The translations under genes and the position numbers were made by a program. This document shows positions 1 through 64,000 of a DNA stretch of 64,000 bases, piece after piece. Location: NCBI RefSeq assembly GCF_000003815.2, contig NC_049979.1, positions 14,679,459 to 14,743,458 of the forward strand. Direction: 5' to 3'. The stretch comes from Branchiostoma floridae (Eukaryota > Chordata > Leptocardii > Amphioxiformes > Branchiostomatidae). The notes below the pieces were generated by a model that saw only the letters and a program-made list of their open reading frames with translations, did no database searches and had not been told where the DNA came from. Every line of letters begins with the position of its first letter. The first letter of the stretch is position 1.

Positions 1-2632
1 CCAATATGCTGCCAAAAAATAAGCCCATGACAGTAGACTAACAAAATCAACATGCCAATAGGTATTCTGTTCTGTGATGCCTAATATCACTTTTCTATAG
101 AACAAGACATTAGTGCTATGACCTAGTTTAGGAGCGATCCCAAAAGCTCAGGTGATAGATCTCCTCATTTCAAAAGGGTCAGGAAAGAAGAATAACATCT
201 CCTCAGGTAAATGTAGACTATGCAGAATTGATTTCTTTTGTGCAGGTGAGATAACTTTCTGTTTTAGTGTATAAGAATAATTGATTTGCAAAACCAAACC
301 TAAGGAACAATCTTATGCTACAGCCTAGAGCCCACAAAATATATGTCTTCATATTGTCAGTGAAGTATCAAACAGCAGAGATGGTTGCCATATTGTTGGA
401 GGATGCTGTTTTGTGGGCCATTGAACCTTATAAAATGCATTACATTTGAACATCCCTTTGAAACATTTCTTAAGGTATAGCCTCGCAATAAGACATAATT
501 TGCATACCCCTGCAAAGTCTATTTCTAAGGCAAACAATTTACATGGGACCAGCACAACTAGCAATCAGCTTTTGTCCATGGGAACAGCATGGTTGAGTAC
601 CAGGCCGATCGTTGTAATATTGGCAAAGTTTCCCATTCCTCTAATACGATTCCAGGGTAATTGTCCATGGCCTGGCATACAGCCAGACAATATTATTCTT
701 CCAGTCCCCTCTATTTTCCACAAGACTTCCTCAAAATAATGAGAGGTGGTATGCAGAATTGTCCATACTGCAAATTCTGATTCCCTGTGAAATAAAACCA
801 AACATTCAAATTTTGTGCGAGATTTAAGATTAATCCAGATCTCTTTTCTGCATGTTAGTGACCATCCTTAAAGGCAACATTAAGCCAACCAGCCCACATC
901 TACATGTAGGGGAGCCTAGAACCAGTGTTACAGAGTACATAAAGTTGTCTCCAGCCACATTGCATCATCAGCCATTAGTATAGAAGCATAGTGCTTACTT
1001 CCTCAGGTATCCTTTTCCCTGTGTACCATCAGTGTTATGGGTTCTGATATTTACAACATAGCCATCGTGTAAAAGAAATTCCTAAGGCTACACCAATTCA
1101 TTCCCTTGCTATTGTAACATGTCTAAGTGAAAGTAAAGCTAGAATACATTGTGAAAACAAACTAATCATGAGGCCCTTGAGGGAAAACTTGAATCTGACT
1201 CTATCTACTCCCTGAAACTGTGTTGACCAGGACACGGGCTTTTACTTTAAAAGTCTTGTCATGCATATCTTCCAGTCCAGCATTGTGCTTTTGAATCCTT
1301 TGGTGTTTTTAACCTACAATTTGGCTGTTTTTTATCATAGGCAGACAACAAAATGCAGCCTAAAATCAAACAACTGGTTTAATAGAACTACATATAATCT
1401 GTGCTTCAAGCAGATCAACAGGATTGTATTGATAAACACTTGGGTAAACCCCATGATGGGATGACATCAGGGCAATCCCATCTGACACTGTCTGCAATCA
1501 ATACAACAGATGAAGCTTGGAGGTCCTAAAATAGCATAAGCTGAAGTGAAATTGACCGGTGTATTGGTAAATCCATGGCTAGCCGACTTGATATGCATCA
1601 GCAATATACCGAGTAAGGAAAGGAGGACAGGCAATGTTAGATAAGAGGTTGGGTGGATAAATTATTCTGTAGTATTGATCTTTGGGCTGCAGATGACCTG
1701 AACATGCATGGAAAACCTAGGCTGGGGCGTCCTTTACCTTTGACGCACAATCTACCTCATAATATTTCTACATGATATAAATACATTATTTTAGAATTTG
1801 CAGAAAAGATGTTGTATCAATGTAAGATATAATGAGGGGATGTGCAATCATACAATATGGACAGGAAGATGACACAGAGGGCTCCTTTTTGTCTATGAAG
1901 CACTATTTGAGACTTTAAGGATATTGACATTACTACCAAGTCAGAAAATCATTACATCATTGATAGAGAAAGGGGAGGCAAGAAAAGCTTCTGATCTAGA
2001 TGGCAGTCAAAATCAGATAAAAGTCAGAAAGTGGAAGGATTCTGTAGTATTGATCTTGGAGTTGCAGATGAGCTCAAGCAGTGTGGAAATTAATGTTGAA
2101 AAGCAGCAGCAGAGTTCTGTTACAGTCCCTTAGAGGAGTTGGGTTTAATCAATAAGTGCAAATATCTGCAATGTGCACTGGTAGAAAAAAATGTGATTTG
2201 CATCTTATTCTTAGGGACTATATGGCCAGGCAGTCAACACAAATTCCGAAGCAGAACCTTAACCACAATAAATGCATTTTACATCCCTGCCACCAGATGT
2301 CTCTTAAAAATGCAGAGTTAGGCATTTTCAAGACAGAAAATGAAGCATGCACATTTGACAAGACTTGACTTCCAAGACTTGATGGGAGGGTAACTAGTTG
2401 AAACCACTAACAGGAACAATCAAATGGGAACTTGACAGAATTGATGAGATCTTTATGACAGACTTTTTGTGTAAAATATCTTAATATATTTCCCATCTGC
2501 AACAAACTTATTCAATAGACCATTTGGTGGGAAAGGATGCATAATTGCATTTAATTCTCTCTGGATACTGTGTAGAAAATCAGTGTCTTATTGGTATCAT
2601 AGATGGACAAAGAATGAGATTTAATGTTTTAC
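1..2632 (-). other. Intron/3' side of XPO5, no recognisable exon
   Basis: Exon 19 of XPO5 ends with a clean GTAAAA donor at about 2632, so this AT-rich stretch should be intron. I translated it for the next expected family block (the region following residue 718) and found nothing matching. Short open frames here show no homology I recognise. Confidence 0.6.
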
Positions 2633-5600
2633 CTGTTGCCTGTCCCTCTGAGCTGGGTCATTCTGGCCAGTGGGACATGCTGGTTTATCCATGCCCACAG
2701 AGGAGATGAATAGTGCTGGTGATGACACAACCCTGCAGAAACAGGTACCGGTTACCATCATCATTCTGTAGTCAGCACAGCAATGCCATCTATCTACATT
2801 ACCTGAAATTGCACTTCAATTTTCTCTTCATCTATTTCCTCTGTAAAAGATGATTTCATTCTTTTTGATTTCTGTGCCTATACAGCCTGTATAACCAATC
2901 TTTGCAATCAAATGGCACAGTAGTAGCTGGTTATGTTACACTGCATTACCAGTCACACCTAACATTTGCACATCTAGCTGTAAGCATTGTTCAAAGCTAC
3001 CTAATGAGAATGCTACTTGTTAATAACAATCACTACTCTACAAAGCTGTACATAGTTCCATTTTTAAATCAATCATTGCAGATAAAATAATTACATTATC
3101 CATTTATTCATCTTAATCATTATATGCTCTAAATATCAGTAAGGTATCATTACCTGACATATTAAGTGGAGAATATGTCTATAGTCTACATAAAAAAATT
3201 ATGCTATTTGATAACTCTGGTACCTTAATATACTGTTAATGACATTTATGTCCTTACTGTTTCATGGTGGGTGAAAGCCAGACTGCACTGACAGGTGAAA
3301 CCATCTCCTGTATGAAAGCTGACTGTCGGTCAAAGTTCTTGAACTGGTTACTGATAAGCATGAGGGACTCCGACAGTGTGGTTTTCTCCATCTGTGTCAG
3401 CGAAGGCTCCTCTGCCAGCAGCTTCTTCACATAGCCGTACAGAAGGTCAAACGATGCCTGTGGAACAACAGAAAAAGTACACTCAGCCTGACATTCACCA
3501 TAACCACAAGTTTCAGTGTTATCAACAAGAATCAAGGTGTTCAAAATACCATCTCCTCAGAACTAGTAGTAAGGCCACATCAAATGATTTGTTGCATATT
3601 TTATATGTTATGTTATGTTAAAATGCTGTAATGGAAGATCAATATGAAAACAGAGTTAGAGGCAAATTTCTCCACAGTTTTCACGCAATCAGGCAGTGGA
3701 TACAGTCAGATTCAAGTTTTCCCTCTGGAGCCTTTGTAGTCATCTTGCAATTGGTTTCTTGCAAAATATTCCATTCAGAATGTTCAATAATCAATGGAAA
3801 ATTTAATGTGTGTAGTAATACATTGCTAGACATACTGACCAGAAGTATGTCTGGACTGTCCCTGCATATCCTAAGGAGGGCTGAGCAGGCATGGCGACGC
3901 ACGTTTTGAACTCCTCGGCTGCGCATGGTGGCCTGTAGGACAACAGCAGCAATCGCAATAACAAGTACAACACCAACCACATCATGAATCCAACACAAAA
4001 CCATTCTACATTTGCCAACAACAACAAATACAGACTACAGGAATAGGAACCCATGTTTTGTGCAATGTATGTTGTAGAAACAACAATCTACAAGTATATA
4101 CATGTATAAATGGTTCACAAGCATTAGATACATGGAAGAATAGAAAACTTACATTGGTCTGATCTGGAAGGGAAAACACCACTGCAGCAAATATCTGTAA
4201 CACAGAAGATCACAGAGTCATAAGTTTGTAAACCAATAAACCATGATAATAAAACTGAAAGTTGAACATAACTCCCTGGTATGTAATGTAATTATAAACC
4301 CACCTTCTGCAGTACTGGGGGCAGGATGGTGTCAATGGTTTCCAGTCCAAATGGGAACAGCGTGGAGACACAAGTCAGCACACAAGACAGGATAAGAGGG
4401 TCCTGTACAAAACAGAGAAACAAGTGAATGTTAATAGGAAAGTATGTATTTCCAGTTAAGTAATGTGGTGTCCACCAGGCAGGCTGGTGGGTTAAAGATG
4501 CATGCAGTCATTATGTGAGAAATAATCTTGGCAGTTAATTTTCCTTTGCCTCAACATCAACTCTTTGTTCTGGCATATTTACGAACACTAGATTGCTTTC
4601 CAAAATCACTGGAAGATCTTTTGCTGTTGCATGTACTGAAAGATTGGTTGCTATCTTGAAAAAATGACAAAGTGGCTCCAAAAGTTTTAAAGATTTACTC
4701 TTTATATACACATACCTTAGGACTGTACATTAAGACATCTTCCAAGAGGGACACTCCTTCAGGAATGACAAGCTGCACAAAGCAAGGAAAAGACAAAGAA
4801 TCATCTTCTGTGTCAACATACAGCCTGTGAATCTAAATGTATTGCATAACACTATACCATATAGTACAAAACAACAAGGAGGTATGATTTGGAAAGTCAC
4901 AAATCCCAATATCAGGGGCACAATGTTAGAAGTGCTACATCTCAATATATCACTGGATGCAGTTAAATGCCACACTGATTTCTATTGAAAGCTATAGCAT
5001 AAATCTAAAACTAAACAATTGAACAAGTCAACCTGAACAGCTTCCAGCTTTACTATCTTGTTGACGACGGTTTCCATGTAACAGGTCAGACCGTCCCATC
5101 TCACAAACGAGGGGGAGGTCAGGTTGCAGTATCCCTGGCCAGGTGCCGTGGCATCACCAGGGTCAATGGGGGAGGCCATGAGTTGGCGGATCCACTGGTC
5201 GGTATAATGGAATGCCACCTTTGGCATGAGGCCTGTACACAACCGCACGGTCTCCACGATTTGGGCACGGAATGCTATAGTTATGGAATAAAGAAATATG
5301 ATTGTAGGGCGCATAAAAATGAAAGCTACTTCCCAATTTACTTCAAAATATTGATGGAGGAAGAATATTTTACAGCAATGTCCAGGGCAAATCAAAGTTG
5401 CCACTAACCTGCAAAGAATGAGTTGAACTCATCATCGCTGTCAAAGTCGACCTGGGAGAAGGTACAGCTGGGGGAATCAGAACAGGAGGGGAGGCCGGTC
5501 TGGAAATACATGTACTATGATGTAGAAGTCACACACAAAACTGTAAATCAGCACATAGCTAGGCAGTAGACATGTAAGACATATTTCATATATTTTCATA

Positions 5601-8600
5601 TTATGAATCATATACTGTAAATGCATTAAAGTTCGCGGGGATTTAATTTCGCGGTTGCGGGAAAATGGACTTTTCGCGGTGGATTTAATTTCGCGGTAGC
5701 GCCATGCACGGTATTCTCTTACTGTTATGGAAAAATGTTCGCGGTGGTTTTAAATTCGCGGGGAAGCGGCCGCCGCGAAAACCGCGAACATTAATCCACC
5801 GCGAAATTTTCTGCATTTACAGTATATGATATTCAACAATGAGACCATTTTTTCTGGAATGCACCATGTATTATGAAAATGCTGAGAAAACTGCAAACTT
5901 ATGTACATTTGTATATCCGTGTAGTGCAACTTCGGTCAATTTCATTATAGTACATGTACATGCCAAAACATACCAAAATGGATCATTGCATACATTCTGG
6001 GGAAAACTTCTGCTGATTACAACATTGTGAATTTCGTACCTTTACAACATTAATGGTTGCCTGTTGAAGGACTTTAGGGACAAACTCGAGAAAGATGGAG
6101 TCCTTGGAGATGTGCTCGTGTCTGAGGAATGCTGCCCACAGCCCCTGGGTCAGAGAGGACAGGCTCTGGGGAACAGAAAAAGCCTTTTCAGTGCTCTGTT
6201 CAAACAAGTTTTGACTTGTGTATTGGGTCTTTTTCTTAATAAAAGGTGTGGAGTGTTTGGAGAGGAACCGTCTGGTAGAGATTCTGCTTAGACAAACTTA
6301 TGGTATTAGATATGTAAGCATCTTTATCCTTAAGTACATTCATAACACATTCCAAACACTATACTCCATACATTTTGTATGTTTGTGAAGCTGATAATAA
6401 CACCAAAGGACCTGTTGAACAACACGTTCTAGCTATTGAATGATACAGCGATACAGTCACATAATACAGACTTATCAATACTATATCAAGATTTTGTTCT
6501 TCTACAGAGCTACCGGTACAATACATTTTTGTGTCATACATCTATTTCATTTACAATCACTAGTTCTCCAGTCCTAAAGTTCTCAACACTCCACTCTAGA
6601 CCTACCTGGCTGCTGTGAGCTGTGAAGGACAGAATGGCTGATAGGTATTTGCTGAAGTTTGACGGACAGCCCACTCCCAAGCCAGTCGGACCCTGTACAT
6701 GATCACATATCAGAAGTTATAATCTAAAAATTGCGTCAAGTTACAATCACAAACACTATTAGATTAAATCAACACTGGTTGTTTAAACTGTAGAAGATTC
6801 CAAGTGTCTTACGTCATTGACTAGTACTGAATGAATGTTACTGACCCAGAGAGTCCCTAGTTGCTGCCCCAGGCCGACCAGCAGCTGACACAGGCGCTTC
6901 AGGAACAGGTAATGCTGCTCATTCTGCAGGGCTTCTCTGTCTGCAGAGCTGTAAGGGGCAAACACAGATTGGGCCACATGGCTTACATTTTTCTGAAATA
7001 TGGCATAGTAGTAGTCTATAGTAGAGACTAAATAATGCTACTTAATAGATCAACTTGCCATTTGTAGCAACCACTAGCTTGTTACCTTGCAGCTGATAGA
7101 ATAGTGTCCATGGCTCCATCATTAAACAAGAGTAACAGAGGTTTTCTTTCTTCAGTTCGACCCTGAAAATACATGTAGGGTGTTAGTGAACTTAAGGTCA
7201 AATTAATAGACAACAAACCAGCAAAATACAGTAAGACAAAATTGCTCCATTTTAAGAAGATAAGAAAAGGTACAAACAGACCCTTCTGTTGACCAGGAGA
7301 AGTAAACATTCGGCAGCGTGCAGCTGGAAGTCCTGTTGTCCCAGTAACAAGCAGAGCGACTCCACCAGCTTCCCGTCGTTAGCAAACACGTGGGAGACTG
7401 ACACCCACTCTACATACCCACACAGTGTCTTCAGAACAGCCTGGGCCACACGGCAGTGGCACTGGGCCTAACAGTGCAGAATAACAGGGGAAAATGTTAC
7501 CCAATATAATAACTCAGAAATAATTCAGTATACATGGGTAACAAATCTGCAATGAAGTTTATCAATCCCCAGATTGTCAAGGCAAATGTAATAAGTAGCC
7601 CTACATTGGGTTTTATCAATAGGAATTTCACTATAACTCACTTTTTTTACTTTGTAAATTTCATATCAGCTTTTATAGAATATTTTATATATGACACAAA
7701 TGATTATCAAACACAGGCAATATTTGAAAATAATGTTACCTTGATTTTCTCTGCTTCCCCTGGACTGTGAGCCTGTAAAAGAAAAACTCAGTAAGTATAG
7801 CTGCTTGAGCCTACAGGGCAATGACCCTAATTGACGGCTGCGCAGAAGGTCCCCGGTGAGTCCCCACAGGATTGATTTTTAAAAGTATCAGAAGATGTGT
7901 TTTTCTTTGGAAATGTTGGCATCTTGGAGCTGTATTCTACAGGTAAGGGTTGTAGGTTTTTTATTATGTCGAAAAAACCAGACTTTCAAGCCTGTTTTGG
8001 GTGCCTGGACACTAGAAAGAAGTTTGTTATGTAGCTGTCATTGTAGTGCCAGATGGGGTCAAAGGTCACCGAGTTGCGTTTGGATGCAAATCACATGTGT
8101 TCCAGTGGTCAGAAAGTTCCGAAAAGTTGAGAATGGACATTTTAGAAGCCGGGCTACCCTCTCAATGTTAGTTTTTCGAGAACGAAACGTCAGGTAGGTG
8201 ACTTTTGACAGCTTCTATTTGCCATTAAATGCATTATAAGGATAGGGAAGACATGATTGGTGGTCACTGCTCTACAACAAAAGACACAGAAGACACCATA
8301 GATCACTTTACAGTGTCCCCTCTCACCAGTTGATGGTACTGCAAGGTGTGGGTCTGCAGAGTGGTGGTGAAGAAGGTGAACAGCTCCCCCATGTGGGCAG
8401 TCAGGCACTGCAGGATGTCCTTCCTGCGCTGAGATGGCAGATTCTGGAAAGCTACGATGTCCTCCACCAACCGCAGGAAGATCAGCAAAACCAACTCTGT
8501 CTGCGTCTCCTGTGAAGCCAAAGGAGGGAAAAGTTTACCTTCCACATTAAGTTAAGTTGATATGTCAAGCTGCTCCTGACATGTCATTCCAGTTCTGCAC

Positions 8601-11600
8601 TCAAAGTGAACACAAGTTATGTAAGCCCATTCAAATAATACCAGTAACTGTTTCATAGCAATACAGGAACTTGAAGTCTAGACTGTGCTTTTCTTCACTT
8701 CACAGATTGATTTGGGATCTTCAGAGGATGCCATCAATCAAGTCCAGTTTGTGAGGACTTACCCCCAGTGCTGCAACCCGGCTGAGCTCCTCCATCATAG
8801 TGGGCCAGTGCTGCGGCCATTCTCTCTTGATTAACTCTACAACGATCTTGGACAATGCATCCTTGATGTACGGCTGCTCAGTTAAGATATTGTCCACTCC
8901 CTGTGGTGATCATAATAGAGTAAATGTCAAAACCAATTTCAAGTCTCTTAAGTAAGGGACAAAGACCTCCTAACCTCATTCAAGAAAAGAAAACTTACTA
9001 TATGGTACAACCACTTGTCATGGTCAGTGGCACTAGCCAGAACTATTACGTATCACTCAGGGAAGAAGAAAGAGAGGTAGGCGACAAATGGAAGGATGAT
9101 ATCAGAGAATGGACAGGCATGGCACTAAGTGAAACACTAGAAAGGCAACATTTTCCAGAAAATGCAGGATGTTTCCCTTCCAGTGATTTTCCTTTTGCCA
9201 AGCTACTCACACATAATACTATGCCATAAGCATTACCCTGAACCTAAAAATTAAGATAATTTATGCAACTTGATTCATTCATTTAACAAACGCTTTTTGG
9301 AACCTTTTGGTATACAATGCAATGTGAGCAATTGTTCTTAAGAAAATCAGTTTCTTCTTGTGATTTTTTGTGATAAAAATGCAATATGGCCATTTTTTGA
9401 TATAAAGTTAGAATAACATTAACAAGTAAATGAACATAAACAGGTTGTTTCCATTGAACCTAAGTAATTGAAGCAGTTTGAACTTCATTAACATGCCATT
9501 CTTCTATACATCTATTCACTTTAGCTTCATCACAAAATAGACAGACACAACTTCTGTAAACCCTTATCTATACAAAACAAGGAGATGTATCTACTTCAAC
9601 TCAAAGGCCTAACTTTGGGTTTGTTTTAAAAAATCCCTGGGGCTAAATGCCAATTATTACCATAACCCTGCTGGCTTATATCACCCTAATGACGTCATTG
9701 ACGGTTCTTACCTCTGCCATCATTTTCAGCACAGTGTCCTTAAACTGAACCTTCTCTGAGGGTTGCCAGGAGTTCCAACGAAATCTGGAAAAAAATGTTT
9801 TGCTTGAGTTTATGGTTTGCTCAATTTCTTTCTGTAGTAACAATTCTAAAGACCTAAAACTGCTAAGTGACCTGCTAACTGTGCACCTTGCATGTGATGT
9901 CTTGTGTGGCATAATGTGGACATCATACAGATATTCTACCACATTTCAATTACTTGTTTAAGAAAAAGAGGATAAATACATTGCTGTATGAATATGTATC
10001 TGAGATCTTTTAGAATTAGATGGAAGAAAAGCATTGCATGAAATTTTAAGATCATGATCAATTTATTTCCTCCTGCTTGTTTTACCAGGTTTCTTGTTGA
10101 AAAATGAAAATCATCAATGACACACTGTATCTAGACAAAAGAAACATTGTGAATGCAAAATTTTAATCTATTGATAAGTTATCCAACCTGACTAGAAACC
10201 ACTTGTTTGCTTACCTAGCACAGTGTTCCAGTAGTTGAAGCCCAAAGTGTCTGATGACAGGATTGTTGTTTTTCTGTGCCAGCTGCAGACCGCATGCTGC
10301 ACAGTGCGGAGAGTGTTCCTTAAAGTTTTCACAGAGCTGGAACAGAATGATCACATATGTATGTTCACTTTGAACTGTTATTTCACTACATGTGTATAAA
10401 TATTGCTACCACAGTTAAATGATAAACTGGATAGTGAGTGTGTGTGTGTGTGTGTGAGTGTGAGAGTCTGCCATGCATTAGTGGTACGATGCTGTTAGCA
10501 GTAACTGCTACAAAATTATTAAATATATCTCCTGCTGGTGTAATCAATATATTGAAAATACAAAGATTCAAAATAATATACTGTGAGTGTGAGCCAGAAC
10601 TGACAATACACTCCAATTTCTTTCTGTAACTTTTGGCTTACATTTAGAGCTGAGTACCTAAATAGATTTTAGGTACAGGTACATGTACACGGGTTTAGGT
10701 ACAGGTCCGAACCTGTATCTGTACCTGGACTACTCGTTCAAATAACGGATGATCTTTTTCTTAGATGACGACAAAAGCATGTTTGAACTGACATATTGAT
10801 ACCTACAGTGTTTAGTTGCACTAGACACAAGCCTATTGCATAACAATGTACAGACAGTTTCTTTTTTCTTTCATGGGGACTTTACCTTTGATATACAAAT
10901 GCATTATCTATCTATCGCCGCACATACATTCTGATCTCTGTGAGAAGGCTTATGACATATATATGTATTAGAAGTTGTACTGCAAGGTCCATGTACCGAA
11001 GGGCCATGCTGTACTGCAAGGGACATATTTCCATTTCCCTCAATACCGAACAATACATTTATTAAAAGTAATTTGCGCTGATTGCCGACCAATTGGAAAA
11101 AAAGCAGCGTGAGTGAACACATGAGAAGGAAACATGTGGGAGAGAGAAATGACAGCACATCTGACCATCATCCAACGGATATAGAGACAACAACAACAAC
11201 AACAACAAAATAACCAAAATCATGTTATCTTTTTTATATGGTATATTGTCAAGATTTTACTAACACCATGGTTTCGAGTTCTTTAGTCTATTTGCGGTAA
11301 CAGTTGTGCAAGGTCTTTTATCATCAACCATTGTGAAACAACCAGAGGGGCGAGTAAGAACAGAAAGCCCACAGCGACTAACTCGTCAGTTTTCATCCAT
11401 GGTGTTGTGTACTGTTTACTCACCTCCACAATCACCACATGAAGATCTACTTGTTGAGCATCTGATCACAGCGGCGGACCAGCTTCGCACAACGTATCCT
11501 AACATCGGCTTTGCCTTTGTTGGAGACTTTAATCATGTCAATATTCATGACATTCTTTTAGATCGTGAATTCTCTCAAGTTGTCCACAACAATACCAGAG

Positions 11601-14600
11601 GCAACGCAATTCTCGATCTCATAATTACCAACATGAAGACGTGCTACAAGAAGCCAGAAATTCTTCCACCCTTGTCACTCAGTGACCACAACTGTGTGTT
11701 GTGGAAACCGCAGGTGAAGCTCAAACAAAACACAGGTACTAAGAAGACCATCAGACCAATCCGTGAACCCGGCCTGAGCGAATTTGGGAGATGGATCACC
11801 TCACACCCATGGGATGAAGTGTACGGTGCAACAACAGCAACTGACAAGACTAAAGCCTTCTACGAGACTCTTACTACTGCGATCGACAAGTTCTTTCCTG
11901 CAAGAACAATTAAACTTCATCCTAGAGACAAACCTTGGATAACCCCCCAAATCAAGTTCCTCATCAAACAGAGACAAGAGGCCTTCTCAAAAGGAACTTT
12001 TACACCCAATTCAAAGTACTACAAGTACAAGGTGCAGAAAGAGATTCGGAAAGCAAAGAATAACTTTTACAAGGTCAGGGTCGAGAGTAGTAAGACGGAA
12101 AACCCCAGATCATGGCACAAGAACATTAAGAACATGTGCAACATGAACAAGAAGATCAATCGCATCAATACTCCAGGTATAAGTCAAGATGACTCCACAG
12201 CGATTGCCAATGAAATTAACTCTAAATTCGCTGAAGTGTCTCAGTCCCTGCCGCCACTGGAGCCTGCATCGCTGCCAGCCTTCCTGCCGGACTTTCCACT
12301 CCCGACTGTACACGTCTGGGAAGTGTATGCCCACTTGCGTTCCACTAACCCCCATAAGAGTCCTGGACCTGACGGCGTGCCTGCCTCCATACTAAAGGAG
12401 TTTGCATGTGAAATCAGTGGCCCTCTATGTGACCTGATCAACACATCACTCAAGCAGGGAGTCGTCCCCCAGGAGTGGAGAGAGGCAAACGTTATTCCAC
12501 TGCCAAAGTCGTCACCACCACACATTGATGACCTGAGACCTATTTCTTTGACCCCGTTACTAGCCAAAGACTGCGAACGTTTCGTTGCAAACTGGATACT
12601 GGAAGACATTACTCCTAATCTTGACCCTCGCCAGTTTGGCTGCAGAAAGAAAAGGTCAACAACCCACGCTCTTGTGAGCCTCCTGGACTTCATGTACAAG
12701 TCAACGTCAACCCCACCTTCCTCATGCACCCTGGTAACAACCGACCTTTCTAAAGCCTTCGACAGAGTCGACCATGCCACCGCCGTTAGATGTCTGTTGG
12801 ATCTCGGTGTACGCCCTGCCCTAGTACCGTGGTTGTACAATTTTATGTCCAACAGAAGGCAAAGGGTAAACTACATGGGGGAAACATCTGACTGGATCTA
12901 CCTGACATGTGGTGTAGCCCAGGGTACGATCTTAGGTCCAATCATCTTCATGGCTTTGATCGACGGGGCACTTCGGGATGTACTTGATCGTTGGAAGTAC
13001 GTTGATGATATGAACCTTGCACAAATGTGGTCGATCCGTCAACCTTGCACTCTTCAACTGACTTTGAACGACCTGACCTACTGGGTTGACGAGCACTGCA
13101 TGAAACTAAACCCAAAGAAATGCAAAGTCCTACATGTTTGCTTTGCGAAGTCACCCCAACTACCGGAACCACTCACGCTGGAAGGTCAAGCTCTAGAAAC
13201 CGTGGTGTCCGTCAAGGTCGTCGGTGTGACGGTTCAAAACGACCTGAAGTGGAACATTCACGTCATCAACATGACCTCAAGTGCTAACAGGAAACTGTAT
13301 TTACTGCGCAGACTCAAACGTTTTGGTGTGTCGATCGCCGACCTCACAACAGTCTTCACAGCGTACATCCGTCCGGCACTTGAGTACGCGACTCCTGTAT
13401 GGCATTCTTCCCTCACTGTGAAACAAACCGCTAGCCTGGAACGCATCCAGAAGAGGGCTTGCAGGATCATACTTGGTCCCCGTTATCACAGCTACGAGTC
13501 AGCAATGCAGACTTTGAACCTCTCCACCTTGTTTGATCGACGGGTCGGCATTTGTCGCTCTTTCGCCAAGTCCCTGCTAAACTCCGAGTTCCGAAACTGG
13601 CTACCCCCCCTCCGGCAGGAGATTTCAGGACGCCAAACCCGCAACTCGCACAAGTTGGATACCCCATTGTGTCGCCGAACACGTTATATGAACTCACCAA
13701 TCCCATACATGGTTGGACTTTTAAACTCATAACGGTTCCTTGAAACCGATATTTCTAACCTGGTCTCCGCTCATTTGTTTCAGTGCATTTTGATATGTGT
13801 TCAGAGATTACTTGTAATTGTTTCAGTCAGTTTAATGTTTACACGTAACAGATAAAGAACACAGATGATCTGCCGTACCACGTAATTGATATTTAATGAA
13901 ATCAGTGTTCAAATATTTTAATGACCTATATTTTTATATGGATTGGTAACCTGTATTGTTTTTAATGCACTTCAGTGGAATTGTGATGTTCAGAGCAATT
14001 CAGGATGGACATCCTGCAAGTCTGAATTTGAATAAAACTTGAACTTGAAACTTGAAAAAAAAAAAAAAAAGAAACAACACCCCGACTCCCGGGATTCGAA
14101 CCCGCGCCGAACCCGGGCAGCCGGATCACAAATCGAACGTGCAAACCGTTCGGCCAAAGGGCTTAAGCCGTTAGGCGTCTTCGGTTTAGCAGTCCTTGAA
14201 CACCACTGTTACACTACTCCCCCTTTTCTTTTCAAGATTCGTCCTCGAATCCGTCCGAGATCGACATCCCTGTGTGGCACATACTAGCCTGTTAATCACA
14301 GGGCCGGCGTGGGAACCAGTGAAACAACCAGAGGGGCGAGTAAGAACAGAAAGAAACAACACCCCGACTCCCGGGATTCGAACCCGCGCCGAACCCGGGC
14401 AGCCGGATCACAAATCGAACGTGCAAACCGTTCGGCCAAAGGGCTTAAGCCGTTAGGCGTCTTCGGTTTAGCAGTCCTTGAACACCACTGTTACAATTGC
14501 ATCAAATGAAAATGGGTTGCACCATGGTGCACCATTTTTTAAATAAATTCAACAGTTAGCAAAAATATCACATTTTTTAACACTTACTTTATTTGGAAAA

Positions 14601-14821
14601 GATAGGTTAAAAAATTAAGTGTACATATTTCCTACATAACCGTTGATCTGTTTTAATTGCTCCCTTCACCTGAGATACATATGATGGAGGAGCATGGTAG
14701 GGAGGGAGGGAGACTTTACCTGATACGCTTCTTGCCGCTGTCGTGAACCAGACATGGGGCTCATGGCGACCTCTACGGCCCCTATAAGCTGCTGGACTAA
14801 TGGTGCGAGTTCTTGCTCCAT
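2633..14821 (-). CDS. XPO5: Exportin-5, N-terminal 718 residues (gene continues left of window)
   Basis: Ran-GTP dependent karyopherin that exports pre-miRNAs and other structured RNAs from the nucleus. Nineteen coding exons join in phase: 14720-14821, 10215-10336, 9712-9784, 8763-8900, 8327-8509, 7740-7772, 7282-7467, 7086-7162, 6846-6948, 6606-6692, 6040-6165, 5409-5499, 5033-5274, 4716-4772, 4304-4402, 4153-4194, 3840-3932, 3258-3457 and 2633-2732. The product aligns collinearly with vertebrate XPO5 from the start. Diagnostic blocks are VIRHFGLQLLEHC (exon 2), IKREWPQHWP (exon 4), ETQTELVLLIFLRLVED (exon 5), VDFDSDDEFNSFF (exon 12), VRRHACSALLRICRD (exon 17) and LMLISNQFKNFDRQ (exon 18). 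The start is the first ATG of exon 1, whose peptide MEQELAPLVQQLIGAVE matches the family N-terminus. All splice sites are GT-AG, although two donors are weak (GTTGAC after 5033, GTCTGT after 7282). About 480 C-terminal residues are missing because the gene leaves the window. Intron 1 (10337-14719) is enlarged by nested transposons. Exon ends are manual and could be off by a base. Confidence 0.95.
5608..5829. mobile_element. MITE-like element with 18-bp terminal inverted repeats
   Basis: Lies in XPO5 intron 11. The ends are perfect inverted repeats, TCATATACTGTAAATGCA at 5608-5625 and its complement at 5812-5829. The interior is unusually rich in CGCGG/CCGCG words (repeated 'ttcgcggt' blocks) and contains a GCGGCCGCCGC core, in an AT-rich intron. 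It has no coding capacity. The structure indicates a short non-autonomous DNA transposon; superfamily not assigned. Confidence 0.75.
11188..11207. repeat. (CAA)n microsatellite
   Basis: About six tandem CAA units in XPO5 intron 1, just left of the nested retroelements. Confidence 0.8.
11306..13732 (+). CDS. LINE ORF2 remnant: endonuclease C-terminal half plus reverse transcriptase
   Basis: This open frame encodes the replication protein of a non-LTR retrotransposon. Its first 21 or so residues come from intron and LTR sequence upstream of the insertion, so the ATG is not the element's own. True element sequence begins near residue 21. Visible parts are the end of an apurinic-like endonuclease (GDFNH near residue 73, SLSDHNCVLW near residue 124), then a reverse transcriptase with LRPISLTPL, DLSKAFDRVDH, GVAQGTILGP and the catalytic motif YVDD (residues 565-568, bases 12998-13009). 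The thumb region contains KLYLLRRLKRFGV. The frame closes at 13732, about 300 bases before the poly(A). The clade is uncertain (CR1, L2 or a jockey relative). It is not a host gene. Confidence 0.9.
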   Translation: MQGLLSSTIVKQPEGRVRTESPQRLTRQFSSMVLCTVYSPPQSPHEDLLVEHLITAADQLRTTYPNIGFAFVGDFNHVNIHDILLDREFSQVVHNNTRGNAILDLIITNMKTCYKKPEILPPLSLSDHNCVLWKPQVKLKQNTGTKKTIRPIREPGLSEFGRWITSHPWDEVYGATTATDKTKAFYETLTTAIDKFFPARTIKLHPRDKPWITPQIKFLIKQRQEAFSKGTFTPNSKYYKYKVQKEIRKAKNNFYKVRVESSKTENPRSWHKNIKNMCNMNKKINRINTPGISQDDSTAIANEINSKFAEVSQSLPPLEPASLPAFLPDFPLPTVHVWEVYAHLRSTNPHKSPGPDGVPASILKEFACEISGPLCDLINTSLKQGVVPQEWREANVIPLPKSSPPHIDDLRPISLTPLLAKDCERFVANWILEDITPNLDPRQFGCRKKRSTTHALVSLLDFMYKSTSTPPSSCTLVTTDLSKAFDRVDHATAVRCLLDLGVRPALVPWLYNFMSNRRQRVNYMGETSDWIYLTCGVAQGTILGPIIFMALIDGALRDVLDRWKYVDDMNLAQMWSIRQPCTLQLTLNDLTYWVDEHCMKLNPKKCKVLHVCFAKSPQLPEPLTLEGQALETVVSVKVVGVTVQNDLKWNIHVINMTSSANRKLYLLRRLKRFGVSIADLTTVFTAYIRPALEYATPVWHSSLTVKQTASLERIQKRACRIILGPRYHSYESAMQTLNLSTLFDRRVGICRSFAKSLLNSEFRNWLPPLRQEISGRQTRNSHKLDTPLCRRTRYMNSPIPYMVGLLNS
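11368..14067 (+). mobile_element. 5'-truncated non-LTR retrotransposon (LINE, CR1/L2/jockey-like)
   Basis: Inserted in the 3' LTR of the miniature LTR element, antisense to XPO5. It starts inside the endonuclease domain and ends with AATAAA, short ACTTGA repeats and a poly(A) run (14055-14070). A 4-bp AAAG duplication (11364-11367 and 14068-14071) may be the target-site duplication but is confounded with the poly(A). Only the 5' end is lost; the remaining frame has no stop or frameshift, which suggests recent insertion. Confidence 0.88.
14092..14156 (-). promoter_or_regulatory. tRNA-like internal pol III promoter boxes in the 3' LTR
   Basis: On the minus strand an A-box-like TGGCCGAACGG (14146-14156) is followed 43 bases later by a perfect B box GGTTCGAATCC (14092-14102). 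The A-box wording and the extra stem between the boxes resemble class II (Leu/Ser-type) tRNAs. An identical pair occurs in the 5' LTR at 14374-14438. The acceptor stem does not fold as a proper tRNA, so I do not call a tRNA gene. Pol III activity is an inference. Confidence 0.6.
14320..14495 (-). repeat. 5' LTR (176 bp) of the miniature LTR element
   Basis: Terminal repeat with TG...CA ends. The 142 bases at 14354-14495 match 14072-14213 exactly, and the remaining 34 bases match 11334-11367. Confidence 0.85.
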
Positions 14822-15366
14822 GTTTTCTTCGCTATACGCCGCCGTAATAAGGCGAAAAAGTCCAGACTGTCATTGAATTTGAGATATGCTTCTCCATCGG
14901 CCACGCTCGCATCCTCCTCATGCGGGTCAAAGGTGAAAGTTTACGAACTTTGAGTGGATGTAAAAGCAGGAATGATTCAAAGGCGAACTGAAAATGAGTT
15001 GGTGAACTTTTGACTATTTTCCTCAAGAATTTTGTAAAATCTACCACACTGTATCAAAACAAACAATAATATTTATTTCACGTTGTCGCTGTTATTCATA
15101 TTTGTGATCCAAATGTTTTAGACTGATGATAATCCTTCCATCTGGATTCTGATTTTAGGTTATTTCATCTTTTAGTGGAATCCCGAGTCCATGACTTCAC
15201 CAAACATGGCGGGTGCTGACCGTGACGACGTTTTCTCTGCATTGACCGGTAGAATTATTCCCTTTTTCTTGACATTCGTGCAATAACCTTTCTTTGCATT
15301 TGTTTATGGGCACCTCTAGGCCATGTTGTGCAAATCTTTCGAAGAAAATAGTCGTGTAATTTCGGG
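14822..15366. promoter_or_regulatory. Shared head-to-head promoter region of XPO5 and PI4KA
   Basis: Only 545 bp separate the two divergent start codons, so both 5' UTRs and core promoters must lie here. The ends nearest each gene are richer in CpG than the flanking introns. No TATA box at a convincing distance was seen. Transcription starts cannot be placed from sequence alone. Confidence 0.6.
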
Positions 15367-18300
15367 ATGAGTGCGTCGACGTCCTCAACTGGCACACTCC
15401 CCCGCCCCCTCGCGGGTGGGGCCGAGGGCCAGGCTGTCCCCACCCCGGTACCGGCCGGCCCCGATGGCTTCTTCTCCGCCACGGTACTGAACCTGTCCCG
15501 GGCGCTAGCCGCCCTGACCCCCGCCCCTGCGGAGAAGGTGAAGCGGCTGATGCGGCTGTGTGGACAGGAGAACTCGCAGGGAGTGTACACTTTGGACCGG
15601 AGAGGCCGGGATGCGATCGTGGCACTGGGAGTCTTCATCATCGAGTCAGGACTTCAGCACAAGGTGTGTTAAAATGAATGATTATCTGTAGTCTTGGGGT
15701 TGGTCTGTATTGTGCATAACACAGGTGGACTTGTTGTGTTTTATCTTTTGTTGAATAATGATCTTGATTACGACTTTGTCTGCTGAGACAAAGACATTTG
15801 CATTTTCCTCTTCTAAAGTGCAATACATCTGGGGGTTAGGAATTTGTGATAAAAAAATTGGCAGCCAGTAATTCTACATACTGGAGAATGAAGGACATGT
15901 AATGTGATGATTGTACATTCAAGGGTACTTGTTTACAGGGCAAAATCAGCTTCGATGTGATGAATTAGGTGATCCTTTAACGTTGCTTTTTTTTCTCTAC
16001 TTTTTAATAATAATAATATTAATATCGGGTGTATTTGCAGCCAGTAGGTACCCAATGTTAGGATAATGAGGCTGATTAACATGGCCGAGGCGGCGCCTCG
16101 AGCATGTGACCCCTGTTTTACGTCCCATCCAAAAGACGATCAATGTTACCTTACTTAGCATTACACTAGCTGACCAGTAATTAAGTAAGACTAAGAGCAC
16201 CAAATTACATGTAGTACTGGAGATTAGTACAGTGTCTCTGTGGTAAATTATGACTCAGCATAGTATATTATTACAACCAAGGAGGTTAAAAAAAACAATT
16301 TTAACCTCCTTGTTACAACATAATGATAATGATTGGCCGGCTGATCTTTTTCCCAGGAAATCCATATTCTAGTAACCATCAGTTAGTGGTTGTTGTGTGC
16401 TTTCACCTAGTTCAATCTGGGGGGAGTATCGCATACATGGTCTGACAATAAGTCATTTTGAACAGACAAGCAGACAGTAGTTTCAGCAGTCATGGTACTG
16501 TTTGAAATGCAGAGACAGATATTTCCAACGACTCATTAACACTGTGGATTTCAGCTGGTGCTTACAAGGTTGCAGGTTGAGATGGTTCAAACAAAACAGG
16601 GTCACCAGGATTTTTAGTTGATTCCATGTTAGTTAGTTCAATGTAATCTTACACTTGCAGTTAGAATATAATTATAGCATAGTGTAGTTCTTTCTGGAAA
16701 GTCTCCCAGTATATTGAAAAAAGCAACCTATGGGACTTTCCACTTTTATGTTAGATTTCTATTCAACATGAGTTCTTTGACAAATCCAGTTCCTGTGCAT
16801 ATGCTTGGGGCAGTGCAGAGTTACTGAATATGTCAAGGCCCTGTCTTTAGATTTATCCCCAAACCCTGTCCACCTAGGCCAAAAATTAGAAATACAAAAA
16901 AAATTACAGCCAGTCTCTGATTTGTACAACTACTGGCTGTGATGTATTGTCAGCCCTAGTCTAACTTCTATGACCACCTTAGTTATATGGATCCTGGTAA
17001 ACAATGGAGATTTAATGCTGAACAGTCAGTCTACATCTCAGTGTGAGACTTATGACTGCAATTTTCGTCTCATTTTCAGGAGCTCCTAGTCCCCTACCTG
17101 ATCGAAATCCTTAGAAACCTCCCTGGTGCTCATTGGATCCCTTCCCCCACCACAAGTAAACAGGTGAGTGAAGCTCTACTGTGTTAACCAAAACAGAAGT
17201 AAGAGTAGAAAATCCTTTTAGACAGTTTGTTGAGACGTAACTCTTACAGAAGTCCTGGGCTCAAATCCCCTGATATGTCCGAAACTGTGCCTATGGGAAA
17301 GGAATTTCCCTACTTCAGATGGGTCAAAATGTGTACTTCAGTTAGGGATGAGACTTAAGATTGTGGTCTTGTGTTTAAGGAAAGCTGCACCTCCAGCACA
17401 TAAAAGAACCCACCACACTTATCGAAAAGAGTAGAGGTCCTTACAGTTGTGAGTTGATCAAATCTTACAATTGAGGTACCTTGCATATACTGCCATAATG
17501 ATCATCATAATGGGCACCAAAGGAAGAAACAGCACTCTACCCATTTGCAGGTTGTAACATTGTTTCTTCCCATAGAATGGCCTTCCTGAGAGTGAGCAGT
17601 TCAGCTTCTGCCTGGTGACTCTGTTGACAGACATAGCACACAGGGATCCATCCTTCCGTGGGGAGATCATCACAGCTCAGGTAGAAGTGCTGCAGGTCAG
17701 TAGGATCTTTAGGTTGCTGAAGCTATTTGTATCCCATCGCGTTCATGTAAACAAAATGGCACAGTCTAGATAGGTTAACTTCTGTTACATGATAGACCTG
17801 GATATAAATGCTCTCCATGTTCTCCACAGTCTTTAACTTAAAAGATAGAATAGGGAGAAATTGCCATGGTGCCATGTTGCCTGGACCTTCCCTTCATCTT
17901 ACTTAATTCTGGACTTAAGAAATTCCGAAGAGCTCCTTGTCCCCAAAAGCCTAGATAAAAAGAATTGCAACCTATATTTGACTTTGAGACATGGGCTATG
18001 AATCAACTATAGTATGAAGTAAAAGAGGCTATTGTCATCATCAAAGAAATAAAGAAGAATGAATTGTTTCATGTTTATCTTACAGACCCTTGCCACCTTG
18101 TGCCAGAGTGCTGACATCCCCAAAGTTGCCCTTTGCAGTATAGTTGTCCCCTCTCTGCTGGGAGTTGCTCGTGCGCTCGGTCGGTACAGCACCGGCGACA
18201 TCGGCCTAATCTCCCAGCTGTTTCCCCGTGAGACTTTCTGCTCCCCTGCATCCACTCGAGTTAGCACACCTGCCACACCAACCTTCCCTGTCCTGGGGCA

Positions 18301-21300
18301 CAGCCGTCCAGTCAGCGCCTGTCTACAACTTACACTCAACCTACAGGGACACTTTTTGCCCCCCTCTCCCAACCCCTCACCAACGCCCTCCCCACGAGGG
18401 TCAGAAGGTGCAGCCATCTTTGGCAGCTCTCTGCCTAACTCCCCCATCCATGGAGGTGTATATCAGGGGGTGATGTCTCCACTGGCTTCAGAAGATCTGT
18501 TGCAAACTGTTGGCACCAGCTTCCCCATGGCGGCCACGCTAGGAGGGACAAGGAGAGCCCCTTTACATCTCAATCCAGCCCAGTTACAGGATATCCTGTC
18601 CACCGCTAAATCTCTCCTTACCAAAGACATTCTCAAGAACTTGGATGCAAAAGCAACAGAGTGCTTCATGCCTGGGGGAGGCCCAAGCTACCCCTATCAT
18701 TCCTTCAGCGAGACTTTGACGGTTGTGTTGACCAATCTTCTTCACGATCTTCTCTATAATGTAAAGGATCTTTCTGCCTCGTTTACCAAGGAAGTCCATG
18801 ACTTCATCAAAGGTTTGTTCATTGCGGGACAAACGGAGGTCATGGAGAAACTAGCAGAAGCAAAACTTTCCTACAAGGCGTTCAACCCAGTGGTGCTGCA
18901 TGTTAGAGCCAACGCTGCCTGTGTGGACCTGCTGGTATGGGCAGAGCAGGAGGAGGCAGGGGTGGATGCCCTCTGTAGTCGTCTCCAGGAGAAACTTAAC
19001 ACAAGCACAAGCTCCAAGCTGGTGGTATTGCACATGCCACTGCTCCTGTGCTGCCTGCAGGGCCTCGGGTCCCTGGCAGAAAAGTTTCCCGGGAACACGT
19101 ACAACATTCTCAACATTCTCCGCGACTTCCTGATCAACCCTTCCCCCCTGGTGATGAAGCTTCACCGTCTGCAGGTCACCACTGCCACCAGGGGCAATGC
19201 ACACTCACTCAGTGGGCCTCCATCCATCCATGTTACCGGGACCAGTCCTGTTCACTCACAGAGTCAGTCTTCTACCGAGTACCACAGCCTGCGCGACTCA
19301 GCCATTACCAACATCTGCCGTGTCCTAAAGGCGGGGATAAAGGACGATCCAGACTGTGTTCATGCGTTTCTGGCATCCCTGTCTAACCGGCTGTATGCTG
19401 CCGAGATAAGTGACAGGGAATCAACTCTCATCTCCACCCACACTATTCACATCCTTGGTGCTATTGCAGTTACTTTCAAGGATGACCTCAAGACCATGCA
19501 GTCAGTCCTTCAGATCTTCCAGCAGCGGTTCTGTAGCCCTGCCTCTCCTCTAGATGTCCTTATTGTGGACCAGATGGCTCTCATGCTCCTAGCAGGAGAA
19601 CCTACCACGTACCAGGAGATCCTGAAGATGTTCATCACAATCACTGTGGAGGCAGGGTCTGCCACGTACTCACAGGACCTTCATGCTACCAACAACAAAG
19701 CCCATGGTTACAGGCATGTTTCACTGGCAGTCATCAATGCCCTGGGGGTTGTAGCTAGTAATTTACAGGGTGAGGAACAGCTTCAGCAACTTCTTGTCCG
19801 TTTGCTGGAGCTGTTTGTGCAGATGGGGCTTGAAGGTAAGCGAGCGAGTGAGAAGGCCAGCGAGAAGTCCTCCACAGCAATCAAGGCTTCCAGCAGTGCA
19901 GGAAACTTGGGCATCCTCATTCCGATCCTGGCTTTGTTGATGAAACGCTTGACCACAATCGTAGACCCCAATCCACGGCTGTACAAGCTGTTTCGTGACT
20001 TCTGGCTGTACTGTGTGGTCATGGGATTTGTCACAGAAGGTGCCGGCTTGTGGCCACCGGAATGGTATGATGGTGTTTGCGAGATCGCCACCAAGTCCCC
20101 TGTGTTGCTGTCTCCAGGCGGTGAGCACCTACGGTCAGAGCTCCAGTACAACTCAGCACTGAGGAATGATGCTGCAGGGCCAGCAGAGCTGTATGAACTG
20201 AGGGCCACAATCCTCAACCTCCTGGGACATCCAGCAGAGGTAGGGTCACTCATTAACAAGCTCAGCTTTGCCCAGTGCACCTACCTTCTCTCTGTGTTCA
20301 AGTTGGAAACTATGAGAGTCAAACACTCCACAGATATGAGTAGCTTTCACCTCGTCTTCCGCTACCTAGAGGACAAACAGGTGCAGAAGGACAAGGCAGG
20401 GATGCTGCAGTGTCTGCTTGCTGTTGCTGATCAGGCTTTCAAGATCTTCCTTGATGTCATGACCAACAAGCCACGGACAGATGTGTGGGAGAAAGAGCTT
20501 GTCAAGCATGCCCAGTTCCTACTTGTCAAGTTCAACCATCAGATGAAGCGCATCCGTCGTGTTGCAGACAAGTTTTTGTCAGGGCTTGTTGACCGGTTTC
20601 CACACCTACTGTGGAGCGGGGAGGTGATCTCTACCATGCTGGATATTCTACAGCTCCTGTCCAAGGGACTGCAGAGGGATTCAAAACTTGAGGCCATACA
20701 GGCAAAAGTTCCCAACACCTCCCATCAGCTAACTATTCCAGATACCATTGAGGCGAGGGAGAGTGTTGTGCAGGACTTTGCCGCTCGGTGTACAGGTATT
20801 TTGCAAGAGGCACTGAAGTGGGCACCTGCAGCCACCAAGTCTCACCTGGAGGAGTACTTGAGAAAAATCGAAAACACCTGCGACGGACTGACCAAACATG
20901 CGGGCATGGCCCTTGCAGCAGAAAGCATTTTGCAATACGCAGGTAACACGAAGGATGTGGCTACGTCAAAGATAGACAAGAGACCAAAGTGTGTGAACAA
21001 GGATCATTCCAGTTTTGTGGCTTCCACCAACATGAGGAGCTGCTTCATGGGTGAGGTGCAAGGCATGTTGAGTCTGTGTCAGGGCGATGAGAGGAGGCTG
21101 GCAAGGACCTTCCACCAACAGCTCACTGCATCCTCACAAGGCAGGGACTTCCAGCATTTCCGTAAGTCCCTCTTTAGAGTTACAGCTCTCCTCATCAACA
21201 GCAAGGGCTGCCACCGGCCTCTGCTGCACAGCCTATCCCAGGCACCCATACGCTATTTCACAGACAAGGCCATGGAAACCACCATCTGCTGTTGGCAGTG

Positions 21301-24300
21301 GTTGCTAGCGGCTAGAGCAGACTTGGAGCTTCCCTTCATGCTGGCCATGACAGCAGCCTGGAAGATGGGAGTGGACATGCGCCTCGGGCTGTTCATGCAC
21401 AACGTGGACGAGGTGGACGTGCTGGCTAGCTTTGGGGAGGAGGACTGTAAGTCAAAGGCGCCATATGTTGAGCCGCACAACATCTGGATCAACTTCCTGA
21501 TGGAGAGGTTTGAGGTGGTGAAGTACCGCAGCACCTCACAAGTGGAAATGTTTGCCGACCTGCTGCACTACTCCCTGCCGATGTTCGTGGGCGGAAAGGA
21601 CCCCATCATGAACCGACATGTTGTTGGGGTTGGTGCCAGATTCCGGCTTCTCACCCTTGGTCTCCTGCTCCTCCAAGGCGATGTCCTGCCCAGCTGCCCC
21701 AGCAAGAATGTGCTGCGGGAGAAAGTCTACACCACAGCATTTGACTACTTCACAGCCGTTCTACCCATTCCACTCAAGGACACCTTGACATTGAGGGAGG
21801 TTGTGGAGATGGTCATGAAGTTCTGGAAGTCACTTCATTCGGACAAGAAATACTTAAAGACAAGCCACGTGATTGGTTCTAGTTTCCCTGAACTTGACTC
21901 TGACACCATTAGTGTGCGTAGTGCCACTGCAACCATGACGTCCGTTCCTGCTGATCTGCGAGCAAGCTCAGACGTTGGCCCTCGTTCAACTCAAGGTTGG
22001 GTAAACACCATGCCAATGTCCTCCAACATGTCTGCCCTGTCCAGGCGGTCCACAGGAACCACCCGTAGCAAGAGCAGGGTGGGAGAGGTAAGGAAAAGTT
22101 TTTTTATTGTCATTGAATGATTGATGATACTGAGTAGAATACATTCAACAACGTTTGAGAAAAACAACTTAATTACATGGCTGCATGTAAAAATGTAAAG
22201 ATAAAGACATAACATATGCATAACGTGCACTTTGTTGAGTGTGTACGTAACATTTGGAACTTTGGACCCCACGACTTTTTGACAAGTAAAGGTGTTTGAT
22301 AAACAGAAGCATGTTGTGTCGAATGACACTTGAAACATAACTACTGAGTAGCAATGTATGATGTGTCTAGCTTCCTAAAGTGACTGGTGTTTTGTGATTG
22401 GGCCAGGTACTGGTGAAGGACTACATGCGGCGACGAGGGCTGCTGCTGTCCCTGGTGGGGAACGAGATCGAGCGGCTAACGACATGGTACAACCCGCTGG
22501 GTCTGTCAGAGCTAAGCTTCGTGGGGCAGGACACCATCACGGCGTGGCAGTCGCAGCCCATGTCAGACAGGGCCTGGAGGGACACGGTACAGATGGCGTG
22601 GGACATCTCCCCACGACTAGCACTGCAGCTCCCAGCCAGGTGGGGGAACCATTCCTTACTCAGTAGTCCCTAAACACTCGTCCCTTCATTGGTTAGGAAC
22701 ACATTTTCCACATTGCAGGTATACAAATGGAAGTAGTCATCTCCATGCTACATACAACTGACACTCCACTTCAGTAACACGTTTAGATGCAGTCTCCTTT
22801 TCTACAGTCTCAAGTGTATGACATTGTACCTAGAAAGGTGATACATACAGTTGTGCAATTGGCTAAAAGTTGTTCTCACGCTGCTTCTACAGGTTCCGTC
22901 AGACTGAAGCCATTTCCAGGGAGGTGACACGTCTAGTCAGGAATGACCCCCAAGCAGTTGTAGATGTCCCGAGAGCAATCCAGGTAAAACTCTGTCAAAT
23001 TAATTTTCAGTTCTGTGTATATAGAGTCTTTTTTTTTACCTGTATGTGTTTGCAAAGTTGAAAACAGGAAGCTCAAAAACAATGACAACATGAATGAACA
23101 GATCTATATTCAAATACAGATCAGGTATTTCCTCAAGGATTACTGACTGAGTATTGTGTAACAGGGTAAAATGCTGTCTTATTCTTGCAGTTCCTTTTGC
23201 CTGTGAGAGTTGAGGAAAAGTCACCTGACCAGAAAGTAGGCCTCACAATGGCAGCACAGCCTGTTATAGATTAACTTATTCTTCTACTCTATAAGTAAAA
23301 ATCTCAGCTTGGACCAGGAATGCTTATAACAGTTATAAAAGCAAGATGGGGCAAAATGCTGCATGGGTGGAGGTACATGTGTATGTGCTTTGAAAGTTGT
23401 TCTTCTAATCAGGGAAAATATATTGCAGGAGAGCACGCTATATCTCTTTCCTGTTTGCTGAAATACCTGGTTAACAAACACTGTGGAGGTGGGCCATTAC
23501 AAAATAAACAAAATGCTACATGGGCTGAGGTTAGCACTTGAGGTTAGCTCTTCCTAGTTCAAGCTTCAATGTACTGTTAAACATTTTCTACTACAGTACC
23601 TGGTCACAGAACACAGTGTTGAAGTGGATGCCCCAGAACTGAGCCACATCCTCACCTGGACAGGTGTAAACCCTGCTATGGCGCTATCGTACTTCTCGCG
23701 CCAGTTCCCACCACATCCATTCACCTCGCAACTTGGCGTGAAGGTCCTGCGCTCCCTCCCACCCGAGGTCACCCTGTTCTACGTGCCACAGCTGATCCAG
23801 GTGTGATGCCATGCAACACCATTAATTTTCATTGGTAAAAGGGACAGAGATACAAATGTCTGTAACAGAAGTAATCACTTCACCTGGAAAAAAATTAGGT
23901 GCTAATACAGATGTTTACACTAATAATCCAGCACTTTCATGACAGCTCTATGATTCAATCATATACAAACTATGATCATTTCTACAATTCCTGGGTCATC
24001 TATATATAGTATAGTACATGTCTACTTGCATATGCTAAAGTTATATTACCCAGTTTTTACATCGTACACTTAACAATTGTTGTGCAATGAGGTTTTTGTG
24101 TCTACAAATGTGACAGTCAGTTTCCATTTCTTTCCCCAGGCTCTGCGCTATGACACCATGGGGTATGTACAGGAGTATATCCAGTGGGCCAGTCGGCGCT
24201 CCCAGCTCCTGGCTCACCAGTTTGTCTGGAACATGAAGACCAACGCTTACACTGATGAGGATGGCACCATCAAGGACGCAGAGGTGTGTATTTGCTTCTG

Positions 24301-27193
24301 TATAAATCAGTATAGCAAGACACAATGGTTCACTACACTTAAGTTAAAACATCTTCTGACACCTAATCCCTCGATACCAAGAGTTATCAAAAGCTGTCCA
24401 TTGAAAAGGCCCCTGCCAGGCTATATGACAATGAGCCCCTTTTTACAGGTCGGAGATCGTTTTGAGGCCATGATCGAACTGATGACTCGGACATTGTCAG
24501 GGCCAGCCAAGGAATTCTATCAGCGGGAGTTTGACTTCTTTGGGAAGGTGACGGCCATCTCAGGGGAGATCAGGCCCTATCCAAAAGGTGCAGAGAGGAA
24601 GAAGGCCTGTCTCAAGGCCATGAAAAAAATTGCTGTGAGTACCCAAGATCTGTTTTGAGCATGACACTACATAAGGATTATCAATTATACTAAACTGAAA
24701 TATATGATTCACAAAATAGACCATGTTGCCCACATTTGCCAGTATGTGTACATACATGATTACCTAGTTTCAAGGTGGAATCAGGAAAGAGCAACCCTGT
24801 TATATGTTTGAACAATATGGTATGGTCTAACCCTTGCTCCTGGTGCAACTCAGGTCCAGCCTGGCTGTTACCTACCCAGTAACCCTGAGGCTGTTGTGTT
24901 GGGAATCGACTACAACTCAGGAACTCCCCTACAAAGTGCAGCAAAGGCACCTTTCCTAGCCAAGTTTAAGGTTTGTTTGTTTTTTTCCAACTTATTTGCT
25001 TTATGACTTATGACTCACTGAATTTTCTGATTTATCCTCTTCATTCCTGAAGAGACCATGGCTTTTTTTCTTCCATCTGGGTCATAGAAACCCCAGCCTA
25101 TAATGTCATTGGGTCTTGGCTGTTGGCACACTCTCTACCTTTACATAAAAGGGTTGCTGTCCTTTAGACAGACACATGAGTAACTTCTTAGTTATGTCAC
25201 AATAAACATACAAGTTATTGACAGATAAGCATTGTTAGCTCAGGAATGTTTTGCCCAGTTGCAGACAAACTTCTGTCTGAATAGTCTTGATGTGAAACCT
25301 GAGACTGTACCTCCCTGCAGGTTAGAAAGTGTGGGATCAATGATCTGGAGAACCTTGGCCTGGAGGGAGGGGACACAACAGATGGAACAGCAGAGGAGGT
25401 CTGGCAGGCAGCCATCTTTAAAGTGGGAGATGATGTGCGGCAGGACATGCTTGCATTGCAGGTATGTTGTATTGACAGATTGGGTTGGTATGGAGGTTTA
25501 CTTCTTAGTACAAGCAAAAGATATCCAAGATCTGTACTGTAGTGCAAGTATTGGCTTATGCAATGAATGATGCCCACAGTTCTAGGGTGGCAGCCATTTC
25601 ATGGTGATTAGTTGTGAATTTCATATCAAGCACAATTTCCCAGACTAATAATTGCTTGTGTTGTATGTACCAACTACATGTTCATCTTTGTACAGCCTGT
25701 GGGAGAATAGCTTAAAAAGCTCAATATGTCCACAACCTTTCCTTAAGGTTAAACTGAATGGAGACAATCTTCCTCTACAGGTGATGACGCTGTTTAAGAA
25801 CATATTCCGGCAGGCGGGTCTGGACCTGTTCCTGTACCCGTACCGGGTCATCGCCACCGCGCCGGGCTGTGGGGTCATCGAGTGCATCCCCGACACCAAG
25901 TCTCGCGACCAGCTGGGACGACAGACCGACATTGGCCTTTACGAGTACTTCCTGCAGAAGTATGGGGATGAGATGACCCTCATGTTTCAGAATGCCCGCC
26001 GGAACTTCATTGAATCCATGGCGGCTTACAGCGTTATCGGGTTCCTGCTACAGATCAAAGACAGGCATAACGGAAACATCATGCTGGACTCACAGGTAGG
26101 GAAGCCAGTTAAGGAGAGAAAGGGGATTGCTTTGTGCAAATGCATGCAAGTCAGTCATTTTTCAGTCTCACTTTTTAAATAACTTTTTCAAGTTATTATT
26201 TGATAAATGAAATTGAAAATGTTGCAATTAGAAACCCAACTTGTTGTTCAAGTGAGTGCCTTTAAATGGGATGATATCATCTCTGGTCTGCTGCTCCTTG
26301 CCTTGATTTCAGATAGCAGAGTTATCAAAGCTGTATAAACTGTACATTTCATCTGTCCTTGATTGAACCAGTGAGAGTGAGGCTTCCTGTATACTTCAAC
26401 TTTCATTTTGTTGCTGCTACTCAGGGCCACATCATGCACATCGACTTTGGCTTCATGTTTGAGAGCTCCCCGGGTGGAAACCTGGGCTGGGAGCCAGACA
26501 TCAAACTGACCGATGAGATGGTGATGATCATGGGTGGGAAGATGGATGCCCCGCCATTCCGGCGCTTCATGGAGCTGTGTATACAGGTAATTCATGTGGG
26601 CTACATTATCTGCATATGGAAATATGGAGGCAGTCAATAACAATTAGATTGATGACAAGAAAATTGACTACATCTTACTGCTGGTGTACTGAACCCAAAT
26701 TTGTGTGCTATCAATATGGGATGCTTATGTAAGGTATGCTGAGCTGTTTGTGCAATGTTTAAGGATAGTCCCCTTTTCAAAGTGCAACCAAGAACCACCA
26801 TTGACAAGAATATGGATATTTCCTTGTGGGTGATGGCCACTCACATATTTGTTCAAAATTTTAGAAATGGCAAGTTAGCTTGTTAGATTTTTCTCGTCAG
26901 CTGGGCCAATTTCAATGGGATAAAAGCAACTATTTACCACTTGTTTCTAGGGCTACCTTGCTGTGCGCCCCTACCAGGAGGCCATTGTGTCACTGGTTGC
27001 ATTAATGTTGGACACGGCACTGCCATGCTTTCGAGGCCAGACCATCAAACTGCTTCGCCAGCGCTTCGCTCCCCTGCAGAACGAGAGGGACGCGGCCAAC
27101 TACATGCAGAAGGTCATCAAGGACTCCTTCCTCAACTACAGGAGTATCACCTACGACATGCTGCAGTACTACCAAAACCAGATCCCCTACTAG
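15367..27193 (+). CDS. PI4KA: Phosphatidylinositol 4-kinase alpha, complete
   Basis: Type III PI 4-kinase that makes PI4P, mainly at the plasma membrane in complex with EFR3 and TTC7. Fourteen exons join in phase to 2,112 residues (human about 2,100): 15367-15663, 17080-17163, 17576-17695, 18086-22087, 22407-22639, 22893-22983, 23597-23800, 24140-24283, 24449-24634, 24854-24970, 25321-25461, 25781-26095, 26425-26586 and 26951-27193. The N-terminus matches the family (AVIALG-like [16 protein letters not shown]). The large middle exon holds the helical solenoid, including [16 protein letters not shown] and [24 protein letters not shown]. The kinase domain has the ATP-binding lysine in AAIFKVGDD (K1860), the catalytic loop DRHNGN (1967-1972), the DFG motif (1985-1987), and the family C-terminus ending YYQNQIPY. 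The start is the first ATG of exon 1. Exon 4 is 4,002 bp long, which is odd for a gene with about 55 exons in human. Confidence 0.97.
16020..16150. repeat. Probable dispersed repeat fragment
   Basis: A GC-richer block in an AT-rich intron with a palindromic core (CGAGGCGGCGCCTCG) followed by TTTTACGTCCCATCCAAAAG. The composition and wording look like a dispersed invertebrate repeat, but no ends or target duplications could be defined. Confidence 0.35.
16276..16313. repeat. Short hairpin with CCAAGGAGGTT arms (copy 1)
   Basis: Perfect 14-bp arms CAAGGAGGTTAAAA and TTTTAACCTCCTTG around a 7-base loop. The same arm core recurs at 44617-44660 and 54169-54193. Confidence 0.7.
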
Positions 27194-29678
27194 AGGGCAT
27201 CTTATCACCAAGAACATGCTTCTGTACTGCCCAAACCATACTTCTTTCAACAGGATTTTGCTATCCCAAAACTGCTGTAGCTTGCTTCCAACTACATGTA
27301 ATGTGTAATACATTCAGACTGTTTCATACTAGAAGTTTTACTGTTGAAAACCAAACTACAAGTCAAATGTACATGTATCATGTATGAAAGTACATTCTAT
27401 TTAGAATGCCCTTATGAGGATGATAATGCACTGTTTTGTGTATTTTGTGAAGAACTGATAAAAATGCAGTAAGTAGAGATCTGTAACATGTATTGACTAA
27501 ATGTAAAAAGACCAGAGATATAGTGTATATGATACTGTACCTACAATGGCTACATGGTACATATTAGTGCTTTTTGCTACATATAACACTTTTGAAGTTG
27601 TTTCAAGATGTAGAGTTTGCCTCATTGTTTAATTGAGCACATTCTCTTCTGTGTTATCATGTCCGTTTTTGCCATATATTTTACAGTTATTGAGTGACTT
27701 TGAGAATTGATTAGGTTTTTCATATTTTCAGTGTTTTTTTAGATTTGAAAAACCGTGTTTCACAAACTTCTCAGAACAGTGCAAATTTCTGTAGAGAACT
27801 AGAGCTCTTTATAGCCTGCTACAAGGATATTGCTATTTTTTGTGCCGTTGTTTAAACGTGTTACAGTATGTAGGGGCGTAGTTTCAGCTCTTGTATACAT
27901 AACGTTCCATATGCAACTTAAATGCAATATCGTGTTTTGAGTGTGCATTGTTGGTGTATCATTTCCTTTTGAACTGCACAATGTGATTTATCATTGTATA
28001 TACATGTATGTGTGCTCTAGTCAAGTTGTATTTTTGAACATTGTAAGTACATGTAGTGAGAGAAAGAGTTAGTATAGCCAAACGTTATTGCAGTATAAGA
28101 GTGTAATGATCATAACGCTGTGTGCGAAATGAAACTGAAGTGCAATATTGAAATGGAGATTACCAATATTACTTTATGGGATGTAAGGAAATTTTGAAAT
28201 GTGAATATTGCCAGTAATAGATTCTTCTGTTAGATTTTAAATTCTTTTCAAAGATTTCTTCCAAATTACGTATTGACAATATGAATGTGTATCAGCTTAA
28301 ACCATGAAAAATTAAAATTGAAACCCTCAAAATCTGCTCCCCCCCCCCTGGAACTATTAAAGGTATACAGATAAATTTGAAACAGATATGTACATACAAA
28401 TAAATTTGAAACTACTACCCTGATCAGATCTATTGGACAACATGACAATGTGGTCATTTCTGTTTATTAGGAAGGATGACTGTACAAAGTAGTCAGGGGA
28501 AGGCTAGGAGAAGGCTTTGTTATATGTGGGCCTGAATGTTTATTTGTGTATGAAGACTTTCAGGAACAAAGGAGAAAATGTGGCAAGTCAGTAATATGAC
28601 TGATTCTACTGTTTGTTTATTTGTATACTACCATTGCTTCAACTTGTTTTTTGTATTGGTCTTGCGTCCATTTGTAATGAATCTTTAGGCATACTTGGTT
28701 GTACATTCATGTACTTTTTCACCACTGTAAAACCGTATTGCATGGTTTCAGAGAACACCATTGGTTTGGACATTCATTTGTCACTTTGTTATGGTTACTT
28801 TGAACACCTGTAATTGACCTTCCTTGTTAGATTATGTCCAATTTTAGCTGTGGATGTCTGCATGTAGACAAAGTGAGAACTCCCAAGATGGACAACAGTA
28901 CTGTCTTGTACTTTGTGCACTTAGTGGAATGAATGCTATTGCTTTTTAGACTTGGACAAAGCAGTTAAGACAAGCTGGACATTTTCATGTAGAGCAAATA
29001 GATCCGTTTGTCTGGTTATAACCAAATTAGGTCTCATGTCATTATTGCTGATACCCCAGGAGGTATGAAAGGTACAACTAGTATCCTCTTCAAATTCTTG
29101 TAATGATACCACATAGACACCTCCACCCACGTAATATCTTTTGTAGAAAAAAAAACATCATAGAAAATGTAACATCCTTCACAAAAGAAACAGAAAGTCT
29201 TTAATACCAGTAAGTTTAGAATCAAGTGAAGTGTCTCAATCCCTATATGCAGTTCCATATGAAACTTGCAAATGGCCTGAATCTCAGTTATTCATTTTTA
29301 TGTACTCCATCAATTCTCAATTCCATTAAGATTATATATGCTTGTCACTGCTTAAACTTGAATTACTCCATCAAAATACTCCAAACACAACATGACAAAC
29401 TGTAGCAGTGACACTGATGAATTTACTGTACTAGCTAAATCTGTTCCAAATAATTGCAAATGTTTAAACAAAAATCTAAAAAAGATTCAATTATACTGCT
29501 AAATATCAGTCAATCACAAGACTGCAGTCACTGCTGACCCCAACTTGTTAGCACTTGTCAACTTCAATCTCAAACACCCTGCAATATTTGGAATTAATAC
29601 TTCTAACTTTGCAGGAAATATGTTGAATCTAATAAAAATGTATCCAACATACTAGACTATATAAGTAAGCACTGTTAC
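27194..29678. other. Convergent 3' UTRs of PI4KA and DNAAF2
   Basis: The stretch between two convergent stop codons is AT-rich with no coding potential. It should hold both 3' UTRs. A run of nine C bases occurs near 28340. Confidence 0.6.
28399..28404 (+). terminator. Candidate PI4KA polyadenylation signal (AATAAA)
   Basis: An AATAAA hexamer about 1.2 kb after the PI4KA stop codon. It is one possible 3' end; the true site is not decidable without transcript data. Confidence 0.3.
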
Positions 29679-32600
29679 CTAATCCAACTCAAACATGACT
29701 TTGTTGGTGAACTGTACAGCACACTCAGCCCTGTGTTCAGTCACTACCTCCTCCTCACCAGTTTTGACATCCCTGATTGTTAATGCATCCACAGCTTGTG
29801 GTTTGGGTTTCTTCTTAGCAGGGTCAGATCCTTCCTTTTTAACATCACCGTCTCCAACTTCATCTTGACCTGCTAGTTTGTCTTCAGACTCTGACACAGA
29901 CATAGACTCTGTGTTGGACACACCCGTAACAGTGCCAGCTTCTGACACAATTGCTTCACCAAAATCAGCTGTGGTGGGTTCACCTTCTGTCTTTCCATGA
30001 CCATTTGCTACCTTCTGAGCATTCTGATTATCTTTCTTACTCTTTTGCTTCTTTTTGCTTTTTCCATTCTTTTCATCAAGTTTGTGGATTTCCACCTTGT
30101 CCGAAAAAGTGACACTTTTCTTCCCTGAGTTCTTCCTTTCCCTTCCTGTGTTGATGATGGTTTTGTCAAAACCAATTGTGTCTTGAGTAGATGCTCCTTT
30201 CTTACTCTGTGAAACATTTGTTGACTGATTGGAGATGGCAGGTTTGCTTGATGTGTCTGTCTTTCTTTCCTCTTCCTCCTTTACCTCCAAGAGTCCACCT
30301 TCCTCACCTGATGTCCCTGGTCCAGTCTTACCGCCAGCATTAGAGTCCTGACTTTGACCTTGAGTTTTCCCTTTCTTTTTCCTTCTCCTCCTTTTTGTCT
30401 TCCCTGTTGGCACATCTGTATCATTGTCCTTGAGTAAGACATTCTCACCATCTTGTACCGTCTCAGCAGGACTTTCAACACCGTTTCCAGAAACAGACTT
30501 CTCTGGCACAGCTTCTGTTCCCAGAGCATTGCCCGAATCATCATCATCATCACTATCCAACCCCTCTCCCTTCTTTCCTGCCTCAATCATTTCACTGACA
30601 CGCTCCTTAATAGAAGACTTCCCAGATGATGTTTGAGATGAGAGGTTGTCCTCATCTACCGTCACACCTGTGGGAGTGGGTTTTTCTCCCATCTCCTGCT
30701 TCTGCACACCCGTGGTCTTCTGTATTTAAAAAATGAAGATATGCAATATTGTAATGTTTACTCATTACGAATGACTACAGACATTACAATGGGAGCCTAT
30801 GCAGCATACATCATACCAACCAATCCTTGCTGTCCAGGATAAAAACTGTTTGGCCAATGATAGAGTGGCTACTTTTGGTTTTAGCTAGCCATAAATTCCA
30901 TTCACTAAGCTAACAGATACATTACATTGTCTTTTGTACTGTACAAAACTACTGAAGAATGAGTGATATGTTAAAGTCCCTGGCACCAATTCTATAATTC
31001 TTCATGAAAAGTCTTCTGATATACTCACAACATTCTTGGTATTCTACATAGTCTTAACCTAGACCATAGCACAGGAAGTGTTACAAGTCAAAAGCATCAA
31101 ACTAACCGTGAGTTCAATAGCCAGCTTGTCCTCCGATGCCTCTGTGACCTTGACACCGATCGTGTCAGCAGCCTCAGCCTGACCTTCACTGACCACTGCC
31201 TGGACAGCTGCCTCCACACTAGCTTCTGTCAGGAACTGTTTCTCCTGGAAGGACGCAGGGTGGACAATTAGCAGATATGACATTGAATACCTACAACCAT
31301 TCATATCTCAGTACAGAGTTGGCAAGAACATCCATATATCCATACATCTGCCCTATATGCTACCTTAGGGGTGCATAAAACCTACCTGATTTGAATCCTG
31401 GACTTCTACTATCACCCACAAGTGTGGTGGGTTCCTTAACGTGTTTGAGGTGTGGCCTCTCCCCTCACATCTTGCATTGCCCGCAGAATAAACCAATACC
31501 GCAACCAACATGCAAATCCAGTTTCAAAATATCAACTCTTAAGCTACAGATGTGATTACGAACATTAGACAACAGCATAACAGCTTTCAAGTACTTACCT
31601 CTAAGTTCATGATGTCCACCCCAGCCTTAAAGCTGGCCCACAATCCTTTGCAGCTGTCATCCTTGTGCAGAAGCAGCACGGCATTGTGGGGAGACACGTC
31701 CATGGAGGTCCGACCCCGTACCACAGTGTTACCGTCCAGCAGGACCACAAACAGCTGGTAGTACTGCAGCCCAGCGGTACCTGTAGGGATTGGAAATACA
31801 TGTATTTGTTAAATGCTAACTCATCACCTCTGCATAAAAGTCTTTAAGAATTAGAGCTTACTCTAAACATTAGGACAGCAGGAACAATATCATATCAGTG
31901 GCAATAAATGTACTAGTCTAGTATTACAGACATTGCATCACAGGAGGTACATACATTGTGTATATCAACATTAGAATGCATTCTAACAACTTCCTTTGCA
32001 CTCATGTGCACATAGTTGAACACAAAAGGACATATACTTAGCATGTTTAAATGTTGACAGAAATATTATGATCCTCTGTCACCATTATCTGTGGGTGTGA
32101 ATAGGTTATTGCAAGTCAGTAACATCAGTACCTGCTGCCTGGAACTGTACACTGATGATATAGCTGGATGTTGAGTAGGTTTTACTGATGCTCTTCTCAA
32201 TGATGTTAGGGACATGGATGACAATTGTCATACTGTCCTCATCCTGTCTGAAGGTGTAGTCAGGACAGGTGGGGGGAGCAGGTGTGGCTCTAACAGGTGC
32301 GGTGCTGACAGGTGTGGCTGAGTCAGGGGGCAGATCCAGGCTTGTGGAGCTGCTTTGAAGCTCATCCTCTTCCACGAAAATGTCCTTGTCTGATGTATTG
32401 GCAGTGTCTGTTGCAGTCTCCACTCCAACATCACTGGCTGGACCACTCCCTATCTCTTCTGTCTGAGCTGCTGCTGGGTTTCCACTCCTGCTGTCTGGCT
32501 CCACCTCTGACACTCCGGTTGGTATGATGTTCTCTCCATCCTGTATATGGTTCTCCTCTGCTTTCTCTCCCACCTGTACCTCTGTGACTTCCTCCACTAG

Positions 32601-34885
32601 CTGCTTGTCTTCTGTCCTCCCAGCCGTGAATGGAAGGTCAGCCTCTGGGGCTGGCTTCACCACCAATGTCACGGTCAACCGCCTCTTGCTCTTGTCAAAC
32701 TTTGCGCCTCCTTTGTTCTCATCTACAGGATAAGGCAGGCTGATGTCCAGCTTGTACGCAGGTTTCTTGGACTCCACCCTCAGCTGTTTCTCAAAGATGT
32801 CCAGCTCCAACTTAGCTGCTGACTTCAGCAGAGGAAAGTCAATGTCAACAACAAGTTCCTTAGGTCTTGTGGACGGAGCGGCATCAGGTGCTTCTCGGAA
32901 GTTCTGGATATCAAACTCTGATCGGTGCTTGATGGTGTACTTAGGCACTGTGAAATCTTGCTTCTTTTCTGGCTCTTTTTCTTCCTTAGATTTGGATGGG
33001 CTCTGTGTTTGTTTTGCCGTTTCTGTGTTTTCTGAAGAGGGACTATAAGGATAGGGAAACTTGATCGGATCATCGTCATTGTCAGGGGTAGCCTGGGGTC
33101 CATCAGATGACGGTTTCCTATAAAAGATAGATCAACAATCTGCACATAAATTTGTGCATAACTCAGCAAATTTACATGACAACTGGCTAAAGACCCATCC
33201 TACTAAGAATTATGATAGGTTCAGTTGTAGAGCACCTATACAATGTTCAGAAGTAAAACTGCACTTTTCCCTTCCATAAATTGCAAGAAACTAAAATACA
33301 CAAACTAATGGAAAAACAACAGAAAAACTAAAGCAACAACTGCAATTTAGGAAAAACAGCATCACTATATAATCTAAAGTCCCTCTCAACAAGTCTGCAC
33401 AAAAATTTTTCTCCAATTTTTCCCCACCTCATCACTGTAGCAGTAGGGTTCCCCTTGTACTTCATCTTGGGAATCTTGATGTTTGTTTTGTCCAGTTTTA
33501 CCTGGAACTGCCTCTCTAGAGCACTGAAGGCAATGTCATGCACCATCTGTTTGAACCTGCAAAATGGCAATAAGAGTAACATGTTTGTTCCTTTCTTTGT
33601 TTAAATCTTAGGTACTCAGTTTTTATTCAAATATCTGTAACGACACGGCATCTTTTTTACATGAAGAAGGCTTTTCTATTTAATGATATATTGTGTTACC
33701 TTTTATCAGCAGCGGCCTTTTGTAGCGTCTCCTGATGAAACACAACATCGTACACCATGCAGCGCTGCTTGTCCTTATCCAAGTCCTCCCGGCCTGGTGT
33801 CAGGCTGTGTGGAACAGACCAGGTCTGACCCATCCTCCTGCTGGGCCCCTCCCCCTGCACACAGGGCTGGCTGGTGGGTCTCTGGAACAGAAAAAACAAT
33901 TCATCATGCAGCAGAACTTGTAACAAGTCATCTACATTTTAATGGTACAAAGCCAATTAATGCGTCACTTCAAAATGCCCCTTGCCAGCACTATTGTTGT
34001 ATTCTGAGTCATTGCCTATCTACTAGAGGTCTATACTTAAGTTGCACAAGAGTTATCAGTTAACACATAGGGGAATAGATTGACTATCTGATACAAGTGA
34101 TAGGAATAGAAAATTTCAATATGGCATATTGCCACTTGACTTGATGCCTATAGATAAATGTGTGGGGAAACAGGTCTTTCCTCACCTCAATATGCTCATT
34201 AGCACAAATGTTGATAAAGCATTTCTTCTCCCCGTCCAGGGAAGTTTTGATAACATAGTGAGGTTCAGGGTTAATGAAGGTGACGTCAGTCCCCCGCTCC
34301 CTCTCCATGGCCGTGATCTCTGCCTCATATCTGGAACAGATAAGAAGTCCAGGCTAAACAAGATGACGAACAAGTTTGTAGATAAACTGATCATTTCAAA
34401 GAAGGAGGGAGAAGATGTCTACGAAGAGGGGAAACTAACCAGAGGTCAATTGCTTGGAAAATTGAATGAGGTTAAAATTCCATCCTCCATATGAAACATT
34501 TTTTTAAAAATGGACATTTATGGGAAAACAGATGTTGCACTTAAGAGCTAAACATTCCAACGTACTGCATGATTATAAGTTCCCATCGACAAATCTCTGG
34601 TAAGCAAGGATCTTATACCGTTACTTGTTGCAAGCAAATCGCTTGGCTGCTGACCAATTCGCCCCCCTCCCACTTCGTTTCATCTGAAGAACAAGATAAG
34701 ATAGGTTTATAATAATCGCATGGGTATCTGATCTTGTACCTTTTCCGGTTTTCTGGATCAGATATTTCCTCGGCGTACTCGGCGAACAGTTTCCTGAACT
34801 CCTCGCTCTTGAAAGCTTTCTCAAACCGCTGGAGTTCATCCTGTGTCATGTTCAGGTCTTCCAACTTCTCTCGACCCGACGCCAT
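29679..34885 (-). CDS. DNAAF2: Protein kintoun (dynein axonemal assembly factor 2), complete
   Basis: Cytoplasmic PIH1-family co-chaperone needed to preassemble ciliary dynein arms with Hsp90/Hsp70. Eight exons join in phase to 982 residues: 34740-34885, 34186-34330, 33700-33881, 33428-33556, 32132-33117, 31599-31780, 31107-31244 and 29679-30719. The N-terminus LEDLNMTQDELQRFEKAF and the block AEEISDPENRKRYEAEI match kintoun, as do HYVIKTSLDGEKKCFINICAN, CMVYDVVFHQETL and KYKGNPTATVMR. Exon 5 contains the FPYPY motif and the CS-like region with KLDISLPYPVDENKGGAKF. Human DNAAF2 is about 837 residues; the extra length is an acidic and Lys-rich low-complexity tail in the last exon, including a SDDDDDSG run and KRRRRKKKG. 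The start is the first ATG of exon 1. It ends FELD, close to the YDLD end of the human protein. Confidence 0.93.
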
Positions 34886-37791
34886 CTTGGTTTCTGTTGT
34901 TATGGCAATTACAGGGACAAACCAGTATATTCAGAGTACAGTGCTACTGGTGCTAAATACTTCACAGAAATGCATTTTAAGAATAATCATCACAAAAATA
35001 AACAGACAGTATCATACTAACAGATGTATTGATTTTAATCAGTATGATATTATGGCATTTTGAGAATTTCAACAATGAAGATTATAAACAAACGGTTAAC
35101 CCCCTCAAGCCTGACGTGAATGCACTTTTATTACTGTACGCTAGAGGGAGCGTTGAGCGTTATATCACGTTGCCCCATCACCAGTCTTTGGCCATGTTGA
35201 TTTGATTATATGGATGACATCCACGCGCACATCAATTTTCGTCCGTTTCCGAATAAAAAAATATTCCGAATTTATGGTTCGACAAGCAATTTCAATTTGC
35301 TAGTATTTTATGAGGGTCTGCATGCTCTTTTTCGTAAGGCATAGGCAGCCTATTTTTATTTCGTAACTCGTAGGGAAAACCATCTTATCTACGTAATTCG
35401 TAGCGAGGCGACCAAATTTAGCGTAATTGCCTCCCTTGATTTAGCGTAGTACATAGGGGGTTCTTCTGAATTCAGCGTAAATCGTTGACGGGACCCCCAA
35501 GCAGACCCTCTTTTATGAGCAGGTCACATTAAGGTCAGTGACCGGTTTAAAAAAAAACAGCTAGTCAGGGCCACTTACCTGTCAGGCTCAGGGTAACTAG
35601 CCTGCTCAACACAACCTTAACTGCTGGGTCGTTTCTACTACTGACCAATAAACTGGTAAATTCCCCTCAATTCCGACCTATACTACTTCAGTATTGAAAG
35701 CAGCACTAAAGAGCATCCATGAATAGTTTCATCATGTAAGTATAGTTTTATCATGTTAGTAAATCCATCTCTGATGCCTTCAACAGGACAAAGTGAACTT
35801 GTCGTATTCTGACGTAATATCTACAAGGATAGAAGTTGTAAGTAGTTTTAATTTTCTTAGTGCATAGGTGGTTCTTGTATAAGTAAAATGTTTGTAGAAC
35901 TTATCTGTTAATTCAGGACGTTCAAATTGGTGAAGGCAAGGGGTCTCTTATGAAATCTTTTATCATATTTTGCGCATCATTTGCTCGTACTATATTACTA
36001 TGTATTTCTACTAGACACAAACAATAACGACTTGCATCTTCCCAGTCCAAATTTCATGTCACATTTATTGTCTTCGGTATCATTTTCATCCAAATCACAA
36101 GAAAGGACTGCCAATATAATCATCTTGCATCAAATTACTCTTTATTGTTGAACTTTATAAAAGCTGCTGTTCATGAATGTAACATCACTAAGAGAAAGTG
36201 ACGAAGCCAGGTTTTTAAGATTCTTGTATGGGACTATGCAAAAAGAACTATCCTACAATATTTACTGCATACAAATTAAGAAACATTGTCTAGTAAGTAT
36301 AGTGTATTTTGGACCTGCTGGAAAACTTATGTTGATGGCATTGCTGCCCCTACGGCCTGTGAGGCTATGGGACCGGTGAGGTGAAGTGAAACCTGGAAAG
36401 ATCAGACCTCCAAGTTTGCACATGAATGATGCATTTTCATGAGATTGTAACTATATGTACAGATTAAAATTTACCTGACAGCTTCCCATTTAACCCCCCA
36501 GCATGGTGGACAATGCTTATGTCATAGTAAAGTTAGTGCAAACATCTTACAGGTATCAGTCTCTACAGCAGGCATCCTAAAATCAACATTAACAACCATA
36601 TGTTCAATTAAAGATGGTCATTAACAAACACTGACAGGTTCTGTCAGAAGGCTGAAGCATTGGTGGAAAATTGGATGTTACCTGTTAGAAAGACAGGCCT
36701 TTCATGTAGCCAGGCTACTATTCCAAGGACAGAGGTATTGAGTGTTGATATTCATACCAGAGGTACAGTGTGTGATTTAGTGAGACACCAAAGACATCTT
36801 CAAATCTACACACTTGGCCTGAGTCGTGCTACATATCAAGGGCATAGAAGCTATTAGCGTACGAGGAATGACAACATGTTCTTAGAATTTTCATGTGGAC
36901 TAGGGGTCGGAAAAAGGGCCTGGTCCCTGTCAAAAAGGTATTGAAATTAACTCCAAAATAATAATTTGGAAAGCCTGTATACAAAGCTACCACACATGTA
37001 ATAACTTGCACAGCCTTTAAGACAGAACAGACAAAAGCTATGGGAGCAATGCTCACTTCATCTTATTGTACATCACCTATCAACATCTGACAATATTTTG
37101 TGCAACTCAATGTATTTATTTTCAAGTACAAGTCCTGTTAGCTCTTATAAACATATTCTTAAATTTGAGGCTAGATTCATACTGCAATCTAAAAGTACAA
37201 AGTACATGCATACAAACGTCCAACATGCACCTAATGAATAGTAGTACTTCTAACAAACATCCATGACAGCATTAAGGTTGGCACCATACTGTCTTCTTCT
37301 TTTCCAGACATGATAAATGAAATTTCAATATATTCATAACAAACAAATTTTAGTGCTCAATTGCTCTATGAATCAATTCTTTTGCTCTTACCAGAAGTAA
37401 AGTTATTTTTTTCTATTGACTTCATATCAATGTGGGCTCAATCTTTGACAGGCTACGAGAGCCCATATACATGTACCAGACAGGTTTGGGAACATTTAGA
37501 CACTTCCAGCAAATAAAACATTAAGTTACATCTATGTTCAACATCAATATTACATCTACAATGCACAGGTACCTACTCTTGGTTACTAAGGAAAAATTCA
37601 CTACAGTTTTTCTGAGTGGTAAACTGATGCCCAAGGACCTGCTCCACCACACTGATACTTGTGCAAAGACTGTGAGTTGCACAGAGTGGTTGACCCTGTC
37701 CTTGGTGACTAGCTGAAGGTTGTGACTGGCAGGTGGATCTGTAGGCCCCTTGGTGAGTCCTTTATGTTTCTGAGCAGTGCCTGAAGAAAGG
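34886..37791. other. Intergenic region, DNAAF2 5' side and STIP1 3' side
   Basis: 2.9 kb with no supported gene. The DNAAF2 promoter must lie at the left end. The 35320-35480 stretch repeats 'tcgta/cgtaa' words and looks like an old repeat. A minus-strand AATAAA (plus TTTATT at about 37115-37120) could serve STIP1. The rest shows nothing. Confidence 0.5.
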
Positions 37792-40700
37792 CTAACGGAT
37801 CTGGATTAACCCTGATTCCATGAGCTTCTGAATCTTGGCCCTAATTTCTGGGTTCTGCAAATGACTGTGAACAATAGGAATGTTTATGATGAGTACATGA
37901 ATATTATGTCAGAGGCATCAGCATAATTCCCTATAGAAGATTGCAGATTTGATACAAACAATGCTGCTACAGGTAAATGTATTGCTTGGCATGGTCAAGA
38001 CCTAGCCACACATAGGATAAAAGCATTTTTTGTTATTCTGTTTACAAGCAAAAAAAAACAAACAAGCAAACAAGCAAAGGTACATGAGCAAAAAAAAAAT
38101 ATCCTTAGGATATTTAATAGGAAAATTCCCCATTTAACTATGATCAATACTTACTCATTTAGAGCCCCAGGTTCATTCTGCATCTGATCTAGAATCACCC
38201 TCATTGCTGGATCACTCATGATCTGTTGGACCTCAGGATCCGCCATGGCACGTTTCTTGATTTCCTCTGGATCCTGGCTCATGGTCTGGAGACATTTCTT
38301 GTAGCCTTCATTTGCCTCCTGTGGGCACAGATGGGAAAAGGTATTACTCCATGTAATTTGTACTGGGCAGGAAGGGATCATGAAGGAATCAATTCTTCCC
38401 AGCCAGAGGTGCAACTTTCCTGGGAAATTGTTTTGCTAATTTAAAGTGAGGCTCCCACCTGTCCCCCCAACAATTCTTGGTACCATATCCTAAAACTGAG
38501 ATTGCTATGAAGCAACTTCTTCTGTCATTTGAGTTAGTTTGATAACATCAAAACATTACCCAAATTAGCTATGTGGCAAGGGAAAATCAAACTTACCGGG
38601 TTGTTTGGCTCAATATCTAGTGCCTTAGAGTAGACATCCTGTGCTCTCCCCCACTGCTTCATGGCCTGTAAGATTGCCCCTTTCCTGAGGTATCCCTTTA
38701 CTGGCACACACAGAAATACAGACAGTGAACGAGCAGGCCATAGGAACATGACTAAAAATTACATAGTACTCTAACAAAGCTGCTCTTGTCACAAACAAGC
38801 AAATCACAGACATGATTATACTGAAGTGGTATGAGACACCAAAATACAACATTTTCTTAGTATCTGTAACAAAAAGAGAATACTTCAATGAACATAAATA
38901 TCTACCCCAAATTTAAACTCTTCTGATATCATTGAACATCAAACCATCAAAAACCATACTTTCAGATGTTAATTCTTCCCACCAGATAATCAGAAGAATG
39001 TTCTTTGAGAGTTGCAGTGCAATGTTCCACACCAGCTGCCATGCTCATTGTGATGTAATAACTTCAAGAGTCACCATTTTACTTATTAGCTGGTACAAAG
39101 AATCAAGAACTGAAAGTAAAATTTTTCATGGTTCCATCAGTAACACCAGAAGAGCATCTTTGTGAAAATGTCTATGTTATTGAGCAATGATATGATGGTT
39201 CAATGCAAAAATGTCAAAAATGTTGGTGTCTTGGTGCCTAACACGCAAGATTACATGAAAACTCTACTCCAGCAATGCCATAAAAATTACTACATCTGAT
39301 CACACACTAACTGATGCAAGGACAAAAAGCCTACAAGTAAAGTGAAAAGTGTCTTTAACTTACAGAATTTTGGATCCAATCGTACACACTCATCACAGTC
39401 CTAAGAAAAAAGCAAATAGTTAATTTTCTTCATTTGCACCACCAAATCAGAGATATTACAGTCAGTGGCACATGCAGGAAATTAAAGAAGAATCACACAG
39501 CAAACTATCCACATTGATGCAGTCTCATGCTACAATGTATGCACTGGCAGCATAAAATGCAGAGCAAAATAAATTATGAGTTGGGTTAAAGAAGCTGTGC
39601 CCATCTCCGTCGGGGATGTTACAGTCAAAGTGGCGATACCTTAATACCAAGCTGCCACTCCGCCAGTTTTGTATAGCAGAACGCTCGGTTACTGAACAAC
39701 TTGGGATCCTCTGGGTTTCTCTTGATGGCCTCAGAGTAATGGTTCAAGGCATTAGGGTAGTCACCTGGCATGCAGCAAAGGGAGAAGGGAAGAATGCTTG
39801 ATCTCACTGCAGCTCACACAAAAACAAAGTTAAACCAGTAGAGAGGAAGACTCTACCTTTATGCCCAGCTCCCAAGCAGCCAGTTTGGTGTAACAGGCTG
39901 CCCGGTTACTGTACAGTTTAGCGTCGCCAGGATTTCTCCTGATCGCCTCCGAGTAGTGCTTGACAGCGTTAGGGAAGTCGCCTACCAAACAGGGAAACCA
40001 ACCTTCAATTATGGTACACAGATTCTGCTCAAGCCTCTTTCACAGTTTTTGGTAGGGCCACAACAGAAAAGGTAGTTGAGGGTTTGAATGAATGTGAAAA
40101 TTACGTAGTACTGTTCAAATACAAAATATGTTGTCACTACTACTTGAAGCCTGTTATGGGTAAGAAACTTGTATGAAGAATGTGAAGGGGCTTCACTGCA
40201 CATATGCTGTATACACTTTAAGGTGTAGCATGTGAATGATAACAAGTTTGATAAATCAGATTAATGACTGAAACTGAAAGAAAATTTACAGGGAGAGACT
40301 TGCTGTTTCATAAGAGGAAATAAAGAAGATACTACATATGACTGTATAATCTGTCAACAGTGTCAGCCACAAAATCACAAGACCCGTATTGACAAGATAA
40401 TGTTTATTGTTACATGCTGCTACAGTCTCAACCAGGGAGTAGTGGTAAAAGACTGTAAATTGCAAGTAAACGTCAGTTCTTAAGGTTGACTCTACTATGT
40501 GCATGTTTCAAGTTTCAGGTTAGGCACAGAGTAACCCAGAAATAAAAAAACATGCATCAAATGTCTTTGGTTTATGACCCTGTAACAATAAAACATAAAA
40601 ATTGATGAAAAGAACATCAACTATCATAGGATCTGGAGCTAGGCTCCAGTCACACCATTTGGCAAGATATCAATTCTATGACATCACCAGATACCCCATC

Positions 40701-43700
40701 AAGGCATTATATACATATTATATATATACCCCATTTATATATATATATATATGAATTTTATTCTATTTTTCTCATAGTATGAGAGTCTCTGTCATAAGAA
40801 CATACTTACCGTTTTTATGTAGTAGTATGTGTTCAAAATTTATACTGGACTCTGTCCTTTTCAACAGGGAGACACACATCTACATCTCTCAGAGATGTTT
40901 GCAACATATTCTTAGTCAATCTAAAACTCTTTGAACATGATTATTTTACATCCTTCAGGTTGGGCATGCAAATCTAAAAAGCTGCTCTTAAGCTGACCTC
41001 ATTGCTGAAAATTCTTCCCACATAATTTGCTAAGTTAAAAAAAATCATGTTCCTCAGTGATAAAAATGATGGGGAAAAGCCTATTGGCCATCAGATGTTT
41101 CTGCACCTTTCTGGAAGAGTTCATTGCCCAGTGCCTTTTCCTCTTCAGCCTTCTCTGGGTCGACATACGATTTTGCCTCGTATTCTTTCAGCAGCTTTTC
41201 AGCCTAAAAGATACCAATGTACAGCCTTTATAAAATTGAAGGTTCACAGTTTTTTCATTCTGTACCTAAAAGTTAATCATAAATAACATAAAAGACTGGA
41301 ATTTGTCTAATTTATACATGTGAATAAAGGAACACTAATTAAAACAATTTTTACATAATTGAAAGATGCATTGTGATACATAGTTGAAATGGTGATGAAA
41401 TGGAAGTTGATGAAATGAAATTTAATATAATAATGAACATAATAATGTTTGTTCTGATCTGTTTATATCAATACAGCATTTAAAGGAAAGACAGGGTGAG
41501 AAAAGAAAACAGTACAAAAGAAATGTAAGACAGATTAAGGATATCTACACTTATCATAAGTTACAAAGCTAGCCTGTATCAGCCTTTGCCTCACCTCCTG
41601 ACACTTCTTCAGGGCCTCTGGTGTACGGTGCTCTGTTAGGGACTTGTTGTAGTAGGTGATTGCATCTTTGTACTTGTCCTCCTTGAAGTAAGCTTGGCCG
41701 ATACGGAAGAACGCCCTGTTGTAGTTGAAAAATCAGAATTGACTTTTGATATAATATTTTACTCATATCAGCTTCGTTGAGACAGAAACCCCCACCACTT
41801 GTTATTTTTTCTCCCTTCGTCCTCCTGCACATGATTTCTGCAAGTGCCCTTACACAAGCTAATGACTGTAAAAACACAAGTGCTAATCACATCCAACACA
41901 TACAAATATGTTAACATACAATAATGCAACACAAAACGATGACATACATAACAGCTTTACTGTCACATCCAAGGTACAATGATGAAAACCCACTTTGCTA
42001 TCAGCTTGAAGTCTGACCGGACTTCTCGGCCCCTCTCAATGGCCTTCTGACTCTCCTTGATACAGTCTTCTAACCGGTCCATCTCATAGTACACAGCTGC
42101 AAGAATTATAACAAACTTTTCATACAATTCAATTGTCAATATTCTAGTTTAAAGAAATCAACACAGTTGCATTCAAGAAGAATGTAAATATGGACTTGTC
42201 ACATGTTTTCCACATTTTCCATATGTTTCTAAGATATGAACTACAAAGAAAACATCTGACCGGCTTTGTTAGTGAGGAAGGTGATGTCATCAGCGTCTAG
42301 TTCTATAGCCTTGTCGTAGTGCTGAAGAGCCGTCTCAAAGTCCTTCTTCTTGTAGGCCTCATTGCCCTTCTTTTTCTCCTCCTTTGCCTGAACAAGAAAT
42401 CATAAGTAACAGTTCAAATAGAACATGTGTGACACCTCCATAGACCAGCTTGACATCTGAATTCTTTACAGTCCTCCCAGAACTAATTAGAATAAGGTAT
42501 TTAGGGTTTGGTTTATTGAATTTTGCTGCCCACAGATCAAATGTTACATAAAAATAACTAGCCAACAACATCAACTAGTATTTTCTAATTTCTAGCCTGG
42601 TGTGTGTGGATGAATCAAAGTTAAGGATGCCCCACCTCCTTCTGTGCATCTGTCAGCTCTTCTTCCTCCTCCTCCATGGGTTCAGGCTCGTCTTTCGCAG
42701 GAGGAGATGATCTCTGGTCCATGTCTTCCTCCCTTGCCTGCTGAAGGTCCACTCCCAGAAGGACACTTAAGGTGGTCATGATGCGAGGGTCTTGAAGGTG
42801 GCTGGAACAAGACAATACACTTTTCATCAACTGTTTGTATCAGTATTCAGTATACTGGAGTTGTACGGATGAAAATCAGGTTCTTTATTTTGAAAGTTTC
42901 GTTAAGAACTTTTAAATACAACAAGGTGAATTTCATTGAAGTCTTAAAGATAAAATGCAGAAAAGCTACTCAAACTATCTACACAAGATTGATGTAGCTA
43001 CTGACAACATAACTTTCTTGGTGACGTTAATAATTATGCTTGAATAAATTGGACACTGACTTCCCGAGTGCCTGTGGGTTCTGCTGCAGCTGCTTGAGTT
43101 TGTCCATGTAGTCTGGCTGTGCCAGGAAGCCCTTGGTTCTGGGGTCCCTCTGGATCCGCTCCATTATTCCTGGGGCAGCAAAGGGGTTCCCACCAAGTGG
43201 CTGGCTGCCAGCAGGGCCTGTTGGATACAGAAGTTTCTCTTTTAACTTTTTCATGTGTTTCAAAGTCCTAATTTCCTCAAGATCAACAATTGGATAGCAG
43301 GAAAGATTGTGTTGGGTCGTATACATGCAACACTAGAGCATGATATTCTTTTTTGTCCTCTTTTTCATCCAACTTTCAAATATCCAAATACCTGTTAAGT
43401 GAGCTTGTGTATCCTTGACTCCATCCTTCAACTGTTGATTTTCTGGGTCCAGTTTGAGGCCTTCCTCGTATGCCATCTTGGCCTCCTCATATCGGCCCAG
43501 AAATGACAAGGCTGCACCCTTCCGAGAGTACCCCTGCAGGGATAGTATAGATTTGTCTTTAGTTCAGGGCTGTCTCCAGGACCCACCCCTCTGTCCTGAG
43601 ATGGAAATCTGCTTCTTGGGACAAAAATTTCACCCTGTCCGTGCCCAAAATCTGAATGTCGTTAACTGAATTTGATGAAGATGTCTTTTCATAAGCATAA

Positions 43701-46700
43701 AACAACTGATCTAACAACGAAAATGAACAGTGGGGAGGTAAAAAAGTTACAGCTCTGCTTTTGTTGATGCTCAAATTTCTCCACAATGACTTGTATTTTG
43801 GCTGCGATGGCAACAAAAATAGACAGAGTAAACCCTTTTGCTTAGAGTTCCTCTTCAACAATTGTAATTTTTGTAGGCAGTCAGTGAAAAGCCACACTAA
43901 GGCCACACCAATTTAATTTCTTGGTTCACAGATTTTTTCATAAAGAATATGGAGCGAGAGGGCGAAATTAAAATAAAAATAAAAATTGTAAAATGGTTGG
44001 GGTAAAGGTAACGGCTAATCCAAAACATAAAGAAAAAAAGCTTTCAGCTTGAAAAAAGTACAAAAACACTATTTTTGTACAGTAACAGCACCTGTACCCA
44101 CACTTTAAGGAGCTTATAATATAAAGGCCAATTTGCTACACCAGAAAGTTGGTGAATGGTTTTATCAATGGTGAAAATTTGCTGAGTGGTAATTTTTATT
44201 TTTATTTCTTTTTCAAAAAAATAGGAGCGAGCGAATCTGTGAACCATGAAATTAAATCGGTGTGGCCTAAGGAACACACTGGGGAATACTCAATACACTA
44301 AGGGACAACTGGAAGGGGTTTTGATCATGTTCAAAGAGCATTAACTTTTGATTAAGTACCCCGATGGGAGATAATATGTTCCTCCTACTACTACTCCTAG
44401 CAATGGGGATCAGGTCTTCTCAAATATGTGAGATTATCATTCTTTATGTGACTGAAAGTTCAGTTAATACTTAATGGCACATAACCATTTCCATATTCTG
44501 TACACATACTTGATTTTATATCCACTCAAAGAATGAGTCACTCATCTATAGACACATCTACCGGTAGCAAGCACTAATTTGACTAAATGCATCAGATACC
44601 GTGGTAAAAGGGTATCACTAGTACCAAGGAGGTTTCTTTAACCTCCTTGCTAGTACTAGTAGTAGTCCTCCTGATTTGCCAAATTCCTAATTGGAACTTT
44701 CTAGATTCGGCACATATTTGCATACTTGGATTTGGTTCAAAATAAAGACACATGAAACTTGTCTTCTTAAAGATCAAAGAAATTCCAAAAGAGACTAATC
44801 TTTACTTTACTACTAAGTTTACAGGTGTTTTAACTGACAGTCAATTCTTTTTCTTATATGATTCCTGTTTGTAAAATTACAACTAATAACAACACATGCA
44901 TGCATGAAAAATCACATCACAGCCATATTTTGTTTCCATCTACATCTACTTGTCTTATTTGTTTGTGGCCTTTCAAAATGACTGATTCACCACAAGGAAC
45001 ACACAAGATCACCAGTCTCCTTACCTTAACCCAGTCTGGCTTTAGCTCGACTGTTTTGTTAGCGTCCACCAAGGCCAGCTCATAGTTAGAGGCCTTGGCC
45101 AGTGCAGCAGAGCGGTTGCTATACAGGACATGGTTGTTGGGATCTATCTTGATGGCCTCCCCGTATAGTCTTATCGCCTCCTTAGTGTCCCCTGAAGTCA
45201 GAGCACGGTTTCCTTGGTCCTTCAGCTCTGCTACCTGAGGAAACAACATACAGACAAACTGTCATCAAAATGTAAAAAAAAGGTGGATCACATGGCGTTA
45301 GTCTTAAAGGCACTATGACTAAATTAAGTTAGGAGACACAATTAAGCCTATCTTCTAGTCCTCTATGAGCTAAAGATCAAGACAGTTCTTTTTCATCAGT
45401 AAACTGATTATGACCATTATTAACTTATGAGTACAAGACCCTCCAATTCTAGTTTGTTCACAGAATCATTACATCATTATGGCTGATTTTTTATGTTCTA
45501 GGAATTACAACGGCTTTGCAGATTATATTATTTTGCTGATATAACATGCATTGGCATAATACCGGTCATAAGCCTTATACCGGTCGATTAAAAATAGTGG
45601 AACTTAAAGAGATCTACACATGCTACAATAGTTATTTCTGAGGTATGCACACTTCAGACATCTAGGTGTCCAATACATAATTTACAAAGCATCGATAACA
45701 ATGCATTCGAAGACAACAAGGCCAAAAGTTTTCAGGTCATTTTCGGGGCAGGCGAGCTCGTCGTGGGACAAACACACTGTCACGTTCATCGCCAGATTTG
45801 CAGATAATAATCACATGTGCTCACGGCACAAGACGAGCATGATTCAACAGCAATCTTGAATTTAGTTTGGTGACCTACAACTCGTGTAAAAGTGTGAGGA
45901 ACCGTTGCATAATAGCCCGGATCTACGGCTGAATGGGTCAAATTGAACGTACGCCACCATTTTCCCGCCATTTTTAATGCTACGGCCAGCAGTAAAGTTT
46001 TACGTCATAGCGGTTGTGACGGACCAAAATTAAATGAAAATTCTTGTCAGTATACGCCCATTTTCTCATGACTTTTTGTATGCTCATGCAGATTTTTGTT
46101 TTGTGCAACTACTAACAGGAAAGAAAGGAACAACAGAGGATGAATAAAGGTACATAGCGGCAGTTAATTGTGCCGTGTTTCGTTCGACCGGTATAGTGCA
46201 CCCCCTTCCAACCACGCGCCCGTTCTCCGTGCAATTCCGCGGTGTGTTCCAATTACGATATTATGTTTTTAGCAGGACCAGAGAGACAAAATAATTTACA
46301 CAGAAGAAGTGGCAAAGGTAAGCTGTAACAGCAACATGTAACTGGAGAAAATGATGCGTTGATCATTTGCCAAATTAGCATTGCTTGAGAAATTGCAGTA
46401 AACCGACCGGTATTATGCCAATGGATGTTACAACCTGTTTTTGTTTTTTTACTCTCAAACATGTGCCTGGTGGTCCAGGAGAGCAAGGTGTTGTTATTGC
46501 TAACTTCTTCAAATAAAAAGCATTCTATCGTTTGGAGTGCGGAAGTTTCCTACAGTAAGTATGCAAAGTTGATTCGTGACAAAACAATTTCCTTGAACAG
46601 TAAACCATTCATGTCAGTATGCCTGCCATTCGGGAGTAGTCCCACACGCTAATGTAAATGTCACTAACGTTTCACACACGGCGAAAGTGAAACCAGTAAT

Positions 46701-47070
46701 TGAAATTATGAAAAGAACAAGCAAATCACCATTTCTTCTACCACTATCAAGTAAACTTCGTGTTGTTTACGATCCGATGAAATCTAAAACATATATATGC
46801 GTTGTTAAAGGCTGAAGCTGCTAGTAGCTTGACATGTTTCCAGAGATCGCTTGGCTCGTGGCTAGCATGGTCGCCCCCCTCCCCACTTCCCTGTTCAGAT
46901 CGAACGGAGCTGGACGGAGTGAAGTCTAAAATCACAAAACTGGCACAGCGGTAAAATTCTCACCGGCTTCCGACCAAATAAACTAGGAAAGCAGATCGTA
47001 CATTTGGGCCCCGTATCATTCACGATAAAACTAGTACTCTACCCACCTTCTTCTGCAAATCTTCCGCCAT
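37792..47070 (-). CDS. STIP1: Stress-induced phosphoprotein 1 (Hsp70-Hsp90 organising protein, Hop)
   Basis: Cytosolic co-chaperone that bridges Hsp70 and Hsp90. Fourteen exons per transcript give 549 residues (human 543): 47047-47070, 45025-45234, 43392-43533, 43061-43217, 42636-42801, 42261-42387, 41994-42096, 41595-41715, 41107-41203, then either 39857-39981 or 39640-39764, then 39364-39400, 38597-38700, 38155-38318 and 37792-37864. Domains in order are TPR1 ([26 protein letters not shown]), DP1 ([16 protein letters not shown]), an acidic linker after [20 protein letters not shown]2A ([34 protein letters not shown]), TPR2B, and DP2 ([19 protein letters not shown] ... KIQKLMESG). Carboxylate-clamp residues appear in place (for example GN in exon 9 and KGYLRKGA in exon 12). 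The start exon encodes only MAEDLQKK. Two near-identical TPR2B exons are present, described separately. Confidence 0.97.
39640..39764 (-). CDS. STIP1: STIP1 alternative TPR2B exon 10b
   Basis: 125-bp exon encoding 42 residues starting [17 protein letters not shown] and containing [10 protein letters not shown]. It is 32/42 identical to exon 10a by hand count and has intact splice sites (donor GTATCG, acceptor CATGCCAG). It lies 92 bp downstream of 10a in the gene. The Ala-to-Phe change follows the conserved SNRA clamp strand of TPR2B. Confidence 0.88.
39857..39981 (-). CDS. STIP1: STIP1 alternative TPR2B exon 10a
   Basis: 125-bp exon encoding 42 residues starting [17 protein letters not shown] and containing [10 protein letters not shown], the version closest to vertebrate Hop. 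The donor is GTAGAG and the acceptor TTTGGTAG. It enters in phase 1 and leaves in phase 0, exactly like exon 10b, so a transcript can carry one but not both. Confidence 0.9.
39982..41106. other. STIP1 intron 9 with (TA)n run
   Basis: Intron between exons 9 and 10a. It contains a (TA)n microsatellite at about 40735-40752 and no other recognisable element. Confidence 0.6.
43901..44267. mobile_element. PIF/Harbinger-like MITE in STIP1 intron 2
   Basis: 367-bp element with terminal inverted repeats of about 36 bp. They begin GGCCACACCAATTTAATTTC on the left and GGCCACACCGATTTAATTTC on the right complement, and both run on into TGGTTCACAGATT. TAA flanks both ends (43898-43900 and 44268-44270), the 3-bp TWA target duplication typical of PIF/Harbinger. 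There is no coding capacity. Confidence 0.8.
44617..44660. repeat. Short hairpin with CCAAGGAGGTT arms (copy 2)
   Basis: Inverted arms ACTAGTACCAAGGAGGTT and AACCTCCTTGCTAGTACT around a 5-base loop, in STIP1 intron 2. It shares its arm core with the hairpins at 16276 and 54169. Confidence 0.7.
45543..46429. mobile_element. Non-autonomous DNA transposon in STIP1 intron 1
   Basis: About 887 bp bounded by 25-bp inverted repeats with one mismatch: left AACATGCATTGGCATAATAC then CGGTC (45543-45567), right complement AACATCCATTGGCATAATAC then CGGTC (46405-46429). ACCGGT words also occur inside. No transposase frame and no clear target duplication were seen. Confidence 0.7.
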
Positions 47071-47136
47071 GGTAGAAGGTTTGTGTGGACTCAATGTGTG
47101 GACATGAGAATCTCGAAGTTTCCACGGAAATTAGCA
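47039..47136 (-). repeat. Duplicated STIP1 first-exon block, copy used by the gene
   Basis: About 95 bp covering the first coding exon, its donor and 60 bp of 5' sequence. It is nearly repeated at 47521-47618, with a few substitutions and a 2-bp insertion. Confidence 0.85.
47114..47123 (-). promoter_or_regulatory. Candidate heat-shock element near the STIP1 start
   Basis: CGAAGTTTCC is a perfect nGAAnnTTCn pair about 45 bp upstream of the ATG, with more GAA units close by. Hop genes are known HSF1 targets. The same pair is preserved in the duplicate at 47598-47607. Two units alone are a weak call. Confidence 0.35.
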
Positions 47137-47520
47137 TATTATAATTTATTTCTAATCTGAGCATTGCCATTGGCTGGTGCGTCATGACGCACGTGACCAC
47201 TTGCCTCGTGGCCAGAAACCCAGAAACAATGCCATAGAGATATTGGCTCATCGGATGTGTATGTTACCCCAACATTTCGGGTTTCTTATGCAGTGGTAAC
47301 ATATGCATCGTGTTAAACGATTGCAGCAAACATCTGACCCTAACAGAATGTGAGTTATAGGATTGTCATGATTGACATGAGTCACATGACAGTCAGAGCA
47401 ACTGGTATTATAAACTGGTCACCTCCTTGGTCACAATATTCTAACACTAGTAACACTAACAGTATTCCCAAAACCTTAATTTCTCTTCCGGGCTGCACAA
47501 AGCTTCAGGCAGCCGTAAGG

Positions 47521-47618
47521 TAACCCACCTTCTTCTGCAAACCTTCCGCCATGGTAGAGAAGGTTTATGTCGACTCAATGTGTGGACATGAGAATCTCGA
47601 AGTTTCCACGAAAAATCT
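47521..47618 (-). repeat. Upstream duplicate of the STIP1 first exon (possible alternative first exon)
   Basis: Near copy of 47039-47136 lying about 480 bp further upstream. It keeps the ATG, an open 8-codon reading (MAEGLQKK, D-to-G relative to the downstream copy) and the GTGGGT donor. Homology stops sharply on both sides. It could act as an alternative promoter and first exon, or be an inert duplicate. Confidence 0.7.
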
Positions 47619-50120
47619 GCCACTACTCTCCCATGACCAAAACCTCTGCTTTAAGTTGAATAGTGACTTAATAGTGTCTGCTTGTGGAAAAGTCAGTTCA
47701 GTTCGGCTGATATTCATTATGTCAAATCTGATTGACGTAAGTCAAAAATCCAAATAGTTTTATCCGTTTGGCCTCAAAATTCGACAGTAAACGGTTTGCA
47801 TTTTGCGTTCACGATGGCAAACCGTTTCAATTCGTTGAAAAAAGGCATGGTAATGCGCGGTAAATTCATCATAGCATCATTTGCATAATTTCGAGTACTA
47901 GTATCACCTACACTCCATATAACGTTAAGCCATATCACAGTCATTTCGGGTTAACTTGAAAACATAACAACAGCGTTCGTCGGTTAACAGGTGTAACGCT
48001 TAATATGGCCAGCCATAGTTAACGTTAACCTTATCATAAAGTTTCTGCAAACCAAGAAACCTCCTAGCTTGCCCAATCCACATCCATTATCCAACTCCTA
48101 CCTACCCCTGGTGAAAAATCACCCAGTGAGAAGCGCACAGGTCGGACAAGGGAACTTATGGAGTGCACTGAATGTTGCAATTGGCCGCGGCGGGCGACAC
48201 CGGGATAGTAAATAATACTATTAAAATGGGGCATTTTCAAGCTTGGCGCTTTTCACCAGCAAAATCATGACCATTTCCTTATATGTCGTTGGTGGGGTTG
48301 GTGGGAGGCTGATAGATAAATATGGCATAAGGAAAAGGTCACGATTTCCCCCCCACCAACCTCTGCTTGGCACCACCTGTCAGGGGCGCTGGCACCCCGG
48401 GAGGATAAGTCAGTGGCGAGTCCCGGTTATCTGAGTGCGGGATTTTCCACTTTTCTCGGTATTGTCTCATGGCCTGTCAGGAGAGAATTTGAACTTCTGT
48501 CAAAACTTTATCTATATGACTCATTTTGCTCTAATAAAAGTGAAGTTACTGAATGGAAAGGGGATCACTCCCTTAATACGATCTTCAAGCTAGCAGATGT
48601 ATGACTCTGCTTGCCTGTGAGGTTTAAACTTCGTCGATGTATACGTCTGGTTTTAGAAAGGCAGTTAATGTAAATAACACTGAAAATCGACGTACACGAC
48701 TGACTGAAGCCATACAATTGATTGGACAGTAGTATACAATACAATCAGGTAGGCATATAGTAAAGTCAAATTTAACTACCTTGCCTTTGAAGCCTTGCAC
48801 ATGTCTGAAGTTTTGGTTTCATCTTCTGATTTCGTGCTTAGCTACTTGGGACCTGTCCATGCACAATTTGTGGATGTGTGTGACTGTGCATTTGCCTGAT
48901 TGATCAGGAAAAATCACAGAATGACTCACTTTCCTAGCTCCTCATAGAGGTTCCGTACATAAAATGAAGGAATAGGAACTGTAGCAGCATCTGGAGTCGT
49001 TGTGGATTTTTCCATGCACAACTAAACGTCTAGTGTCCTTGTGACACAGTAGAAAACTGAACCTTCACTCCAACTATAGATGTGCTGGACTGCTGGTATT
49101 AAACAATACACATAGACATACTCAGCTTTATTTTTTTTAATTCCTTTTCAAAAAGGTAACAAATCATGGAAATACCAATGAAGTTGAATTCAAGACAGTC
49201 ACTGTACACTAAAAAATTCCAGTCAAGATATGCATTAAATACACCAAGAAGTTTCATCATAGATTCAACCAAATCCATCCTAAGTTTTGTAAGCTAATAC
49301 AGAGCAGAGTTTATCTTTCTAGTGATTCTCTGGCTATGTCTGATGATGATGTCTGGCTAAGTCATTCACCTAAAAATGGTATTTACATGTTTCAATGAAA
49401 ATTGTGAAGATACAATTGTAGAAAGAAAAGCAAGCAAGTCACCCAAAAAAAAAAACATTAACGTTACAGAAATTCTGATCAGACCATTATATTGTCATCA
49501 GTCATTCCTCTGTTTGTGACATTGACAGACTGAAACTTGTAATCATTAGAGATACTGATGTCTAACATTGGTACATGACAGGGTGCTTTTCAAGCTTCCC
49601 TTCTATAGCTATCATGTAAATACCTATGAACTTTTCTATCAAGTTGGCAGTATGCTAAGATGAATCTGATAACTCTTCCTCAGTTGGTGCACAGCCATCA
49701 CATTTCACCTGTCTTTCCAAGTGTAGTAAAAAGTTTCATTTGTATTATCACTATATATACAAAGAATAAAGTGACTGACTTGGTCCCATAAAGTACAGTA
49801 TGCTGGTTCAAATTTCATAATGAAGGACTGACTAGCCTCCCTTAGTCATATTCTGTACTGACTGCCTTATTTACACAGCTATGTATCCCTGGCGATAGTT
49901 CAAGGACTGAAGCTATTTAGTCAATCTCTCCCACAGACGTCTTTCATGTGCTGAGCATGTATTATAATGTTTCAAACACACCTACAAACATCTTTACACA
50001 GAATCACAGAACTAATTTTGCTCTGTACAAAATTCTCATTATATGAACTTGGTGAGTCTGGTACAACACATCCTAAATCAGTCTCTGTTTCTCATTTCAG
50101 AGCATCTAAGTTGAACATGT

Positions 50121-53100
50121 TCACATGTCCAAGTGGACAGGCTGTCCCCCAATCCTGATGTCATCATACAACATGGAGGCGATGTCATCATCTCCTGCAG
50201 CAAGGTCCTGTGGTGTGTCCTCCTCTGTGTTTGACAGGTTGGGGTTGGCGCCAGCCTATGTCATGGACAGAGTATGGGGTAAGAATGGATGTACAAATAT
50301 GGCATAAGAGATATTTTATGAAAACAGGTACTCCAACAGGTGTTGACCACCTGATTGATTGAAACAGCTATGGAAAGAACAAGTAAGAGATAAAACTGGG
50401 AAGTTGAGAATGGCATGCAATGTGTTAATAAATTTTGTCCCACACACCTGTATGAGGAAGGAGGTGATCTCCTGGTGCCTTCGCCCCACAGCCAGGTGCA
50501 GCGGAGTGCAGCTGTTGTACATTTGTGTGTCCACCTGCGCCCCGCATCCAAACAGCAGCGCCTTCACCATCTGTATGTCATTCCTCTCCACCGCATGGTG
50601 CAGGGCTGTGCGGCCGCTCTTACCATCCTGTCAACACAAAAAAAGGAAATACTGAGTACATAACAGAATTGCATAACAATTTCTATACTTCATACTATTT
50701 TGGATGGCAAAGTCCAGCAGAACTGAGAAAATGTACTGGGGACTTTTTTTACCCATACTGCTATATTGGGAAAGCACCCTCTGCATTAATCTCCAAGCAG
50801 ATCCTGCAATGGCATAAGATAGTACCAAACTGGCCAAAGAGTAGTCAGCCAAGAGGTCTCCATTTGCCATGTAGCGAAACACACTCCTAAACCGGCTTTA
50901 CTCCTCTGCCGGCTTTTGATATTATCTTATGCTATCGTAGGATCTGCTTGGAGATTACCTCTGCATATGTGAGTGACAAAACAGGAACTCAAGTGATGAT
51001 GGACAAACACCTCTGTCCAAACATGTAACTAGGACCATTGCATAGGGGAATACAAAAAGAGGAAGTGAGTCTAACCCCCTAATGGCAAAGTGGGGATGTC
51101 CCAGGAAAATGAATCCAATCTCTTCTATCTTTGGTGGGGATTCCCATAGTTTTGAAAGCTCAGCAGTTGTTGAGCAAACAAGGCAGAAGCAAGTCCAAAC
51201 TAGCCTGGACAAGTTCCACTTTCACAATATGGGGGAAGTCCCAGGGACTTCTTTAGTCCAGGGCAACCAGAAAAACATGCACAAGTATATCTATAAGTGT
51301 CGGTTATCTATTTTTTTTCAACTAATGTTCACTTCTAGGCAAATATCTGACTCACTGCAGGCATGACTCATTAAGCAATATCATGTCAGTACCAACAAAG
51401 GGAGGTGAAAGGTACTTACTTGTGAATTCACATCTGCACCAATAGAAACCAGGTACTGGACAATGTCGTAGTGTCTCTCAGAGGCAGCCAGATGCAGACA
51501 CGTGAAACCTACACAACAAAGAAAAAGAAGTTAAATTGAGATTGAGAAGTTAGTCACTAGCACTTTCAACACTTCTCTTTATCCCTTCATGAGTCAGCAT
51601 TCCAAAGTCTACAATTCAGCAAGATCAGGTGACATTAGGGGAATCCCCAGAGGTGAATACCCTCATTACAAGGTGCATTGCACTACCTATAATTTTTTCT
51701 TCCATGAAGAGGAAGTATTTTCACATCTCACTTTAGGGCATAAGACTAGCTGCAGATTTTAATCCATGACTTAAAAAACTCACCTTCATAGTCCCTCTGC
51801 TCCAGGTTCTGTGGTATCCTCTGAAGCTGGCCCAGGTGCCTGTGTTTCACCTCTGTGGAGCTGACTGGTGTGGTGAGTGCCTGTACCAGACTGCCATTGC
51901 CCCTCAGGCAGGCGTGGTGAAGGGGTGTGCGCCCATTCCTGTCAGGGATGTCAAGCGAGGCACCGTGCACCAGCAGTTGTCTGGCCACCTCAGGCTGGTC
52001 TGTCACTGTCGCCAGGGCCAATGGAGTCTGCTGAGAACAAGGCAGAGGTTAACTATGTTGCTGAAAGTTGCAACATTTACACAAAATAGTATCTACGATA
52101 CATTTTTGGAATGAAAAAATGTTTTGTGTAGTTAACTTTTTCTTAAATTCATTCTGGTAAGTACTTGTGGGTTTGCATTGGCCTCAGAAAACAGCTTCAA
52201 ATTTTGCAGCTTCTTTCAAACACCATAAGCATGAAAATCTTATGGAGGAAACTTTGATTTGGGGTGAATGTGTAAACTTACTACTACAATAATAGCTATT
52301 AACTTCGTAGGCTGGCGGGAAAGCAAGCCACTCCTGCTAAATAGCACAGACTGAATGGCTTTATTGTTTGCCAATCAGGTCACGTGACACAGACCAGGTT
52401 GCCTCACCTGTTGTAAGTGGTTTCTGATGTCCAGGTGGTCTGGGGAGGGCGCAAGTTCCAACATTCTGTCAACTACGTCTGGTCTGCTGTGGATCACCCC
52501 CATATGAAGCGTTCTGTAACAACATTTGTAAAAGACATTGAACATTTGCAAACAACAAGTGATCACGCAGGCAGCGCGTGATTCTTTTGAAGTGCGCAGG
52601 AAGAATTCTGGACTGTTGGGGTGAATAACCTGGGAAAGTCCCTGAGTAACGCTCTACCCCCTAGAGCGGACAGATAGTGCGCACCAAGAAATGAGTGCGA
52701 AAATGATTTTTTTGCCTTAGTGTTCTTCAAGTTGTCTAAGACACACGATAGATTTGAAAATAAGGACGTTGATTAAAACAAACGGGGGAAACGCGCTAGT
52801 ATTGCCTCCAGCAGTTCACCAATTATGAAAAATTGTGACGTGGGTAAAATTTGTTACATACGTGTCACCGTCTTGGTCCTGGCAGAAGGCTTCTCTCGCC
52901 AAATTCTCCCGTAGTTCCTCGTTGGGGTCCTCGTCTGGTTCGATACAGTCATCTTCTGTGTCTTCCTGGCACGATTTGCTGGTTTCTTCCTCACTCTGTG
53001 TCGGCTGCAACCTCTCCACCACTTCCTCTGGTCTTCCCACCAGGGCGGGCTGTGGACTTTGGTCCTCGGACGAGTGGAGCGAGCACTTCTGAAAGTCCTG

Positions 53101-53247
53101 TGAGAGACAATTGTCACCGACAGACTCATAAGCTGAATCAAATCTGTCCGTATCCACGGATAGGTTCATCAATTTCCTAGCTTCTGGTCTGATTTCGTCC
53201 AAGCCAGGCGCACTGTCAGTCTCCACGTCCCAATCCAACGTAGCCAT
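50121..53247 (-). CDS. NF-kappa-B inhibitor (IkB family), complete
   Basis: Ankyrin protein that holds Rel/NF-kB dimers in the cytoplasm until degraded. Six exons join in phase to 380 residues: 52862-53247, 52408-52513, 51784-52030, 51420-51508, 50448-50627 and 50121-50255. The acidic N-terminus carries DSAYES (37-42) in the place of the bTrCP degron DSGxxS. About six ankyrin repeats follow, with TLHMGVIHSRPDVVDRML, TPLALATVTDQPEVARQLL, GRTPLHHACLRGN, FTCLHLAASERHYDIVQYL, GRTALHHAVERNDIQMVKALL and TPLHLAVGRRHQEITSFL. A short acidic, PEST-like tail (SNTEEDTPQD, DDDIASML) closes the protein. The order and N-terminal signal fit IkB alpha/epsilon/cactus; I do not assign a vertebrate paralogue because the gene probably predates their split. 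The start is the first ATG of exon 1. Several kB sites lie in and above the gene. Confidence 0.93.
51136..51145. promoter_or_regulatory. kB-like site GGGGATTCCC in IkB intron 4
   Basis: Full match to the GGGRNNYYCC consensus in IkB intron 4. Confidence 0.45.
51638..51648. promoter_or_regulatory. kB-like palindrome GGGGAATCCCC in IkB intron 3
   Basis: Strong, nearly palindromic kB match between exons 3 and 4 of the IkB gene. Confidence 0.5.
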
Positions 53248-53494
53248 GTTGAAACAAATTTCAGAGACGAAAATGGCAGACGGTCAACAACTGCTGGTTT
53301 TCTCGTACAAACGTCCAAAACTCGGCTCGAGTGTGACACAGTTGCGGTCAGAACGACTCTAGATAGTCTAAAGATACGACAAATGCGAGATCAAATGCGG
53401 CTGTGGTCTCTTCGTGCGAGAAAACGGTGAAAAACTAACATGCGCAACCGCCACGCAGTGAATTTTATGTGACCAGACTGGGAAAATTTTGGTG

Positions 53495-53505
53495 GGGGAT
53501 TCCCC
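53495..53505. promoter_or_regulatory. kB site GGGGATTCCCC in the IkB promoter
   Basis: Consensus Rel/NF-kB site about 250 bp upstream of the IkB ATG, in the likely promoter. It fits the NF-kB feedback control known for IkB genes. Confidence 0.65.
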
Positions 53506-53591
53506 TTCGCGTGTTCGACCAATAAACACGTGGAAGTATATCACATGACTCTTATGACCAATGATAAGGTGGGGTTTTGAATACATGATAG

Positions 53592-53602
53592 GGGGAATCC
53601 CC
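53592..53602. promoter_or_regulatory. kB site GGGGAATCCCC in the IkB promoter
   Basis: Second consensus site about 97 bp from the first, about 350 bp upstream of the ATG. Confidence 0.65.
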
Positions 53603-54168
53603 TTGTAGGTGGAGCCGTGAGTCATTTTCTGTCCCCACCTTCTGCCAACTACGCATTTGTCTTGTGCAAAACAACTCGAGCGCGAAACTGATTACCTGGA
53701 AACGCAAGTCATGACGGATGCAGGGTGAGACACCTGGAAAGTCCCGCGTGATGGCGTGCTCAGCCTTGCGTACTAACTTTTACACGTACACGGCAAGCCA
53801 TTAACATGTTTATATAATAACGTTTAAAACGTTACATGACCTTACATGGCATTCAGAGCCACGACCTTGATTATAGAAGAATATAGTTAACATTAGATAT
53901 GTACCACGGCGGTATCTTGACGAAGAAACTATCTGTGGCGGCATTTATCAAACCCAAAAGTCATGAACCCACGAAATCATATAAAGTGGGATGTCCGTAG
54001 TCCTACATAGTCTATCCATTTCCCTCAAAATATCTGTTGTTGTTCGGTTTATAGGCCACACTGGCTTCATTTTATGGATGACATCCTCTGGAGACCCCAA
54101 AACTATGCTTGAGGGCGAAAAAATAATGATAATAAATGCTGCTAAAGTTAAAACCGGTTAACCCCGGA

Positions 54169-54193
54169 CCAAGGAGTTTTAAAAACCTCCTCG
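54169..54193. repeat. Short hairpin with CCAAGGAGGTT-like arms (copy 3)
   Basis: Imperfect arms CCAAGGAGTTTT and AAAACCTCCTCG; a degraded relative of the hairpins at 16276 and 44617. Confidence 0.5.
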
Positions 54194-55594
54194 ATAGGAC
54201 TAAACATCCAGTCCTTTCTTTCTCAGGCCTGGTTTGTCTAATCATCTGCACTCTCCTTCCATACAATAATGACAGGCGTGATAGGTATGGTAAAATGAGG
54301 GGCGTTTCTTCTATATACTAGTAAGTGAAATTTATTGCGGCGAATCCCCGATAATCAACGTGTCCTCACCCATCAAAGGAACTGGAGCGACTGATCTTCC
54401 ACTGGGCAAGGGTCGCTTTGACCTTTGCCAAAACCTCCCCTATATTGCATTTGATCTCCAGTAAAACTGTAAGAGACGCCATTTCAATGTTCTCTAATAC
54501 AATGTATTCTTGTACCCTGACCATGTGCCCCCTTACCCTGCAGAGCAGATTCCTTTAGCAAGTATAGAATTCTGATTCACCAGGGCTGCTATTGGCAGAC
54601 ATGTGTTTTTTCTTTCATTTTGAGAACAGGCGAAAATCAATGCGCGTGTGGATGTCATCCATAAAATTAACTCAATATTGCTAATAATTAACTCTATAAT
54701 AGACCAGTAGATCTACTATCCGCGCTATGGAGACACATTTACTGCGGCAGCCGCTTATGCAGAACCGTTATCCGAGGCGGTGCATGTAACCTTTATGTAT
54801 TGTCGTGCAACAACAACAAACGTCCTTGAGAAGAAAAAAACAACAACAAGCGTAACAGTTACAGTTTCTAACCTCCTGGGTCATTTCCGAAGACGTGCAT
54901 TCTTGATCAATCATGTCATGTGAGATTGGAAGAGACTGCGTCAGATGAGTTTGCCACAATAAAATGCAAATGTTGAACAAGCAATACAGTTGTGTCATCT
55001 ACGTCGTCAACTGTTGCAACGTTCGATAATACTTAAAAGACCAAGGGTACGGAATGCAAAGTTTGACAAACGTGGAGAAGCCCCACGATGGTCCGTTCAT
55101 ACATGTATAAATGAAGTGGAGAAATCCCCATCGTATATGGAAGCTACCAGAATGTAGCGCCATGCGCTTAAGCCACAGAAAACTGTATCTTGATAAAGGG
55201 AAACTTATGACGTTGATTATCTACTTTTTGATTTTTATTAGTCGCTTGCATGTGCAATAAAAAAATCCCAAAGCCAAGGGGATTCTTTAAAAAAATACAT
55301 TTTATGCGTTGCCAACTTTAATACCAATCACAATCTGTCGCACTTCGTTTCACAATACAATAGAATTGTTCGGCCACAGCAATAAGCTTTCATTGGTCGC
55401 AGCCAAGTTAGGTCTTTATCTAGCCTTCACCAGACCTTCCTGCGGGGGGTCGGCAAATGAAATCGGGAAATTGGCCAGGGGAGTCAGTCCACGCTAAGGT
55501 TAATGTCTCCCTCCTGGAAGCAAAACTTCCCTGGCAAATTATTCTCCCTATAATGGCCAGTGTAGTCAGTCTGGAAGAGAATAGTAGGTCTTCC

Positions 55595-55762
55595 CTAGCC
55601 TCTACCAGGCTCCGTGGATCGTTAGAATCATTATCCTCAAGGAAATCATTATCCTGAGGAAACGTACTCTTCTGGCCGGCTAACTCACCTAGCGTACTAT
55701 AGACTCTATTTGTCCAATTTCTACAATTAGACCACCGATCCACGAAGCCTGGTAGAGGCTAG
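55595..55762. mobile_element. MITE-like element, 168 bp
   Basis: Inverted repeats of about 26 bp with one mismatch begin CTAGCCTCTACCAGGCT at both ends. A 7-bp direct repeat GTCTTCC flanks it (55588-55594 and 55763-55769). It has no coding capacity. The superfamily is uncertain; the TSD length would fit hAT or P types. Confidence 0.75.
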
Positions 55763-56736
55763 GTCTTCCCACCGACCTTACATTAGCAGCACAGGAAGGT
55801 GTAATGCAGAGTGGCACCTCACTCCATGGCGCCTTCCTCGTCATTATTGCCCGCAGTGCTGATCAAGGTAAGCGGAAAGAACTACATAATACATTGGCTG
55901 TGGCCAATTGCTGCGCCCGAACAAATTCCGCGCTTGGCTGGAGGCTGACTCCCAGGGTAGATACAGCAAGCAGATTGATCATGGTATGACACACATGAAC
56001 CTTTCGTCAAAAGTTGTCCCATCCAAAATCAATTTCTCACTTTCAGAAGATTTACATCTAACGTTAGTGACAAACTCACCACATTACTGCCACTTCAATA
56101 AATACAAAAAACCTCCAGGTTATGGTAAAATACCCTTGCTTCATGAAGTTCATGCAATGTCAGCTTTATTGCTATTATTAAATGCAGTTACTGCGCACTC
56201 TCCAGGCTGAGGTTAGTCTAAAACACGTCAAAAAGCAGCCGGAGCTGAACCTCTGCTTGGAAGTTAGATACTGTAATGGAAGTGATGGAAGTCATGTAAC
56301 GTTAGTCGTTACACTGAAACTATTTTTCATGCACCGAAAGTTTTTGATGAACTTTCGGCTGACCGTTTCGGTCGTCGCGATTGAAACTTTGACCCTAGCC
56401 TCAGCTTCGGGTGAGCTGTTTGTGTTTCACATGTGAACAAGTAACAACAACAAACACACCTGCGTTACCACCACAGGTCATAGGTCACCACACATGCGTG
56501 CTGGCCGGTCGGTATGGAGACTTGGATTGCAGCCGCGCGACTCTTCATCTCACCCGTTTGAACCTTTGGCGTAAAATTCACCTGTTTAAAACGACTTGAC
56601 GCGTAGAACACACCATTTCTTTACCTGTCAAGCTACCTCGTGACACTCCTACCGCCATAGAGGCCTGCAGAAGGTTACATTCTGGTTAAGACATAAGAGA
56701 AAGCGAGCCTGTCTCGCACGTATAACAGGTGTCAGG

Positions 56737-58950
56737 ATGCCCGGCAACATGCTGCTCGGCTCCATCCAGATCTCAGGTGAACACCTGTCCACGGTGGAGG
56801 TCCGAGACATTTGCGACTCCTTAAAGAACAACTCCACACGCCTGCTCAGCCTTAGAGGGTGCAAGATCGACGACGAAGACTTCGGGCCGCTGGCCACGGC
56901 GATCGGGGAGAGCAAGTCCATCGTACAACTGAACTTGAACCTGGGCGTAGTCTCGGACAGCAGCCGAGCGAGACTTCTAGGAGAGGCGCTGACAAGGAAT
57001 AGATCACTAAATTCATTGTTGTAAGTCACGTTAGTTAATCATTTTTAGAAGTCATGTCCGGGGCAGATGATTTTTGATATGCTACATGAGTTGTTATTGT
57101 TATTGTATTAAATGTCACATTACACTGACAAGCTGTAACGTGTTATATGATCAGATCGCGTGTGTGTAACGCTACATGGCCTGGCGTTGTCGTTTTGTCG
57201 GCAGTTTCAGAGACTTCAATCGTGCCCAGCCATTTGTATTGCACTTGGTACATCTTGGTAAATTTTACTGCCATCACTTTCTTTGTGTAAAGTGTAAACT
57301 GTTACCTATTAGGTACAGATTTGGTAAAATGCATGTTAAATTGGTGGAATATCTATGAAAAAGAGCACGATAAAGTATGATGCATGGAGCCTTGTTATGT
57401 TGGCAATAATCTAACATTGATATCAGTCTTCAAATTTTTACTTAATTTTAGAATATATCTTTTAATGGGATTTGTTCTGCCCCTTGTAGCCTCCATGGTA
57501 GCCCCCTGGGTGATGAAGGCCTGACTGTGCTGATCCCATCACTGTCCACCCACCCCTTCCTGACCTCGCTGGACCTGGGGGACTGCCGGCTGGGGGATGG
57601 CTCCATCAAACTCATCAGCGCCTTGTTACCTCCTGATGGAGCTAGACAAGGTGAGAAGCACTTGCAAAGTCTGGTCTATAGCTGGAATGGGCATGTATCT
57701 GTTTTGTGTTTATCTAGGTGTCATGGTGTTGTTGTAACTTCTTTTTTTTTTAGTATATCAAAATTTCCTTTGACCCATTGAGTGTTCAAAAGCTGTACGC
57801 TTGTTTTCTTTAGACTTACTGGTGTAAGGTATTCCATTATTCCAAGAGTTGAACATTGCCTATTGAATGTAAGTGGAAAATGTTACATACGTTGTTTTTT
57901 AATGACATACATGTGATGATAACATTTCCCTTGCCAGGAATTCATGACCTAACCCTGAGTGCCAACCCAGCCATTACTGCACGAGGTTGGGCCCAACTGT
58001 CAGTGGCACTAGCTAGCAGTTCCACCATCAGAACTCTATGTGTGGACTATAACTCCATAGGAGACTATGGAGCTGGAATGCTGGCTGTGGTTGTGGCAGG
58101 CAGCAGGACATTAGAGGTGCTGGACATGGAGGGGACTGGGTTGACAGAGTTTGGAGGACAGGTAGGGATATAACAATCTAGATTTTATGTTTGCATTTAC
58201 ATTGGCTTGTCATTCATTTTGACAATTTTTGAATCCTAGCGATAATCTTTTTTGGTGAAACAGATTAGTTGAGAAGTTCATAAGGATTTTGCAGATGAAA
58301 TTTTGTTATAGGCTTGTTTTCTCATTTCACCTTCCACACAAAGGGCTATTCCATTTAAGCTAGTTTAGGAAAACTTGGACAATGAGCCTGAGCTCTGGTG
58401 TCAACGACAATTTAACTCGCAGATATTGTAATCAAGATGGAGGAGTCCATGACTGCTGAGAAAAAGATCAATAAACATTACTCTATGTCTCATCCTCAGG
58501 TGTTTCTGGACCTGGTGCAGAACTACCCTGTGACCCTGAAGCAGCTAGTTCTGTGTGAGAATGGTGTGAGTGAGGAAACACAGCAGCAGGTCAACAGCTG
58601 CCTGTCTGTCAACACAGAGGACACAGCTCAAGAGGAGGCTGGTAAGTATAATGGTGATTGTTTTTTTGGCAGAAGCCTCACATTATCAGGGAAATTTCCT
58701 GCTCATTTTCACAACTCTGCCATGGCTTATGTTCTTACAGCTTAAATGGATACCTGCCACAGTAACCATATGGGTAAATATTCCCTGGAGAGACAAAATT
58801 TGAAAAAGTTGAAATTATCAAAGTACTGGGAAATGTTGGAAATTCACCTTTGTTCAATTTCCAGCATCACCAGACCCCGGCCCCTCCACCAGCGTAACTC
58901 CCGGCAGGTCACATGACAGGGACACGGCAGCAGCTGCTGTGGAGGCTTAA
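56737..58950 (+). CDS. LRRC73: Leucine-rich repeat-containing protein 73, complete
   Basis: Ribonuclease-inhibitor-type LRR protein of poorly known function. Five exons join in phase to 298 residues (human about 316): 56737-57020, 57490-57650, 57938-58161, 58500-58641 and 58865-58950. The N-terminus SIQISGEHLSTVEVRDIC and the block LLSLRGCKIDDEDFGPLA match LRRC73 closely, as do QLNLNLGVVSDSSRARLL, LHGSPLGDEGL, LDLGDCRLGDGSIKLIS, LLPPDGAR, LTLSANPAITARGW and SRTLEVLDMEGTGLT. LRRs run from about residue 35 to 255, followed by a short Ser/Ala-rich tail. The start is the ATG giving MPGNMLLGSIQISGE; an internal Met five residues on is possible. The assignment is by block similarity; function is not visible from sequence. 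Confidence 0.93.
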
Positions 58951-60580
58951 AACAGTCACACAAGTGGTTAAAGCAATACGACCTAACTTTCAGCAATTTA
59001 AGTGTGCCATATAGCACCAGATTTGTACTAGTTTGCTAATATACAAATATTATCATATATGTACAAGCATGAAATGTCCAGTGTTGGTACATGACAACTA
59101 AAGGAAAAGTGTGATCCAATCTCATTCTTTTTACAGCAGCAGAGTAGAAAAGGATTACTTTGAGACTAACTATGAAGGAATTCTGTAAAAAGTGACCATA
59201 GTCCTTGTATGATAGCTTGTGATGCCGATGCTTTTTGAGTGCAAGTGGTATTATAGCCTAAAGTATGTTTTTACTTGTAGTTGTTGTACTCGTGTAGAAA
59301 GATGTTTTAGACCCAGTCTATTCTTATGTGATATCAATATCATTACATGACAGAATTGCCATGTTATATGGAAAGATGTAAAAACTTACAATGAGTCTTC
59401 AATCTGCTGTAAATGATTTTTGACAAAGAAAAACATCGTTTAGTCAACCTTTACTTGGGTTTGAAAGTACATGTATACTGAATGTAATGTAGACTGTAGA
59501 GTGCTGAGCAACATGTGTATCTACCTGAACTTTTACTTTGTTGTACCTGCTAATTGATAATATACTACTTTAAGGTTGCATTGTACTTAAGTGTCAGGAA
59601 AATAAAACTTAGCACAGAATGTATTCAATGCTTAGTTTCTTTATTTCTTCTTGCTATATTTAACAAGCATGTGAATAATATTGGTATAGCATGGTGTCAT
59701 GCTGACATAAAGCATATGCATAGGCTGCATTTGGACAACCACACATATAATTTACATATACATGTATTAAACACTAACAGTGAAACAGTTATCTCTTTTG
59801 TTAAATCATCTATCTATACTTTCTTTTTTAAGCAAATTTCTTCCAGTCAGACATCTAAGTGGTAAATAAAAAGATTATTTCCAACAACACATCATTAAAA
59901 AAGTTGTATTATAGCCAGTCATCTGCTACTTTACAAATAATAAAGGCACCACCCAACAGTTTTACTTATCCATTCAAATTCTAATAGAATTAAATCAATG
60001 CAATGAAAGGATGTTTAAGGCAGGGTGGTGACAAACTAATTTTTCGTATATTGAATTTAAGTTGTAACACATACTGAGGAGTGAGGAATTTCTAATTTAA
60101 AGTAGTAAGGATTTCAACTTTAAAATAGCCCAAAGTACAACCTGTATTCATTCTTTTTGGAATCTAGATACTGAGCAGATAAATACACATGTACTGATAC
60201 AACAAGACTCAAGAAATTGCTTCTTCATTCTTCGTCATTATTTCTTTGATTGGTCTCACACATATCTTCATGTTACACCTGTCATTATCAAGTACACCAT
60301 TGGATACATGTATAAACCATATGTGGTGAAATAGTGGTACATGGTACATTATTGGGAGCATCTTTGTTGAGGTACTACCAGCCATCACCTGTAGTTGATA
60401 GGGTGCTACTTTGAACCCTGTAGAGGGACTTTCATACTGTTGTCAATGTACTCACCATAGTAACATTTGACTTTTGGAGATTTTTGGTAAACATTTGTAT
60501 TATCGTTATAATTCTTTGTGTACATTTGTTAAATCACATATCCTTATACTCAGAGAATGATTTTACACATATTCTAATGC
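58951..60580. other. Convergent 3' UTRs of LRRC73 and WARS1
   Basis: AT-rich, non-coding stretch between two convergent stop codons. Apart from polyadenylation hexamers nothing is recognised. Confidence 0.6.
59601..59606 (+). terminator. Candidate LRRC73 polyadenylation signal (AATAAA)
   Basis: AATAAA about 650 bp after the LRRC73 stop. A minus-strand AATAAA (plus TTTATT, 59640-59645) nearby could serve WARS1, so the two genes may have closely abutting 3' ends. Confidence 0.45.
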
Positions 60581-63500
60581 TCAATAATTATATTTCAACT
60601 TCCTTGGTGTCATGAACTCCTTGACAGTTTCATCAGTGACCTTTTTTCTCCTCTCAATGTGCTCAGACACGACCTTCTGCAGGATTCCAATCAGTTCCTT
60701 CTTCAGCTCTCCTGTTAGCATTTTGCCACTGGAGTAATCCTAGAAAAAGGACAAGGAATTACACTTACATCTGTGATTGTTTTTGATAGGAAATATCCTC
60801 CTAAAACGTCCAATAAGGAGAAGTTTAATAATCTGATGATATCAAAATTGCAACTTGAAATGTCACAAGAATGTGAAAATATCTTAAGATATAATGGGAA
60901 AAGGAAGAAGCATCTAAGAGAAGCAGGTCACATATCATATCCACTTTCATTCTGTAACAAATTAACATGTTGGATTTGCAACATTTCCTGTTGTTGAATC
61001 TTGAACTTTCCAAGTATAATTGTAATGGATTTTTCATTTTGCAATAATGACAAGACAGAACTGAATTAAACCAATTTCACCTCTCTGATCTGCTGCAGTT
61101 TGTCATCATCCTCCATGAAGAAGGTGAGGTACATGTAGGACACATCCACATCTACGTTCCCTCCCAGTCTGCGGTGCTCCTCCACTGTTGCCTGCCCTCC
61201 GGAGAACGCATACTTGTTGATCTGTGCAAGACATAAAATTCTATTAGAGAAACCATTTATACAGTAAGGTTGCACTGATATGACTATGACTGAAGTACTG
61301 CTAGTCTGTGTAACACAAACTCTGCTGCCCGGGGCTGTAACTGGCCCCTCTAGGAGACCAGCGGACGTTGGGTGGGTTGCTATAAGCGAGACTTAATGAG
61401 GCTAAAGTACTGCCTGTAATGTTGGATTATCAAATTTGGAAGTTGCCAGGTAAAGTTGAAGTTGTATATGCAATAACAAAGTAACAGTTACAGTCACATT
61501 ATATATCATATAATGTATACACATGGAAATTCATAAATCTGACTCTTTCAGGTTCAACCAACCATCATGGTCATGTCGCAAACATCCTATGAAGTCTGAA
61601 AATGTAAGCATTTTTGTTGTATAACTACAAATGACTTTGATTATAAAAACTCCATACTGTCCAAGAGGAGGATTCATAGATCTGATATCAGTGAACAATA
61701 ATCTTTTCTCCAAGGAGAAGCCACACAGTTTACACATACAAACATGGTTTATGTCGTTGATTTCCATACCTTCTTCTTGATCTGTCCATTTGTATCTGTT
61801 AGGTAGAGAGAGGAGACAGCATCGCTAGCACTCATCTTGGTCATGGCCCCCTGCAGAGCAGGCAGGAAGGTGGTGTGGAGCAGAGCAGGCTTGGGGAAGC
61901 CCAGACGGGGAGCTACGTCACGCGTCATTCTGAAGTACGGGTCCTGAAGAAAAAAAAAAGTTTGCAAAGTTGCATAAGGCTCATGGCTGTATTTCATCTT
62001 TCATATAATGTATTCTACTATACTGTAAGATGATATCATTGCTATCACTTGCTTGTTAGCTTACTGATGTCAATTGCTGTCCTCGACCTACTACTACAAC
62101 CACCATGGCTCCCAAAAAGCACTGCGATTAGTAATTTATTACTATGAGTTACATTAGAAATAACAATTAAGCAAACATTCTATGATCACATGATTTTAAA
62201 ATTTTGACCTGTGTCAAACCATCCACTGTTGCACATTAGGGCAAAGTGCCTAAAGCTTGCTGGTTATGATCAACACCCATGCATAAAAATGAAGTCATAA
62301 AATATCTAAAGCTAGTTTTATGCTCCCTTATATCCTTACTGTGATGTCAACTAGAGCACCTGACATAGCAGATAAAAATCAACATTTCGGTATACATGTA
62401 GTTTATTTTCCCAGGACTCACCTGGTCAATGGCACACGGGATCAGACACTGGATATCTTTTCTACCCCCAAAGATCTGTGGGAAGGATGAGCTGAAGGAT
62501 GGGGCTGCCTGGATAGATGGAAAACTGATCTTTCCTGAAAACAAAAGAAACGTGTAGAATCTGTGACATCTTAAGTCAGGATAATGCACACAAAAAACAC
62601 AATTTCTGACAGGACCAATAGTATGATATTACGAAAGAAATACTAACCTATGCATGTACTGTCCCCAAAGCCAAAGATTCCCTTGACTTGGTTGAAGGTG
62701 ACACATTTTTGAATTTTCAGCATGGTGCGGTAGAAATCTGGTGAAGAGCTGGACAAATACAATGGTTAATGTCATACTTTGTCCAATAGGTATACACATA
62801 CAAACTATCTCAAGTACTTAAATTGATAAGTGAAATTTCAACACAAGCTGCTTTGCGGCATCACAACATAAAATGTTGCTTCAATCATCAAGATATACAG
62901 AACTGCAAAACTGAACCTGCTGTGGGATGGGCAAAGGTCAACAGTATCAAAACTTGTATAAACTGGACGTAGTTCTCATGGAGAGGTCAGAAATATTTTA
63001 GTTGTATAATTGCTGGCATAAAGTTAATCAAAAAGTAAATGTTCTGTCCTGTTGACTGAGAATGACAGATACAGAGAAACCTTGCCGTACAAGCTGCCTA
63101 GCAGTCCACATCTAACCCAATAGAGAACTTGTGTATGAATGCCATCTAACCCGATGTAGTCCATGTCTGAGAAAATGAAGGTCTTGTCGACGTCAAAGCC
63201 CAGGGCAATGATGTCTTTGGCATTCTCACTAGCCAGTCTTCTGGCCTCCTCTGCTGTCAGGTCCTTCCACAGAAACTTCTCATCATCAGTCAGCTGGATC
63301 ACCAAGGGAACGTCAAAAATGTCCTGTAACCACCTGAACAGAAATGTAAAAATGGAACAAAGTGCTGATGTGACTCAGGTATAAAATATTCATTCATAAC
63401 AGTATTTGCTGCAACCTTTAGAGGAAGATGATACAAATACACGTAGGATACAAATCTACATTAAAATAATCTGTAAATACCAAAACATCGGAAGTGTGTA

Positions 63501-63672
63501 CTATCTTGGTTGTGTTGGAAGAACTATATGGATACAATAAAATAATCCTTACTTGGTAATCATGAAGGGAATGAGATGTCCAACATGCATTGCTTCTGAT
63601 GATGGCCCTCTCCCTGTGTATAGGAAAAATGGCTTCCCTTTTTCGTAGGCATCTAGGATCAGGTTGACATCC
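60581..63672 (-). CDS. WARS1: Cytoplasmic tryptophanyl-tRNA synthetase, C-terminal part (5' end beyond window)
   Basis: Class Ic aminoacyl-tRNA synthetase charging tRNA-Trp. Seven exons join in phase to the last 329 residues (human total 471): 63553-63672, 63151-63333, 62648-62748, 62422-62534, 61770-61943, 61081-61221 and 60581-60739. Signature elements are the HIGH-type MHVGH in [16 protein letters not shown], the KMSAS loop in [17 protein letters not shown], and the core blocks [39 protein letters not shown] and [15 protein letters not shown]. The C-terminus [17 protein letters not shown] fits the family. The donor after 63151 is a weak GTTAGA. About 140 N-terminal residues, including any WHEP domain, lie to the right of the window. 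Confidence 0.96.
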
Positions 63673-64000
63673 CTATATGAAGCAAGAGAATAAAAAAAAT
63701 CTGATAAGTGAAACAAAAATGAATTGCTCTTGAGACAAAAAAAAATAATGAGTAGCACAATCTAAATATAATAGACCACCTGACCATTATATCATGTCCT
63801 AATGTATGAACATCATTTCAACAATTATAACATATTCCCTTGCTATGCAGTAATTCAGGAAGGATGTCAGACGAGCTGCACTATTGTGAACTCAGACCAT
63901 GGCCAATCTGGCTGAGTTCAACACCAAGTCAAGTCCTAACTAACCCTAGCAATTTTCCAACTTGTTCAAACTTGCAGAAAAAAATCTGCACACAATTGCA
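63673..64000 (-). other. WARS1 intron, no exon seen
   Basis: Sequence upstream of the leftmost-coding WARS1 exon in this window. I saw no match to the next expected N-terminal block, so it is read as intron. Confidence 0.55.

What the first reader, a model, noticed from the sequence alone, without database searches (positions are those of the whole stretch)
11334..14495. Miniature LTR element whose LTRs carry a tRNA-like pol III promoter
Seen: two identical 176-bp LTRs, a 106-bp interior with a possible PBS and a purine tract, ATTG target duplications, and in each LTR an A-box-like TGGCCGAACGG plus a perfect B box. Known: plant Cassandra TRIMs carry 5S-rRNA-derived pol III promoters in their LTRs. 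Inference: this is an animal analogue built on a class II tRNA-like unit. I am not aware of a described equivalent in amphioxus.
Basis: partly seen in the sequence, partly recalled or inferred. Interest (0 to 1): 0.8.

Follow-up and report, generated by a model that had tools for sequence, protein, structure and literature searches.

The report
tRNA-promoter mini-retrotransposon (Helenus) and partner
A 458-base jumping element whose end repeats carry a tRNA-like promoter is real and belongs to a group described in 2024 (Helenus), and its relatives in this genome point to a helper retrotransposon and to many insertions that copied most or all of a host tRNA, something retroviruses normally avoid.

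Summary
Confirmed, with corrections. Window 11334-14495 holds a minus-strand miniature LTR element: 176-bp LTRs (TG..CA), 106-bp interior, tRNA-Glu PBS, polypurine tract, ATTG target duplications. One LTR is split by a 2.7-kb non-LTR retrotransposon. A and B boxes lie in each LTR in transcription sense. Of the 18 further LTR pairs in the listed part of an A-box search, 17 have perfect 4-bp duplications and one 3 of 4; a tandem SINE is rejected. The tRNA part is best not read as class II and folds no better than chance.

The kind is known: Helenus (Kojima 2024, PMC10886601), TRIMs with tRNA-like LTRs and, in animals, 4-bp duplications. Its main text does not name Branchiostoma. So: a new member of a known kind.

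New here: (1) a likely autonomous partner, a Gypsy-type family with an integrase domain, similar PPT/hairpin, LTR termini and tRNA-Glu PBS, and one Gypsy-LTR/Helenus chimera. (2) Of 42 tRNA-Glu PBS sites read (63 found), 31 continue into the complement of at least 50 nt of tRNA-Glu(CUC); 8 of 14 with definable ends have perfect 4-bp duplications. They look like integrated reverse-transcription products that ran past the m1A58 stop. Pol III transcription is untested.

The parts
14320..14495 (-). 5' LTR (176 bp, TGTAACA...GTTTCA), intact
14214..14319 (-). 106-bp non-coding interior
   Evidence: about 92-98% alike in nearly all other copies matched
14301..14318 (-). primer-binding site TGGTTCCCACGCCGGCCC, complementary to the 3' end of tRNA-Glu(CUC) (first 15 nt, one G/A difference)
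14236..14251 (-). GATTCGAGGACGAATC hairpin before the PPT, similar in form to that of the Gypsy-type partner
14214..14232 (-). polypurine tract AAAAGAAAAGGGGGAGTAG
14060..14213 (-). 3' LTR, first part (the last bases run into the poly(A) of the inserted non-LTR element)
11334..11367 (-). 3' LTR, last 34 bases (100% to the 5' LTR)
14428..14438 (-). A box TGGCCGAACGG of the 5' LTR
14374..14384 (-). B box GGTTCGAATCC of the 5' LTR
14146..14156 (-). A box of the 3' LTR
14092..14102 (-). B box of the 3' LTR
14496..14499 (.). target-site duplication ATTG
11330..11333 (.). target-site duplication ATTG
11368..14073 (+). poly(A) non-LTR retrotransposon inserted in the 3' LTR, probably 5'-truncated (inference); long open frame, reverse transcriptase domain at about 12503-13234; right edge ambiguous within A bases
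   Evidence: RVT_1 E 4.9e-27

Best explanation
[quoted passage not shown] Shown by sequence: LTRs, tRNA-Glu PBS, PPT, 4-bp duplications, many dispersed copies, 14 of 42 parsed two-LTR copies with identical LTRs (recent activity). Inferred: Pol III starts just upstream of the A box of the 5' LTR and reads U5, interior and part or all of the 3' LTR; a Gypsy-type element ('g': LTR about 0.5 kb, LTR pairs about 7.8-7.9 kb apart) supplies reverse transcriptase and integrase. Support for g: a similar PPT/hairpin layout, LTR termini TGTAAC...TTTCA, 1-nt spacer and tRNA-Glu PBS, plus one chimera (g LTR + Helenus interior + Helenus LTR, L046). In this system the primer tRNA-Glu has repeatedly been copied past A58, in some copies to its 5' end. 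The plus-strand strong-stop DNA then cannot pair properly with the PBS, jumps elsewhere (U5 end, a second LTR, interior, or pol in a g copy), and some products are still integrated with 4-bp duplications. The jump and integration steps are inferred from the junctions.
For: Anatomy. Other copies: 17 of 18 pairs with perfect 4-bp duplications; 41 of 48 parsed loci. Solo LTR L033 with ACTG/ACTG. PBS tRNA identified as Glu(CUC) by ARAGORN on the copied sequence. Partner: L145, next to L105, hits PF00665 integrase core, E 8.1e-11; g PPT/LTR start aligns with Helenus at 29 against a maximum of 24 in 5000 shuffles, the hairpin part alone was matched by 25 of 5000 shuffles; g LTR pairs about 7.8-7.9 kb apart on C8, C9 and C10; chimera L046, its exact junction pattern found once in the genome. 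Read-through: 31 of 42 sites >=50 nt, 10 of 42 reach 74-75 of 75 nt; 8 of 14 perfect duplications, shuffled mean 0.63, maximum 4. T4 runs: none between the 5' A box and 3' LTR nt 55 in 42 of 42 copies (related copies, so weak).
Against: No expression data: Pol III use is inferred from boxes only. The chimera is a single copy and one end of it was not read; the reciprocal chimera was not searched for. g coding was seen only as an integrase piece (L145, 406 bases, and a few bases of L105); reverse transcriptase was not read, and a stretch upstream of the PPT in L082 reads N. The g 3' end was seen in one copy only. g's PBS in L082 (TGGTTCCTACACTGG) differs from Helenus at 3 of 15 places. Its LTR is unlike that of Helenus apart from the ends, and some Helenus LTRs end in TACA, not TTTCA. 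Of 42 PBS sites read, 7 stop at 25 nt or less and 4 at 30-39 nt. 6 of 14 read-through insertions lack a perfect duplication (L100, L117 3/4, L126, L127, L135, L137). The 63 sites were chosen by a pattern that favours read-through (no C at nt 16), so 31 of 42 is not a rate. The 14 definable ends were picked by hand.
Confidence: 0.85

Rival explanations
1. A tandem or dimeric tRNA SINE moved by a LINE.
For: tRNA-like A/B boxes; arrays of three LTR units exist (L003, L020, L060, L066, L080).
Against: 4-bp duplications, TG..CA ends, PBS, PPT, no A tail; 41 of 48 loci with perfect duplications; the outer duplications of those five arrays are 4 bp too.
Confidence: 0.02
2. An ordinary Pol II TRIM in which the tRNA-like part is a passenger, for example a SINE trapped in the LTR, without promoter function.
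For: No expression data; core does not fold as tRNA; A-box region varies among relatives; Kojima 2024 also calls Pol III function unproven.
Against: GGTTC of the B box is invariant in the 7 compared LTR types while most other parts vary; no T4 run between the 5' A box and 3' LTR nt 55 in 42 of 42 copies.
Confidence: 0.2
3. Another Gypsy family, not g, mobilises Helenus; g merely shares primer and ends.
For: Only one chimera; LTR cores unrelated; g PBS in L082 diverged.
Against: Similar PPT/hairpin and termini, chimera L046, the same tRNA-Glu read-through beside g LTRs (L103, L105, L106, L110).
Confidence: 0.25
4. The LTR-plus-anti-tRNA sequences are not independent failed reverse-transcription products but an inherited TRIM subfamily with an anti-tRNA interior, or gene conversion from tRNA-Glu genes.
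For: L111 and L128 have LTR / anti-tRNA / AG / LTR, which could replicate; several share one LTR type (L109, L112, L133).
Against: Different junctions and different continuations; more than one LTR family (Helenus types, g, L115, L131); the complement of CCA, not encoded in tRNA genes (recalled), is present; the 10 sites that reach tRNA nt 1-2 do not go on into a common flank.
Confidence: 0.2

Closest known systems
Helenus (Kojima 2024, PMC10886601), animal families
   Same: TRIM length range, tRNA-like LTR with A box TRGCY..YGG and B box GGTTC, PBS to a tRNA 3' end (tRNA-Glu among those listed for bivalves), PPT, 4-bp duplications, tandem arrays, Gypsy dependence inferred.
   Different: Host not in Table 1 of that paper; here a specific partner family is proposed from similar ends and a chimera; whole-tRNA read-through insertions are not described in the sections read.
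Cassandra (plant TRIM with 5S promoter)
   Same: Pol III promoter inside the LTR; arrays of about three LTRs (passages of PMC7215508).
   Different: 5S-derived, plants; different PBS (recalled).
HIV-1 plus-strand strong-stop product 'P1' (read to the 5' end of unmodified tRNA; review PMC13191261, passages only)
   Same: Same predicted molecule: LTR plus complement of the entire primer tRNA.
   Different: In HIV-1 it is described as not an active template; here such molecules appear to be integrated in the germline.

Membership tests
Helenus | TRIM: two short LTRs, no coding interior, 311-1263 bp in all | tested here: met
   176+106+176 = 458 bp; range read
Helenus | tRNA-derived sequence with A box TRGCY..YGG and B box GGTTC in LTR | tested here: met
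   TGGCCGAACGG and GGTTCGAATCC; motifs read in PMC10886601 section 3.5
Helenus | PBS next to 5' LTR and PPT next to 3' LTR | tested here: met
Helenus | 4-bp target duplications (animals) | tested here: met
   17 of 18, 41 of 48
Helenus | Mobilised by Gypsy superfamily (inferred by its author) | tested here: inconclusive
   partner g: integrase piece, similar ends, one chimera
Helenus | Pol III transcription | not testable with these tools
   no expression data; boxes and T4 layout only
tRNA SINE (SINE2) | No LTRs, A-rich or LINE-like tail, longer variable target duplications (definition recalled) | tested here: not met
Cassandra | 5S rRNA-derived LTR promoter | tested here: not met
   A/B boxes of tRNA type; no 5S match in the Rfam scan of 14040-14530 up to E 1

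The most novel reading that the evidence does not exclude
In this genome the m1A58 stop on the tRNA-Glu primer has failed often enough that plus-strand strong-stop DNA carrying the complement of the entire tRNA is repeatedly integrated by the partner's integrase, leaving a fossil series of LTR-tRNA insertions from more than one LTR family. Exchange between copied tRNA and the LTR's tRNA-like core (as L116 suggests, where a sense tRNA-Glu sits in the LTR promoter position) could be how such elements gain or renew Pol III promoters, instead of SINE insertion.
Probability: 0.5. Interest if true: 0.75.

Novelty: new member of a known kind. Interest (0 to 1): 0.6.

Why it matters
It also names a concrete partner for an animal Pol III TRIM, which the describing paper left at the level of PBS similarity to Gypsy elements. 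The integrated whole-tRNA copies are a natural record of how strictly reverse transcription stops at m1A58, so the role of that tRNA modification in retroelement control becomes testable from genome sequence and tRNA modification data. If tRNA capture also seeds new LTR promoters, it gives a second route to tRNA-promoter elements besides SINE insertion.

Tried and rejected
Tandem SINE: rejected by 4-bp duplications and fixed ends. Class II tRNA origin: not supported. First partner candidate (L101/L107; 5.1 kb, 186-bp LTRs, tRNA-Glu PBS): rejected, since the PPT differs and no clear open frame was seen in a 1.2-kb piece that includes an N run. Patterns for the partner built on the Helenus hairpin/PPT found only Helenus relatives (8 and 3 hits). 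Rfam on 13 loci listed no tRNA-family hit, only tmRNA-model matches in L001 and L043; as that tool keeps only the best match of a clan, a weaker tRNA match could be hidden behind them. Pfam and PDB on a 25-aa piece of L105 gave nothing; the longer piece L145 gave integrase. A search for the g PPT did not complete, so the number of g 3' ends is unknown.
Full report
What is there. On the minus strand of window 11334-14495 lies a 458-bp LTR element: 5' LTR 14495->14320, interior 14319->14214, 3' LTR from 14213, flanked by ATTG. The 3' LTR is split by a plus-strand poly(A) non-LTR retrotransposon with a long open frame and a reverse transcriptase domain. Apart from 3 bases beside that poly(A) no LTR-LTR difference was found.

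It is a mobile family. The A-box string occurs 327 times in the genome against 73 for the reversed pattern (which lists only the first places). I fetched the 18 LTR pairs about 280 bp apart in that listed part, besides the window's own: 17 have perfect 4-bp duplications and one (L015) 3 of 4. Of 20 single A-box sites read, 12 had a recognisable LTR and 8 did not; four more (L002, L005, L006, L028) had none either. L033 is a solo LTR with ACTG on both sides. In all, 48 distinct loci were parsed: 41 perfect duplications (shuffled mean 1.5, maximum 8), 42 two-LTR copies of which 14 have identical LTRs, and 5 three-LTR arrays with perfect outer duplications. L029, L030 and L042 among them are copies of one insertion; L073 and L078 seem to be parts of longer arrays; 13 entries were skipped for an end not found, the window copy (L056) among them.

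What it is. These are the defining features of Helenus (PMC10886601; I read the abstract, sections 3 and 4, and the legends and tables). That paper lists six animal phyla, 4-bp duplications in animals and tRNA-Glu among bivalve primers; its main text does not name Branchiostoma. In searches for Helenus, TRIMp3, amphioxus with LTR/TRIM, and tRNA-derived non-autonomous LTR elements I saw no amphioxus case among the titles and abstract starts shown (one search showed 20 of 198 papers and 20 of 28). The supplement was not readable, so 'first in amphioxus' stays open.

The tRNA-like core. Relatives with similar ends and interior carry different cores. The GGTTC of the B box is invariant in the seven compared types; the A-box region varies. 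The core does not fold better than shuffles.

How it probably works. Inference: Pol III starts just before the A box of the 5' LTR. In 42 of 42 two-LTR copies there is no T4 run between that A box and nt 55 of the 3' LTR. In 20 of 42 a T4 lies there, directly before the second A box, which would leave a very short R; in the other 22 the first T4 lies in the 3' flank or none was seen within 60 nt of it. The copies are related, so this is weak support.

Partner. The strict hairpin/PPT patterns returned only Helenus relatives. Sites with a full tRNA-Glu PBS (63 hits, reversed control 0) led to family g. Its LTR is in L105 and, at 96-99%, in L103, L106 (in part) and L110, and also in L046 and L082; 88 first-look candidates genome-wide, 40 scored, with LTR pairs about 7.8-7.9 kb apart on C8, C9 and C10. 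Behind the L105 anti-tRNA lies integrase coding (L145: PF00665, E 8.1e-11); calling it Gypsy-type rests on recalled motifs. In L082 the g 3' end reads hairpin ATTTGAGGACAAAT, then GGGGGAGGTAG, then TGTAAC, against Helenus ATTCGAGGACGAAT, GGGGGAGTAG, TGTAAC; score 29 against a maximum of 24 in 5000 shuffles; the hairpin part alone was matched by 25 of 5000. L046 is a chimera: g LTR, one base, Helenus PBS, interior and PPT, Helenus LTR. Its exact junction pattern occurs once in the genome; the reciprocal junction was not searched.

Whole-tRNA read-through. I read 42 of the 63 PBS sites (L097-L118, L121-L140). In 31 of 42 the LTR is followed by at least 50 nt, and in 10 of 42 by 74-75 nt, of the complement of tRNA-Glu(CUC), including the complement of CCA; 4 of 42 have 30-39 nt and 7 of 42 have 25 nt or less (ARAGORN identity). 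The 18-nt PBS normally ends before A58; here copying went on. After it come, among others, the last 12-13 nt of U5 (L130, L138), a partial second LTR (L099, L135), a full LTR (L111, L128), U5 end + PBS + interior (L133), interior (L117), or integrase coding in g (L105). For 14 insertions with both ends definable by hand, 8 have perfect 4-bp duplications (L099, L109, L111, L129, L130, L133, L138, L140) and 6 do not; shuffled mean 0.63, maximum 4. In L109 and L140 the right end was allowed to move by one base. The other read-through sites had an unread or unclear end. The selecting pattern favours read-through, so this is not a rate. The 10 sites that reach tRNA nt 1-2 do not go on into a common flank, which fits mature tRNA as template. 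A review (PMC13191261, passages only) says that without modification the plus strand runs to the tRNA 5' end and that this product is not an active template in HIV-1. Searches listed, by title and abstract start, no paper on integrated whole-tRNA copies in the held library; that is not proof of absence.

Verdict. The finding is real and well read, but the kind was described in 2024. The added value is the proposed partner and the read-through insertions.

Noticed in passing
L049-L055, L027, L029 (e.g. L049:2311-5878): A roughly 3.6-kb repeat with terminal inverted repeats CGCCCATTCCTC(A/G)TTAA and 4-bp duplications (7 of 7 copies read, by eye) carries a Helenus insertion (TTCC duplication) and has been copied with it: 9 distinct places share the Helenus flank.
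   Followed up: partly
L007, L018, L085, L030/L049: Single insertions with perfect 4-bp duplications whose two LTRs are of different types (core or U5), hinting at recombination between copies or cDNAs.
   Followed up: partly
L116: A sense tRNA-Glu sits in the promoter position of an LTR, fused at the T arm to U5, next to a PBS.
   Followed up: no
L094:707-1672: Old array of Helenus relatives inside what looks by translation like a Cu/Zn superoxide dismutase gene (recalled motif).
   Followed up: no
L043:998-1075: Palindrome in the TIR repeat scores 45.2 and 42.3 bits on the two strands against Rfam mir-87, below its 49-bit cut-off.
   Followed up: no
L101, L107: 5.1-kb LTR element with 186-bp LTRs and a 20-nt tRNA-Glu PBS, no clear coding seen in a 1.2-kb piece with an N run.
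   Followed up: partly
L088, L090: Helenus-type interiors with tandem repeats of a TGTGAGTAACAGGCTAG...TGCCACAC unit.
   Followed up: no
window 14497-14552: Short imperfect palindrome directly beside the insertion site.
   Followed up: no
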